Origin: Trichostrongylus colubriformis
Taxonomy: Eukaryota > Nematoda > Chromadorea > Rhabditida > Trichostrongylidae
NCBI GenBank assembly: GCA_963978905.1
Contig: OZ022261.1
Span: 8,805,992 to 8,869,991 of the forward strand
Length of the DNA: 64,000 nt
Direction: 5' to 3'
Shown here: positions 1-64,000 of the stretch, one piece after another
Layout of the letters: each line of letters begins with the position of its first letter
How positions within the stretch are numbered: position 1 is the stretch's first letter
Notes under the pieces: generated by a model
What the model was told of the DNA's origin: nothing
Database searches by the model: none
What the model saw: only the letters and a program-made list of their open reading frames with translations
Translations under genes and position numbers: made by a program

Positions 1-71
1 TTTACAACAATTATATGAATATTATTTCATGATTAACCATACATAATTGTCATCCAAAACTATCGACTCAC

Positions 72-313
72 TATCACACAGCTCATGCATCTTGAAGGAA
101 TGGATATAGAAGTGAAAGCTTTCTCAACGGTCTCTCTAAAGAAAGCCAGTTCAACCTCCTGCCCTAAGCTGGTATTGATCAGTGGACCGTGGCTGTGGCA
201 GTAGCCCTTTGTGCCCTTGTCACCATTGCACTCGTGATTTGATGGCATTTTTGTTTGACAAGTACTTGCATTCGACAGAGAAAAACTTCGAATTGAACAT
301 ATTCCTGTCATGG
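72..313 (-). CDS. Candidate exon of an unidentified cysteine-containing protein
   Basis: An 80-codon open stretch on the minus strand lies between an acceptor-like CATTAG (at 314-315) and a good donor, GTGAGT (66-71). The predicted peptide has six cysteines and an N-glycosylation-like NTS, which suggests an extracellular or secreted domain. It contains an ATG two bases after the acceptor, so this could be a first coding exon with an untranslated leader. I do not recognise the family. The rest of the gene would lie to the left, outside the window. It could also be a chance ORF with fortuitous splice-like ends. Confidence 0.38.
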
Positions 314-3300
314 CTAATGATTGAAGAAATCTGACATGCCACTCAATAATCGCGGCTTCAAAATCGACTTCAAAAATCGCCACCCAAAGAAACTCGCCAT
401 AGCTGCTGCTCAAGTAGTGGGTTATGGATTAAACTGCGCAAAGGAAAATATTGATCCACGGGTAAATCCTTATCATATTTTACCAAGGTTCAGCCTCAAA
501 GATGCCCCCGAAGAAAGAGTCAGTTGAAAGGCCTGCACTAAACACATCCTGTTCCATTAGAATATTCCGCTTAAATGTTTAGTGAAACCGTAGAAAGATC
601 ATTAGATATGTATGATAATCGCAAATTCGATTACATGGGGAATGTAGTAGAACAAGTCGGACTTCGTCCAGTCAACTGGAGATGTACTATGGCGTGAGAC
701 TCCACTGAAAATCGATTCGAGAATACGAATCGAATGAAAAACCCTTACTTGATATGATGTATCAAGGTCACTTGAACAGAGCCATTCATCCAGTCGTGTC
801 CATTCTGAGAAATAGCAGAATTCATCGAGAAAAACTTCAGGGTGATAGGTTAGTGTAGTGGTACTGGTAGAGTGCGAGGAGTGTGTCTGTGGGGTGAAAG
901 CACTGCTGGTATTGACGATAAAACAGCGGCACTAAGGAGGAGGCACTGAGGAGGAGATTTTCAACGCCAGATGGCTGACACGACTTACTGGCTCAACCAA
1001 GAAACCGACCAATCACACGATTCACATAAACACGTATGTATGTGTAGATAACTTTTACACTAAGCATCCAAGCCCGTGCACACCTGTGCCATACGTGCAC
1101 ACATGTAAAAAGCAATTCTCTATAGGAACAAAGAGTTTTAAAAATAAAATCGGTTCTGAATTACCAAAGTTTAATTACTTCTGGAGTTGAATTAGCAAAA
1201 TGAGACAGGGATGGGCAAGAATGGGGAGCAGAGTCAAAAAGCACGAATTCTCCCTTGCTGAATCATGACCGAAGCAAAAACCTTTTTTTTAACATTCAGT
1301 ATGGGAGTATTTTTGATATCGATGGCGCCTGGTCTTTTTGAGTCGTCACACATTGTTTCTCGCACATGTACTTTTAAATGTAACAAATTAAAATTGCAAA
1401 AACCTTGCACATTGAAGATGCGAAGAAATAATCAGTACTGCTAGATTCCTGCCTAGCAGGTGGAGAGGTCCTCCACAAAAGTGTTGGCAGTACTGACAAA
1501 ATACTTAAGGCAAAACAGGAAAGGCAGTTGAAACTGGAGCCCTTACCGGATTTCTTTGGTCACCGTTTAGGGGATTAAGATGGGGTAAACGACCTCGACC
1601 GAGAGAGTTGATTCGATTAAAGAGGATAAAAACGGGATGGGATTGACCAGAAAGTTCAGAGTGATCTTTGATTTTTCAAGGGAGTTGAAAATTCAAATTT
1701 AATGCATACACAGAATGAGCTGTGAGGGTGTAAAGGCCCCAGACCATGCATAGGGAACGGAATTCCAACAGAACGCTGACCATACAGGACACGGTACAGT
1801 GATGGTATTCGGCACTGTAGGGATTCCAGAAACCGCCAGCTAGGCGAGATATTGATTTTGCTGAAATTTAGCCTGCAGAAGATATTTTGGGTGCTGGTCA
1901 CGAGTATGACATCTGCTATCGCGTTGGCGGCCATTTGGTTTCATTTGCACTAAGAGGGCACAACTTTTTTTTTCAGCGAATTGCTTCGAAAATGCAGTAT
2001 AGGGGCATTCAGTACCCTTATGATGAAAATGGCCTTCATTCAAATCGCTGACGTGGCTGAGCGAATTTGGTGAAAAAAAGCTGTTGAACCTTGGTGGAAA
2101 AGGTTTGTGCGCCAATTTGGTGCAAATCGAAGCCTAGTGGCACTAACGCGAAACACGACTGTCAGATTCGCGATCAGAGTCATAGATGTCTTCTGTAGGC
2201 AAAACTTCAGTGAAATTGATTCTTTTGCACGGCTGACAACTTCTGGGGTTACAAGAGCCCTTATAGTGTCTTAGATTGTGCACAGGACTACGTCAAAGCC
2301 GTAGGAAGACTGAAAAGGCTTTTTAGACACGAATTAAGGTAATATTCAGCCGAATATAGGTTATGTAGAGTAGGAATATTAAGAGCTAAAAGGTCAGGAG
2401 GAAGCCCAAGCACAGCCCAAGCAAACTCTGGAGTGCGCCATCACGGCACTGAAGATATCCATAGCAATGTCAAGGGACAAATAAAACTGGAGTGTGAGAG
2501 GTTTTTTGAAATTGAGAAGGGCGCTAAGGTACTCTTCAGTGAAGAGGTATCCCCTCAATCGAGAACGTATACGTAGCGCTTCGTGAAAACTCTGCGATGA
2601 GTGCCAAACGGAAATCCCAGCGGACCATCTAGCGCAGCTAGCAGAAGATACAAAAAAGTGCTCAACAAGACTTGAAAAACCGGATGAAAAGACTCAGGAA
2701 AAGGAACGCGAGGCCATCGCTCAGATCTAGAGTGCAAGAGCAGAAACACATGAATGAATAAAGGAGATGAGATGGATGAAGTGGTTCTGGAATGATGAAG
2801 TTCGGCGGATCGTAAATCACAAAAAATGGCCCGTACGAGCGACGTAGCAGTTTTGGAGATTAGATGAACTCAAAAAAGTGGCTACATTAGGCTTCTTAAA
2901 CAAATGCATTCATTCGATATGAAGCACATGGTTTAGACCAACAAGCTGGAAATTTGCCAAAGAGAGATTACCCTGCAAATCTTTAAAATTGCATTTTGCC
3001 TGGCATCAAAGGGTACATGAAGGTCTTTGAGCGATCAAGCGGAACGAATTGATCAATTGATTTCGACTTCATTCGTTTGCAACATTATGCACATTACATT
3101 CGTACATTTGTACATTAATTCAATGATAAAGAAACGATTCAAAGAAAGAACTGTCAAGAACAGCTGCAAACGGGAAACCATTGAAATGGAATGAACTGTC
3201 GGAATGAAAAACTTTTTGAGTAAAGATTTCGTAAGTGTTTTTAAGTACCACAAACAAAATCTTCTGGACTGATTTTCCAGAGTAAGAGAGCGTTCTACTC

Positions 3301-3643
3301 CTATTTGGAAATTGAAATGAAATGATGGGCAGAATCATTTGACAAGTGGTGTTTGACGGCTATGGAACTTCCTATGTGCCTGAATCTACTTCTACAACCA
3401 GGATACCGTTTTCGTTCTAGGAACAGGAGCGCGAGGTCCACTGATCTTTCGATACGATTGTTCTCCTCATATTTTTCCGTCTCCATGTAACCCACGTTCG
3501 CCTCCTTCAGGTACATAATCGTTACTACAACCCCTCCCCTTCCCCAGGGTAAGCATTGGCTGTTTTCGGAATACGAGCCCCAAAACCTATCCCAACGACG
3601 ATCTGGCCCCCTTCCATAACTGGCGTTGTTTGTATACTTTAAA
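314..3643. other. No gene recognised
   Basis: I find no spliceable exon pair or recognisable domain here. Short ORFs at 1656-2115 and 2555-2749 have no recognisable motifs. A stretch near 840-900 has a weak Pol III A-box-like sequence but no B box that I can support. Most of this is probably decayed repeat or intron. Confidence 0.5.
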
Positions 3644-4017
3644 GGATTGTGCACGGAAAAAATGAGTTTTCTGTTACGTATACACATATTTATGTAGTAT
3701 TCGCTTACTGAGGGCCGCCTTAATAGGGCGGACTACGGGGCGGGGCGTCAGAGTGAATGCAGACGCTAAGGAGCTGAGGAGCAAAGGCACAATCAGAAAC
3801 GCATAATGCGAACAGTAAGTTGTGGACAGTTCCACTCTCCATCTCCAATCGCGCCGGAGAACAACGGGGCACCCACCGGGATGCCCCTCCCCGTCGTCCG
3901 CCTGTGTCCTAGCAGGATTTTCACTTTCCATGTGGAACTTTGCATGCAGCCCTTTGTAAGGAAATACAACGGAAATACGGGTAACAGAGGAAGTCATTTT
4001 TCAGTGCACGATTTCTC
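3644..4017. repeat. Fold-back MITE, copy 1
   Basis: The two ends are imperfect inverted repeats: the left begins ATTGTGCACGGAAAAAATGA and the right, read in reverse, begins CGTGCACTGAAAAATGA. The interior is GC-rich (about 3710-3900). A second copy with the same ends lies at 36071-36495. There is no transposase inside, so it is a non-autonomous inverted-repeat element. The superfamily is unknown. Confidence 0.7.
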
Positions 4018-4659
4018 CAAGTTGTATCCCTGAAAGTCTTCAACCGATAGTCATAGTACTGCTATATAGTACTAGGTATCGATTGGAGGCCTTTCTGATG
4101 GGCTACCTGGTCATCCCCGAAATCACTGAAAAGCCGAGGTTGTCAAGAGCTTCTCAGAACTTTGTCGCAAAATACGAACTCCTTCTTTTTTCAACCAAAA
4201 ATGCGACCCAATTAAGTATTCAATCTCTCTTAACCTCACTCTCCTCACTGAGGAACATTTGACATAGGATTTTGCGTGTTTCAACTTTTAATGGTGGTAA
4301 ATAACGTGAATATCGTGGAGGCACAAAAAACCTGTGGCTGCTCTTTAAAGATCATGTGAAGGGAACAAGTTGTCAGCTGTTTTGCTTGTTGACAAGTGAC
4401 GGTACAAAAGATGCGTTTTGACGATTTTGGATTAATCAGCCCTTTCTGAAAGGAGGTCAGGGGTCAAAAATAGCTCAAGTCCACATTAGCATTGAGCAGA
4501 TATACAGCAATCAATAAGAAAGAATCAATGGGAAAATGGAAAACGATAATTCACTATATGTAAGGGACAGCAGTACGATGGCAACAAGTCTGCCCAGGTT
4601 CTTATCACATTGCAATGAGGTCGATCTTTTTTACATGAAAAAAAAAACTGAGAGAAATC

Positions 4660-4903
4660 TCACGTTTTAATCTGCTCTTTTGACGGCTCATCGGTCTGTG
4701 GTCTGCTCTTTTGACCATCATCTTCCTCCTCTTTGATTGGTTTTCTAAAAACACATGCATACTTCATAAAAAATGAATACCTAACGAATAATTCAGTGAA
4801 TCACACCTTGTTTTGAATATGCCAAGCTCGAGTCGCTTCCTCTCGGCAGCCTGCATTTCGACTCCCGAGATTGATCACATTCACCACTGGCAAGACAGTT
4901 GTG
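4660..4903 (-). CDS. Candidate last two exons of an unidentified gene
   Basis: On the minus strand a 97-nt stretch (4903-4807) begins after a strong acceptor (TGTATTCAG) and ends at AAG followed by GTGTGA. A second stretch starts after TTTTTAG (4744) and is open to a TGA at 4660, encoding a very acidic, Lys/Glu-rich tail. The upstream stretch has a well-behaved hydrophobic-to-polar reading frame of 32 codons. The phases agree with the acidic tail only if a less usual donor two bases later is used; the standard donor gives a short basic end instead. A further open stretch at 5167-5355 (minus) may belong to the same transcript but cannot be joined in phase. Family unknown. Confidence 0.33.
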
Positions 4904-6279
4904 CTGAATACAATGCAAATAAGTGAACAACATCAATTCCACTTAGAAATATCGCACTAATTAACTACACTGAAGAAACATTTACTCAAGAAAATAATAC
5001 CAGTAAATAGTAGGAGCAATATCATGGAATATAAAAGAAATACGAAAACAATAAATTTCAAATTGCTAAAAATATGATGCGTTGAGGAAGTGGATTGACA
5101 GCAATAAATTGGCGTCACACTCAGCTTGTGAATATCATAAGGAACAATGTAATCTTTATTTGAAATCTATGGAAGGTGGTGAAAACGTTGAGAGCTGATA
5201 AGATCGGCGGAGACGGCGGTGAAACAGGCGGTCACTGGTGACCAACCATGTCCACTTGAGACATATTTCTCGGAAACCATGCTATACATCATTCCATTTG
5301 CCTTCTTACAACGAACAATGCGAATTTCAATTGTTGACGAATCATTGAGTAACAACTGGCCATTTGTGACGAGCGAATGTGAACGTCATTCAGATTTCAG
5401 CCGACACGGAAATGTGCCTTTGTCAGATCGCAACCCCTTTCTTTTATTTCTTTTGATGGGAACGATTTCTACCAGTTGTTCCAGGTTCCGCTTCGAAGGA
5501 ATAGAGCGGGGGATGCGCCAGCAGGTCAATCATTTACAGGAAAATGCAAGTGAATCAACCAGCAGTATATTGTTGGTATACATGATTTGTTTATTTTTGG
5601 TTAGCAAATAACGGACTGGGGCTGGTGTTCTTCTGGTCTGTGTGGCCGGACAACTTTAATTAATGTTCAAATCGTGCAACACCATGTAGTGCACGTGGCC
5701 ACCCAGGAGTCCTTTTTTTTGTGGTCACGTGAAACCGTCTATTTGTGGGTGCTTAAGCGTCAGGATATGTTTACGAATATAGAACACATATAGACATATA
5801 GAAAAACACACAAAAACACACATATCCGTTTTTGTACCAGAAAAATTGATTTGCTCTTTAGTACCAATACTGAGCAGAAACTAAAGTTTGTGCAATTAAG
5901 TACTGTCCTGCCACAGTCAATGAAAGATAGTCCTGGTCGACGATTCGTCTATAGAGGTCAGTGGTGGTCTTATTAATCTGCAGTTATTTTAAAGAAAATT
6001 GGGATTTTTGCCAGGATGGTATAAAATTATTCAAATTCACTGCGTCCTATATGCCCGTGTTAAAGCAACATCATATTATGGGTAATGCAGGAAGATATGA
6101 ATACTAAGGGAAGATTGTAAATGTTTAGATTGTTAGCATGACCATTATAAGAAGTGTGTGAAGGTGCACAGGGTGTGCAACAAATACTGTCATACTGTAA
6201 AAAACCGAATATCTCTAGCAAGAGTACAACACGATAAACGGAAATTGGATGATAAATATTCTTAAGGATTCTGAACAAT
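4904..6279. other. Mostly unassigned
   Basis: A 62-codon minus-strand ORF (5167-5355) and an overlapping 130-codon plus-strand ORF (5219-5611) are both open, with no family resemblance that I can see. The minus ORF has the more protein-like composition and contains a good internal donor (GTAAGA near 5305). Nothing else is supported. Confidence 0.35.
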
Positions 6280-6592
6280 ATCTACCATCACTTTTCGATT
6301 CAACCTCCTTGATCGAATCATGACAGGACGCAGGTAGTCGACGTCGAGTTTTGCCTACTCCCGTCGAAGCGAATCCTTGAGGGTCAAAACTTCAATGAGG
6401 TGTAGCCCAGGCCTTTTTCTGCAGATGTTCCCAAACGGTGTAGTTCGGAGGGTTGAGATCGGGCAAGGGCTTCTCGTTCGGTTCGAAAAGACCGTTTTCA
6501 GATCCTCGTTGATTTACGTCTGTCATCGACCCCTACCCCGAGCGCCGTCATCCGAAATCAAGGAGGTCGAATCGAAAAGAGATGATAACATA
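6280..6592 (-). pseudogene. Tc1/mariner-type transposase relic between inverted repeats
   Basis: On the minus strand, about 6466-6394 encodes a PDLNPxxYxVWxxLxxK stretch. This is the region around the third catalytic Asp in Tc1-type DDE transposases, in which this segment reads SPDLNPxD. Here the following residues are changed and the frame is lost on both sides. Inverted repeats of about 33 bp (6280-6313 and 6557-6592, sharing TTTTCGATTC-ACCTCCTTGAT) flank the fragment. It is a dead remnant; the rest of the transposase is missing. Confidence 0.6.
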
Positions 6593-7558
6593 CATATTGC
6601 ACAAAATCATGAATATTTATTGCCCGATTTTCTTCCCTTTTGTTTTACCCTCGTCAGAGAGTGGAGATATGCGGTTTTTTTTACCCCGTAACAGTATTTA
6701 TTGCGTACCCTGTACAACGTTATAAAAGTTTGTTTCCTTATTGCTTGCTATGTTGTCCAAAAGAATGGTGGCGAAATCCGACCTACTTTTTGAAAGAGGA
6801 CGCTTCCAGAAAGATATGTGATTCTCCATATTCGAAAACATGTAGTAGCTTTGGACCAAAACACATTTTCAGGAAAAAATTCAAAAAATTGTGGCTTGAA
6901 GCTCGTGCGACACCATGCGTTGCATACATACGCTATGTGTTATGAAATCTTTATGTATGGAGATCATATTTTGTTCCGCTGAGTGAGGTTCGTATTTATG
7001 CAAGCGCTAATTGCTACGGTGCGCGTAACATCATGGGCGTCAGCGGGTCGTTGAGTTGCTTTTTTACAAATTTACTCAGCTTCTAATACCACATCACGCC
7101 CACATCATACCACTACAGGCGGGTTTTCCCTCATTTTGAGTGTGTGTGAGATAACCTGGACATTGGTCATTTCTGCCAATTTTTTCCTGGTCTCAAGGCT
7201 GAGTTGGAACCGACTTATGAATTTTTGTTGCACGGAACCCCACTTAGGGTGCGCTTCGCCCACTGTGTCCAGGCCTCTTTCATGACTTTAGGAAACTCAT
7301 TCCTGATCTTAATCCACCTTCCCCCACGTTTGTGTCATATTGGAACCCAATGTGCAATTTTCGGTCTGGAAAGGAACATTCTAGTGCAGCTCCGCCCATC
7401 GTGGGTGGAGCTTAACTTGGTCCATGTGCACTTTTTATTTACCTCTTCTTCCATGCCCTACCCATACAGCACTTATCCCCATCTCCACAGGCCTTTTTCA
7501 CATAATACCTAATTTACGGAGGGACGAACGGACGTACAGACAGACGAAGCGTTTTATA
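6593..7558. other. No gene recognised
   Basis: The stretch holds short overlapping ORFs (6640-6945, 7204-7512) without domain signatures or paired splice sites. A short run of ACGGACG-like units precedes the mariner-like element at 7559. Confidence 0.4.
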
Positions 7559-8277
7559 TAGGGTCCGCCAATAAGCGCGCTCGAACTTTAAAATGAAATA
7601 AAGCCAGTTGTGTGAGGGGTATAAATGAAATTTATTTTTTGTTTGAAAGAGTATTCGAAGGCATTATGTATGGAAAATAACCTTTCAAATGGCCACCTCG
7701 GCTTCGCCTGGTGACGCGCATACGAGAAGTCCAATTTTCAATGACTCTGGCGCACAAATCGGGCTGTATTTCATCGATGGCACCCTGTATGTTGACTTTG
7801 AGGTCATCAGTGTTTTGTGGTTGGTTTGCGCAGACCTGCAATTTAAGAAAACCCCACAAGAAATAGTCTAGTCGGGTTAAATCGCACGATATCGGTGGCC
7901 ATTTGATGTTGCCTCCGCGCGAGGTAACCTTTCCTCCGAAGCGCTCGTGCAGAAGATCCATTGTGGTGCGCGCTGTGTGGCTCGTAGCGCCGTCCTGCTG
8001 AAACCACATATCCTCGACATCCATATTGTTCATGCTAGACTCAGCAGAACAACCAACTGCACCGTAAAATTGGTGGAGCGCGCGGAACGTTGCTCGAACC
8101 GATGAATGATTTTCGTAATAAGTTTTAATGAGTCGCACACGTTGCTCGCGGCTGAATTGGTTCATGGTGATTTGTGAAGATACACTGAATAATAACAACT
8201 AGGTTTGACAACTCTACCACAAGCAACGTGGCTGCCATGAGCTGTCAAAGATAGAGCGCGCTTATTGGCGGACCCTG
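7559..8277 (-). mobile_element. Internally deleted mariner-like element (719 bp)
   Basis: The ends are near-perfect terminal inverted repeats: AGGGTCCGCCAATAAGCGCG is present at 7560 and, inverted, up to 8276. A TA dinucleotide flanks both sides (7557-7558 and 8278-8279), the usual target duplication of Tc1/mariner elements. The first TIR base differs between the ends (T versus C). A transposase remnant on the minus strand fills the middle. At 719 bp it is about half of an autonomous element, so it would need a transposase supplied from elsewhere. Confidence 0.9.
7632..8198 (-). pseudogene. Mariner-like transposase with internal deletion
   Basis: The 188-codon frame opens with an N-terminal helix-turn-helix region of the DUF4817-like type (MNQFSREQRVRLIKTYYEN, residues 12-30). 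It then jumps to the C-terminal half of a DDE domain. The WFQQDGATSHTAR block carries the second catalytic Asp, and CDLTRLDYFLWG carries the third. About 130 residues, including the first catalytic Asp, are absent although the frame stays open, so a clean in-frame deletion removed the centre. A protein made from it could still bind the TIRs, which is how deletion derivatives can act as repressors; that role is inference. Confidence 0.85.
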
Positions 8278-10032
8278 TATATAGTGGGGATTTATTGATC
8301 TACCCCTCATCAGCTGTTATCCCACCATTAGTAACAAGTAGTTGGGCGATCTACTTCCTTCACTCAGCTCGAGAGGATAACTCTTAAACAGTAGTAGTGG
8401 AGGAGTATATGTTGTAGTACAGGATTCGCAACGAGTGATGCGGCTTGTGACGTGCGATGCGTAATGGCACAGTATGCAGTTGGGTCCTAGCGATATTAGC
8501 ATGTTCCAAGTCTGAAAAGTGGAAGACTCTCTTCCTGTCAATACACATACGTAGGAGGGAGTTGTTGGTCGCAGTTGCAATTGACCCTGAGCGCCCGGTC
8601 CGCTTCTCAAAAATGGTCCAGGAAACAACTTATGGAAGAAAAGAATTGCTCAGAGTAGATAAATGAACGACAGACGGGAAGCAGTCAGGCATCACTGTGA
8701 TACCTTTGAGAAGAGCTCAGAGTTGTGGAGTTATTCACTAGTGCTGCTGAAGTCAATGTCAGCAGCAATGGGTGTGGCTGGGTCGATTCTGATAAATTTG
8801 AGATTTCGGACACGGGTGGAACAACAGCTCTCGATGTCTCCGTACATTGTTTGAACACTCAAAAACTGGACAAATAGCTCCTGTTCTCGCAGCTGCGCGA
8901 TTCAACTTAAGAGCAAAGCCGGCAGACTGCAGGTGCTCGACGTTGCATAGTACCGATGGAGGGGATGATCGCGTGGAAGTGTCGCAAATTGTAAGCTGAG
9001 GCTTTTAACTTTATACAGCACCCTTTTCAGCAATCGCAGACAACAATAAATATTGCAAGCTCCATTGGAGGAAAAATAGCTTCAAATGTGAAAGGGTAAC
9101 AAGTGCTCCCTCTATCCACAATACGTATGTTTACTAACTTTCCATTGATAATTTCGTAAACTAAGTTCAAACGATAGTAGCAAATTTTCTGAATTCAAAG
9201 TTAGAAAAACTAAGAAACCTTCTTGGGAATTGCGTTTGTCCTGAACGTAAGACACCTGAGAAAACTACAAAAGAAGGCGCTCTATTCTAAAGCTGACAGG
9301 CAGTACGAAAAGGAAAAGTAGGGCCGAACAGTGAAAAGTGGTGGTCGAATAAACAGATTCGATGCCTAGAAAACCTTTGGATAGTCAGCTGATGAGTAAT
9401 AAATTGCATTCCTTCAGATCATTGACAGGTAGAAAAGTGCATTATGACGCATTCATGTGATTCCCAGCTGCGGTAAATTCATACATATCTTTTAAGTTGA
9501 AGCTGCAAAAATTTTTTATCTTCAAAGATACCTCTACTCTCACGCTCAGAAGTTAGCCAGAAAATTCAGATGACTCGACATGGAGGCGTCATGGAGATTC
9601 AACAAAATCCTGGTTAACAAAACCCTGGTCGTCTGCAGTTGGTGCCGTTCTATCACAAATTATCACACATTATTGCTGTTTGCTACACTTACGCACATTA
9701 TAAAGTACCTCTATCAGAACAGTACGTGTGTTTCGCGTAACACTATCTTCAAGCTGGACGCTTGTTCACGTACCTTCACATAATTTTTCACATATTTTCC
9801 ATCCAGTCGGTACTACTCTACCAATGCTAAATGCCAGTAGCCCAACTTAGGGAAATCCGCCTGTGAAAGGTATACCACTCACTTTCCTGTCAGAAAGGCA
9901 ATCCGATTGTCAAATATTCCTCTGATCCAGCAGAATCCAAACAACTGTACATCCAGTGTGCCCAACTTTACATATTAAAAAACCTTGTAATGCTCTCCTA
10001 CAGTACTGTCAAGAGCTACAAAATCATAAATA
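8278..10032. other. No gene recognised
   Basis: Minus-strand open stretches at 8317-8628 and 8720-8850 have exon-like ends, for example an acceptor TTTTCAG near 8515, but conflicting frames and no known domain. The rest looks like intergenic DNA. Confidence 0.35.
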
Positions 10033-10922
10033 CCAGGCTGTCCAATAATTCTTGTCCGAAAATTTCACCATTTTCAATTTTTTTTCAACTTTATTGAAAA
10101 ACAAGTCTAATCAACAATTAATCACCACAGTCATCCACAACAATGGCCCATCGATTGGGCAGGTCGCCGATGCCTTTCGCCCAGAACTCTGGGTTCTGAG
10201 AGTCGAAGAAGTCAGCGATCGCCTTCGCAAGCAAGTCATAATCAACGAATTTTCTCTTGGCCAGGAAGGATTCATGAGGATGGATAAGGTGATAGTCAGA
10301 AGGGGCAATGTCTGGAGAGTATGGCGGGTGGGGCAGCACATCCCAGCCGGGCTCCCATAGCTTGGCCTGGGTACTTCTCGCGAAATGGAAGCGAAATGGG
10401 AGCGGGCGTCGTCATGAAATAGGTGACCCCGGACCTTTTCCGGCGCTTTTCTCGAACATCGACGGCGAGCTGCTGGAGCTGGTGGGTGCATACGGTAGCG
10501 GTGACTGTCTCGCCTTGTTTCAGCACCTCGCGGAAAAGCATTTCTTCCTCGTCCCAGAACCAGCACATTCCCAAGCGTGGTTTGTCTTCCATGTCAATCT
10601 CGTGGTTGCTGAAGCTGATGAACCAGGGGCGCACGGTCACTTAGCTCACACATCCCTTGCCCAATGCAGCGCTGGTGGAGTGGCAAGTTTCCGTCGTTTT
10701 GGTGCCGCAAGACCGCTCATAGTAGATGACACTGCGAGTGGGGTGGGTATCGACTACGGGCATTGTAGCTCTCTCCACGGGATCTGGTGGGTCAATATAT
10801 ATTTTTCTAGAGAGCTTAGGGAACATTCTACCATATTCTTACACTTGCCTGATATTATAACACTTCTAAGGAAAATTATAGAATTTTGAAAATTTTCGGA
10901 CAGGAATTACTGGACAGCATGG
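10033..10922 (-). mobile_element. Degenerate mariner element, copy A (890 bp)
   Basis: TIRs of about 33 bp start CCAGGCTGTCCAATAATTCT on the left and CCATGCTGTCCAGTAATTCC on the right. TA flanks both ends (10031-10032 and 10923-10924). The body is a minus-strand mariner transposase broken by frameshifts. The interior from about 10400 to 10680 is close to that of the element at 50913-51776, although the TIRs of the two have diverged. Confidence 0.9.
10111..10640 (-). pseudogene. Mariner (DD34D) transposase, frameshifted
   Basis: Two overlapping frames carry successive parts of one protein. The upstream frame (10640-10296) has a MCWFWDEEE-type block, then a CTHQLQQLAV helix. The downstream frame (10339-10118) has LPHPPYSPDIAPSDYHL, the signature around the third catalytic Asp. 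It is followed by a typical mariner C-terminus (FFDSQNPEFWAKGI, then LPNRW). At least one frameshift separates the parts, and the N-terminal DNA-binding domain is not found, so the copy is inactive. Confidence 0.85.
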
Positions 10923-13900
10923 TAGCTGTAGATAACGAGTACTACAAAAAAGATAATATACTTGTTCTACAGACCGAAAGTACAAGAGGTATGTTATATG
11001 TAATGAGACGGAGAATGGTTTTAGTATAACTTTAGAATGACTGTGAAGAATTCGGACTTAGAGCCCAAAAATCAATAAATGGACGGCAATCAGCATGGAT
11101 CAGTAACCTTTGGTATAGTTCAAAATATTCTCCCCGGGAGTTTCCTTAGCAGTGTGATTTCACCTTAAGGACTTTGAAACACTTATGTAAACACCACGGT
11201 GAGGATCCCAGCTCAAGGTGCCATTATACAACTACATATTTTTGTAATATCGGAGGATTTCACTGTATCTCTTGAGACTGATTTATCCTCAGTTTTCTTC
11301 GGTAATTTGAAATAATAGCAAACAATGTTCGGAAAAGGCGATTTCCAGAAATGTCAGACCGATAGTAAATGTCGTAATGTCGGAGGCTCAGCATAATAGT
11401 ATCACTGACTCTGCTAAACAATGCCGTTAATTGAAGGTGGTGGAGTACTGAAAATGATTACTTGTTCCTCCCTCTAAGTATTATTTCAAAACCGCAGAAA
11501 GGGCTTTGCACTCGTGAATCGTCCATCTCCACAGATTACTAAGGTGTCCTGTGGTGATCTAGTACTAACCCCCATAGTATAGGATGATGCTGCGTTGATT
11601 TTCCGATAGTAATAAACTTTAAACAATGAAGCATGATGACTCAGTATTTATTTCCGATTTTGTGCGTTTCTCACTCAGAACGAATGAATAATCAAAAAGA
11701 AGTTTTATGAAGGGGGGGGGGGTGATCTTGTAACAATGAATAGGTTTGATTCCGTTTCGCAAGGAAACCAAACAGTAGTGAATGTCCTCCCTCAGTGCTC
11801 TTCGTAAAGGAAGGGAGAAGAAAGTAGAGCATAGAATTTATCCACCCGGGAGAACCTGATTCACCAGTTCCAGAGGAAATTCAGTTATTTTTGCTTGCAC
11901 TCTTCCCTCATTACCGCATATCCCGGTGTGATGGCTTAAGAGGAGTGTTCCATGTCTACCTTTTTTATTCTTTATATTCGCTATGAGCTCATTAAAAAAG
12001 TGGCCATTAATCATTAAAGCATAGACCCAGCCCAGTGTGAAGCTTATGTGAAGCGTGAACGAGTCTGTTGAATAACTTCGTTTCCGAGTGATCCATATGA
12101 GGAAATTTTTGGGGCGACACGGAGAAAGAAGTTAACAAAATTTCGGAGAAGTTCATGCTGAGTAAATACTGTGACTTACTTAGCACACAATGGGACTCCC
12201 AGCCAACATCAATTAAGTCTTTTCTAAAGATGTAAGTCTATCCACTGATATGCATACAAAGGGGAGAGGAAATGTATGTACATAAATAGTCGTCAAAAAG
12301 AGCTGAATCACTTTTTTGGTCAACTGCTGTTGCCTTCAAATGGAGTACGCTCGGTCTGAGCCTTCACTCTGTGCTTCGTACCATACTATATTTGGAGGAA
12401 TCGCCATACGAATAAAGATTTATGCTCGAGAACATTCGACAAAGTAGCAGGATCAAAGTCGTCAGTTTCAAAGAATTCGAAGAACGCAATTCTTGAATGA
12501 TACCGAGTGATACCTCTGTGTACAGTAGGGAGCTCCAGTTTTAGTGTGATGCAATTATTGATGGCCATATATTTGAAGCTTTTCAAAGATAATGATCAGA
12601 AGTCCAAAGAGTATCTTTAATCACCGACTCTAATTTCCAGCTCAACTATAGCCCTGATTTTTTGGATGTTTAGCCAGCTCAATGTTACAACAACAAAATT
12701 GAGCAAAATCAAAAAATAAAGTAATATGTCAAGAAAATGTGCTTTTCACTTCGTATCTATGCATTCTGCCTGAGAATTCTTAGAAAAGTGTGATCGGCTT
12801 CGATTGATTCAAATAAATCGGACACTCGAGCCGCAAGTATTTTTTTAAGAAATTCATGCAAAGAATTTCCAAGATAAATGAGAAAGAGTAATATTATAAA
12901 TGCGGGATAGTGTCTTATAAATACATATATTCACATATGTACAAGAGACAGAGGACATGTCATCTCATGACATTACGTTGATAACATTTACAAGACCTAA
13001 GTCTCCCTAACGCTTCCTTTAGTGGCTCCAAAAATAGCAGCCTCTCGCGGAATTACGACCTTCCCCCCTGATCAATCTATAACACCACTCCATTTTTAGG
13101 ATTCCCCAACAATGCTTGACCCTGAAGTAGGAGTTTTCACTGAGGGGGCTCCTACGGTTACTTGAATTTTTCAAAGTTACACGATGGTAGAAATCATAGG
13201 AGTATGGATAAAGTATGAAAATGCGTGATGAACAATACGTAAAGTATGAAAATGCATGATGAACAGCTGCCTTTGATCTGAGCGCGTGAGCCCACTACAG
13301 GTTTAATCAATAACCTATCACCCATTGGATAATTTCACTTGACAACACCTCTATGATCTTTATCAATCCGATTCTTACACTGAGAAGTAGTCATGGAGTA
13401 CTCTTTTCAAGAGAGAGAGAGAGAGATATGAGCCATAAGAATTCGAAGTCTCACATAACGTCGAAAGTCATTTTCAGTAAAATGTGCGGAGTGGGATGTG
13501 AAAATGACTCAGACTCAATGACCTTCCACGGGGGTTGGTGAAGTGGAGAGAGGGGGAACATCCCAAAAACCTTGATGACATGTTCTGTCCGTATGCGAGC
13601 GCGGAATGACAGTCTGTTAGTGAGGGGATGAATGAGGTCGTTTCGAATCGTGGGAGCGACCAGTTGAAATATACTCATGACATCCGAAAAAATGGATGGA
13701 ACTCTAGGACAACCGATTGCACTACTATTGAAATCTGCTGACAGCAATGAATGATGATGAAGAAGTTCTAGGTGAGTGCCGATTGAGGCATCCAGTCGTG
13801 ACGTTACACCTCGCAATTGATATTACACTGTGAGTCAGTCGGGAACCTGACATGACTTCAAACTATTCGATTACCTCATTATACTATCGAGTAGAACATT

Positions 13901-14570
13901 CTGGAAGGTTCTGGTAGCATCACAGTCAGAAAGGCCGGAATCCTGCCCACGAAAATGTTAAGTACTGTAAGAAGGTTGCTCGCCTAGAAAGGACGAAAAA
14001 GCTTCTGCAGTACATGATCGAAGACCATACAGCAATGTTAGAGGTACTGTAAATCCATTGTGTTGATTTTGTATATACCAAAAGATGGACTACGGTAATA
14101 GCAGAACGATAGTGAGAGTGCCATCAGGAAAATGTCGTTGTCACAGCTGGTCAGACGATGAAAGTTCAACGCATAAAATGAAATGAGCACGAAACTCCCA
14201 CAAAAATCACGTAGTACTACGGGCGAGCGACAGCAACGTAACGACGACGATCTTTGACGTGTGAACGTGGAAACTTGCTGTAGGCTAGGTTGAGAGGCTG
14301 TAATCTGAACTCTTCCCTGATGGTTTGAAATAACACACTGAAGTGAAAAAAAACTGAAAAAATTGCAGAAGCTATTATTATGTAGCGAAATGAAATATGG
14401 GGCACCATTAAAGTTGATGGAAAAATGGTGAGCATAACTATGAAATGACAGTTTCATCCTGTCTCTACTGCCTTGGTTCTGAGATACCAGAAAAACCGGA
14501 GAAAATGAAGTGATCTTAATCAAGTGCAAAAAAGCAGGAGAATCCAACTAATAGGTCTACAAATCATACG
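10923..14570. other. No gene recognised
   Basis: There are no multi-exon signals that I trust. One minus-strand stretch (12587-12410) has protein-like composition and a donor (GTATGG), but no partner exon. The ORFs at 13451-13816 and 14038-14547 have low-complexity composition and no motifs. Simple repeats: a G run at 11705-11713 and a GA repeat near 13411-13427. Confidence 0.4.
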
Positions 14571-14790
14571 CCAAAAAAATTTCTGTGAAAAATTTCCTGG
14601 TTTTATTTCCTAATTTCCAAGTTTCCGTGAATTATTGTGGCCCTTGGCTTATCCCCATTTTCAGGCATAGATCCACAAATCCTAAGTCGAAAAAAATTCC
14701 GTGAAAATTTCGTGGTTCTATTTCCTGATTTTCATGTATCCGTTGAATTATTGTGGTCCTGGCTTATCCCCATTTTCAGTCACCGTGGTG
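14571..14790 (+). repeat. Two tandem copies of a ~120-bp unit
   Basis: The unit begins AAAAAAATTTCTGTGAAAA and ends in GGCTTATCCCCATTTTCAG. It occurs at about 14571-14666 and again at about 14690-14780 with scattered substitutions. Each copy ends in a sequence resembling a splice acceptor. A mariner element follows 25 bp later. Confidence 0.75.
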
Positions 14791-14815
14791 GCTAAATAGC
14801 TAAATCGTGATTATA

Positions 14816-15714
14816 TTAGGTTGTAAGGAAAGTTCTGGCCGCTTTTTCGTTATCACAAGATAAATTTAAATATCAGAGCGCGTCAACATGAATCAGCTGA
14901 CATATTGTGCTCGTTAGATAGAGAAAAAGTTGCTCTTTCAGAATATATGTTTTATTTGGAATGCCATAAGGTTTTCAATTTATTAGGGAAGTTTTAAAGT
15001 GCTGCGAAAATGGCACTTTTAAGATGACTTCACTTCAAGAGTTCTTGTTTAGCCGAGTCCCAGCGAAGGTGACCACAAATGTGAATACTGCAAGAGGAGG
15101 GGGTGTATCACTGGATGGAACACATTGTCTCCGGTTTCAGAAGTGCAGAAATGAGGACGAGCTGCTCGAATTTTCAATTGATCAAATCGCTTTAACTAAA
15201 ACGGCAGAAGGCGATGAGCGTCCATATTTGCAGGGGATATCCACAAGTATTGGCCCTCAACAAGCAACCTTAGCTGACCACCTCAAGTGGCCTTGATTTG
15301 GAAAAATCCAAAAAAATGGGTGCCGCGGGACCCCTCACGGCAGTCATGCGCAAGCGCATTTTTCACAAATCCTCTTCCACTAATTGAAGCAGTTGCAGGG
15401 TGAGGCCCTTACTCGTCTATCATGTTCATCAGATCTAGCGCTAACTATGCCCCACTTCCCAAAACATCTGGCCAGCTCCTTCAGTAGCAGTGTGTTCAGA
15501 AAGAGTGGCGATTTGAAGTCGACTTTTTTTCATTTCGCGCAATATAAATTATCAGCCCTTTATCAAATTGAGATGTGTAGGTATGCATAGTGTTGCCAAG
15601 AGTGTGGCGAATCTAATGGTGCTCACTCTGTGAGAAAAGATGCACTCTGAGCCGAGTTATGATCTCTCGAAGTTGAAATTTCAAAAACCGGCCAAAACTT
15701 TCCTTACAACCTAA
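14816..15714 (+). mobile_element. Degenerate mariner element (899 bp)
   Basis: TIRs TTAGGTTGTAAGGAAAGTTC (left) and TTAGGTTGTAAGGAAAGTTT (right, inverted) are flanked by TA at 14814-14815 and 15715-15716. On the plus strand, 15024-15296 retains a decayed N-terminal helix-turn-helix region (MTSLQEFLF, later FQKCRNEDE and ATLADHLK). About 15410-15590 retains the end of the DDE domain (SSDLALTMPHFPKHL, then an F-rich C-terminus) in another frame. The centre is missing or scrambled. Confidence 0.85.
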
Positions 15715-18700
15715 TAATTTCGGTCGTGGAGTGCTCGAAAGGAACCGCATTACGTCAGCTATCCTGACGGCTTGGCACGGGATGCTTGAACCGGTTACCG
15801 TACCTACTTTTTGCAGCCAGAGAAATCAATCTATAATTTCACTAGGTTCTTCCTTGTAATTGGCGATCTTGATGAAAACAGTAATGAGGCTAAAATGGCA
15901 TGAAAATGCATTATTCTGAAAACAAATGAGTTTTGGTTCAAAAATCCTCATGTTATCAGATGCAATATAATTCTATTTATAATATATTATACATTATTCT
16001 GGTATATCCCAATTATATTTTTTCTTTTATATTTTGATGGTACATTCCCATACCCTCCCTTGTTTTTATATACTTATTCTAACTCTATTTATATTGGATC
16101 TGTTCTACCTCTATCAAACTTCCGTTTCCTATAAGTGGCTCTCACTCTGGCACTAGCACGGCACCACAGCACCACATTGTAGCAATACTCTTAAATAAAT
16201 AAATATCACAATCGATTTAGCATCAATACAGCCCGCATGTTGAATGGCCAGGTGTTCCTGTTCATTTGTCAGTGCCACTTCCAGATATCACATCTTGTCG
16301 GCAGCTACATATGAGAAGTTTAAATGAAGTGGTTTCCGAGGGCAGCCTTGCCCTCTTTGACGCCCGATGAGAGAGTCTGTCTCGTTTTTCCCAAGTGGCT
16401 CAGCTCTTTACACGTGGATCCACTTTGGATGTGTAAGTCCTTGAAGGTGTCCTCCCATGAGTACATTGAACACTGCTGCAATAGCCATGCAAAGCCACAC
16501 AAGTGTTCGTTGGATCGTTTTCTGTCGGATTTTCGTCGTTCTAGCAGCCACCGGGTTGATAAATTGATGGCAGTAGTCGAGGACTCATAAGCGAAATTCT
16601 GGATAATGCCAAGCACGAGTGAGGGTTTTCATACCGAACCGGGTAGAACAATTTTTCAAGCATTTCTAATGTGCGAAGTAATGTTTGGAAACGTAAGTGT
16701 GCTGCGCAAATGTCGCAAGTAAAGCATAACATCAGCAAATGGATGGCTGGAATCTGTGGGACTTGGGGGATGCAATCTCGAATTGCGTTCGATGAGCTTC
16801 GCGAGATTTTCTGCTTTCAAAAAAAAACGTATATGTGATAGTGTGTCGCATATAGGGTAAGTGACTGAGCGTCCTTTAAAAATATGAGTTCACGACACCA
16901 TGATGTAACAGGACCAGTGATTTCTTGGAGACGGATGGTATTTTCTGCAATCGATTTCAATCACTCTATTACAGACAAGATGTCGTTTTTATTGTAAGGA
17001 GTGCCAAAACTACTTCCAGTTTTCCAGAACGGGTTTCATCCTGGCTAATCAAGCTCTTCACCGCACTCCTTGAGTGTTCCTCACCTTTTCTGCGGTGCCG
17101 AAAACACTAACTTGATTTCTTACCTCAGATTTGTCCACCTCGGAACTTTAAATATTGCCAAAGGCCCAAAGCCTTTAACGGGACAAGAGAGATGAAAAAA
17201 TCAAAAAATTGGGAAATATTTGCCTTAACTTGAAATCTCGGCTCAAGGTTGAGCGTGGATCAATAACAGCATTTTCTTGTTCTCTTACAATATTTGTTCA
17301 CCTTTGAATGTAAAATGTGAGATATGCAAAAATCCTCTAGGACACCTTAGAATCATTTTGCTTCCCACAGGAAAGTAGAAGCAAAAATTGGACTTATAAA
17401 GAAACATGCACAACCCCCCATCAACTTAAAAATGATAATATAAGCCAACTGTATTTGTATTTGTACTGGGTATGTGTTCAAGACTCATAAGTGACCCATC
17501 GTGAATGCAGTCACGAATCCGAATTTCATTTACCTTACTGATACTCAATAAAACATGTCGCATTTTTACCCCTTTGTAGTTTCAATTGCTGGAATGAAGG
17601 TCGTGCTACGGTGATCTCTAGCTGTACACATTTTACACATACGATCTCGAAGGTCGTACAAGCAAAATGTGATCTTATCCGGATTTATTTTTTCGTGATA
17701 GTGTGATTTCTGCTCGAATCTTAATTATAGAAGTGTATAGCATGGCTTTGTAAACTCTACAGATTGAGTTTTTGTATATTAAATTTTTAGGTTTTGTCCT
17801 ATCATTTCCTGGAAGCACGGTGGGCAGTCATTGCAGTGCAGGACTGATTATAACTGTAACCAGAAGGCATGCCAGCACTGAAATAAATCGGCAAAATTTT
17901 CAACTAGTGACTTCTTCGGAATAAGTGAAATACCAGTTACTTTCAACTCAGCACCCTCGTAAGAACATTTGCTTCGTGTGCTGCGGCGAAAATCAGCAGC
18001 TAACGAAAATCAAAGTTTTAAAAAGCAAAACTCAAAACTTGTTATTTCAGTTTCAAAGAAATCGAAACTCACTCTAACCTCTTCTGACAACAGCTCTAAA
18101 TTTCCGACCTTCAACTAATGTGTGAGATCAGTTTTTCTATAGAAAGGGAGTTTCAGAAAATCGATTAAGTATGATACTTATGAACTGTACTAAATATCCC
18201 AATCCAAAAATGGTGCTGAACATCGGAAAATCACGAAATCTTTTCAATTCAGGCTTTTTGTTATTTTTATGGGTTTTTTGAGTGTGGAACTTCACAGTCA
18301 CACTTTGACGACTCATTTCTATATATTTTTTCAAACGAAGAGTTTTCATAAAGACTTCACTCTTCCAGACTCTGAAGAAGGCGCGACGCCGAACTGTCAG
18401 TCGGAAATAAAGTGATTAACAATCTCCGTTGAAGCTAAAACATCCAAACAATTATTTCGTTTTTAGATGTATTCAAATGAATAAACAAACAAGTAAATAG
18501 CCAAAAATGCCCTCGAACCTTTAGTCTGCGATGAGCCTCGGAACCTCTCTACACCCTGCTACATTATTAAGGCAACATTATAAATCAGTGCATTGGATCA
18601 TCGCTGTTCTTCATTTGCCCCGAAGTTAGTCGCTGACCTCTATTTTTTGAAAACTTCGTAAATCATTCTTTCAGAACACTTCAAAGCATCCGCATTAAGG

Positions 18701-19108
18701 CAATAACCTCGAGGCTTGTGTTTAGATGCTGTATTGCCATGTGGGACGAGTTTGGTATGTATGTATGTACAGATTTGTGTGAACAGCTGTACTTAGCTGG
18801 CAGCGAGTCTGCACTACGATGGGAATTCACCAACTCTTTGATGTGGCTTTAATGGTCGACAATCAGCAATATTTATCTCTCTCAACTCCTTTCTTTACAT
18901 TTCTCACTTCATTCAATTTGTTTTCATTTTTCAAATTAAAAAACCTTAACACCAAGATTCCAAATGTTCTGTTATCACGTCTCGCACAAATGGTGGCCAA
19001 ATCTTTTGAAAACCACTCTTGCTTTACGAACCAGTTCTATAAATGATTTCGTGTTCCGTGAAGCTTTTACCGTTTCACCTCTTAACTTTCGCGAAAACAC
19101 CCGGTTCC
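15715..19108. other. No gene recognised; AT-rich intergenic or intronic DNA
   Basis: The run from about 15950 to 16200 is very AT-rich. Overlapping ORFs at 16320-16738 on both strands show no recognisable domain. No paired splice sites with matching phase were found. Confidence 0.4.
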
Positions 19109-19325
19109 AAGGTGTGTGCCGTTAAGGCAGAAAATTCGCGTGGCCGCGTTAAGTGCGCAACGTGATGGTGCAAGCTACGTGAGCGATATTGGCTGAGTCC
19201 TGAAGCGATTTCACCTAATGGGACGTAGGGCACCGTCATCGCTTCAGGACCCATCCAATACGACGCGCATAATCCATGCCATCGCGTCGCACACGAACAC
19301 CGTAAAGCAATTTTCGCTTTATAAG
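19109..19325 (+). repeat. GC-rich fold-back repeat, copy 1
   Basis: The unit starts near GTGTGCCGTTAAGGCAGAAA and contains an inner inverted pair, GTCCTGAAGCGAT and ATCGCTTCAGGAC (about 19198-19252). Its outer parts are also imperfectly self-complementary (GAAAATTCGCG against GCAATTTTCGC). A related copy in the opposite orientation lies at 53045-53272. There is no coding content. It fits a dispersed palindromic MITE. Confidence 0.7.
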
Positions 19326-20721
19326 GCCGTCACTGATTAATCGATCAAGTGTATGGGGGTTGTGTCGTCTTCTCGTACATGGATGTAGGCGAGAAAGCCA
19401 TAGCTTTACATTATTAACCAATACATCGCTGAAAAGCATTATGCTTGTTACAAGATGAAATAGCTTACGCGTACTCTCCCTTGAAGAAGCTGAAGCTGGA
19501 GAAGTTCTAGTGCTCACATGAGAAACCAATATATGTGGCCTTGACATTAGGTGCACCTTACTTACCAAAATGATTTCGCTTCAAGAAGGGAGCCAGAGCA
19601 CTCTTGTGGATACTTCTCCGAGGCCTTTCATATTTCAAAGATATATTTCACCACTATTCTTTTGCCTTTGCTTCTTTCAGAGCATAGGAAGTCGGAAAAG
19701 CAGGGATTAATTTTCTTGGAAACGCACATAACCTCGAAGGGCTAATTTCTGTAGATCGTTAAACTAACCTAAGTTTAAAGCATATTACAAGGCCAACCTC
19801 GATGTCTGCCACTGAGATCGGAAACAGACTACCTTTACATAGTTCCACGTCTCGGTAGACTAAGCACCAGTACCTTCACACCGTTGACCTCGTGATGGGG
19901 AAAGGAGTACGACACTTAGTAAGTCAGGAAATTCCAGCTCGAGTAACGGAAATGAAACGGAAATGAAATGCAAATAACATTAAATTTCTTACCCTGTTCC
20001 GCCCATATGCTCTGGGACTTTGACGCAGAACTTGTAATTAATCTAAAAGAAATTAGAGAAGGAAAGCGTATGAGATGTGAATTAATTCCTTGAGAACATC
20101 CGGCTGTGCGGAAATTTCACATTAAAGATTTCACATTTCACATGCACGGAAGCGCAGTTTGTAATCAAAATAGGAGAGCCTTCAGAATATGGATGGAGTA
20201 GCTTTGAGGGAGACATTCTTTGGAGTTTGTTGGGCTAGACCCTCGAGACAATCAGGCCTGCATTACTCTTTCTTATCAGTTATTGGGAGAGTGTATGTTC
20301 ACCATTCTTCATAAAAAAATCCTAGATATATAACCTGTCGTTCTCTCTTCCTTTTGACAACCTCAGTGCACTATAATGTGCCAATCACTATTGAATATGT
20401 AAAAAATCACTTACTGTTTCGATATGCTTCCGAACGTGCACATCGAAGGTAATTATATAAAAGCTGATCAAAAATTCCTGAATTCTAGTTTTAACACACT
20501 TGTGAAACCAGACAATGTGAATTTTTTCGTACTGCTTGCAAATCTGTTGCAGAAAATGCTGTCTCATCTGAAAAGACATTGGTGGCACGCTGCTGTATTA
20601 GGAATTGCATTGGCATGTTCAAACTTTTCTATTTACTTACTTTATATTTTCACCCCTTTCACTCATTACTACTGTTGGTCTTCGAATAGAATCTTGCGAA
20701 TACTTTCGAGTACATACCAGT
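19326..20721. other. No gene recognised
   Basis: A very short minus-strand stretch (20032-19993) has an acceptor-like ACAAG and a strong donor (GTAAGAAATT), but it is too short to assign. A plus-strand ORF at 20424-20723 has a hydrophobic C-terminal half but no family resemblance. Confidence 0.35.
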
Positions 20722-20951
20722 GAAGCGGAGGTGGTGTAGTGACAGATGGCGCACACGCCACTCTCATGGTGGGGAGATCAAATCCTGCATCAACGCCCGC
20801 TCAGGCCAGCCAAGCCTTCCATCCCCCGGGGTCGGTGAACTGGTACCAGACTCGTCTGGGAATAAAAGCACTGACTTGTACATCGGTGGCCACCGCTAGT
20901 CATTGTACACGCCACATCACATTCACCTGCCACCACGATCCTGTATGGAAC
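20722..20951 (+). repeat. SINE-like unit with tRNA-type promoter boxes
   Basis: The left end has an A-box-like GTGGTGTAGTGACAGATGG. About 40 bp later there is a B-box-like GGGGAGATCAAATCC, the spacing of an internal Pol III promoter in tRNA-derived SINEs. The following 150 bp (CCGGGGTCGGTGAACTGG onward) is a non-tRNA body. It ends next to the TA at 20952 where the large palindrome is inserted. No second copy is present in the window to confirm it. Confidence 0.5.
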
Positions 20952-20953
20952 TA

Positions 20954-22331
20954 TTGGGTTGGGGAATAAGTCCTTGCGGTTTTTTTCAACCTCGTTTTTC
21001 AAAATTTTCCCTTCATCTTTCGACAAAGCTTATACATGATTTCGATAGAGCTTTTTTTGCTCTATAAAAGGTACTAACCGTTTTTTGAATTCTTCGACTA
21101 CCTAATATTTATGAGGTTTGCAATTGAAGGAAGCTGAAGGCAAAAATTTGGCACTTGCGCACTTCTTCTTTCTCGTCTGCCATCGAGATCAAAAAATGTA
21201 TGTGTATATGTTTCGATAGAGCTTTTTCAGCTCTACGGAATGGTACTACTTTTTATTCGAATTGCTCAACTCATTGCTGTTTTTAAGACTCACAAATGCA
21301 GTACCCGCAAAAGTGTGCACTTTCGTTATCTTCTCTTCCTCGCCTACCATCGAGATTGGAGAAAAAGTGCATGTATGCATTCGATAGAGCTTTCTTTGCT
21401 CTACAAGATAATAACACTATTGTTCTGTATCCTCTCATATTTTAGCTTGTAAGAATGAGTTTCTACCTGCTTTTCAACTCGAAATTACGTAATGAAAATG
21501 AGTGTTTTTGGCAGAGCGTTTTGTGTCATTCGATAGAGCTCTTTTCGCTCTACAAGACATTGTTTATAATTTTTGTTCGAATTAATTTTCGCCATTTTTT
21601 AGATTTTTTAAAAGTCGACGAAATCGAGCATTTTCCACCACATGTGTCGAAAATGCTCGATTTCGTCGACTTTTAAAAAATCTAAAAAATGGCGAAAATT
21701 AATTCGAACAAAAATTATAAACAATGTCTTGTAGAGCGAAAAGAGCTCTATCGAATGACACAAAACGCTCTGCCAAAAACACTCATTTTCATTACGTAAT
21801 TTCGAGTTGAAAAGCAGGTAGAAACTCATTCTTACAAGCTAAAATATGAGAGGATACAAAACATTAGTGTTATTATCTTGTAGAGCAAAGAAAGCTCTAT
21901 CGGATGCATACATGCACTTTTTCTCCAATCTCGATGGTAGGCGAGGAAGAGAAGATAACGAAAGTGCACACTTTTGCGAGTACTGCATTTGTGAGTCTTA
22001 AAAACAGCAATGAGTTGAGCAATTCGAATAAAAAGTAGTACCATTCCGTAGAGCTGAAAAAGCTCTATCGAAACATATACACATACATTTTTTGATCTCA
22101 ATGGGAGACGAGAAAGAAGAAGTGCGCATGTGCCAAATTTTTGCCTTCAGCTTACTTCAATTCCAAACCTCATAAATATTAGGTAGTCGAAGAATTCAAA
22201 AAACGGTTAGTACCTTTTCATAGAGCAAAAAAAGCTCTATCGAAATCATGTATAAGCTTTGTCGAAAGTTGAAGGGAACAATTTGAAAAACGGGGTTGAA
22301 AAAAACCGCAAGAACTTATTCCCCAACCCAA
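20954..22331. mobile_element. Giant palindromic fold-back element (1,378 bp)
   Basis: The left arm (20954-21635) and right arm (21649-22331) are near-perfect reverse complements around a 13-bp spacer. The ends are TTGGGTTGGGGAATAAGTCC, a mariner-like terminus, and TA flanks both sides (20952-20953 and 22332-22333). Each arm contains four stem-loops of the form CGATAGAGC, a short T-rich loop, GCTCTA; in the left arm they start near 21045, 21217, 21385 and 21534. The ORFs in it are identical on both strands and arise from the symmetry. It is a non-autonomous fold-back transposon; a transcript through it would form a hairpin of about 680 bp. Confidence 0.93.
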
Positions 22332-22707
22332 TAGAATGTGCGGCACATCGCAGGAAGGGATCGATTAAGCCAAAAACATTATCCTACACTTTAACTTTTA
22401 CCAGTGAAGCACTCCGTAAAGTACAACTCACGGGCTCCACAAGTGACGTAACCCCTGTGCACACAATTTGATCCTAACAGCTTCTGAACATGGATGGTGA
22501 GGTTAGTCAGTCAACATCCATATCGCAGAAGTGCTGAATTTAGAGCAAACACTCAGCTATAATAGACTTGAACCACCTACGTGTATGTTTTCCGATCATA
22601 GAGGAAATTCAGTCCAGTACCGGCACCGTACACATCTTCCTCAGCATCTCTAAGGCAGAATTAGCGATGATTTGGTCTTCCTCCGAAGATGAAGGCAAAG
22701 TGATATA

Positions 22708-23867
22708 CAGTAGCGCTCAAAAGTATTCGGCGAAATGGTTTTTCACTTGGGTTTTTCACTTATAACTCTTTTGTAACTGGACCGATCTAAGAGAAATTTT
22801 AGTATGTTGTACTTGGAGACACTGCATACTAAATATACTATTGGGTAGTCTAAAAAGTTTTTTCGTATTTTCAAATACCGCTTTCTCCCTCCAAACTGCT
22901 TTCCAGCAATCTCTTCTATACATACACATGTAGTACAAGTCCACACGCATCTATAGGTATTATTGTCTTCCATCTCCCGGATAACCCTTTTCGGCAAAAT
23001 AAACATATCAACGGTCAACCTCATTTTCAATACAAAAATTATAAAAAAAAATTCTTTGAATGGCGTTAGACAGGAAAAGGAAAAGGTGATAATCCGATGG
23101 AGCAAGGTGAGGGCTATAAGGTGGATGGGGCAGCAATTTTTATCCAAGCTCGAGAATTTTTTGGCGAGTCATTTTTTCACTAGTAGTATGAAATTTTTCA
23201 AATTTTTTCTTTTAAAAAATTCTCGAGCTTATATAAAAATTGCTGCCTTATAGCCCTGATCTTGCTCCATCGGACTATTACCTTTTCCTTTCCCTGTCTA
23301 ACGCCATTCAAAGAAAAAAAATTGGAATTGAAAATGAAGTGACTTTTGATATTTTTATTTTGCCGAAAAGGGTTATCCGGGAGATGGAAGACAACAATAC
23401 CTATAGATGCGCTACATATATATGTACAGAAGAAATTTTGTGGAAAGCAGTTTTGAGGGAAAAAGCGGTATTTAAAAATACGAAAAGACTTTTTAGACTA
23501 CCTAATATTTTGGCGCTCAACGGTGTAAGTTACGCGGTTAAATGCAATTTTTTGTTTTTGAAGTGCCATCCCTATGGTGCCGCTGTCATCAACAGTCGTG
23601 GTCTTTCTACAGAATATTGATGTTCTCTGAAGCTTTGCAATGTTTTTGTAGAGAAAGCCGTTTTTCTTGATCAGGCCTTTTTCTTTTTTTGGATGGGCTT
23701 GTTGTAAATTCTTGTAAAAACCATGAAAAGGGTCAAGCAGCACTCAAATAGAAGGAAGTGTTGACAACAGGTTCAGGCGCCACATATTAAAATGTTGTTT
23801 GGATTTGGTCAAGTAGAAAAAAAGTTATGACAAAAAGTGTTTGGAGGAATACTTCTGAGCGCTACTG
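22708..23867. mobile_element. Tc1-type element interrupted by a mariner fold-back
   Basis: TIRs CAGTAGCGCTCAAAAGTATT (left) and CAGTAGCGCTCAGAAGTATT (right, inverted) are flanked by TA at 22706-22707 and 23868-23869. Removing the nested element at 22841-23505 and one TA copy leaves about 493 bp, so the host element was already a deletion derivative. A minus-strand ORF (23743-23498) covers much of the right part but shows no catalytic motif that I can identify. The order of events is clear: the mariner-type fold-back arrived second. Confidence 0.85.
22841..23505. mobile_element. Mariner-type fold-back, nested (665 bp)
   Basis: The termini are TTGGGTAGTCTAAAAAGTTT (left) and TTAGGTAGTCTAAAAAGTCT (right, inverted), with TA on both sides (22839-22840 and 23506-23507). 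The halves are long inverted repeats of about 320 bp around a centre near 23170-23180. Each carries the same piece of a mariner transposase; on the plus strand (from about 23240) it includes LPYSPDLAPSDYYLF, with the third catalytic Asp. Shared segments show it belongs to the same family as the element at 35178-36029. Confidence 0.88.
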
Positions 23868-23918
23868 TAAGTACGGCTGTGGAAGTATGGGCAGAAACCC
23901 GAGAAATGGGACGCTTAC

Positions 23919-24008
23919 TTTCATCGTTGACTTTTGGATGGACGAGTTTGTGGCATTCCGCATCATTGACGTAAAGATCGGAGCCATACGGATCTGTCAG
24001 CGTGGCTG
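23919..24008 (-). CDS. Candidate internal exon, unidentified gene
   Basis: A 90-nt minus-strand stretch lies between an acceptor-like TGCTTATAG and a strong donor (GTAAGC). It encodes about 29 residues (YGSDLYVNDAECHKLVHPK near its middle) with a composition typical of a folded domain. It starts with 2 nt of a split codon and ends with 1 nt, so it would be internal. I could not find a neighbouring exon with matching phase. Family not recognised. Confidence 0.4.
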
Positions 24009-24887
24009 CTATAAGCAACTAGGTGAAGCTTGCATTCGCTAGAACAGCCAGCGCGGAGTTCCGCTGCACGCTGTAAGGCAGCTTGAAGAGCGCCTTTTAC
24101 CCCGTATTGTCCTTCAGTCTGCTCCTTTAGCCTCGAGAGCTCCGTCGTTTCCTTACTAACATCCCTTCTGCTGCTTTTAAACAACGGGTTATTCACTATA
24201 TATAACAAGAGACCAGCAGCACCTCAAATCCAGGCTCTTCTCGGAAGCTCGCATGCGAAAACCTCTAACAAAATTTGGATGATCCCAAAGCAGTCTGCTT
24301 CAACCTATGGATCAGGAACCCTTGACAGTGTTTTCTTATATAGGTTTAGGTAGCAAATCTTGTTTCAGTACGTCGGTATGAGGTATACAAGCAATCTCAG
24401 GACAAAAACACCTTCAGCAGCTTCGAATATGGAGGGAAGGAAAACTAAGGACATAAAGAGCTTCATACTTAAAGAGGTGAATATTTGAGAATATTGTGAG
24501 AATACTAGTCTTGTTATTCAAAATCTCTTAAAAGTCGCGGCGAGTGGTAGCGTCGTATTGCGAGGAGTCATCACATTCGTGCTATACTATAGAAGATCGT
24601 CCAGCTTTGGAGAATAACAGGTACGATCGAACATGATAGATTTACAAGCGTGCAACAAGTACTCGGTGCCCTTCTCTAGTGGGCGTGTGGTAGAGCGTTT
24701 TACGAAAAATAAAGCACCTAGTTCTGTTTCTAGGCCCAAAATAGAACCTAGTGTCAGTGAGCAACCTTACTCTTCCTCTGCTGCTCACCTTATCAGATTC
24801 AAACAACGCATTTGCCAAGCTCTCTCTTCTTCAAGCCGGACGTTCCTGTTGTCTAGAGTGTGCCCTTTTTCTAACACATTTTCTCAG
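24009..24887. other. No gene recognised
   Basis: The stretch contains short ORFs without motifs. A minus-strand open frame at 24208-23963 overlaps the candidate exon above in a different frame and is probably not translated. Confidence 0.35.
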
Positions 24888-25033
24888 CAACACGTCGGTG
24901 CTTAGTTCGTGCTCAGCTCTGACACGATGTCATTCTTGTCAATGTTCCGACGATGATATCAAATGTCAGCTAGTATGCAACAGGCTCTACGATTGCGAAT
25001 GTGTTTCAGAAAATTGCGTAATTCGCCCCTACG
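24888..25033 (+). CDS. Candidate cysteine-rich exon, possibly 5' part of the methyltransferase gene
   Basis: A 146-nt stretch follows a strong acceptor (ATTTTCTCAG) and ends at a strong donor (GTAAGA). It encodes nine cysteines in about 48 residues, including CHSCQC and CECVSENC. It ends with a single G of a split codon, which is in phase with the next recognised plus-strand exon at 27431, so it may belong to the methyltransferase gene downstream. The cysteine density suggests instead, or in addition, a secreted domain. A further possible exon (from 25619, after CTTTTCAG, reading VFEDDERVGTSDRYE) lies between them but does not fit the same phase. Confidence 0.42.
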
Positions 25034-27430
25034 GTAAGACAGGATACAGTACAGCATCGTTTGTGGTTATGAGATTGAATGTAGGGCGTGCAAGTGTTAT
25101 ATAATATATTGGGGAATCCGGCCGCTTTTTGATACCGCGTAATATTGAGCATCTGGTCAATAAGAAGAGGGGAATAATAACAACTCTACTTGGAAGGCAT
25201 AGACGTGAACACCACAGCGGGAATGGCTATGACGTGAAGCGCAAATTCTGTTACATGAGACCGAGATTTCATCTATGGAAGCATTGAAACCGTTTTGGAT
25301 ATCCGTAAGGAATCTAACTATGAACAACAAAAATGAGGGTCCCTCAGCCATAAGTAGATTCCTACCGTTTCTACCGCTTTGTGGGTTAGAATGTCTCGAC
25401 TGACAACACGTCACTTTGTCATCACCACTGTGTAGTTATTCCCAGTCGTACATTATACAAACAAGGGTCGGTAGCGACGTCCTACTACTACGGGGTAGGT
25501 TCAATCTCTTTCTTTCGTCTATTCGACCTCCATGGACTGAATGGGTAAGTCCGAAATGCTGGGAACTATTGGCGGTTGATCGGGTAAGTCAAGGGGCAGC
25601 GAACTTCGACGCTTTTCAGGTCTTTGAAGACGACGAAAGAGTCGGAACGTCAGACCGTTATGAAATTGATTTACCTGAAAACCTCGTTCGGCAAAGCAAC
25701 ACACGGATGATCAAACAACGGCATTGATCTTTTAACTTCCTCCAGGAGTTTAGCTCGAAAATCGCAGCTTGTATTTCGAAGCAGTTTAACGCACTTACTG
25801 TTGAAGACAATTTTTAATACCATCGATGCGCACAAGAAGACAGCACAAGGAATAATATTATTGGTCTGAAGAAGGAAATGCTATCAACAACTGGGTAATA
25901 CCACTGCTACAATTTAGCTGGACGAATGTGCAGATGTTTACATCCAAGTTCTCAACTATTTCTGACTTCTTCTTCTTTGATTCGCTCAGTAGCACGCCTA
26001 CTTCGCTCATTTTCGTGCTGCCTTCAAGATACCTGTACATTCCGCAATGCTGAAAACATCTACTGATGCGAATCGCGCTATCCATCCACAAGGGCATTCT
26101 ATCGCTTCTCCAGTGTTGATGGTGGAATTTGTTTTCATGAGATTTTTTGGAAGACGTCCCCCTTACATAAATTCTCTATCACTTCATCACATACATTAAT
26201 TCTCTATCAATTCATCAACTGCTTAAGACGTGCTCCTTGAGTGTTCGCACGAATTTTCAGCCTGGTTGTACAACGCGTTATGCTCTACAAGGATTCACCA
26301 ACATATAGCCTTTCCACAGTTGAACTGGAAACACCACAAGGTTTGACAATCAACTCCAATTTGCACAAGCATTGAAAGAGAAGTGAGAAAAGAGGCGAAA
26401 GAATTAGAATCTCTAGAGAAATTGCTTTTGGAAGGGAAATATCCTCTTTGTGAGCCGCTTCCTCCCTTTCCTTGAATAGCGGATCAGCGACCCTACCCAC
26501 TCTGACATGTGGAATACGGGCGGAGCTCAAAGACAGAATTGTAACACCAACCGTGAGATACGTCAGCCCTGCATAGGACTTCCTTGAATCATTAGACTCT
26601 CCAGTTCCTAAAGCGCAGGCAAGGCGGGCGTGTATCGACACGAGCGGACTTCGTACCGCGGTGTTCTGAGAGCATCACTCCTCAGATGAATTGTTCGGTG
26701 GTTCATTCCCCTGGCTACATTGCACTTCAGACCATATATATTTTATTGTCTCTTTACAACCGTTTCTACACACGTCATGCCTGAGTTCCTAACACGAACA
26801 ATGGATGACTCTTTGACCTTTGGCCTTGACTTGGGGTTGTACCTTTCTCCTTTATCACAGCTTGCGCGGCGAGTCGCCAGTCCCGGACGGCCTGTGGCCG
26901 AAGACCTTGAGCTCCGAAGCATCTGCTGATATCCGTCGGATCACGATCAGTTCGACGACCAGTGGGGGAGCCCCCCGTCCCCCGCCTGTTGCTGCTCAAA
27001 TCTCTGCGGGACGGTAGGCGGAGAAACTGATGTCATCATGAACACGGAGTTCATGACACGCGTTGTGTAGCGTGCAAGCTAAGGGTGCTATATTTCGTCG
27101 GACAACGAAATGAGTGTTGATAAAAGTTGTAATACGTTCACGGAATCCCGCCACTCCTTACATCTCCGAAACCCCATTCTTTTCGATGTCTTCTACACCC
27201 GGGTTCAATCCGGCGCATGCTCTATGCTTTGCAACTTGTCAAAAATATGTGATTTCCTTGGAAATTCTTTTGGATACAACATCCCTGTGTGGGCGTCTAC
27301 ATTGTTCACAGGCACGAACGTTGTTCTGGAACACTGGAACAGAGTTTTTGTACTGCGCGCATAGACTACGTACTATAATGACTAAAATCTCTACTACTAC
27401 GTACATAATTATCTCCGGTAATTATTCCAG
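25034..27430. other. Probable intron or intergenic DNA upstream of the methyltransferase exons
   Basis: Apart from the possible exon near 25619-25680, nothing is supported. ORFs at 26285-26641 and 26720-27017 show no conserved motif. Confidence 0.4.
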
Positions 27431-30400
27431 AACTTACTTGGAAAAATTTCAATTCTCGCCAATGGTCCGTGAACAGGCTGGTTGTTCGCCTTGTTTATAC
27501 AAAACTCATGATTGCGATGGGTTTTGTCATGGAGGTATTTATACAGTTCAACCATTCTTTATTCTAAAATATTTTTCATAACTGTACTTACAGGCACTGC
27601 AATTCGACCCCCAGGACTGGCAAAACGTTCTTTTAATTGGATTAGGAGGTGGAGCTCAGAACAACTTTCTCAGTGTGGTGGATTTCATAATGGTGTTTAA
27701 TTTATATTTCAAGGCTCAAAACGTAAAAGCGATGCCCACATACGTGCAAACTTTATTAGAGGCATGCCCCCCTATGGAGTGCTTAATACAAAGTCTTCAA
27801 TGACTCAAAAAGGATAGGTTCCACTCTCAAAATTTCCACTATCGAATTGCGTGATACTGATGAGCTGCCTTGCGGATGGCAAATATAGATAAAAAAGAAT
27901 CCAAATAAAAGGTACTGAGAGGTGCGTTTCAGAAGGCGATGCATTTTATTTATTTATTATCATGTGTTGTTGCATGTATAACAAACAATGCACCTGAATA
28001 ATTATCACCACTGTGATAATAGAAGATCAGTAGGATCGTCCGAGGTTATCGGGTCTTTCTAGTGCCTATATAATTATGTTGTAACGCTTACTACTGGCCA
28101 CATGTAAAGTTTCACGCGAAAAACTAAATTCCAGCTTGGATACAACTCCTCAAAACATCGTCCCTGGAGGCGAGGCGTGTATCGAAGGCTGGGCTGCGAA
28201 GGCTGTAGAACAAAACGGTGGCGGTCACGTGACCAGTGACACAGTGTGGGCGCAATTCGAAATTTAAGAGAAACTTTGGGCTACGCTCCATCTCGCCGGC
28301 AACTGGTGAAAAATTGTCCGGAGAAATACAAACGAGTTGCTGTCGTTTCAGTCTTTCGATTTTTGATACGAAGGAATTTTTTTGATTCTTTCTGTTTCTG
28401 TTCGGGTAGTGAACCTAGTATTTCTGTTCAAGCACCGAATCTACTAGTAAGTGATTTTCATAGGATAGAAACATGGAATTTGCTCACTACTCCTTCAAGA
28501 AGGGACGGTGGAATGGGATGGCGGATCTCGAGGATGAGCAGAGGCCGTCGTAGCCTCACCTACTTGCACTACCATGTGCTCAAAAACAATCGAGTTTTGA
28601 CGATAGCTTGATAACCGTTTGATTTATAGGTCAATCTCACGAGCATAGAATTGAGTCCAACCATGGTATCTATGGCAAAAGACTGGTTCGGATTGGTGGA
28701 GACGCAAACCAATACTGTATTAGTCGAGGATGGGGTCGAATTTGTACATGCAGCTGCTCAACGTGGTACGTGCACTTCTACCACCGCTTTATGTGGTGAC
28801 TCATTTTGAGTGCCTATTTGAAGGAGACCTAGCGATAATCAGGTTATTCAACCAAACTTCTTGAGTAGTGGGTCATGAGGTAATTATCCAACATGTACCT
28901 TTTCTGCACCGCCGCGATGCTTCACCACGATGCTATACCCACTGGAACCTGTTGCAAAAAGCTTTTCACGATAACTAGTCAATAAGCCTGTCAGCGTAGA
29001 GGATATAAAATGGAGGCGGGGCATCCGACAGGGCTTTTAGAGTGAGGAAGGAGCTCAGACGCGGCTCTCCTTGTAATTCGGCATGACGGTGACCTCAGTG
29101 GCTCGCCGATACTAGACTACAGTAACAGGCGGTAGCGGGAAGAGGGGAGAGGCAAGTCTTTCTGCCCTTCGCGGACCCACGCTAGGAGCGAAGTGATTAT
29201 GGAAAGTAGGAAATGGAAACTATAGATATGGGCTTACACAATGTCGTCGTAGGAGAACAGTTAGTCCTCGCATGCACGTAGTTGCAATATGCTTTATCGA
29301 ACATTTGTCAATTGTAGTAAAATAAGCCTATAATACAGTGAGAATCCAACGGACGAATAAACCATTGAAAACCTTCGAGTCAGTGATGCAGTTTCAAAAG
29401 AACTCAAGTCAGCCACGTCGGACCTCGTTTGATCAGTGGAGCTGAAGGGGTGTGGTTAATGTGTTTAGCTTGAAAATAAGTGTTTCACTGTCAAGGTTTT
29501 TGAAAAAATGCATATGAACGAAAAGCTGGGTTGCTGAAATTTAACACGACATACAGTATTCCCTTTTCAGAAGAAAGGTACAAGGCAATCCTTCTTGATG
29601 CTTCTGGTGACGCCAGCGAAGCGATGGTATGTCCTGCTAAAGTTTTTATGCAACCAAGTGTTATTCAAGACATCGCAAGTGTACTCGATGACGACGGTGG
29701 GTGATGTTCATAAGTACCTCGTATAGATATTCTTAAGTGTGATCCAAATGCTGTTAGTTGCATGTATAGCACAATAAGTTAGGTGTTCCAGTGCCTATGT
29801 CGTGGATCCGAGTTCACGATAACTCGTCTAAACGCATACCTGAGCGGAAGATATAAGTGAGGGGCGGAGCCGGAGATGGGGCTTCAGAGGGAGCCGAGCT
29901 GAGGGTGGCTGCCTCTCGGGTTATCGGCGTAAACGCGACTCCATCGGGTCGTCTGGTAATGCATAATGTAAACGGGAGGTAGATGAGAGAAGATGCGGGT
30001 CGAACCGTTGCGAACAGAAGGAAAAGGAGAAGAAATGGAAACTTAGGAAACACATGTGAATGGTGCCTTCGTAGAGTTGCTGCGATCGTCCATTTTAGCC
30101 TAATAAGTTGAAGATTTAGGGTTGAGAATGAAATGACTTGGAGTAACTCGAGTTAGAATGAGTCACCAAAACCGCTTTGAGACCGTAATGCAGTTTCATA
30201 ACCCTGTGTGTGCGTGGATAAATCTTTGAACAAGTGCAGAGGTTCCACCCTTCTGGGTAGCTAGAGGCCGCTTACACGGAAGGCCCATCAGGTCATGGTG
30301 AGCTTTCTCAAAACGGTTTTTTGCATTTTATAGGGTCACATACATGGAGCAAAAAACCGGTTTCAAATTTGGCTAAATGGTTTTGGGGGGCCTAGAAAAT

Positions 30401-32212
30401 AGTTAATGGTTCGGTCCCCACTGAGGACAAATTTTTGCATTTTTCTAGTTTTTATCCATTTGTGCTCATGTAAGACCATACGTGCAAAACATGTGCAAAA
30501 TCAATTTTTATTCTACAGGGAACCGTTATCTTCACTATTTTTACGTAATAAGCGAATGATTGGTTTGGACCTGCCAACGCTCACAACAGGGGAACTAGGC
30601 GTTTTCCTGCAAAGTACGTGTGATATTCATGCTCAGGGGGCCGAACTACCCTATATGACGAGTTTTCAGCCTAATCGCGATTTGGACCCAAACTCGAAAA
30701 ATTGGGCGACCAATAGTACTACTACTTCCATAGTAAGGAGCACTCAACGAAAGGAGCTCGCTAGCCGATATAAGGAAATATTTGCCATCTTTTGCCTTCG
30801 CATGGTGTTGGTAGGTGCAATTCACTTGGAATGCGATGTTTCTGCACATGCCCCACTGCATTTAATCGAGGCTGTAAGTTGTTCGTCTGTACAAGTGGTG
30901 CAGTGACTGTGTGCCCATGTCCACCCCACTGTCTCGAGTTTGGGTGAAAATCTCAATTTGGATAGTATTCTGTATCTAGGGATAATTGAGTCTCCTGAGC
31001 ACGAATATCGCACTAGTTTCGCAGGAAAACTCCTGGCACGCGTGCTAGGGGCGCCGAAGGGTCCAAACACTTGAACCACCGAAAGCTTGCAAATGAGGTC
31101 ACTTTCGTGCACCAGCGAAGAAAATTGCAGTCATTTTGCATGTGCGCAAATAGTATAGCGCTAGACAAAGAAAATTAAGAAAATGCAAAGGAGAGAACGT
31201 AGAAGGGACTTGAACCACAATCACCCCCACCACCATGCCAATACCAATCTATCCCCCTATCCATTCGACCATCCAACCACTGCAAGCACCCCAGTCTGTG
31301 CATCCCCTATCAGCTTTCTTTGTTTTGTTTAGCAGTTACCATAAGTGATTCTACATTTTTGAACCAGATCGCAGTGGTTTTGGCGTAGGTTTAAAGGCAG
31401 TCTTCTGATATGCATACACTGAATACCGCAGCTGGAAAGCATTGTAGCAAACTGGTCAAAATTGTTTCCTTCTGAGCAACTTTTGTCACTCATTTTCTGG
31501 GCCCCCCAAAACCATTTAGCCGAATTTGAGAGCGGTTTTTTGCTTCATGTATGTGACCCTATAAAATGCAAAAAACCGTTTTGAAAAAGCTCACCATGAC
31601 CTGATGGGCCTTCCTTGTTAGGATGTTGAAATGCCAGGCGCCTCCCTTATTTCATGGGCCCAGCACTGGCTGAAGGGAAGGAACATGTCCCTCGGCATGA
31701 TAACGCTGATCTGGGCTACGAATTTCTTCTGCGTCCACCATACTCGTTTGAGCTGGCCCCACCAGCTACCATTTCTTCAAGCGTTTGGACAGCTTCATTA
31801 GGGAGAAGCGCTTCGAAACAAAACCCAATGCTGAAGCGACTTTCAAGGGATTCTTCTCTCTAGATCTCGACAATTTTGGGCTATCAGAATAAGCAAGCTT
31901 GAATCTTGTTGGCAAACATGTGAGGGATGCTATTGTTCTCGTCCCTGTTGATAAAATGAGACATGCGCATTTGAAGTCAGAGATCGAAAACCGCAAAAAT
32001 TTTAATACTAACCTATTATAATTCAAAATCCGCAGGCATTCGTTCCAAAGCTATCATAAGAAGGCGTAAGTTCGAGCAAATATATTTAAGGTGTGCTCAC
32101 GGTGAATATTCTCAGCGGAAGAGATTTCATAGCAAATGAGGATGAAGTGCTCGCAACATATAAACCACACTTTGCAACGTGTTTTCTGTTGCGGTACAGC
32201 GCTGCACAAAGG
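27431..32212 (+). CDS. SAM-dependent methyltransferase, spermidine-synthase-like (partial)
   Basis: Five exons join in phase: 27431-27534, 27594-27692, 28630-28765, 29571-29696 and 32091-32212. The SAM-binding motif I is VLLIGLGGG at the start of exon 2's core. The acidic residue after strand 2 is in VNLTSIELSP (exon 3). LVEDGVEFV follows, then the motif YKAILLDAS (exon 4). Exon 5 continues the fold with VLTVNILSGRDF and an FATCFLLRY strand. This order matches the polyamine-synthase-like (PABS-type) methyltransferase fold common in nematodes. Polyamine-specific substrate residues are not evident, so the substrate is unknown. The N-terminus (possibly the 24888 exon) and C-terminus are not located. 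The intron from 29697 to 32090 holds an inverted-repeat element. Confidence 0.82.
30279..31614. mobile_element. Long inverted-repeat DNA element (about 1.34 kb)
   Basis: Inverted arms of about 120 bp (30279-30400 and 31491-31614) share AAGGCCCATCAGGTCATGGT, ACGGTTTTTTGCATTTTATA and GGTCACATACAT. The 166-codon ORF inside (30406-30906) has no transposase motif. The right portion (about 31353-31614) recurs as a degenerate partial copy at 37165-37446. It sits within the fourth intron of the methyltransferase gene and is probably non-autonomous; superfamily unknown. Confidence 0.75.
31695..31885 (+). pseudogene. Mariner transposase C-terminal relic
   Basis: Reading across frames on the plus strand gives HDNADLGYEF, then RPPYSFELAP and, in a second frame, YHFF-like and KRFETKPNAEATFKGFF. 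This is the order seen around and after the third catalytic Asp of mariner transposases. Frameshifts and the absence of TIRs mark it as a dead fragment. It lies in the same intron as the inverted-repeat element just before it. Confidence 0.65.
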
Positions 32213-35177
32213 GTGAGTGCTTTAGTTACCCAAGCTTAACCCCTTGCGCGTTAGCTAGGCCGTGCTTGTGAAAGGCTTTTTCGTTGTTTAGATGCTGGTA
32301 TGTACTCACAGAAAGGATTGGAGTTTCGATAAGCAGAGGACTCGCTTCATGGAGAATTTCCGAATGGTGGACGACCGCTTCGATTTTGCATTGACTGACA
32401 TTATTTCTAGAGAAAATTAAGATTGCCAGTGATGTTTTGTTGAAATTTCGGCACATGTGATAAATAACGACGTTTGTTAGACGTTGACTGTAATGTTCTA
32501 AGAATCTTTTCAAGTAAAGATTTTCTTTTTTGAATTGATACAGTCGATTATTTTGAGAAGCTGTGCAGTGCTTCTAATCAGCAATAATTATTCCTTGTTA
32601 GACAGTATGGTCGTACACAGGGTAAAGCCTCCGTCGAGGAATCCTCCACAGGGAGGGCCCTATTTGGTTCGATGAGAGGAAGGGGGGTCGTAATCATCGA
32701 GGCAGGCAGTGATCAACGGAATTTCTCAGGCTGAAGGTCCAAAGTGTGAAGAGGAGATGTGATAGAAATGACTGAGTGGGTGCAAATCCAAAACTGATAT
32801 TCAATTTATTCTTTACCTAAAACTCGAAGGACTAGAAAGCAGCACCCCACAAATAGGGAACAACGTAAGGCAGAAATTTTTCAAGATAAGTGCTTGAGAG
32901 CATGGACAGCGCAAAAGATAGACAGAGTGAAAGGCTAGGCTGTCCCTTTCGTCCTGTTGGAGTTATGGACTGTGAACAAGGTGTTAAGCTTCTGCAACAA
33001 AACGCTCATAACTTATACCGTAGTGCGAGGTTGATACTTGATAGCTTGCTCACAGTGCACAATCCCAAGACGACCACGGGAATTGTGTGAACTTCAACCT
33101 GATGGATCGTCGATGGAAATCACACGCAGGGCGCGATCCACAACGAAGCTCTCCAACGCCAATAAGCCTTTCGTTTTTTGGCACTTCATTTCGACTGCAG
33201 CGTTTAAATTGCCGGGTTGCTGCGAGGATGGAGCGAATTCGCAGCTGATTGGCATTATCTCTTACTGACTGCAACCACCCCTCAGAGGGTAAAGATGATG
33301 AGGCGTGAAAGAATAATGAGAAAGCGGTTCTATGTCTTGCATTGTCAGTAATTTTATCCACTCATTCTGTTCTCTATGTTTCTCTGTCTTCTCTCTGTTT
33401 CTAACCTTGTTTATAACCTCGTGGCAGAAAGATCTTTCTACTCTGTTCCACTACTCTCGACTTTCATATTTAACGGTCGACTGAAATGACATCTTCCGTT
33501 GTTTTAAATCTGGGAATCATTAATTCTGCGTAATGCCAAGTTCCCAATGCGCCGAGCTACTCCTTGACTGTGAAGATCTACTCGAGGGAAAGTGCCGTGG
33601 AAGCAAACGTTGTGTTGTTTGAAAAGGAAAAGTCAGAGATTTTGCATTAGCAAAACGATAGCAATCTCGAAACACATGACACATTTACGAACTACGAAAT
33701 TCAGCTACTTCACGCTGTCTAAAATGGCGTTAGTCAGCTCGTTTCAGATGGTAGGGAACGAATATCCTGACTGTGAGTACGTTTGACAGTGGACGAGGAT
33801 TCTTCTGCTTATAGAGGAAGAATCATGAAAACTCTGCCCAGTTCAGCATCTTTCCCCAATCCCCTTGTGAAATAGTTTGATGGAATCGTCTAAATGAATT
33901 TCAGTTCTTCCGTTGCCCCCATATTCAAATTCTGCTTACTTAGGGAAACATGTAAAGTTTCACTTTATATCCCAATCCAATTGGGATAGAGCTCCTCAAA
34001 GTGAAGGACGACGGGGTGGGGCGTCCGAAAGGGTTTGGACGCTAGAGAGCCGAGGCAAAGGGGTGTCAATCGCGTGGTCAAGGATGCGGAGTGAGAAGCA
34101 GATCATATAAGCGCCAAAATTTGAATTGCGCTCTACCTACTAACGGCTGTTGAAATAATGTGGCAGAAATTCAGACGACTTGTTCTTCTTCCAGCTTTTT
34201 GATCTCTTACACGGTTCCATCGTGTTTCTCTTCATGTATCGTATCTAGTAGAATGATTTCGGAAGAAAATAAAATCATAGAATTTTCGTGGACGTTTCCT
34301 TTGACGAGCTGTGACACGAGCGAGGTGGGTTTTCTCTCTACATACTACCTACACATTACCATGTGATCGCACACCAACTGTGAACGTCTGTGAACTATCG
34401 AGGCAACGACAGGCCAGCTTTCTCAGACAGCTATAGCTACTTTATATAAGCTGAATGTATTGATTATTGTGACGGATTTTCAGTGCTCCCCTCCGCAATA
34501 TTTTGAGGGAAGCGGTGAAAAGCAGAAATTTCAAGATCTCCAGACCTTTACATGCTCGAAGAAGTTTGCCCACACTTCGCAAACGAACACTGCTGAAAAG
34601 CCCGGATAAGGCAAAAATTGGATATATGTAGAAGATGTAAACAGAAGTGTTTTTCGCAACGTAGAGTACCTTCATTCCGAAATATTGCATATTTTAACGT
34701 AAAAGTGAGTTGAATGAGTTGCGCTGGGAATGCCGAATGCGTCAAATTGAATTTACCAAGTGGCGATTCCGTTTCCCGCACGGCCCTCTATTCTTTGGTT
34801 ATGAGTGTCGTTCGTACTCTAGTTTTTCCTTTGAAACATTTTCTATTTAACTGCTTTCCACTTTGTGTGAGCGAATCAAAGACTATATGAGAACGTTCTT
34901 AATGCTGTTAAAGAGGTAAGGACTAGTTGGAGTAAGGATCTTCATACAATACGAAAGCAGAGGAGGCCTTCAACGTACTTATAACTCACAGTTTTCGCCT
35001 AGGGAGGTTTTGCGTACAGTAGTTCTTGTCGACTACGATCCCACGGTCCTAAAGAGACAATCGTCACCTCGACTATTCTTGACCTATGACATAGATGACA
35101 TTTCTAACATTATTTGACTTTCTTTTCTACATTTCTAACATTATTTGACTTCCACTTTGAAACCTAAATAGTAAATA
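32213..35177. other. No gene established
   Basis: The 3' exons of the methyltransferase gene are expected here. The best candidate follows AAATTCAG near 34170 and ends at GTGGGT near 34326, but its frame does not clearly continue the family. The sequence near 33930-34060 resembles the GC-rich interior of local fold-backs. A stretch ending at a GTAAGG donor near 34917 is also exon-like. Confidence 0.35.
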
Positions 35178-36029
35178 TTGGGTCGTCAAAAAAGTTTTTT
35201 TCGTTCTCTGAAGCAATTCATTTTTACACTTTATCACAAAACACAGAGCATACTATGAGACAGGGTAATCACTATCTTGTTCTACCACTCTTCGCCATTT
35301 TCAAGGCAAACTTGCTATGCCATCCGCGTAGAATTGTCCTGGCTTTGATTTGAAGAAGTTGCACGACCACCGTTCCATGTCTTTTTCATTATCGAAAGTT
35401 TTTCTTTGAATGGCGTTAGGTAGGGAAAGGAAGAGGTGATAATCCGATGGAGCAAGATCGGGCTATAAGGTGGATAGGGCAGCACTTTTCATCCAAGCTC
35501 GAGAATTTTTTGGCGAGTCCCTTTTTAATATGTGGGCGAGCATTATCGTGCAGGAAACGAATCGTGTCATGGTTCGGACGTTTCTCTGTTATTTCGCGAC
35601 TAGATCCAGCTCCTGACATTGTAGGTCTGCTGTTAGTATAATGTTGCGAGCCAGCACCCGCAATCGTTCGTTGTCGACCTCCGTAGGGGGTCTGGACCGG
35701 TCAGAATCTTTGACGTTGTAGTTGCCTTCTCGAAAGCGTTTGAACCAAAGTTACGCCACAAGTTCGACATTGAACCCTTCCCAAATGCAGCGTTTATACG
35801 ACGACTGGACTCGAATGCTGAGAGGCCACATTTAAATTATATAGTGGAAGGCCGCGAAGGTACTCCTTTGATATATTTTTTTTTGTCGAAAAAGGTTATC
35901 CGGGAGATGAAAGACAATAATACCTATAGATGCGTGTGAAGTTGTACTACATGTATATGTACAAAAGAAATTGCTGGAAAGCACTCGTGCGGGAGAAAAG
36001 CACTCGAAAAAACTTTTTCGACGACCGCA
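35178..36029 (-). mobile_element. Degenerate mariner element (about 852 bp)
   Basis: The ends TTGGGTCGTCAAAAAAGTTT (left) and GCGGTCGTCGAAAAAGTTTT (right, inverted) are imperfect TIRs. A minus-strand transposase is readable in pieces. The first is an N-terminal HTH region near 35800-35650 (INAAFGKGS, then WFK-like and DSDRSRPP). Next is the catalytic block FLHDNARPH at about 35560. The region around the third Asp is frameshifted, and the C-terminus is FFKSKPGQFYADGIASLP followed by a stop. The right end shares a segment (TATCCGGGAGATG) with the arms of the fold-back at 22841-23505. Confidence 0.82.
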
Positions 36030-36070
36030 TTTCAAAGAAGAATTGTAATCACTTTCATGTAAATTTTAAA

Positions 36071-36495
36071 GGAATCGTCCACGGAAAAAATGAGTTTTTC
36101 TGTCACCCATATTTATGTTGTATTTGCCTAATGTGGGTCGTATGCAAAGTTTAACGCGAGAAAATGTGAATCCGGTTGAGATACAGCGCCACACAGACTT
36201 AGCCGAGTGGGCGCGGCTTCCGAGCAAGCGCCCACCCCCTCGTCCGCCGCGGTCGGAGACGCATTGTAAGAACAGAAAGTTACGTAAGCAGTCACACTCT
36301 GCGTTCCCAGCAGCGGCGGACGACGGGACGGGGCCTTGAACGGGAGGCCGCACCCACCCGGCAGGGAATCTGGGGAGCTGTATCTCAGCCGAATTCTCAC
36401 TTTTTCGCGTGAAACTTGGCATGCGGCCCTTATTAGACAAATACAACATAAATATATGGGTAACGAAAAAACTCATTTTTCCGTGATCGATCCCT
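36071..36495. repeat. Fold-back MITE, copy 2
   Basis: The outer arms are inverted copies of each other: ATCGTCCACGGAAAAAATGA on the left, and ATCGATCACGGAAAAATGAG read in reverse from the right. Inside are GGTTGAGATACAGC and GCTGTATCTCAGCC as a second inverted pair. Related to 3644-4017. It lies just upstream of the first recognised exon of the four-TM gene. Confidence 0.8.
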
Positions 36496-36666
36496 GTGAA
36501 GCACCAATCGCGTCGACACGTTTGTCGCCTGCCGCAGTTGGTGCCTTCCTTTTACAAGTCAGGTACATGTATTTGAGGCCTAAATTCTCACCGGTTCACA
36601 TTATCGTCCTTCCTTGATTGCTGTGAAGTCGAAAGCTTAATGTTTCGATCGATTACGTATAGTGAG

Positions 36667-39600
36667 CTCCGACTGCGTATAATGAACCATCCGATGAAGT
36701 GATTCCAAATTTTGTCAGCCGCTTTGAAGATGAAGAATCTCGGATGAGACTAGCGGTGTCGGATCTGGACCTCAGACGTCTTGAGTTCTGTCTCGGCAAG
36801 CGAACAAAAGCTGTCGGTATTGTCATTGGAGTCATCGATGTCTGCTCACTAACCACAGCATTCGTTAAGTGCATTCAACTCTTGCAACACTTCGGGTAGG
36901 CCACATTTACATTTAGTACACTTTGTCAGTCTCTTATCACGCGTAACGTCATACCCATAGCGAAGGTACCGATGACTACATTTTGTATGTGCACAAACAG
37001 TTTAACACAGTACCCTGTACACAGTCGAAAAAATGCGAAATGCCCGTCAGAAAGGTGAGCCAAGCCATAAACACCCTCCCGATGTTCAAATGAGACTTCA
37101 CGCCGCTACCCATTCGGCCATTGGACTGCTGGGATTCCTTCGACCTGTACGATTCCGATTTTTGCATACATTGGATCCAGTTCGCATTGGTTTTGATGCA
37201 GATTCAATAGGGTTCTAATATGCATTTACTGAACGCTAAAACTAGGAAGCACTGTAAGAAACAGGTCGAATTGCTTCCAAGCAACTTTTGTCATTTAGTT
37301 TTTGGTTCCTCCCTCTCCGCTCTAACCCCCCTCCCCTCCCAGAAATTCGTTTAGGCAAATTTGGCACCCGTTTTTTGGTTCATCTATGTAATCCTACAAA
37401 TGCAAAAAGCCGTTTCAGAAGAGCTCATCATGCCCTAATGGGCCTTACATATAAGATTAGGCCGCCTTGATGAACCAAAGCGGAACACTGTTCGGCGGTA
37501 AGCGGTAGTGTCCGGTGTGGCGATCTTTATCAACCACAGAAACTTCTTCATAAGCCCATTGAGATATTCTTTTTTCAAAATCAGATCCAAATGAAGCATT
37601 ATTCCGCCTTTGTGAAACTGTAGATCTTCTTTCAGCTTAGTTTGTCAGAGGTACTTGAAGAAGCGAATTTGTTTACATTTTTATCAGTTTTTCTTCCCAA
37701 TCAACAACTATGCCCACAAGCCAAATGCGTCACCTCTATTTAGTAGACCATCGGGGATGTAGCGGAAATGTATGTATTTCAATCCATGTGGTGCGGCAGC
37801 AGTTTATCAAGTCTACTGGTTTTAGCAGTAACGTGTTTACCACCGCTTCGCGAAGCTTATGTATCGATCGCAGCGCGCTTATGTATTGATCGCAGCTGCG
37901 CAAATCTGTGTTGTGTGGCGGTCATACGGAGACGAGCGCTACAAAAGGGGCCGGGCTGTGGGCGTAAGGCCTCGCGAGCCTTTACAGTAAAAGGCCTAAG
38001 TTGACTGACACATAATTCACTTCAGATACACTCCAATAGCAACTTTCGCTTGCTATTCAATCGGTGTTTTGTATACATCGCATCTCATCGCTATTCTCGC
38101 TTGTTGGTATGGCATCACTAGGGAGCTATCGTCGTGGATCGTGCCGAAAATTGTGCTCAAGTGCACCACCGTCATGCTACTGATAGCGATTACCTGCATT
38201 TTGTCATATTTCATTTCAAAGAATCCTTCTTATTTTGGAGGTGTGATAGCACGTGGCTTGAACGTCGATTATCTTGAGCACAAAAGTGAGTTTATATTTT
38301 TCTGCTGAAAGAAGGTATCCATGAGTCAATGATACTCTTCAAAGGTGCAATTGACTTCGGCACAATTGTGCTAGTAACAATCACAGCGGCCGTGGCAATG
38401 GGGCAGATATGGCTATTATTGCTGCTCATTGGATGCTACAGAGACACGCGTAAAAAGGAGCTGAGGCGGCTGCTGGAAGAGGCATTACGAGTCGAGAAAT
38501 CGAAGGAGGAACAGAGGCAAAAGGAAGAAAAAGGTATGGAGAAATACGAAGTTTGTGCTACCTTCATGAGCATGGAAAATGAACAAGCTTCAGAAGGAGC
38601 TACCGTGATAGAGATTCTGTGCATATGCATCATGAATATTTGTAAAGGCACCATTGGGGCTCATGAAGAAAAACGGGATAGGAAAGAGAAGTACTCTGTG
38701 AATGAAAATTGGAGTTCTGAAGAGATGATCTGTGGCGAAACTCGCGATAGAAACGCGATCCTGAAAACCTCGTTTGACCGATTTCGGGTTTTGGTGCCGC
38801 AGCTGGTCGAGTTTTCGTGGAAAGTGGGCAACGTCCACGGCAGCTTTCTGTGCCAGCTTCGGCACTTTTACGATGATACGATGCGGTTCAGTGGGAATGA
38901 CAAGCCGATTTATTGACCGCCGATCGCGGTAACTACATGAGCAGAAAAGCCCAGCATAAGGAGGCGGGGCGCCGCGAGGAGGCTGATGAAGGGTCGCGTT
39001 GGCCGCGACACTCCGCGCGGCGCCGAACATAAAACAATTCACTGATAATCATGTCACAGGATGCCGTCATACATGAAAACTAACTAGAGTAGGATTAAAA
39101 TGCAACCAAATAAATGCAACCAAATTAAATGTGCGTAAGGAACATTATCTATTTGTCACCACAATCAACCGAGAATAATGATGCAGTAAGAGGAATCTAC
39201 AAATACCGATCACCAAGCTGGTATGTCGATCTTCTCGCTTCGCTTCGGTCACGCTCGCATAGCCGACTCGTCGTAGAAGTGGTTGACTCGAGCAGAACTG
39301 AGCTTCCTCTGGCATTCGGGTCGTAACGCGTGACCATCATACGATAGATAAAGCAGAATAACAGCAGAGGTTGAGCGGTGGATAGACAGGACTCGAGAAG
39401 ACCCATTTGGAAGAGTAGTAGTACTGAGTCGATCGAAGGTAGATATCGGGCTGGCGACGGGGAGGACGACATGTGAGGAGAATACTAGCGAAGGTTGAAA
39501 CGTCGACGGTGATCAGGTATTATGGACGCAGATGCTGGTAGGAGTACTGATGGGGGGAGGAAAGTGGAAGAGGCGAGAGGGAGGGGGCAAAGAAATGGAG

Positions 39601-42600
39601 ACGGCGTCGACAGTAGGTGGCTGGAGCAAAATAGGGTCAGAATATACAGAACCGGAATCCATTGGCGATCAGAGATGACGGCGTTTGGATGGTGCTGCAG
39701 ACCTCTGCGAGCATAGGACGGCGTTGTGTCCGCCACGGCAAAAAGAGCAAGTTACATTGCAGTTTCCACCGTGATCAGGACGCAAACATCGTCCGCATAA
39801 GTGCAGTTCGGATGCTCGCATGGCCCTCGAAACCGTGTCAGGATGGCGGTGACAGCGGGCTGTGTGGTGGTTGTCGGGATTTTCACCGACAGGACAGAAT
39901 ACACAATTCGACGTGGGAGCGGTACGCTCCATCAGCACATGGATGTCATCTTGAATTTGGGACACCTTAACAAAGACCGCTTCCAGCCGATTAGAAATGC
40001 GACAAACGGTTTCGGTGAGCGATTCCATGGAAGCACGATGTTCCAGCTCCATCAGTTGAATTTCGCGGTCGATGTCGTCGGCCATACAGATGCGAATGGG
40101 CCCTGCTTAAAGGTCTGACGTCTGAAACAAAAACAGCTACAAGCAAAAGCTATGCCAGGTGGCAATGTTCCTCTTCACAGTCGAGTGGCGCAGTGGTGCA
40201 TCTGCGGTCCGGAGGATGGAAGAGCGGCGCCCGTATCGTCCGTACTTCTGAGGTCACCGAGCTTTCCAAGAGACCGTGCTGCTGTGAGCGCTATGGTGAA
40301 TACCTTCTTCAGCACGAGCCATAACCCTTTGAAAAGGAGCAGTATGGCAATCGGTCCGAGGAAGTAGGTTGGGACCAACACCGAAACTACAGCACCTAAA
40401 ATGAATAGGGTCGACTTCCAATGACCGACTGCTACTACCCATAGTGGTGAAAGGTCCGGTAGACTGAACTCGTCGAACCAGTCGAGTTGGGGCAAGACCT
40501 CCGACGTATTGACCAGCGCGATGCTCGAGAAATCTGCGTGGGGATGGTAGTACAGTATGCCTTGAAGCCTAGCCGACACGTTTTTTCCTCCACATGTGGT
40601 GTAACATTCGTGGTCGACTACTGCATCATTAAATGGCAAGTGCAGAAGTGTGCTCTTATTGTGTGGATTGCATTCCACTGAGAAAACGTATCTGTCGCAT
40701 TTGATTGTTGTCCATGAGCTCGAAAGCGTGAAACAGGATACTGAGGCTTGGCTACCTTCAGTGCAGCTATAGCAACCTTGTAACGGCCCGATGTTCAAAA
40801 CACAGGGTTCGCTTATGCTGAGTGTGGCCTTATCGAGGTCGAGGGTAGAGGAGATCGCCACTGTGAATTCATCTTCGGTAGTCTCTGACTCGACGGAGCC
40901 ATTCACACCCAAGAGCGTGACGCGTGGTTTGTAGATCGGAAGAACGTAGTCAGGGTTCCTGCGTAGTTGTGACAGGTTGTTGTGCGGACAATGACACCTT
41001 GGTCTATTTCCACTCACATCACAGTCACAAAAATGAGCATTCATGCAGGAAGAGAATTGTGATCGTGCCTGTTCCTCGCTTGAGCAGATTACCGGAAAGA
41101 TGAAATCAGGAGGAAGCGCGATTGTCTCTCCTGTAGTCTGCACAAATCGGTGATGATGCGGTTGCATGTTCTGTACAGAAATCACCGTGAAGTTGAAATT
41201 TCCAAATGAAGCCGTACTGTATGGCAATAATTTGAGCCTTCCTGTTCGTTGTTTGTTGTATACGCGGATAGTAACGTCAACTGTGATGATGGGATCCCAC
41301 GCTGTGCACTCGAATATTTCGTACACGTTCGATGATATGGGAATATGGATAACCCGGTAGAATGTGCAGGGCCGTACAGGAATCGCACAAATGCAATTGA
41401 ACCCACTACATTGGACTGAACATGCGGAGTATCCTGGATATATTGAGGAGCTGTTCAGTTCAGGAATTACGCTTTTGGGCTCTAATGATTCGCATGTATT
41501 GCCTGTACATGAGCCCATTCCTCGGCAGCGTGTCACGTAGCGAACTTGCTGTTGCGTCACTCTCGTCCAAAACCATGACAGTTTAGAGCACTCCAATTTT
41601 AGTGGCTGTCTTTGAAGTTTTATGAACCCCACACTCGTATTTGAGTGGCGTAATTGAATGCATAGACTCGACTGAACCCTATTGAACAGTATCTCGTCCC
41701 TGTATCCGTAATTACACTCGTGGTGATCCGTGCAAGTCAATTCTATTGAGTGGCGAATGAATCCGTTTTGACATGAATGAACTCCAGTTATTAGGCACAA
41801 GGCTATAACCGCTGTGATAGGCACAGGTCGAAGAATCGCTGGAGAAAACGAACTTAACGAAAACGGTGCAGGCTGGTTAGTTGGGTTCAAGACAGAAAGC
41901 TCAATGGATTCGCTGTTCGGTGGGGGACTTAACTCTGCTACAGCAGCCCTTCTCTTCTTGACCCGGTCGCGAATGAACCATACTGCCATAACGAGTATAC
42001 TTGCAAAGAAGTACAGAATGATTCCCGAGGTTATGAGTGCTCCTGTGGGCCAACAGTGTGGATTAGCAACTAATCGCTTTGATAGAAATCTTGAGGCATG
42101 ATCACAAAAAGCAGTCGATCGACAAAATCGTGTTTCCGTCCCGTCCCTGTGTCGCATCGTTACCTTTATGGCGGAATCAGTGGGGGACGGAGGCAGCCTG
42201 TATTGCAGCGGTTTCGTCTGTTCGCCAAAACGCTTGCACTTACTGTCAAAGCACAGTTTAAAAGCGGATTGCGGTGGCCAAATAATTACGGAGCTATTTG
42301 AGCAACTAATGGGTTCCTGCAAGGTGAGCGCTGGACATATCATGAGTACCGTCAGTAAGAGTAAGGTCGCCATGTTTTTTTGCCCGTGCGCTTCGCGCTT
42401 TTTCGAGCTCTCTTTCACATGAACACTTTGTGCCTTCGTGGACTGTTCGTTCTCTGGACACTCGCGGAAGCGTTCTCGCTGTTTTTGTGGCAGTGCTTCG
42501 TATGCTTTCGTTTTTGCGGCTCGTGGCAGAATTGGTCGCGTGCGAGGAGGCGCAGTGAGTGCCGTTGATGGCACTGTGCCTTCGGTCTCTCCATCAGCTG

Positions 42601-45600
42601 CTGGCGTTTTTTCCTCACCCCGTGGCAGTGTTGCTCTGATTTCTAATGGATAGAGCTTGTTTATTGGACGTTGGACTGGTATTGATCTGTGTGGAATTTT
42701 TACCTTGGCAGAGCGGATCTTCCCATCTGCGCTTGGTAGCAATTCAACTACTCTACCCATCGGCCAGTGTCCGCGCGGGATCATGTCATGTTCTAGTAGA
42801 ACAATTTCACCTTCTTCCGGGATCGATCTTGTGTTGACTCGCCCTATTTTAAATAGCCTTTTTTGCGTGTCTCTCAACAGTGTCAAATATTCGGTGTTCC
42901 ATATATACCAAAACTTGTCGGCGATTTTCTCAGAAAAACGTAAGGCTTCTCTTGCTTGTGAGACTGTCCGTAACCCGTCCTCGTCATAGGTTGAGTCATC
43001 ATCACTATCGATTTCTCGACATGTTGGAAGCGAAAATTCCAAATTTCCTTGGAGGAAATCTACAGGTCGCAGTGGAATGGCATCGATATCTGATGTGTTC
43101 ACCGCTGTTAAGGGTCTAGTGTTGAGGATGGCTTCTATTCGAGCGATGGCTGTGGTCATTTCTGCAAATGACAATTTTTTCCGACCCACACTTTTTTGGT
43201 ATGCAATTTTAACCGATCCAACCAACCGCTCCCACACGCCTCCCATCCAAGGGGCACCGGGAGGGTTGAAAATCCATGTGATCTTGTTTTCGGCGCAGTA
43301 TGTGTGGAGCGACTTGTCATGCGCAGGGAGGTGCTCAAAATACGAATCGATGACCTTCTTACCGAGCGTGAAGTTGCTGCCACAATCGGTACGAACAAGC
43401 TTGGGTACCCCTCTACGGGCCGTAAATCGAATGAAACTGTTAACAAATGCGGTAGCTGACAGGTTCTCAACAAGTTCAAGATGGATCGCTCGTGTAAGGA
43501 GACATGTGTATAGGCACACGTAGGCTTTCGCATTGTCTTTCATGGAGTATGGTCCGAGGAGATCACAACCTGTGTGTTCGAATGGTCTCGCCCGTCGAAC
43601 GCGGTCCGGAGGCAGCGGGCCCATATCCGGTAGTCTAAACGGAAGGCTTTGTGCTCGGCGGCAAATCGAGCACTGGTTGAGTATACGTCGTGCTTGTCTG
43701 GAGGGGCGCGACAACCAAAAGCGTTGTCGCGCTATCGTGAGTAGATGGTTCTTCCCACAGTGTGTATTGTTTCTATGTAGCTCTGAAAGAATCAGCTTCA
43801 TAAGCTCCGACTGTGCTGGCACGTAAATCGGATTGCGCGTATCGAAGGGTAGATGAGCATTCTCCAATCTGGAAGCACAACGGATAATTCCCTGATCGTC
43901 TCGGAAGATGTTCTTACCCTTATTACGAGTTTGCAACTCCTTCAAGCTGATTCCTTTGTGTTCACACATGAATATCATCTTTTCCGCGAGTTCTATGTCT
44001 TTTGCTGTGATATATGGGTCTATATCGAACTGAGACACGTTACGAAGTTGCAAGTTGCGACCTTTGTTTCTATTCATTCGCTCAGCCAGTCGTTGTATAA
44101 ACTTTGCCACGTATGCTGTAACTCTCGCGGCTTTCGACAGACTACTGAACCTTTGTAGGTCCACTAAATTTTCAGGCACATCTTTTTCTTCAACTTCTGT
44201 TGCTGGAGCGCATACTATTTCCTCCTCATGAGCAGTATCCAAGGGGAGAAAGTCGATGCATTCGATGTTCGTTAGCGCTGTTCTCTCTGAAAGTAGCCAC
44301 TGGGGGCCTCTGATCCAGTCCATTGAGGGGAGCTGAGCAGCGCTCACTCCTCGGGTGCCCGCATCTGCCGGGTTTTTCTCACCAGGTACATGGAAAAGTT
44401 CCACTTTCTGTCCCAGCGATGTAAGTTTATTAATGATGGTCCTTATGCGGTCTCTCTGATTAGTGACAAAGAGGGGAAGCCTTCTTGATGTACGGACCCA
44501 GTTTAGGGCTATAAAACTGTCGCTGACTATATTGATCTGAGTAGGTCCCGAAGGAAGTGCCGAGGCGATAGCTTCGGCTAGGCGTAGTGCCAGCAACATT
44601 GCCAGTAATTCGAGTCTCGGTATGGACAGCAAACGTTTCCGAGGAGCTAGTTTCGTTTTGCCACTCAGCAGTGTAGAAACTGCTTCAGATTCACGTTCCA
44701 TGAATGCACACACGGCCATGGCTTGACTACTGGCATCGGCGAAGATCCACAACTGGGTTGAAGTAGTAGTGTGTGTATAAGGGAACATCATCCTTGGAAC
44801 TTCGATGCGGGCATTGTTCACCTTTTCTGCGGTGGTGGTCCACTCTTGTGCCAATTTCCTTTCAATAGGGGCTATCCACTCCTTTGTAGTTTCGAAAATG
44901 GACCGAAGCAGGCATTTTTGTTTGATCAGAAGAGGTCCGCCAAATCCTATCGGATCATATATCGAATGGAGATTCCTTAGGGCGTCTCGTTTCACGTAAA
45001 CATCACTAGCTTCATTGGTGGAGAAGGAAAAAGTGTCTGTGACCGGATTGTAACTTACTCCAAGTAATTTCATGGGCCCAAAGGGTGCTTTATCGCTTTC
45101 AGCCAACTGCGAATTGACGGCGCTGGAATTGCTAACGAAAGATCTAAGGTTCATCCCGATTGCTGCGAAAAGCTCTTTCGATTCTCGGTACTTCGCAATT
45201 GCCTCTTCTTCAGTGGATGCTGTCATTAAGACGTTATCAACGTAAAGATATCGCATTATCTCGTGAGCCAGTGGAGTACCGACCCTGTGAAGGTGTGCGG
45301 ATATGACCATGTTCAAAATACTCGGCGATGCTGTAGTTCCAAAAGGTACTCGTTTCCAGCGAAACTCCACCACGTTGTCGATCGTAGGTGGTTTACTCGT
45401 ATCACGCAGCCACAAAAATCGGCATAGGTCTCGATGATTCTCCTGTATGCGTACCTGCGTGAATGCTGCTTGAATATCCGCTATCAAAATAATACGTGGC
45501 TGGCGACTAGCTACTAGGATATCGTGTATTTTGTTTACAAACGAAGCTCCTGTATAGAGAACATCGTTCAACGATAAGTGTCCCCGTTGACGAGAGGAAG

Positions 45601-48600
45601 CGTCGAAAACGATACGAAGTGGGGTGGTTTTATTTTCCTTCCACACACCTGAGTGTGGCATGTAGTATGTCCCGACGGAGTCAGGAACCCCGTCCACTAC
45701 TTCTTCGATGACGTCGTCTTTCGAGTATTGGTCCAGGATTTCTGCATACCATTTCTTCTGTTCTGGGAACGCGTTCAAATGTTTAGTCAGCGCTACTAAT
45801 CGGTTCAGAGCTAACTTACGGTTGTCCGTCAACTCCGAGATGTTTTCCTTTAGAGGAAACGGTGCGACGACATGATTCTCCTCGAAACGGATCGACTTTG
45901 CATACTTCGATCGGTAGGCGCATGTACTATCATCTTGAGCTCCTTCTCTCGTAGAGATACCCAAACTTTCCAATTCGAAGAGTAGTTTTATCTTCTCCGA
46001 ATCTGGGGTGCATTCGTTTACGATGGTGTTGCACGACTGAATGATTGGAGAGCTCGAAACCTTGGAATCAATGCTCCCACGACCATATGCTGCTAGTCCA
46101 AACACTGTCTTGGCTACACGCAGACCTGATGGCATTACAATAGGTGGGACATGCTCCAAGACGAGAGAACTGAATAAATCGATTCCGATGAGAATGTGAG
46201 GTTTCTGCATTTCTCCTCGCAACCGACTGTTCGAAAGGCATATGTCGTTTTCCTCCATGAAAAGGAGGTCTTTCTCAGTGAGGAGCACTGATGGAAATCC
46301 CTCAACCAGTGTTGGCTTTGTCCGTAAGGGGATCTGTAGTTCTTTGCCGTGAGCGCTCAGGATTTTCATTTGAACACTATGGGAGACAAAGGTGTCTACC
46401 GTTCCTCCAATACCGGATAAAGTACACTGTTCAGAATGGAGGACCGGGAGTGCTAGGGAGTCTGCCACGTGTTCTTCTACCAAGCTCACATGGGCTCCGG
46501 TATCGAAGAATAGCAGTGCTCGTAGGTATGACCTTGTTCTTTCGCTGAACACTAACGCCTCTACTGTCATGAGCACTATTTGTGTTGAAGTCAACCTCTG
46601 TGCCGTGTTAGTCATGTGGGTATATAGTAACGCGGAAGGTGAAGTGGCACTGAGCCGCTGTTCTGGCATTGAAGAGCTCTCCTGAGGCTGCACCTCGTTT
46701 TGGGTGTAGGAAGGCCATATTGGAGGCAGCGTTGAGCATGACGCGCTTGCATTAGTAAGGTTTTGTGTCACCCTCGGTCGCCGTTGCTTATTGCTACTAG
46801 CCTGTGGCGTTTCTGGTACTGGCGCGTTTCTTGTGCAGAGCGAACCGTCGTGAAGTCTGCCGCAGTGTGGACAATTTGATCGTCTGCATTCGTTACTCTT
46901 GTGTTCGCTCGAGAAACATTTCCAACATAAATTGTTTTCCATAACAACTTGTCTACGAGCGCTGGGTTCCGCGACGGTGCGACATTGGAATGACTTGTGG
47001 TTTGTCTTTTTACAGAATGCACATGGATTTGATGCAGAGACTACCCTCTCTCGTCGCACTGGGTCTTTCATGACCTGTTTTTGGTCCGGTCTGGCAGTAC
47101 TCAGTCGCTGCGAAATGTACCTGTAACGTGCAATAAGTTCCTCGAGATAATCCAAGGTCTGTCCTATGGAACACGATTCCGTATCTCGGTGTTCTTTCAG
47201 AAATTCCTCTACGATGTTCCGCGGTAACTTCTGGAGGATGTTTTCAGTCCACATAGGATCGTGAACTCCTAGGATGTTGTATCCCGTAGAGACCATTTCA
47301 TTCACGAGGGAACGAATTTCGTCAAACACGTGTTCGCAAGAGACAATGTTGCTTTTTGCAGGTTCAAGTTCTGCTAACCTTTTGATGACATGTGCTCTAG
47401 CATTGGTGACATTGCCATACTTCTTTCTCAAAAGATCAATCATCCACTGATAGTTTTGTGGAACTAGCTTTATACCTTTCACTGTCTTAGCTGCCTTCCC
47501 TGTAAGACTATCTTTGAGAAGGACCATTTTTTCGATCGTGTTCAATGTGGTGTTTCTGTGAACCATCGTGTCAAAGATTGCCCAAAATTCTGTGAACTCT
47601 TCAGGTTGACCGTCGAATTTGGGAATCGTGATTCGGGGCGGTTGAACTGAGTTTTGCGCTGGTTGTTCGCAGTTTAGCTTTGGTGTACTGGGCGGCATAA
47701 AATTTTGCTTGCGCGGTTTTGAAAAATGATCGATATTTTCATAGATAGGCTGGTGATCTTCGATGTCTTGTAGGTTTCCTTGGATGCCGCTGAATTTATC
47801 GGCTTCCAGATGTTCATGTGACAAAATGTTTCTGTACATGCTTCTTTCTGGCTTTTTTGGCTCATTTCTACCGTACTGCTCAGCTGTCTGTGCGCGCTGC
47901 AGAACTGGCGATAACGCTCTCGGAAAACGTGCGAATTCGTGGTGAATCTCAGAAAGACGCGTTTTTAGGGCTGATAGGATAGCGTCTGTTTCTGTGAGCA
48001 AGGAATCAAATCCGATGTCCGCTTCTATCTGTTGGAATTCGTCTAAGAATTCCTTCCTCTCACCCTTTTTTGTTGCCATATACTCTTTCTGGATTCCCTC
48101 AATAATCACAAGAACCTCACTCCTAGATGTTTCGAGAAGGGTAATGGCATGCTTTATCGAGTCATATAGTTGTGAGCAGTAGTCCTGTTTTGCGTCTACC
48201 GCTGTAGGATACTGTACCTCGTTCGTGAAAGGACGGAACATATCAATCTGCGCTTTTAGTAGCGCACATGCGCGCTTGAGGCTGCTCTTTTGAAAATACA
48301 GCGCCATGATTAGATTTCTTTGACCCGTTTAGGTGACCGATTTATTCCTTTGCGAGGGAATTGTCTACCTGCAAGGTGAACGCTTTGGTGCTACCAGTTG
48401 TCACTGGTTAGTAACGTGATGGGCTGCAGCCTGATCACAAGCCTGGGTTACTACTCCGGCTTTGGCAGGAAGTAGTAAGCGGGCAACACGAGAAAGTCGT
48501 GCGGTTGATGCACCAAAATTGTGCCAGCTTCGGCACTTTTACGATGATACGATGCGGTTCAGTGGGAATGACAAGCCGATTTATTGACCGCCGATCGCGG

Positions 48601-49256
48601 TAACTACATGAGCAGAAAAGCCCAGCATAAGGAGGCGGGGCGCCGCGAGGAGGCTGATGAAGGGTCGCGTTGGCCGCGACACTTTCTGCATCATTCTCAG
48701 ATACGAGTGATGCAAAGGAGGTGAAAGCTCGTCCTTCACTGCATAAAGGAGGGTCCTATTTCTCGGGTTTCTGACCATTTCATTCTTCTCTCTTTACCGT
48801 TACATTACTGACTATCTCGACCTCTATATCAGGTATCTCTCGATAGGCAAATGTTCGTAACGGCGTTCTTGAGGGCACAGATGGGGCAGTTGGACCAATT
48901 AGAAGATAGGAAAACATGGTCACTGTAAATGAACGCACAGGATTTGAAGGCAGTGTTAGGGAAAAATCGGACGAAATGCGAAAAAAGTGGCGAATATGAC
49001 GGGCGAGATGATCAGTGATACGACGGTGAAGGAAAAACGTAAGTAAATGATCGAAAACTGACACTGGAACCCCTTTCCCACCACTGATTCTCGACGTGGA
49101 CGACCATTCCATCAATAGACGGATGGCCCGGACGACCCTGCCATTGGCATGTATCCAGGTAATCAATGCGCAAAAACAGCGTGGAAACAATACGAAAAAC
49201 TCAAAATGCATCCCATCTTTAACTACAAACGAGCGAAGACATCGAGTGAGAATTAA
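36667..49256 (+). CDS. Four-transmembrane protein, last intron carries the BEL element (partial)
   Basis: Four exons join in phase: 36667-36895, 38026-38285, 38345-38533 and 49159-49256 (stop TAA). The product starts with a polar acidic segment (YNEPSDEVIPNF). Four hydrophobic spans follow: AVGIVIGVIDVCSLTTAFV; the GVLYTSHLIAILACWYGI region; VMLLIAITCILSYFI; and TIVLVTITAAVAMGQIWLLL. After these comes a charged coiled-coil-like tail rich in E, K and R, ending KRAKTSSEN. I do not recognise the family. Upstream exons are missing; a possible one ends at a GTACAT donor near 36559 in matching phase. The last exon is the least certain: the phase fits, but exon 3 also stays open past its GTATGG donor up to the LTR. 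The BEL element inserted antisense into the last intron. Confidence 0.62.
37165..37446 (+). repeat. Partial copy of the 30279-31614 element end
   Basis: This stretch is collinear with about 31353-31614. It shares ATATGCAT-TACTGAA, GCAACTTTTGTCA, ATTTGGC-CCG and TTTTTTGGTTCAT, and the terminal CATGCCCTAATGGGCCTT. Only one end is present, so it is a truncated copy. It sits in the first recognised intron of the four-TM gene. Confidence 0.7.
38849..39010 (-). repeat. 3' LTR of the BEL element (162 bp)
   Basis: On the minus strand it begins TGTCGCGG and ends GGCACA, giving the usual TG...CA ends. It matches 48520-48681 at a constant offset of 9,671 with no difference seen. It contains AATAAA (plus 38909-38914), a plausible polyadenylation signal. 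At 162 bp it is short for an LTR. Confidence 0.95.
39011..39668 (-). other. BEL 3' noncoding region
   Basis: This lies between the small zinc-knuckle ORF and the 3' LTR. Minus-strand ORFs at 39197-39472 and 39485-39736 are open but have low-complexity Ser/Pro/Leu composition and no motifs. The expected polypurine tract before the LTR would end at 39011; only GCGCGGAG is present. Confidence 0.6.
39669..40085 (-). CDS. Small accessory protein after env: coiled coil plus three zinc knuckles
   Basis: This 138-codon ORF lies 89 bp downstream of the gag-pol-env stop. Residues 1-55 are charged and heptad-like, predicting a coiled coil. Three knuckle motifs follow: C61-x2-C64-x8-H73-x4-C78, C97-x2-C100-x4-H105-x3-C109 and C113-x2-C116-x3-H120-x4-C125. 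The 18-residue spacing between the first two knuckles and the CX2CX3HX4C form of the third exactly match the nucleocapsid region of the element's own gag, although the sequence is diverged. It ends with a basic tail (PSKRRHL). A strong splice-acceptor sequence sits 36 nt before its ATG, so it is probably translated from a spliced or trans-spliced mRNA. Its role is unknown; RNA binding or packaging is inference. Confidence 0.8.
   Translation of the reverse strand: MADDIDREIQLMELEHRASMESLTETVCRISNRLEAVFVKVSQIQDDIHVLMERTAPTSNCVFCPVGENPDNHHTARCHRHPDTVSRAMRASELHLCGRCLRPDHGGNCNVTCSFCRGGHNAVLCSQRSAAPSKRRHL
40121..40135 (-). promoter_or_regulatory. Splice-acceptor sequence before the accessory ORF
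   Basis: The minus strand reads CTGTTTTTGTTTCAG immediately upstream of position 40121, a close match to the nematode TTTTCAG acceptor. It lies between the long-ORF stop and the accessory ATG. It could serve cis-splicing of a subgenomic RNA or spliced-leader addition. Confidence 0.65.
40175..48307 (-). CDS. Gag-Pol-Env polyprotein of a BEL/Pao retrotransposon (2,710 aa)
   Basis: A single open frame. Gag comes first, with coiled-coil sequence at 50-150 and a DUF1759-like capsid region at about 225-400. Three zinc knuckles follow (C429, C461 and C479 start them). The aspartic protease has DTGA at 602-605. The reverse transcriptase has Asp944 in LIADIQAAF and YVDN at 1022-1025, where YVDD is the usual motif. 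The Pao-type RNase H has Asp1191, Glu1233, Asp1263 and Asp1315. The integrase has H1511, H1516, C1546 and C1549, then D1582, D1641 and E1693. A DUF5641-like C-terminal domain spans about 1795-1892. The env-like part has a signal-like segment at 1979-1997, a membrane span near 2088-2112 and a second hydrophobic start near 2161-2179. A Cys-rich Phlebovirus-Gc-like ectodomain (CRGMGSC at 2261-2267) and a terminal membrane span (about 2630-2667) complete it. No stop or frameshift separates the regions. Confidence 0.96.
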   Translation of the reverse strand: MALYFQKSSLKRACALLKAQIDMFRPFTNEVQYPTAVDAKQDYCSQLYDSIKHAITLLETSRSEVLVIIEGIQKEYMATKKGERKEFLDEFQQIEADIGFDSLLTETDAILSALKTRLSEIHHEFARFPRALSPVLQRAQTAEQYGRNEPKKPERSMYRNILSHEHLEADKFSGIQGNLQDIEDHQPIYENIDHFSKPRKQNFMPPSTPKLNCEQPAQNSVQPPRITIPKFDGQPEEFTEFWAIFDTMVHRNTTLNTIEKMVLLKDSLTGKAAKTVKGIKLVPQNYQWMIDLLRKKYGNVTNARAHVIKRLAELEPAKSNIVSCEHVFDEIRSLVNEMVSTGYNILGVHDPMWTENILQKLPRNIVEEFLKEHRDTESCSIGQTLDYLEELIARYRYISQRLSTARPDQKQVMKDPVRRERVVSASNPCAFCKKTNHKSFQCRTVAEPSARRQVVMENNLCWKCFSSEHKSNECRRSNCPHCGRLHDGSLCTRNAPVPETPQASSNKQRRPRVTQNLTNASASCSTLPPIWPSYTQNEVQPQESSSMPEQRLSATSPSALLYTHMTNTAQRLTSTQIVLMTVEALVFSERTRSYLRALLFFDTGAHVSLVEEHVADSLALPVLHSEQCTLSGIGGTVDTFVSHSVQMKILSAHGKELQIPLRTKPTLVEGFPSVLLTEKDLLFMEENDICLSNSRLRGEMQKPHILIGIDLFSSLVLEHVPPIVMPSGLRVAKTVFGLAAYGRGSIDSKVSSSPIIQSCNTIVNECTPDSEKIKLLFELESLGISTREGAQDDSTCAYRSKYAKSIRFEENHVVAPFPLKENISELTDNRKLALNRLVALTKHLNAFPEQKKWYAEILDQYSKDDVIEEVVDGVPDSVGTYYMPHSGVWKENKTTPLRIVFDASSRQRGHLSLNDVLYTGASFVNKIHDILVASRQPRIILIADIQAAFTQVRIQENHRDLCRFLWLRDTSKPPTIDNVVEFRWKRVPFGTTASPSILNMVISAHLHRVGTPLAHEIMRYLYVDNVLMTASTEEEAIAKYRESKELFAAIGMNLRSFVSNSSAVNSQLAESDKAPFGPMKLLGVSYNPVTDTFSFSTNEASDVYVKRDALRNLHSIYDPIGFGGPLLIKQKCLLRSIFETTKEWIAPIERKLAQEWTTTAEKVNNARIEVPRMMFPYTHTTTSTQLWIFADASSQAMAVCAFMERESEAVSTLLSGKTKLAPRKRLLSIPRLELLAMLLALRLAEAIASALPSGPTQINIVSDSFIALNWVRTSRRLPLFVTNQRDRIRTIINKLTSLGQKVELFHVPGEKNPADAGTRGVSAAQLPSMDWIRGPQWLLSERTALTNIECIDFLPLDTAHEEEIVCAPATEVEEKDVPENLVDLQRFSSLSKAARVTAYVAKFIQRLAERMNRNKGRNLQLRNVSQFDIDPYITAKDIELAEKMIFMCEHKGISLKELQTRNKGKNIFRDDQGIIRCASRLENAHLPFDTRNPIYVPAQSELMKLILSELHRNNTHCGKNHLLTIARQRFWLSRPSRQARRILNQCSICRRAQSLPFRLPDMGPLPPDRVRRARPFEHTGCDLLGPYSMKDNAKAYVCLYTCLLTRAIHLELVENLSATAFVNSFIRFTARRGVPKLVRTDCGSNFTLGKKVIDSYFEHLPAHDKSLHTYCAENKITWIFNPPGAPWMGGVWERLVGSVKIAYQKSVGRKKLSFAEMTTAIARIEAILNTRPLTAVNTSDIDAIPLRPVDFLQGNLEFSLPTCREIDSDDDSTYDEDGLRTVSQAREALRFSEKIADKFWYIWNTEYLTLLRDTQKRLFKIGRVNTRSIPEEGEIVLLEHDMIPRGHWPMGRVVELLPSADGKIRSAKVKIPHRSIPVQRPINKLYPLEIRATLPRGEEKTPAADGETEGTVPSTALTAPPRTRPILPRAAKTKAYEALPQKQRERFRECPENEQSTKAQSVHVKESSKKREAHGQKNMATLLLLTVLMICPALTLQEPISCSNSSVIIWPPQSAFKLCFDSKCKRFGEQTKPLQYRLPPSPTDSAIKVTMRHRDGTETRFCRSTAFCDHASRFLSKRLVANPHCWPTGALITSGIILYFFASILVMAVWFIRDRVKKRRAAVAELSPPPNSESIELSVLNPTNQPAPFSLSSFSPAILRPVPITAVIALCLITGVHSCQNGFIRHSIELTCTDHHECNYGYRDEILFNRVQSSLCIQLRHSNTSVGFIKLQRQPLKLECSKLSWFWTRVTQQQVRYVTRCRGMGSCTGNTCESLEPKSVIPELNSSSIYPGYSACSVQCSGFNCICAIPVRPCTFYRVIHIPISSNVYEIFECTAWDPIITVDVTIRVYNKQRTGRLKLLPYSTASFGNFNFTVISVQNMQPHHHRFVQTTGETIALPPDFIFPVICSSEEQARSQFSSCMNAHFCDCDVSGNRPRCHCPHNNLSQLRRNPDYVLPIYKPRVTLLGVNGSVESETTEDEFTVAISSTLDLDKATLSISEPCVLNIGPLQGCYSCTEGSQASVSCFTLSSSWTTIKCDRYVFSVECNPHNKSTLLHLPFNDAVVDHECYTTCGGKNVSARLQGILYYHPHADFSSIALVNTSEVLPQLDWFDEFSLPDLSPLWVVAVGHWKSTLFILGAVVSVLVPTYFLGPIAILLLFKGLWLVLKKVFTIALTAARSLGKLGDLRSTDDTGAALPSSGPQMHHCATRL
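48501..48515 (-). promoter_or_regulatory. Primer-binding site of the BEL element
   Basis: The minus strand reads TGGTGCATCAACCGC four bases inside the 5' LTR. TGGTGCATC is complementary to a tRNA 3' end of the form GATGCACCA. That fits a tRNA whose acceptor stem starts GCATC, such as a nematode tRNA-Gly; the identity is inferred. Confidence 0.72.
48520..48681 (-). repeat. 5' LTR of the BEL element (162 bp)
   Basis: Identical by eye to the LTR at 38849-39010, with TG...CA ends on the minus strand and AATAAA at plus 48580-48585. No obvious TATA box; the upstream part is GC-rich. Flanked on the outside by the CTTTC duplication (48682-48686). Confidence 0.95.
48687..48780 (+). repeat. Dispersed-repeat sequence at the BEL insertion site
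   Basis: This flank (GATGCAAAGGAGGTGAAAGC and then GGGTCCTATTTCTCGGG) resembles about 49958-50040 (GATGCGAAAGCACGTCC and then GGGGTCCTATTTCTCAGG). The retrotransposon therefore landed in or next to one copy of a dispersed non-coding repeat within the intron. Confidence 0.55.
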
Positions 49257-50912
49257 TGAAAAACAAAAGAAGAATAGAAAAGAAAAACGCGCAGATTCTA
49301 CGGGTGAGCAGCAAAAATCAAAATCACCAAAAAAGATAGTCAGCTGATCAGGAAAGGGTATGCGACATTCTGTTCACGAAAGCGCGCCCCGATCGCTCCA
49401 GCCGTGCCGCTCGCTTTGGCTCCTCTCACCCAGCCAATCAGGGGAAAGCTCGTCGCCAGGAGGCGGGCTGCCATAATCAAGGCGGCTTACCGTGATGAGG
49501 CCGTCTCCGCCACAGCTCAAAGGGGCGCCTTTTGCGGGAGATTTCGCCATTTATCGGCCTTTCAGACCCGTAATTTTACTGAATGCTTCCTTTTGGGATT
49601 CCCTGTCACCCACATTACCCCTAACACTGTCTTTAAGGAGACGTTGTGGGGCACAACTTCAGTCAAAAGACACCTCTTGAAGGTAAAACGGGAATAAGAC
49701 ACTTCAAAACTGGGAGCATATGCTATCCTCCAGTAGCGAAGCGACTCTGAAAAATTGGTCTAGATCGCTAGATCGCTGAGAAATGGGCTTTAGGCTCCTT
49801 ATCGTGGTGTCGCCTGGGTGCGTCCCGGTGCAGTGGGTGCCCACGTAAAAGAAGTGATGGGAGAGGGGGTGGGGGGGGGGGGGGGGAGAGAGGGAGGGGA
49901 GGGGCGGAACAATTCTGTGTCTTCACTGACCTAGCTGTCTGCATTGAGCCCTTCACTGATGCAGACGATGCGAAAGCACGTCCCCGATGGTGAAAGGGGT
50001 CCTATTTCTCAGGCACAAGACCGTTCAATTCGGTTTTTTCTACGGTCGCTCTACTTCCACCACCCATATTCCATGTTATATTCGTAGAGAAAACTTAAGT
50101 TTTAACCATTTATTGATTTATAGCTAATTCAGTAGTTTACTAGCTAGTGTTGGCAGGAATGAAAGAAACCTTTTGATGTACTCTATTGTACACTGCAACC
50201 TCTACACGTACGCTATCGCATGAAATGCTGTGCAAATTCTGACGAAACGCACCACTCCCTATGCTCGGTGCGGGAAGCGGAAGCCCTATTACTCTTCGAA
50301 TCTTAGTTCTATTTTAAAGAGGCCTTTGTAGCGGACTCCCTTAGAGCTGTTCTTGTCTTGGTGAAACCTGGCAATGAAGTGTTCCCAGCACTTTCCATGA
50401 AATCATAATTTGATGGCTTCTGCAGCTAATCGACCATATTACAGGTCGTAAAACCTGACAAATTACGTACGAGGAAACCCCTCGGCTCAGTGCCTATTCA
50501 AATTCGATAGAGCTGCTATCTCGATTGTTTTTCGGAAACCTGTCGTGATAAAAATAGCCGCTTTTTTTCACACATAGTGCAAATGTCCCAAGCAGAGAAA
50601 TCTTATGAATCGTACTATTTTATTCACACGAGGGAATTTTTGTGTCTCTCGAAACTGCGAACCCTTACCTGAGAATAAAGCAGCACGAAAAATCTACAGT
50701 GAATTAGTTTTGAAATCGAAGACGTATAGGCCAGGATGTGGTTGGTCAGAAAAATCAACATCATATCATTACTGGGAGGTGTTAATTTCTACACTTTCTA
50801 TGTGCGAGAACTGACAGATGGCTTTTTTGGATTAGATAATTAGCATTATGTTTTTAGGTACGGTAGCGTATTATTTTTCAGGACATGAGTTAATTGTCCT
50901 GATTATAGTATA
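49257..50912. other. 3' flank of the four-TM gene; low-complexity and repeat DNA
   Basis: A GC-rich stretch at about 49380-49600 is repeat-like. A G-rich low-complexity run lies at 49861-49906. A second copy of the insertion-site repeat is at about 49958-50040. The ORFs at 49404-49697 and 50605-50814 have no motifs. Confidence 0.45.
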
Positions 50913-51776
50913 TTAGGTTGTCCCAAAAGTCTTGTAGGATTTTTTTTCGTTCATCACTTTTTATTTTTTTTTCTTCCAACAAACAACAGTTAGGCAACAA
51001 CGTATTCACCATTGCTATCGACAATGCTCTGCCACCTCATAGATAAATCGTTAACCTCCTCCTCCTAAAACCCTGGGTCGAAGAAGAGTCGAAGAAGTTA
51101 GCGATCGCCTTTGCAAGCGAGTCATAATCAACGAATTTTCTCTTGGCCAGGAAGATTCAAGAGGATGGGTAAGATGATTGTCAGGAAGGGCAATGTCTGA
51201 AGAGTATGGTGGGTGGGGCAGCACATCCCAGCCGAGCTCCTGTATTGGCCTGTGTACCTTTCGCAATTTTCCGCGAAATGGGAGGGGGCGTCGTCACGAA
51301 GGAGGGTGACCGCGGACCTTCTCCGGCGCTTTTCTCGAACAGCGACGGCTAGCTGCTGGAGCTGGTGGGTGCATACGGCAGCGGTGACTGCCTCGCCTTG
51401 TACCAGCACCTCGCGGGAAACCATTCATTCCGCGTTCCAGAAGTAGCACAGTCCAAAGCGTGGTTTGTCTTTCATGTCAATCTCGCCGTTGCTGAAGCTG
51501 ATGAACCAGCGGCGCACGGTTCCGTAGCTCACACATCCCTTGCCCAATGCAGGGCCGCAAGACCACTCATAGTACATAGATGACTCCGCGAGTTGGGTGG
51601 GTATCGACTACGGGCATTGTAGCTCTCTCCACGGAATCTGGTGGGTCAATATATATTTTGTTAGAAAGCTTAGAGACCCTTCTACCATATTTCTGAACCG
51701 CCTAGCCTTGCCTCGAATTAAACAAGAGTTATTGATTTTTTTGGAAAAATCCTACAAGACTTTTGGGACAACCTAA
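50913..51776 (-). mobile_element. Degenerate mariner element, copy B (864 bp)
   Basis: Perfect TIRs of about 32 bp begin TTAGGTTGTCCCAAAAGTCT at both ends, with TA on both sides (50911-50912 and 51777-51778). On the minus strand, 51266-51051 retains LPHPPYSSDIA around the third catalytic Asp, with changes right after it. The next frame upstream retains the CTHQLQQLAV helix. Frameshifts and a short length make it inactive. The body closely matches the element at 10033-10922. Confidence 0.92.
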
Positions 51777-53044
51777 TACTATTAGTAGAAGAAGCTCACA
51801 CATATTACAAATTCAGTGCTTGAATTAAGCCTGCCGATCTCTTCGAAAACATTAAATTTAACTGATTTTAGATGTGTTCTACCACGAAAGTTGAACAGCT
51901 CACAAACGATCGATATCAGTCAATACTGTGAGGTTTGACGACATCGAAGAAAAGCACCAAGCATTGTTGAACAAATTCTGTTATTTAGTGGTGAAAAGGA
52001 AATATACTTTACGCTTCAGTTTCATTAACTGTATAAATGCTGACAGATAATTTTCTCTTGACGAATTTCCTACCTTTCTATAAAACAGCGAGCTAAGAAC
52101 CGATGGGCCGTTTTCAAAACTGGGCTTTGAACCTTCTCCGAACTCTCAAACGAACTGGTCGGACTCCACGACTGAGATTTTGAGTAGGGACCAGAGCTGA
52201 TGAGCCAGGTCACTGGAGAAAGTGACTTTAATAGTTTAGTGGCTTTAAGATGGCAAATAACCCGTAAGTGTGGTCATGTATGTCAGTACAGATCAGGCCA
52301 ATCATTTCGGGTACCTACTAATCTTGTTATGCTAGATCTGGGTTACAGCGACTTCAACAAGCGAGAATATAGTATACCAGCACTTCACCTGAGTAAGCGC
52401 CTGATTGGCTCTGATGGCTCAGCTTAACCCGTGTGAGAGTTCTTGGGCTAGGGAGCTCAAGGAAAGTGCGTGTGGTTCACTGGGATAGATGGGGTGTGTA
52501 CTCCAGTGTATGGGTTTTGCACGGCGGCGTGCGACGTGTGAGCTAGGGGCGCTGTATTTAGTTAGGTGATAAAACGATTACAGGTAATCCTAATACTGGG
52601 TCAGGCTAGCACCAGAGCAGGTTCGAATCGCGTCTGTACCGGGAGCTTTAGCCATTGGGCCATGTCATTTTATAGTACTTGAAGGTGGTATGGCTGAGAT
52701 GACACTTCCAGTGGTCCTGGCTTATATGTATTCAGTTTCTTGTTTGTTATTTCTTCTTTAACCCGATACAACTCGGCGGAAGACAAAATGTTTGATCACT
52801 GAAACCCGTTAGTATGAAGTTTAATTGTGTCAAATCATTTTTTGATGAAGCCATGCACTAGCCAGTATACATTTTGGTAGTGTAGTCAGTATAGTACTCC
52901 TAGTCGGTAGAAAGGTAGGAAGGACAACGAAGGGTGCATAGCGATTTCATTGATCAACCACTATACGGTAATGACCGTTAGTTGATCAATGCGCGTCGCA
53001 CGCGCGCGGCCTTCACTGGTAATTGAGGGGGGGGTGTATGCCAC
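51777..53044. other. No gene recognised
   Basis: A tRNA-like B-box sequence (GGTTCGAATC at about 52620) has no supporting A box or stems. An inverted pair, TTGATCAAC and GTTGATCAA, lies near 52952-52989. No exon pair is supported. Confidence 0.4.
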
Positions 53045-53272
53045 TATGACAGAAATTTGCTTTGCAGCGTTCCGTGTGCGACGCGATGGTGCGAGCCGTG
53101 CGCAATATTGAATAGGTCCTGAAGCGATGACGTTATCGCTTCAGGACCCATACAATACGGCGCATGGCCTTACGCCTCATTCTAGGTGTAATGCGGCGCC
53201 CGTAGCTCGTACCATCACGTTGCGCGCTGAACGCCGCTACGCGAATTTTCGGTCTTAACGGAACACACTATA
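53045..53272 (-). repeat. GC-rich fold-back repeat, copy 2
   Basis: It is an inverted, diverged copy of 19109-19325; its complement contains GAAAATTCGCGTAGC and GCGCAACGTGATGGT. A near-perfect hairpin (GGTCCTGAAGCGAT paired with ATCGCTTCAGGACC) lies at 53116-53149. Confidence 0.75.
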
Positions 53273-54074
53273 ATTAGGACACGTGGAGTTCATCTCTGAC
53301 TTCAGCAGCGGCACATATACATTGGGAAGTACACTACGTATACATATCACATTACATCAACAAGTTGCATCTTTATCATAATTCCTTGGTCAGAGTGTCA
53401 GAATTTCTCACTGATGGCTATCCACGCGTCCACACACAATGAAGAGAGAGGAATGAGAGAAAAGCCTTTTGAAATCACACCTCACCCGCTGTCAGGTCAG
53501 TACTACGAATCAACGCGGGTCAAAGAGCGGCAAACAGTTGCACATTTATTCACGACCTCGGATACGGTAGCACAGTATCCGCATAGCAGGATGTAAAAAA
53601 TACGCCATATATGATATCGTATTGAGTCAGATATTTAATAGAAGTTTGTCGTGTCACCGGTCTTATTGGACTATTCTGATTCGGCATGTTTGAATATAGG
53701 AGTAGGCACAAACACGACTATACAACACAAAATTTACCAGATCGCCGGCCGAGTAGAGTTATAGTAGCAAAGGGGTACAAGGAGATTCAGTACTCTTGAA
53801 ATTCAGCTCAGCTGGCGTCGTCGCATACATGTCCAGAGTTACTTGTAATAATCAGATCAACGGGATAATACTGTCATGACACGTGGTAACGAATCAAAAA
53901 ACTAATTTACATTTTCGATCTACATAGATGAATCCAAATTTATCAATATTGTTATGGAGAAGATGGAGCACGGGTGGGCGTGACAGGCTGATGGGCTGTG
54001 CCGGTCCAGCGGCTGTTGAACGCAGACACGCGCACGCTAGATGTACCGCGTACGCACGCGTCTGTGTACGATGA
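53273..54074. other. Probable 3' flank of the NPDC1/CAB-1 gene
   Basis: No exon or domain is seen. The stretch lies immediately downstream of the minus-strand stop at 54075, so part of it is probably 3' UTR. Confidence 0.4.
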
Positions 54075-57000
54075 TCATGGATGGGCAGCAAAATTCGGAT
54101 TGCACACCTCGATGTCACCTGTAGGTGCCAAACCAGGGCATTCATACACGCTGAAGTTGTTCTCGTCATCAGCTCCGTCGTCTTCTCCATCAGATTCGAG
54201 TCCAGCTAAAATACGTCCTTACAGATTGTAAATAGTGATAATGACCTACGTATGAAAGACTCGTAAGGAAATCCGAAAATACTAGAAATTCAGATGCTGC
54301 AGATGTTTCTAGAGTGCCACCCGTAAGAGTCACAATAATCACTGCACAAAATCTTATATCTTCATCTACAAAAATGAAAAGACACTTATTTAATGTATAG
54401 GCAATGGTTGGGAATTTTCGTTAACATTATTGGAGAAGCGACTCTACAAAATCACTTTTTTACAAAGTCAAGACCGCCACGGGAAAGCGTGTGCCAGATG
54501 CCTCTCATGCTTTAAAGGCACAGTGCATACCCTTTGGATGTGCTTGGTAGGAGCAGTGGCAACCACGTGATCTGCGTCTTTGCCGCGTCTCTCGTGCTCT
54601 AGACTCTTTTTCTCCTTGTTGTACAGATTTGTTGCCGAACCCGTTCATCGACTCGCTGATATTATTGACGGAAATGGAACCGATATTTAAGTAATTAAGC
54701 TGTTTTGATTACGTTTTTCAGCCATCCAGTAACACTGCTCTCAGTACTGCACAAATAAATTCACCATTAAGTAACATGGAATGTGACTTTTACACGTGGA
54801 GGCCTCTTACTACTACTTCAAAAGTGCTTCATTGTTTCCACCGTTTCCCATAAAAAGGCCTAGCCACATAATAATATTTATTACAACCTATAAGTACGTC
54901 GCCGATCTATGAAACCATCCAACACCTTATTGTTAGCTCCCATGCTACTGGATGAGCTGGGTCACAAAAAAATCCCCGAAGAGGGTGGGTGGGGGGGGGG
55001 AGGTGATTGAAAAGTGTATAGTGCCAGCACAGACCCTTTTAAAGTCACACGAAGGTAATTATAAAAATCAAAAAACAAATCGGATAACAATGCCACAACA
55101 TGTTTTCAGATTCTATAAGTGGTAACTAATGAAAGCGCATGTGGAATTTATGCGGTAATTAGGACAAGATAATGAGCAACGGCTCCACAAAGCAGCTCCT
55201 AGTATGATACAGGGAAAATGAAACAATTAGCTAGTGCCTTCTATGTAAATCGAATCCTCATGCTTATTTTGTTTCCACATATAACTTCGCGCTGCTTTCA
55301 CAACCCATCTTGTACTAAAAGTGCATAATTGCCCATTGAACTTTCTCTTTCTTCGCTGCACTATGTCACATGGCTTAAATGTGTAACGAAATCAAGGGAG
55401 ATGGAGTCTTTCATTTCGTATAATTTCGCTCACCAGTTCAGAAAATGATCTCTTTAGTTCAGGACTCACAACCCTGGGAAACCACAACAAAAGACCACTA
55501 AAAATGTGATTTCAGTCGATCGCAAAAATGGATAACATTCACGAAATCCATGCAGTGGATAATCCGTGCTAATCGCTGTGATCCCACGGAAATCCAAAAT
55601 CGTAACACTAGAACCGCCACATGACACAGATACCAACGCTGTCGATCTAATCATAACGATGATGCTGTTGTAGCTGAGAGCTTCTACCACTTCACTCCTA
55701 AGTGTCGAGGGAAATAGCCGCTCCAGTACGACCTCCACCGCTTTGACGGGACCAAATACGACCCCTCCCTTCTGTTTGACCTCTACAATACCAGTAACTG
55801 TTGCCGGATTGTATAGTTGCAATGTGATTCATTGCTGTGCATTCTTACATGGAACAAAAAAAATATTTCACATTTTCTCTCACGGATTGGCTGTGAAAGA
55901 CCATTCGCTGCTCATCTACTTATTGAAAGTTCAGATTCTGGTTGAACGTACGACACCTTGCTCCTGTCCGATTCAATAGGACCCGCTGTCGGGGAATCCC
56001 CGACTCCTGGATACCCTGGCTTCGATCCCACCCCCCCCCCCCCCCACACTCTCTGAGCGTTAGGAAGGTGCCAGTAAGCTCACGTGAGCTGATCCTGCTA
56101 CCGGATGGTCTTCGAAATTGCCGTTTGGGAAGGGGTACGACTCATTTCATATTGGCTTGCCACTCTAACGCTGTATGTCTGACACATGCGCATTTTTATA
56201 CCTTTCATAACCGAAGCATACTTCGAATGCGTGGCCCACTGCAGCAAAATTGAATAGCGGTGAACTTATGAGCCATTGCTCGTTTGTTAATAGAAAAAAT
56301 GCGCTTTCTTGTCACAAAAGTCAACCACAAATAAAGCTAGCACAATTACATACACTTTAAGAAGTACCCCTACATTTTAAGTACTCTTAAAAAAGCTTCA
56401 AGGCTTGAGAAATCATAACGTCATCCCAAAGGTGTGCCATAATGGAATAAAATAGAGTTGGAGGTTGTGCCAAAGCATCCCAGTGGTATATCCGCTGCAC
56501 TGCCTTTATTAAGTTTCCTTACACGTTGCAAACGACCCTCACAGAGGAGTGACATTCTGAGGAAAAAGTAGAGCCAATTCGTTGGAAATTGAAATTGAAA
56601 TAGGTGGGATTATTCTGAACCGGAGAGCTTGAATGGAACGGGTTTAGATCGGGGAAGCCCATATGATTCAGATGTGTAGTTCGATCTCCGAAAAAATAGC
56701 AGTATCGACTTTAGAGTGGATCCAAGCAAAACTAAGCTTCCGATCACAACATTTTTCAAGGAAAGTCCGATCATAGAGAAGAAAGTAGACTCTTCCTCAT
56801 CAAGAGCGCCTGATTGTAAGCGCAATAATCACAAAAAGAATCTGGCTTCCAGTAAACGTATGATCATTTGGAACTTCAACATGAGTTTGAAATAGTCGAA
56901 ATTTTCCGGAATGGCCACAGGGTTCTACTCAACGTAAGGAGGTAATGGGTCAGCTGCCGCTTTTTGGAACAATAGTCGCCAGACATTCTTGTCTTCTCAT

Positions 57001-60000
57001 ACCACAGTGTATGTAAAGGAAGAAAAAAATCATGTGATGAAAGGGATCTTAGTCTCAAAATAGACAAGTGCCTGATTTCGCCTCCACCCAAATGAACTAC
57101 AATGCACTAGTTTTGACCCATGTACCCAGTTCTCCTTACCCATCTACCAAGTTCTACTTGATATATAGTTCTACTGATTCCCGCATTGTTTGTTGAGCCG
57201 TGACGAATCTTGCCAGCGGTAATGAATGAGTACGTCGAAGGAGTTGGGAAATGGGGGGCTAGCAGAAAAATTGAAGCATGGTTTGAATGATGAAGTTTGC
57301 AAAGAATCATTGCTCAAAGATTGGGTTATTTGCTATTTATCAGGGTTTACTGCTATAATGTCGTAATCACTCCATGTTTACGTGTTGAGGACCTGGATGA
57401 CATTTTCGGTAAGATGAACATCATGATGTTCTTTGATGAGCTGCTGAATAACTGTGAAGGGCTTTGATGAATCTATGACGTACGTAATTTGCCGAAAGCT
57501 TTCTAAGATGAAAGATTTTGAACTGTTCCATTGTTTTTGGGTAGCAAAGGGTCTCTTTGTACGACATATTACTGCCTTCAACTCATATTCCACTGAAAAC
57601 TTTCAAAATTTGTAGAAAAAAAGGCTCATGAGAAAAACGATTGCATACTCCCCCCCTCCATTTTTGTCAGTGCAAAAAATCTTTAGCCGGCTTCCAAATA
57701 ACCACAGATAATTCTGGCAGCTGTTTGCAGGCTGCTCAGTCTTCCCATTCCAGATTCACCAATCTTGTTAACAAGTAAATTCAATTACGAGCCACCGGCA
57801 GACTCTTTTTCACGAGACCACTCTGACACCAGAATTACATCCAATTCGGTTATCATATGTATCCGAAATGGGAAAAACCCGCCGAAATGGATCCTCGTCG
57901 ACATCGATTGTGGAACTTGCAACATTGAACAGCTTGGATTTTATGACCTAATATTTCTATACGTGAGCTTTCACCCACTTCTGTCTCTACATGTTGTTGG
58001 CTATATGTCCGCTGTCCAAATATAGGCATCGAGGTGTTTTTCCATTGTATGACAAAGCAATGACACAAGCACCAGCAATCGAGCGCAGCGGCAGCAGACT
58101 CGCCATTGGTGGGTGGGGCATGTCATCCAATCACAAGCCACTTCCTCACTTGCTCTGCGCCGTAGAAAAATTTTGTGGGGACAGCGTGGTAATTAGTTTA
58201 ATATTTAAATAACGCCCATTAGCTCGACCCTAAACTATCGGAGTGCAAGGTCCAAGGTCGACGTTAGGAGAACCAGAAAGATGTAACCAAATTACTCGCC
58301 CTAAATCACTACTCCCTTCTCATTAAACAGACCTTTCGAGATAGCCTAGATACTCAATGAAGAAAAGGCCGGCGCTCTGTCCAAGAAAGCTCTAATGGAA
58401 CTTATTTCAAAAGGATTATGAGCATGACTAGTGGTGTGTGGCATGTGTATCGATCCTATACACAAAGTTCTGCCGAAGTGCAGGGGAACTCTTTCTTTCA
58501 TTTTCTTGAATAATGAATAATGACAATGAAAAGTACGTTGTCGTTGAGAAATTCTGATTATAGAAGATGGCTTACCAGGTGCATCTTCTCCACAAATGAT
58601 CTTCTGTTTCGCCTGTTGGTACTGGTGAAGTTGCGCTTTATACGCTAAAGACTCGTCGCCTTTGTCACCCTGAAACAATCAATAAAAACTCCACCGGTTA
58701 GAATGTGCATGGTTTCGGTTTGAACTCATTCAACGTTATTAAATTGAGTGGACCGGTGCTCTCACAAGGCTTTCTCGTGCTATTTGTTCTCTTGAAGTTT
58801 GAACTCAGTTCAGAATGCCTCGAGAGTCGTGCTCACTAGATTCAATACTTGGAGTACTGCTATCGAGGAGCAGAAAGACTTTGTCAGGTTGCTGCACCCT
58901 GTAACGTTTTCCTATTACCGCGCTCGATACGTCGCAAATGCGCGCGACGTCGCATTTTGACCTTACATTACACCCACTGCATACAGGAAAGAATGTCGCA
59001 TCATTTTGCGCACTCTTTACACTAAACTCGACAGTAAAGTGATTGCAATAGTTGAAGATGAATTGAGGGTAATTAAATAAGAGAATGGGCACAATTCCAC
59101 CTATAGTTCTTTCTGATTCATATGCTAGATGATCTAACCTTGTTCATCTTGAAACCGGGCCCAGTTCCAGCATACGGTGCATAATCGCTGTCATCCGGTG
59201 AGCTGCGCCGTCTCCTGAAAATCACCGAGTTTCGGACACTCCTGGCCTTTTTTCTTTTCGGTATTGGCTCCCTTCCAAAAACGACAAAAAAAGGAGTTAG
59301 AGAACGTCCAAATAACCATCGTGGCATAATAGCCACTCGACGGCTACGGCTGCCGAAGAACACACACGTACACACACATTCACTTCAGTCGATACTTGCC
59401 CTCAAGCGTCGAATTCCGTGCCTCGAAAGAGCCCCACAAACATGTGCGTGTGTGCACGCATGCCTAATGAAGTGGATTTGTCCCATGACACACCCATCCA
59501 ATGAAGAAAAACGAAATAAAGAAATCAGATTACAAGAAAATGGGTAACGAGAAGTAGTAAGTACTCACTTGATGTAGTATCCACCTCCTACGACCGAAGC
59601 GACCATTCCTACGATGAGTACAGTGCCTACGGCTGAAAACGCATCCATAAATCAGACCTTCGAAAAAGAACACAAATGTGACAAGGCTGGGTCGATAGGC
59701 TCGAATGGAAGGATCATTTGCAAACCAAATGCGTTGACGCCCAAGAATAAGCAGGCTCAGATGCCACTTTGCAGATTTTTCTGTGCATTTTCAAAAAAAC
59801 AAAAGAATTGCCCCTCGAGGTAGGCTAATTTTACAATTTCTAAGTTTTACTTGCTCATTTTCCTCTGGGCTGTTGGTATCGGTACGTGTCGCCAATAAAT
59901 TTGAGTGCCAATAGTAAAGTCAACACCTTTTATGGTTATCGATCGCTGGTGAAGTGTTCATCGAAGCGCTGATGGATGATGGAAGGCTTTGAGTTCATGA

Positions 60001-62820
60001 ATACACAGCGGTCCCTTCGTCTTCAACGTCAAGCATCATAAACACCGCTGACGTCGCCCTCAGCGTCGCGGGGAGGCTCTCACACTGATGCTTGACTCGA
60101 CAATTAGCTGGCATGGCATTTTCGTGCCAACATAAAAAACATGTACAACGCATATTGGATGTAACCCAAAGCTAGCCCGATATGTGGCATTTTTGGCTAA
60201 ATGCATTGCATCAATCAAGGGGGCTCAAATTGACTTTGTCGGGATACATTTGCCCGAGAAAGGACGTCATGTCGCCTGTCATCTGATCCTACATTCATTA
60301 CCCCCACTACATTTCAAAAGTGCGTGTGTCCATAAGGCTTTTCACCTTATCGATTGCCTCAAGCGTTTTTAGAGAAATGCGACGTCACCATGGGTGCTCA
60401 CTGCTGAATGTCCTTTGATGGGATTGCCCAACTTCTTAGAAATGTAGGATAGCACTTCATCTACCAATGCAGAAGAACTACGAGGCCTTCACGGTTTCTG
60501 AGCTAATTTTCTTGATTAATCTGTCTCAAGAGGTTTAGCCGGCTCAGTGAAAGCTCGTATTAATTACGTGAATGCAGCTGATCTTTTACGAACCCTTCCT
60601 GCAAAACACAAGGCGCCCAGAAATGCCCTCCCTTTCGAAGGTAGGCAGGAGCTCGTCCTTTTAGCTGATTCTAGCAGATCCCTTGGTGACTTTACTTTAG
60701 CCTTGCCAGGAACGGTCTCCCAGAACTTTGCCACGCTAACGTGCATGTAACTTACATGTGCAAATGTCTGTGACGTTTTCTTAAGAAAATTATAGCAAAA
60801 TGTTCTAGTAGTGGTAAAAAGGTTAGGAAGGAGGGGTGAATAATTCGAAAAGGACATGCAAATTCATCACAGGTACATGAAACATCAACCGACAATAAGT
60901 TAAGTATCGAATCGTATATGAGACCTTATAATTCGAAAAAGGCCCTTTTCTAGGCACAGGCTGTGGGCCAGCGTTAGTTGAGGTTCATAGTGAGATAAAG
61001 AGAAAAGAATTTTGCAAAATTCGAGAGGATTTGTTCAAAGCTGGGCTTTGAAACTGAGAGTCGGATCGCAAGTGTTTCTCGAAACAGTGAAGTGAATTTC
61101 CTAGGCCACAACCTAGGCCAATCAAAGGCTTAACGAAGTAACCTTCTCTTTTGTTTGAAACCTATGGGCACACCTGGCCAACATGCCCTCACAGATGATT
61201 TCCGACGGAAACTTGCAAGCATTAAAAAATTTTTACAAAGCAACGTACGCCTTCGGCTTTAGCGTGCCAAAGGACAAAGGACCTTAGAGGACGGTGAAGG
61301 TCTTCTTTTCTGGCTTCTAATTGAAGAATCCCGCTGCCTTTTCAAACCGAGTAAATCCGTTTCGATATCATCAGGCTGAGTCATTTGACGTTCACATTTA
61401 TCCTTCACCTACATCCGATATGGCACGAGCTACTCACTGCTGCGGACTAATGAAAAACAACAGATAGTTAATTAAATATATGAAAGCAGACAAAACCGCA
61501 AAAAAGCTCTCTCTCTACGCGTGTCAGCGACAAATTGCTTACGAAGCAAAGAGGCGAATACGAAAAACAGCAGAAACAAGCGGTTTATAGATGTGCGTAA
61601 ATCACCAGTAATCGGTTTATGCTTCCAGTGGGTGATCCAATAAATAAAACCACAACATACAATATATATTCACTATAAAGTTGAGCAAGAAGTGAGAAGT
61701 GGCAGAGGGCGCCGGAAGGGGTGTCGATTGGTCAAATTTTCGCCTGTCCGCCCGCAGCCACGGGCGCGGCCAGTGCGAGACGTTTGGAATTTCGCGCAAG
61801 ACGCAATGGGCTGTACCGTAATGAACCTTCAAAAATCGGCGAATTCTCGAAGCGTTCAACTCGCGATCTTCAAAGGTCCCTTACTGTACCAGTCCCTTGC
61901 GTCTTGAGCGGAATTCCAAACGACTCGTACTGACAGCGCCGCGAGTGCGACGCCGCGAAGCAAAAATTCGACCAATCGATCCTCACCCAGGGCGCCGTTT
62001 TTAAAGCCTCGGCCGATTCCCTGGCAGTGGATTCGAAACATAAGCACGTAAAACCATCTTGTTTTCAAAATTATGCAGCTCCTAGGGTTGGGGTGGGTTT
62101 CTTTTCAGACGTTGATTAACAAAAATTTATCATAATGAAAATGCAAGTTAGTGAATGCCCCTAAACTCTGACAACTTTTTGAGTTTCGTGGTAATGTGAG
62201 ATGAAACTAAGGCAGTGGTCCTGATGCCAGGATTGTACGTATGGTCCATGGATCATTCTTTTTCGTGACAAGTAGATGACACCTTTTTTTCGCGACAATT
62301 AGATTGAATTTCAATGTTTCAATCACGTCACAAAAAATGTAGCACTCACCGATCATCAGAAGGTTACTGCTGTAGGTGGGCAGAGAGCCTGTGAATTCGG
62401 ATGAACCGGCAAGACGGCGCTTCTCCATGGTAGCAATAGATCTATGAATAAGTACTTCACTAGGGTGTTAGAATTTCAAATTCTTCACTTGAGCTCATTC
62501 TTGTTGTTTCAAATCATTTTATATAGCGCTAAATCGATACAATCCATACATCAGACCCATAAATTGATGTCTGTTTTTTTAGGTGTATTGGTAAAAAAAT
62601 GGCAATGACAGGCATGAAGAAACTCACTGAGTTTGCTTGGATTCGATTGGTTCGACAAATGACACAAACTCATTTTGGCCTTTTTTCTGAGCCACCAATG
62701 GTTGCTTCTCCACAACGTCGGGCTGAGGCTCGGCTTTTTCTGTCCCGGTCACCTTCCCTGTCTCTTTATTTGGTTGTTCCTTTGGATTTTGGAGCTCGAT
62801 CTCGACTTCGCTAGGAACCG
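54075..62820 (-). CDS. cab-1: NPDC1 / CAB-1 family neuronal single-pass membrane protein (5' end missing)
   Basis: Six minus-strand exons join in phase: 62820-62628, 62441-62350, 59632-59569, 59214-59139, 58669-58576 and 54205-54075 (stop TGA). The first encodes a polar extracellular stretch rich in E, K, P and Q. The second and third give NLLMIAVGTVLIVGMVASVV, one membrane span, followed by YYIKRRR as stop-transfer. Exon 5 holds the AQLHQYQQAKQKIICGE segment, typical of the NPDC1 cytoplasmic domain. The last exon has an acidic run and then NFSVYECPGLAPTGDIEVCN, the family's hallmark C-terminus. In C. elegans the homologue CAB-1 binds the Rab GEF AEX-3 and acts in synaptic transmission; the same role here is inferred. 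Introns are strong GT-AG with TTTCAG-like acceptors; two are 2.7 and 4.4 kb. Confidence 0.93.
54206..58575 (-). other. 4.4-kb intron of the NPDC1/CAB-1 gene
   Basis: It contains a C-run of about 17 bases (near 56030-56046) and a G-run near 54994. It also holds three open minus-strand stretches: 55822-55466, 56809-56610 and 57592-57378. The last two follow acceptor-like sequences and are in phase with exon 5, so they could act as cryptic or alternative terminal exons, but neither resembles the family. Confidence 0.6.
61708..61998. repeat. Fold-back MITE in a CAB-1 intron
   Basis: Arms of about 140 bp pair imperfectly around a centre near 61852: GATTGGTCAAATTTTCGCC against CGAAGCAAAAATTCGACCAATC, and TTTGGAATTTCGCGCAAGACGC against GCGTCTTGAGCGGAATTCCAAA. 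The outer ends share GGCGCC. No coding capacity. It lies in the 2.7-kb intron between the second and third CAB-1 exons. Confidence 0.78.
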
Positions 62821-64000
62821 CTGAAAGCAGGAGAGTCGGTCGATGGTTTGAATCATTCCTGGATCTTTCAAAAATCATATGAGGCTGCCGTCATACTTCA
62901 CGATCTGCGATTTTGCGGCTTCGCACTTTCGCACGCAAAGTTGCGGCGTTGCACTATCTCAAGTAATATCGCCTATGAAAGTACTACGTCGCAATATCGC
63001 AGAATCGCAAAGTAGCAAGGTTTCACGGTTGGCGTTCTTTTCACTAACATTACTTGTTTTCACAATTTTTAATATTATAGCTTACCATTACTATTTCCTT
63101 ATTACTTATTACTATTCTACTATCATTCTTTATATGACTGACGCTACAGTGAGGTACGGGTTCTTTCCAAGATCTTGCGGCTTCAAGGATGACGCTGACA
63201 GCAGAAGTGACCATGTCTATTCGGACCTGACTCAATAAAAAAAACGGTAGGATCTTAAGGACGTGGCGCAGCTTGTACTGTTGTGAGACGTATAGATCGC
63301 ATTATGCACAAATGACAAAAGCAATGTGACCGCAGGCTCAAAACGCTTAAAACAAAATGGTGGCCGTAGGACTTCTTGAGCTCGATTTCGTATTATGATA
63401 GCAAAAATTTTGGCTCCTTTAAAAACTGCGAAGAAAAAGATTTAGAGTGAAAATCGTGTACACTTCATTACGCGAAAATGTCAAGCAATTGGAATAATTT
63501 GTAAGTACAACTCAATTTTCGTGATTTTGCACTATTTTCCTTCCGTTCTCGTTACTCATAGATGCCAGAATCAGGGCAAAACTTGCCGGTTGCTAATGGA
63601 CACAGACGTGATGGAGGCCTCCACATGCACATTAGACAAATTCTGGGCTTTCCCGGGATAAGCTGGAGAGTACATAGGCACAACGTGATTACACATACAC
63701 TCACTGGATTGGAGCAATAACTTGCATGTCACCTGCAGTCAATAGAGGTAGTTAGGCAGTGGTGGCACAATTTTCCAGGCAACGATTGAAGTTTGGCCCA
63801 CCCGGATTGAATAACAGCTATAACTTCTTGTTTCCACTCATTGAATAAACGCTGGTGAAAGTATGCTTGTGTTTCTTTTCTGTTTTCTGCCGTACAGGTT
63901 TGTTAAGGTGGGACTTTTATTATGCCTGACGTTTCGACAATTTCGTCGTTATCAAAGGCCTGAAAGCTTTCACAACCTATTGCTACTGCTTATCCTGCAC
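62821..64000. other. Upstream part of the CAB-1 gene; no exon found
   Basis: The gene's 5' exons must lie here or beyond the window; the first recognised exon needs one base of a split codon from upstream. About 62900-63020 is rich in short TTGCG/CGCAA-type units. The last 80 bp (GCCTGACGTTTCGACAATTT onward) looks like the edge of another repeat. Confidence 0.4.

What the first reader, a model, noticed from the sequence alone, without database searches (positions are those of the whole stretch)
39669..40135. A nucleocapsid-like accessory gene after env in a BEL/Pao element
Downstream of gag-pol-env is an independent 138-codon ORF with an N-terminal coiled coil and three zinc knuckles. The spacing (18 residues between knuckles 1 and 2, and a CX2CX3HX4C third knuckle) matches the element's own gag nucleocapsid, though the residues differ. 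A strong CTGTTTTTGTTTCAG acceptor lies just before its ATG. This suggests a duplicated and diverged NC domain expressed from a separate mRNA, as lentiviral or foamy-virus accessory genes are. I know of no such gene described for BEL/Pao.
Basis: partly seen in the sequence, partly recalled or inferred. Interest (0 to 1): 0.8.

Follow-up and report, generated by a model that had tools for sequence, protein, structure and literature searches.

The report
Zinc-knuckle fourth gene in worm retroelements
A 138-codon gene behind the envelope gene of this retrovirus-like nematode element recurs at the same place in many diverged elements of the same genome and is under selection to keep its protein; the protein has three zinc knuckles related to the element's own RNA-packaging domain and likely works as a nuclear RNA-binding regulator made from its own messenger RNA.

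Summary
The 138-codon ORF (39669-40085, minus strand) lies between env and the 3' LTR of a young BEL/Pao element with identical 162-nt LTRs. In the same genome 48 of 104 RT loci carry a homologue 2-7 kb downstream on the same strand (control positions: 1, 0 and 0), in at least 12 diverged families. Relatives occur in six named strongylid genera. The protein is under purifying selection (pooled pN/pS 0.15). The families share three zinc knuckles and mostly a basic, NLS-like tail. It is homologous to gag nucleocapsid, but the accessory proteins group together, apart from their own elements' gags. A splice acceptor stands out only in the window's family; 5 of 12 families instead have a TATA box 32-38 nt before the ATG (0.11 expected), which suggests an internal promoter as in foamy viruses; three further families lack it. 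Long-frame elements without the gene exist and can share 96% of env with gene-bearing ones, so it behaves as an exchangeable 3' module. Function is inferred: a nuclear RNA-binding regulator, by analogy with CERV of Cer1. No transcript data were available.

The parts
39669..40085 (-). accessory ORF, 138 aa (P0001)
   Evidence: homologues; selection
39921..40082 (-). N-terminal helix, residues 2-55, predicted coiled coil
   Evidence: AlphaFold model; period 3.58
39852..39905 (-). zinc knuckle 1, C61-C78, CX2CX8HX4C, with the 4-residue insertion that gag NC lacks
39759..39797 (-). zinc knuckle 2, C97-C109
39711..39749 (-). zinc knuckle 3, C113-C125, CX2CX3HX4C
39672..39686 (-). basic C-terminal tail, NLS-like (predicted)
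   Evidence: at least 3 K/R in the last 8 residues in 15 of 16 proteins
40121..40135 (-). acceptor-like CTGTTTTTGTTTCAG, 36 nt before the ATG; possible splice or spliced-leader acceptor, or a TATA-less start
   Evidence: best site of its 4-kb stretch; use untested
40175..48307 (-). single 2710-aa gag-pol-env frame
   Evidence: domains by Pfam on pieces
46835..47023 (-). the element's own gag nucleocapsid, three knuckles
44516..45538 (-). RT and Pao peptidase A17 matches; RT motif YVDN
40868..41773 (-). Phlebovirus_G2-type env domain
   Evidence: E=1.7e-62
38849..39010 (-). 3' LTR, 162 nt, followed by GAAAG
48520..48681 (-). 5' LTR, 162 nt, identical to the 3' LTR, preceded by GAAAG

Best explanation
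The ORF is a fourth gene, under selection to keep its protein, of a lineage of phlebovirus-env BEL/Pao elements in a nematode genome; its protein is homologous to gag nucleocapsid and likely works as a nuclear RNA-binding regulator made from its own messenger RNA. Shown here: same position, orientation and protein in at least 12 diverged families, purifying selection, three conserved zinc knuckles, one accessory group apart from the gag NCs (moderate support), and a basic C-terminus. Predicted: an N-terminal helix that would let the protein pair, and a nuclear localisation signal in the tail. Inferred expression: in 5 of 12 families examined an internal TATA promoter 32-38 nt before the ATG would start a nearly leaderless mRNA; in the window's own family, which lacks a TATA box, the TTTTTGTTTCAG site would receive a cis splice or a spliced leader. 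Inferred function: the protein would bind the element's RNA in the nucleus and promote its export, as CERV does for Cer1; control of the LTR, as foamy Tas does, is the second choice.
For: Homologues at E<=0.001: 124 (150 of 243 candidates scored). RT loci with an ORF hit 2-7 kb downstream on the same strand: 48 of 104, against 1 upstream on the same strand, 0 upstream and 0 downstream on the opposite strand. Twelve families at 75% identity among the 39 of 60 read stretches that hold the ORF. Purifying selection: pooled pN/pS 0.15. Zinc ligands: 10 of 12 invariant in 16 proteins. Accessory grouping 81/78. TATA: Fisher p=2.2e-6, 5 of 12 against 0.11 expected. Helix model. Basic tail 15 of 16. 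Related proteins in six named strongylid genera. CERV parallel: nuclear, NLS, leucine zipper, Cys-rich region, gRNA export (PMC10309623, abstract and passages).
Against: No RNA, localisation or binding data. Long-frame elements without the gene exist: 11 of 31 (6 of these 11 were read and the profile found none; 5 were not read), so it is not strictly required in cis. TATA boxes are missing in 7 of 12 families including the window's, and in the further families L093, L100 and L105. A TATA at -32 to -38 would leave a 5' leader of only a few nucleotides. One distant gag piece (L088, very long branch) falls on the accessory side of the tree, and the columns are few. Some young pairs show no excess of synonymous changes (for example L018-L025, 0 against 2). 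Three of 24 ligand states at C109/C125 are lost in two Nippostrongylus copies.
Confidence: 0.5

Rival explanations
1. Foamy-like early transactivator: the gene is transcribed first from its internal promoter, and its protein binds DNA in the LTR to turn on gag-pol-env.
For: TATA boxes at -32 to -38 in 5 of 12 families; position behind env as foamy IP and tas (PMC3798896 passages); basic tail.
Against: NC-type CCHC knuckles are known mainly as single-strand RNA/DNA binders (established knowledge); no shared LTR target was looked for; TATA absent in the window's family.
Confidence: 0.2
2. Self-restriction factor: an NC-like protein that competes with Gag for RNA or particles and limits copy number, as Ty1 p22 does.
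For: Gag-related origin; separate start as for Ty1 p22 (abstract starts in the listing); elements without the gene exist.
Against: It lacks a capsid domain, which p22 uses (recalled); its NC part has diverged from each element's own gag, whereas p22 is identical to part of Gag; it has a basic NLS-like tail.
Confidence: 0.12
3. A second RNA chaperone that travels with Gag in particles and helps reverse transcription or packaging, without any nuclear role.
For: NC homology; purifying selection; phylogenetic retention with env-bearing elements.
Against: Separate promoter or acceptor and the basic tail fit a regulator better; knuckle 1 has lost the standard NC spacing in all 12 families.
Confidence: 0.13
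4. A non-functional chance ORF or passenger gene fragment.
For: Some genomic copies are broken by stops.
Against: pN/pS 0.15; stop-free in 20 of the 20 gene-bearing elements with frames >=2500 aa; relatives in other strongylids; same place in 48 RT loci.
Confidence: 0.02

Closest known systems
Atlas virus, endogenous belpaovirus of Ancylostoma ceylanicum (PMC9094657; passages and one section read)
   Same: Single gag-pol-env frame, phlebovirus-type env, YVDN RT motif, young with identical LTRs
   Different: Its 9204 nt minus two 271-nt LTRs and a 2828-aa frame leave about 175 nt (my arithmetic), so no room for the fourth gene
CERV of Cer1, a Ty3/Gypsy-type LTR element of C. elegans (PMC10309623; abstract, outline and passages)
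   Same: Accessory protein of a nematode LTR element encoded in part behind pol; NLS of K-(K/R)-x-(K/R) type, helical pairing motif, Cys-rich region; separate mRNA
   Different: 517 aa from a 5-exon mRNA sharing exons with gag; no NC-type three-knuckle array described in the passages; another retroelement family; sequence relation not tested
Foamy virus tas/bet with internal promoter (PMC3798896; passages)
   Same: Accessory gene behind env with a TATA box of its own in several families
   Different: Foamy promoter lies in env and tas is a DNA-binding transactivator; here no TATA in 7 of 12 families and no transactivation shown
Ty1 p22 restriction factor (abstract starts in search listing only)
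   Same: Gag-related protein from a start separate from gag-pol
   Different: [quoted passage not shown] here a separate, diverged gene behind env
Additional ORF3s of bdelloid rotifer LTR elements (PMC5408684; passages)
   Same: Extra ORF beyond gag and pol, gained and exchanged among families
   Different: Those are DEDDy, GDSL, env-like or other ORFs; none in the passages seen is NC-related

Membership tests
Belpaoviridae (BEL/Pao) element with env | BEL/Pao gag and pol domains in order (DUF1759, RT, A17, integrase, DUF5641) | tested here: met
Belpaoviridae (BEL/Pao) element with env | LTRs and short target duplication | tested here: met
   162-nt identical LTRs, GAAAG; the LTR is shorter than the 0.2-1.2 kb of the ICTV profile
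[quoted passage not shown]
   a fourth, selected gene is present; this extends the description and does not remove the element from the family
gag nucleocapsid (BEL/Pao NC) | sequence similarity to gag NC | tested here: met
   E=2e-7 to own gag; genome hits inside long gag frames
gag nucleocapsid (BEL/Pao NC) | first knuckle CX2CX4HX4C as in the gag pieces read | tested here: not met
   CX2CX8HX4C in all 12 families
gag nucleocapsid (BEL/Pao NC) | part of a Gag polyprotein | tested here: not met
   separate frame behind env
foamy-type accessory gene | own internal promoter with TATA box | tested here: inconclusive
   sequence support in 5 of 12 families, not in the window's; no transcript data
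foamy-type accessory gene | transactivates LTR and internal promoter | not testable with these tools
   needs reporter assays
CERV/Rev-type RNA export factor | nuclear protein with NLS | tested here: inconclusive
   basic tail in 15 of 16; localisation unknown
CERV/Rev-type RNA export factor | required for export of unspliced genomic RNA | not testable with these tools
   needs RNA imaging after loss of the protein
CERV/Rev-type RNA export factor | sequence homology to CERV | not tested
   CERV letters were not at hand
any Pfam family or solved structure | significant match | tested here: not met
   34 members: no family matched more than 2, the rest scattered single weak hits; no PDB sequence at E<=0.001; no Foldseek match at E<=0.001

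The most novel reading that the evidence does not exclude
Strongylid belpaoviruses are complex retroviruses in their own right: a whole lineage carries a fourth, nuclear, NC-descended regulatory gene as a swappable cassette behind env, driven in several families by its own internal TATA promoter, a design reached independently of foamy viruses.
Probability: 0.4. Interest if true: 0.85.

Novelty: new variant of a known kind. Interest (0 to 1): 0.72.

Why it matters
Regulatory accessory genes with their own mRNAs are best known from complex vertebrate retroviruses (recalled), with CERV of Cer1 as a nematode case in another retroelement family. The ICTV profile of Belpaoviridae lists only gag, pol and env, and my six paper searches showed no described BEL/Pao accessory gene. 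A selected, NC-related fourth gene in at least 12 families, with gene-plus and gene-minus elements that are 96% identical in env, gives a natural experiment on how such genes arise, spread and are lost. It also yields specific predicted internal promoters to test, and a protein family with no Pfam entry found here.

Tried and rejected
Recent duplication of own gag NC: not supported; accessory proteins group apart from 18 other gag NC pieces and the window's (gag pieces L078 and L084 gave no NC pattern and were dropped; L088 fell on the accessory side on a very long branch). Splice acceptor as the general route: weak. Read-through of env: rejected, as the ATG lies 92-686 nt after the end of the env frame in all three relative frames in 12 families. 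Searches of viral contigs and genome contigs with the accessory profile confirmed no relative. Fold search gave nothing usable. A second genome query from another accessory family gave 130 matches, largely the same places (compared by eye).

Held-out TATA check: of 20 further loci, the same-family copies L096, L099 and L107 keep the box; L103's copy is altered; the more independent L093, L100 and L105 lack it; the others were too cut or broken to judge. The -45 to -25 window was narrowed, so one search's wider window is the fairer test. The TATA and acceptor weight matrices were written from recall. The five TATA families may share the box by descent. itself counted 49 with looser limits.

Papers: searches for a described BEL/Pao accessory gene were (listings seen); none was listed. 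Bowen and McDonald 1999, cited in PMC9094657 for overlapping ORFs in C. elegans elements, is not held and was not read, so an earlier mention there cannot be excluded.

Full report
Observation. On the minus strand the window holds a BEL/Pao element with 162-nt LTRs (48520-48681 and 38849-39010) that are identical and flanked by GAAAG. One 2710-aa frame (40175-48307) carries gag (DUF1759 and NC), protease, RT, A17, integrase, DUF5641 and a phlebovirus-type env (protease matches were below the Pfam cut-off). The RT motif is YVDN. Behind env lies the 138-aa ORF, 39669-40085. The first knuckle is CX2CX8HX4C and the second CX2CX4HX3C, unlike gag. BLASTP against own gag gives E=2e-7 at 28% identity.

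The gene is widespread. In the window's own genome (331 Mb, 52 contigs) the protein has 124 matches at E<=0.001; 150 of 243 candidates were scored, so this is a lower bound. Six copies are identical in protein and one is 96%. An RT/A17 query gave 105 matches, of which I used 104, since one row is the second piece of another locus. Of these 104, 48 have an ORF hit on the same strand 2-7 kb downstream (median 4496 nt). The same test gives 1 upstream on the same strand, 0 upstream and 0 downstream on the opposite strand. By class: RT >=47% identical with a frame >=2500 aa, 20 of 31, all 20 stop-free; RT >=47% with a shorter frame, 28 of 58, 26 stop-free; RT <=42%, 0 of 15. I read the 3' stretches of the first 60 RT loci: 39 hold the ORF, in 12 families at 75% identity. 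Outside this genome a profile search listed 36 proteins; those with a source name come from Nippostrongylus, Ostertagia, Haemonchus, Trichostrongylus, Ancylostoma and Heligmosomoides. Own families L039 and L028 are 96% and 95% identical to proteins of T. colubriformis and O. ostertagi, so the host is probably a trichostrongylid (inference).

The protein. In 16 aligned proteins 10 of the 12 zinc ligands never change; C109 is lost in one and C125 in two, all in Nippostrongylus copies. At least 3 of the last 8 residues are K or R in 15 of 16. AlphaFold gives one helix over residues 2-55 with mean pLDDT 88 and pTM 0.53. The hydrophobic period of the N-terminal part peaks at 3.58, and 0 of 500 shuffles are as strong. 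No Pfam family matched more than 2 of 34 members, and no PDB sequence or fold matched at E<=0.001.

Selection. Within-family comparisons joined by minimum spanning trees give 96 synonymous changes over 1483 sites and 48 nonsynonymous over 4886, pN/pS 0.15 (edges, summed by hand into, saturated comparisons left out). Examples: L032-L051 17 against 1; L046-L057 25 against 6. Some young pairs carry too few changes to tell, such as L018-L025 with 0 against 2. With the saturated family included the ratio is 0.22 for the accessory gene and 0.36 for the env tail, on nearly but not exactly the same copies.

Origin. With NC pieces of 18 other elements and the window's own, 24 accessory proteins form one group (support 81/78; 82% of 200 bootstrap trees), and none sits next to its own element's gag. 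One distant gag piece, L088, falls on the accessory side on a very long branch, and columns are few, so the gag donor is unresolved. A single old gain is the simplest reading. The 4-residue insertion in knuckle 1 marks the accessory group.

A swappable module. L018 (with the ORF) and L023 (without) are 96.3% identical through env to about 47 nt past the end of its frame. Then L018 has about 600 nt that hold the ORF, and L023 about 50 nt, before 3' LTRs that are 82% identical. L053 and L031 (without) are 96.2% identical up to a break about 20 nt past env, and L031's 3' end is 92.6% like L035's over 857 nt. Lineages have thus probably exchanged 3' ends, and the gene is not strictly needed in cis.

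Expression. I scored TATA boxes and acceptors upstream of the ATG in one copy of each of the 12 families against windows of the same loci. TATA gives Fisher p=2.2e-6; acceptors give p=0.052, with the window's family as the only strong case. L018, L032, L038, L039 and L053 have TATATAAG, CATAAAAG or TATAAAAG 32-38 nt before the ATG. L039 is counted from its second Met, where a T. colubriformis relative starts. In that window 0.11 families were expected, but I narrowed the window. An initiator-like TCA stands 27-33 nt from the TATA in 4 of the 5 (noted after the fact). A similar box lies in L018's 3' LTR, and five other families have one 1.0-1.2 kb past the ATG, probably in their LTRs. In later reads L096, L099 and L107 of the same families keep the box, while L093, L100 and L105 lack it. 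L106, 55% identical to the window's protein, has both TATAAATT and TTTCTTTCTTCAG ahead of the coding part. A separate mRNA is therefore likely, from an internal promoter in some families and by splicing or a TATA-less start in others.

Function. NC-type zinc knuckles, a helix for pairing, a basic tail and a start separate from gag point to an RNA-binding regulator. The nearest analogue by behaviour is CERV of Cer1, a nuclear accessory protein needed for export of genomic RNA (PMC10309623, abstract and passages). By promoter design it is the foamy virus internal promoter (PMC3798896, passages). Atlas virus, a well-studied hookworm element of the same kind, has no room for the gene (PMC9094657, my arithmetic). 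Ty1 p22 is a Gag-related self-regulator (listing). None was tested as a relative by sequence. Nuclear entry, RNA binding and export are inferred.

Verdict. The finding is real and wider than stated; the model of a spliced duplicate of this element's own NC is only partly right.

Noticed in passing
L018 vs L023; L053 vs L031/L058; L031 vs L035: Elements with 94-96% identical env carry different 3' ends (with or without the accessory module, different LTRs), which points to 3'-end exchange between lineages.
   Followed up: partly
window 40175-48307: gag, pol and env are one continuous 2710-aa frame, so how Env is made (cleavage of one polyprotein or a subgenomic RNA) is open.
   Followed up: no
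window 30271-30400 and 31492-31621: Inverted repeat of 130 nt, 94% complementary, around a 166-aa ORF (30406-30906) without a Pfam match at E<=0.01; possibly a small DNA transposon.
   Followed up: no
window 7632-8198 (-): 188-aa ORF with a DUF4817 helix-turn-helix match, a possible transposase remnant.
   Followed up: no
L106 (own genome C1:30808403-30809248): A relative of the window's protein with both TATAAATT and TTTCTTTCTTCAG just before the coding part and no ATG at the usual place, so TTCAG could be an acceptor or an initiator.
   Followed up: partly
L028 and L052, upstream of the ATG: These families lack a TATA box but have TCATTT in a pyrimidine-rich stretch about 15-20 nt before the ATG, possibly initiator-type starts.
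   Followed up: no
window 39098-39131: Short tandem repeat (14-nt unit) in the roughly 660-nt gap between the accessory ORF and the 3' LTR; in L018 the ORF ends about 45 nt before the LTR.
   Followed up: no
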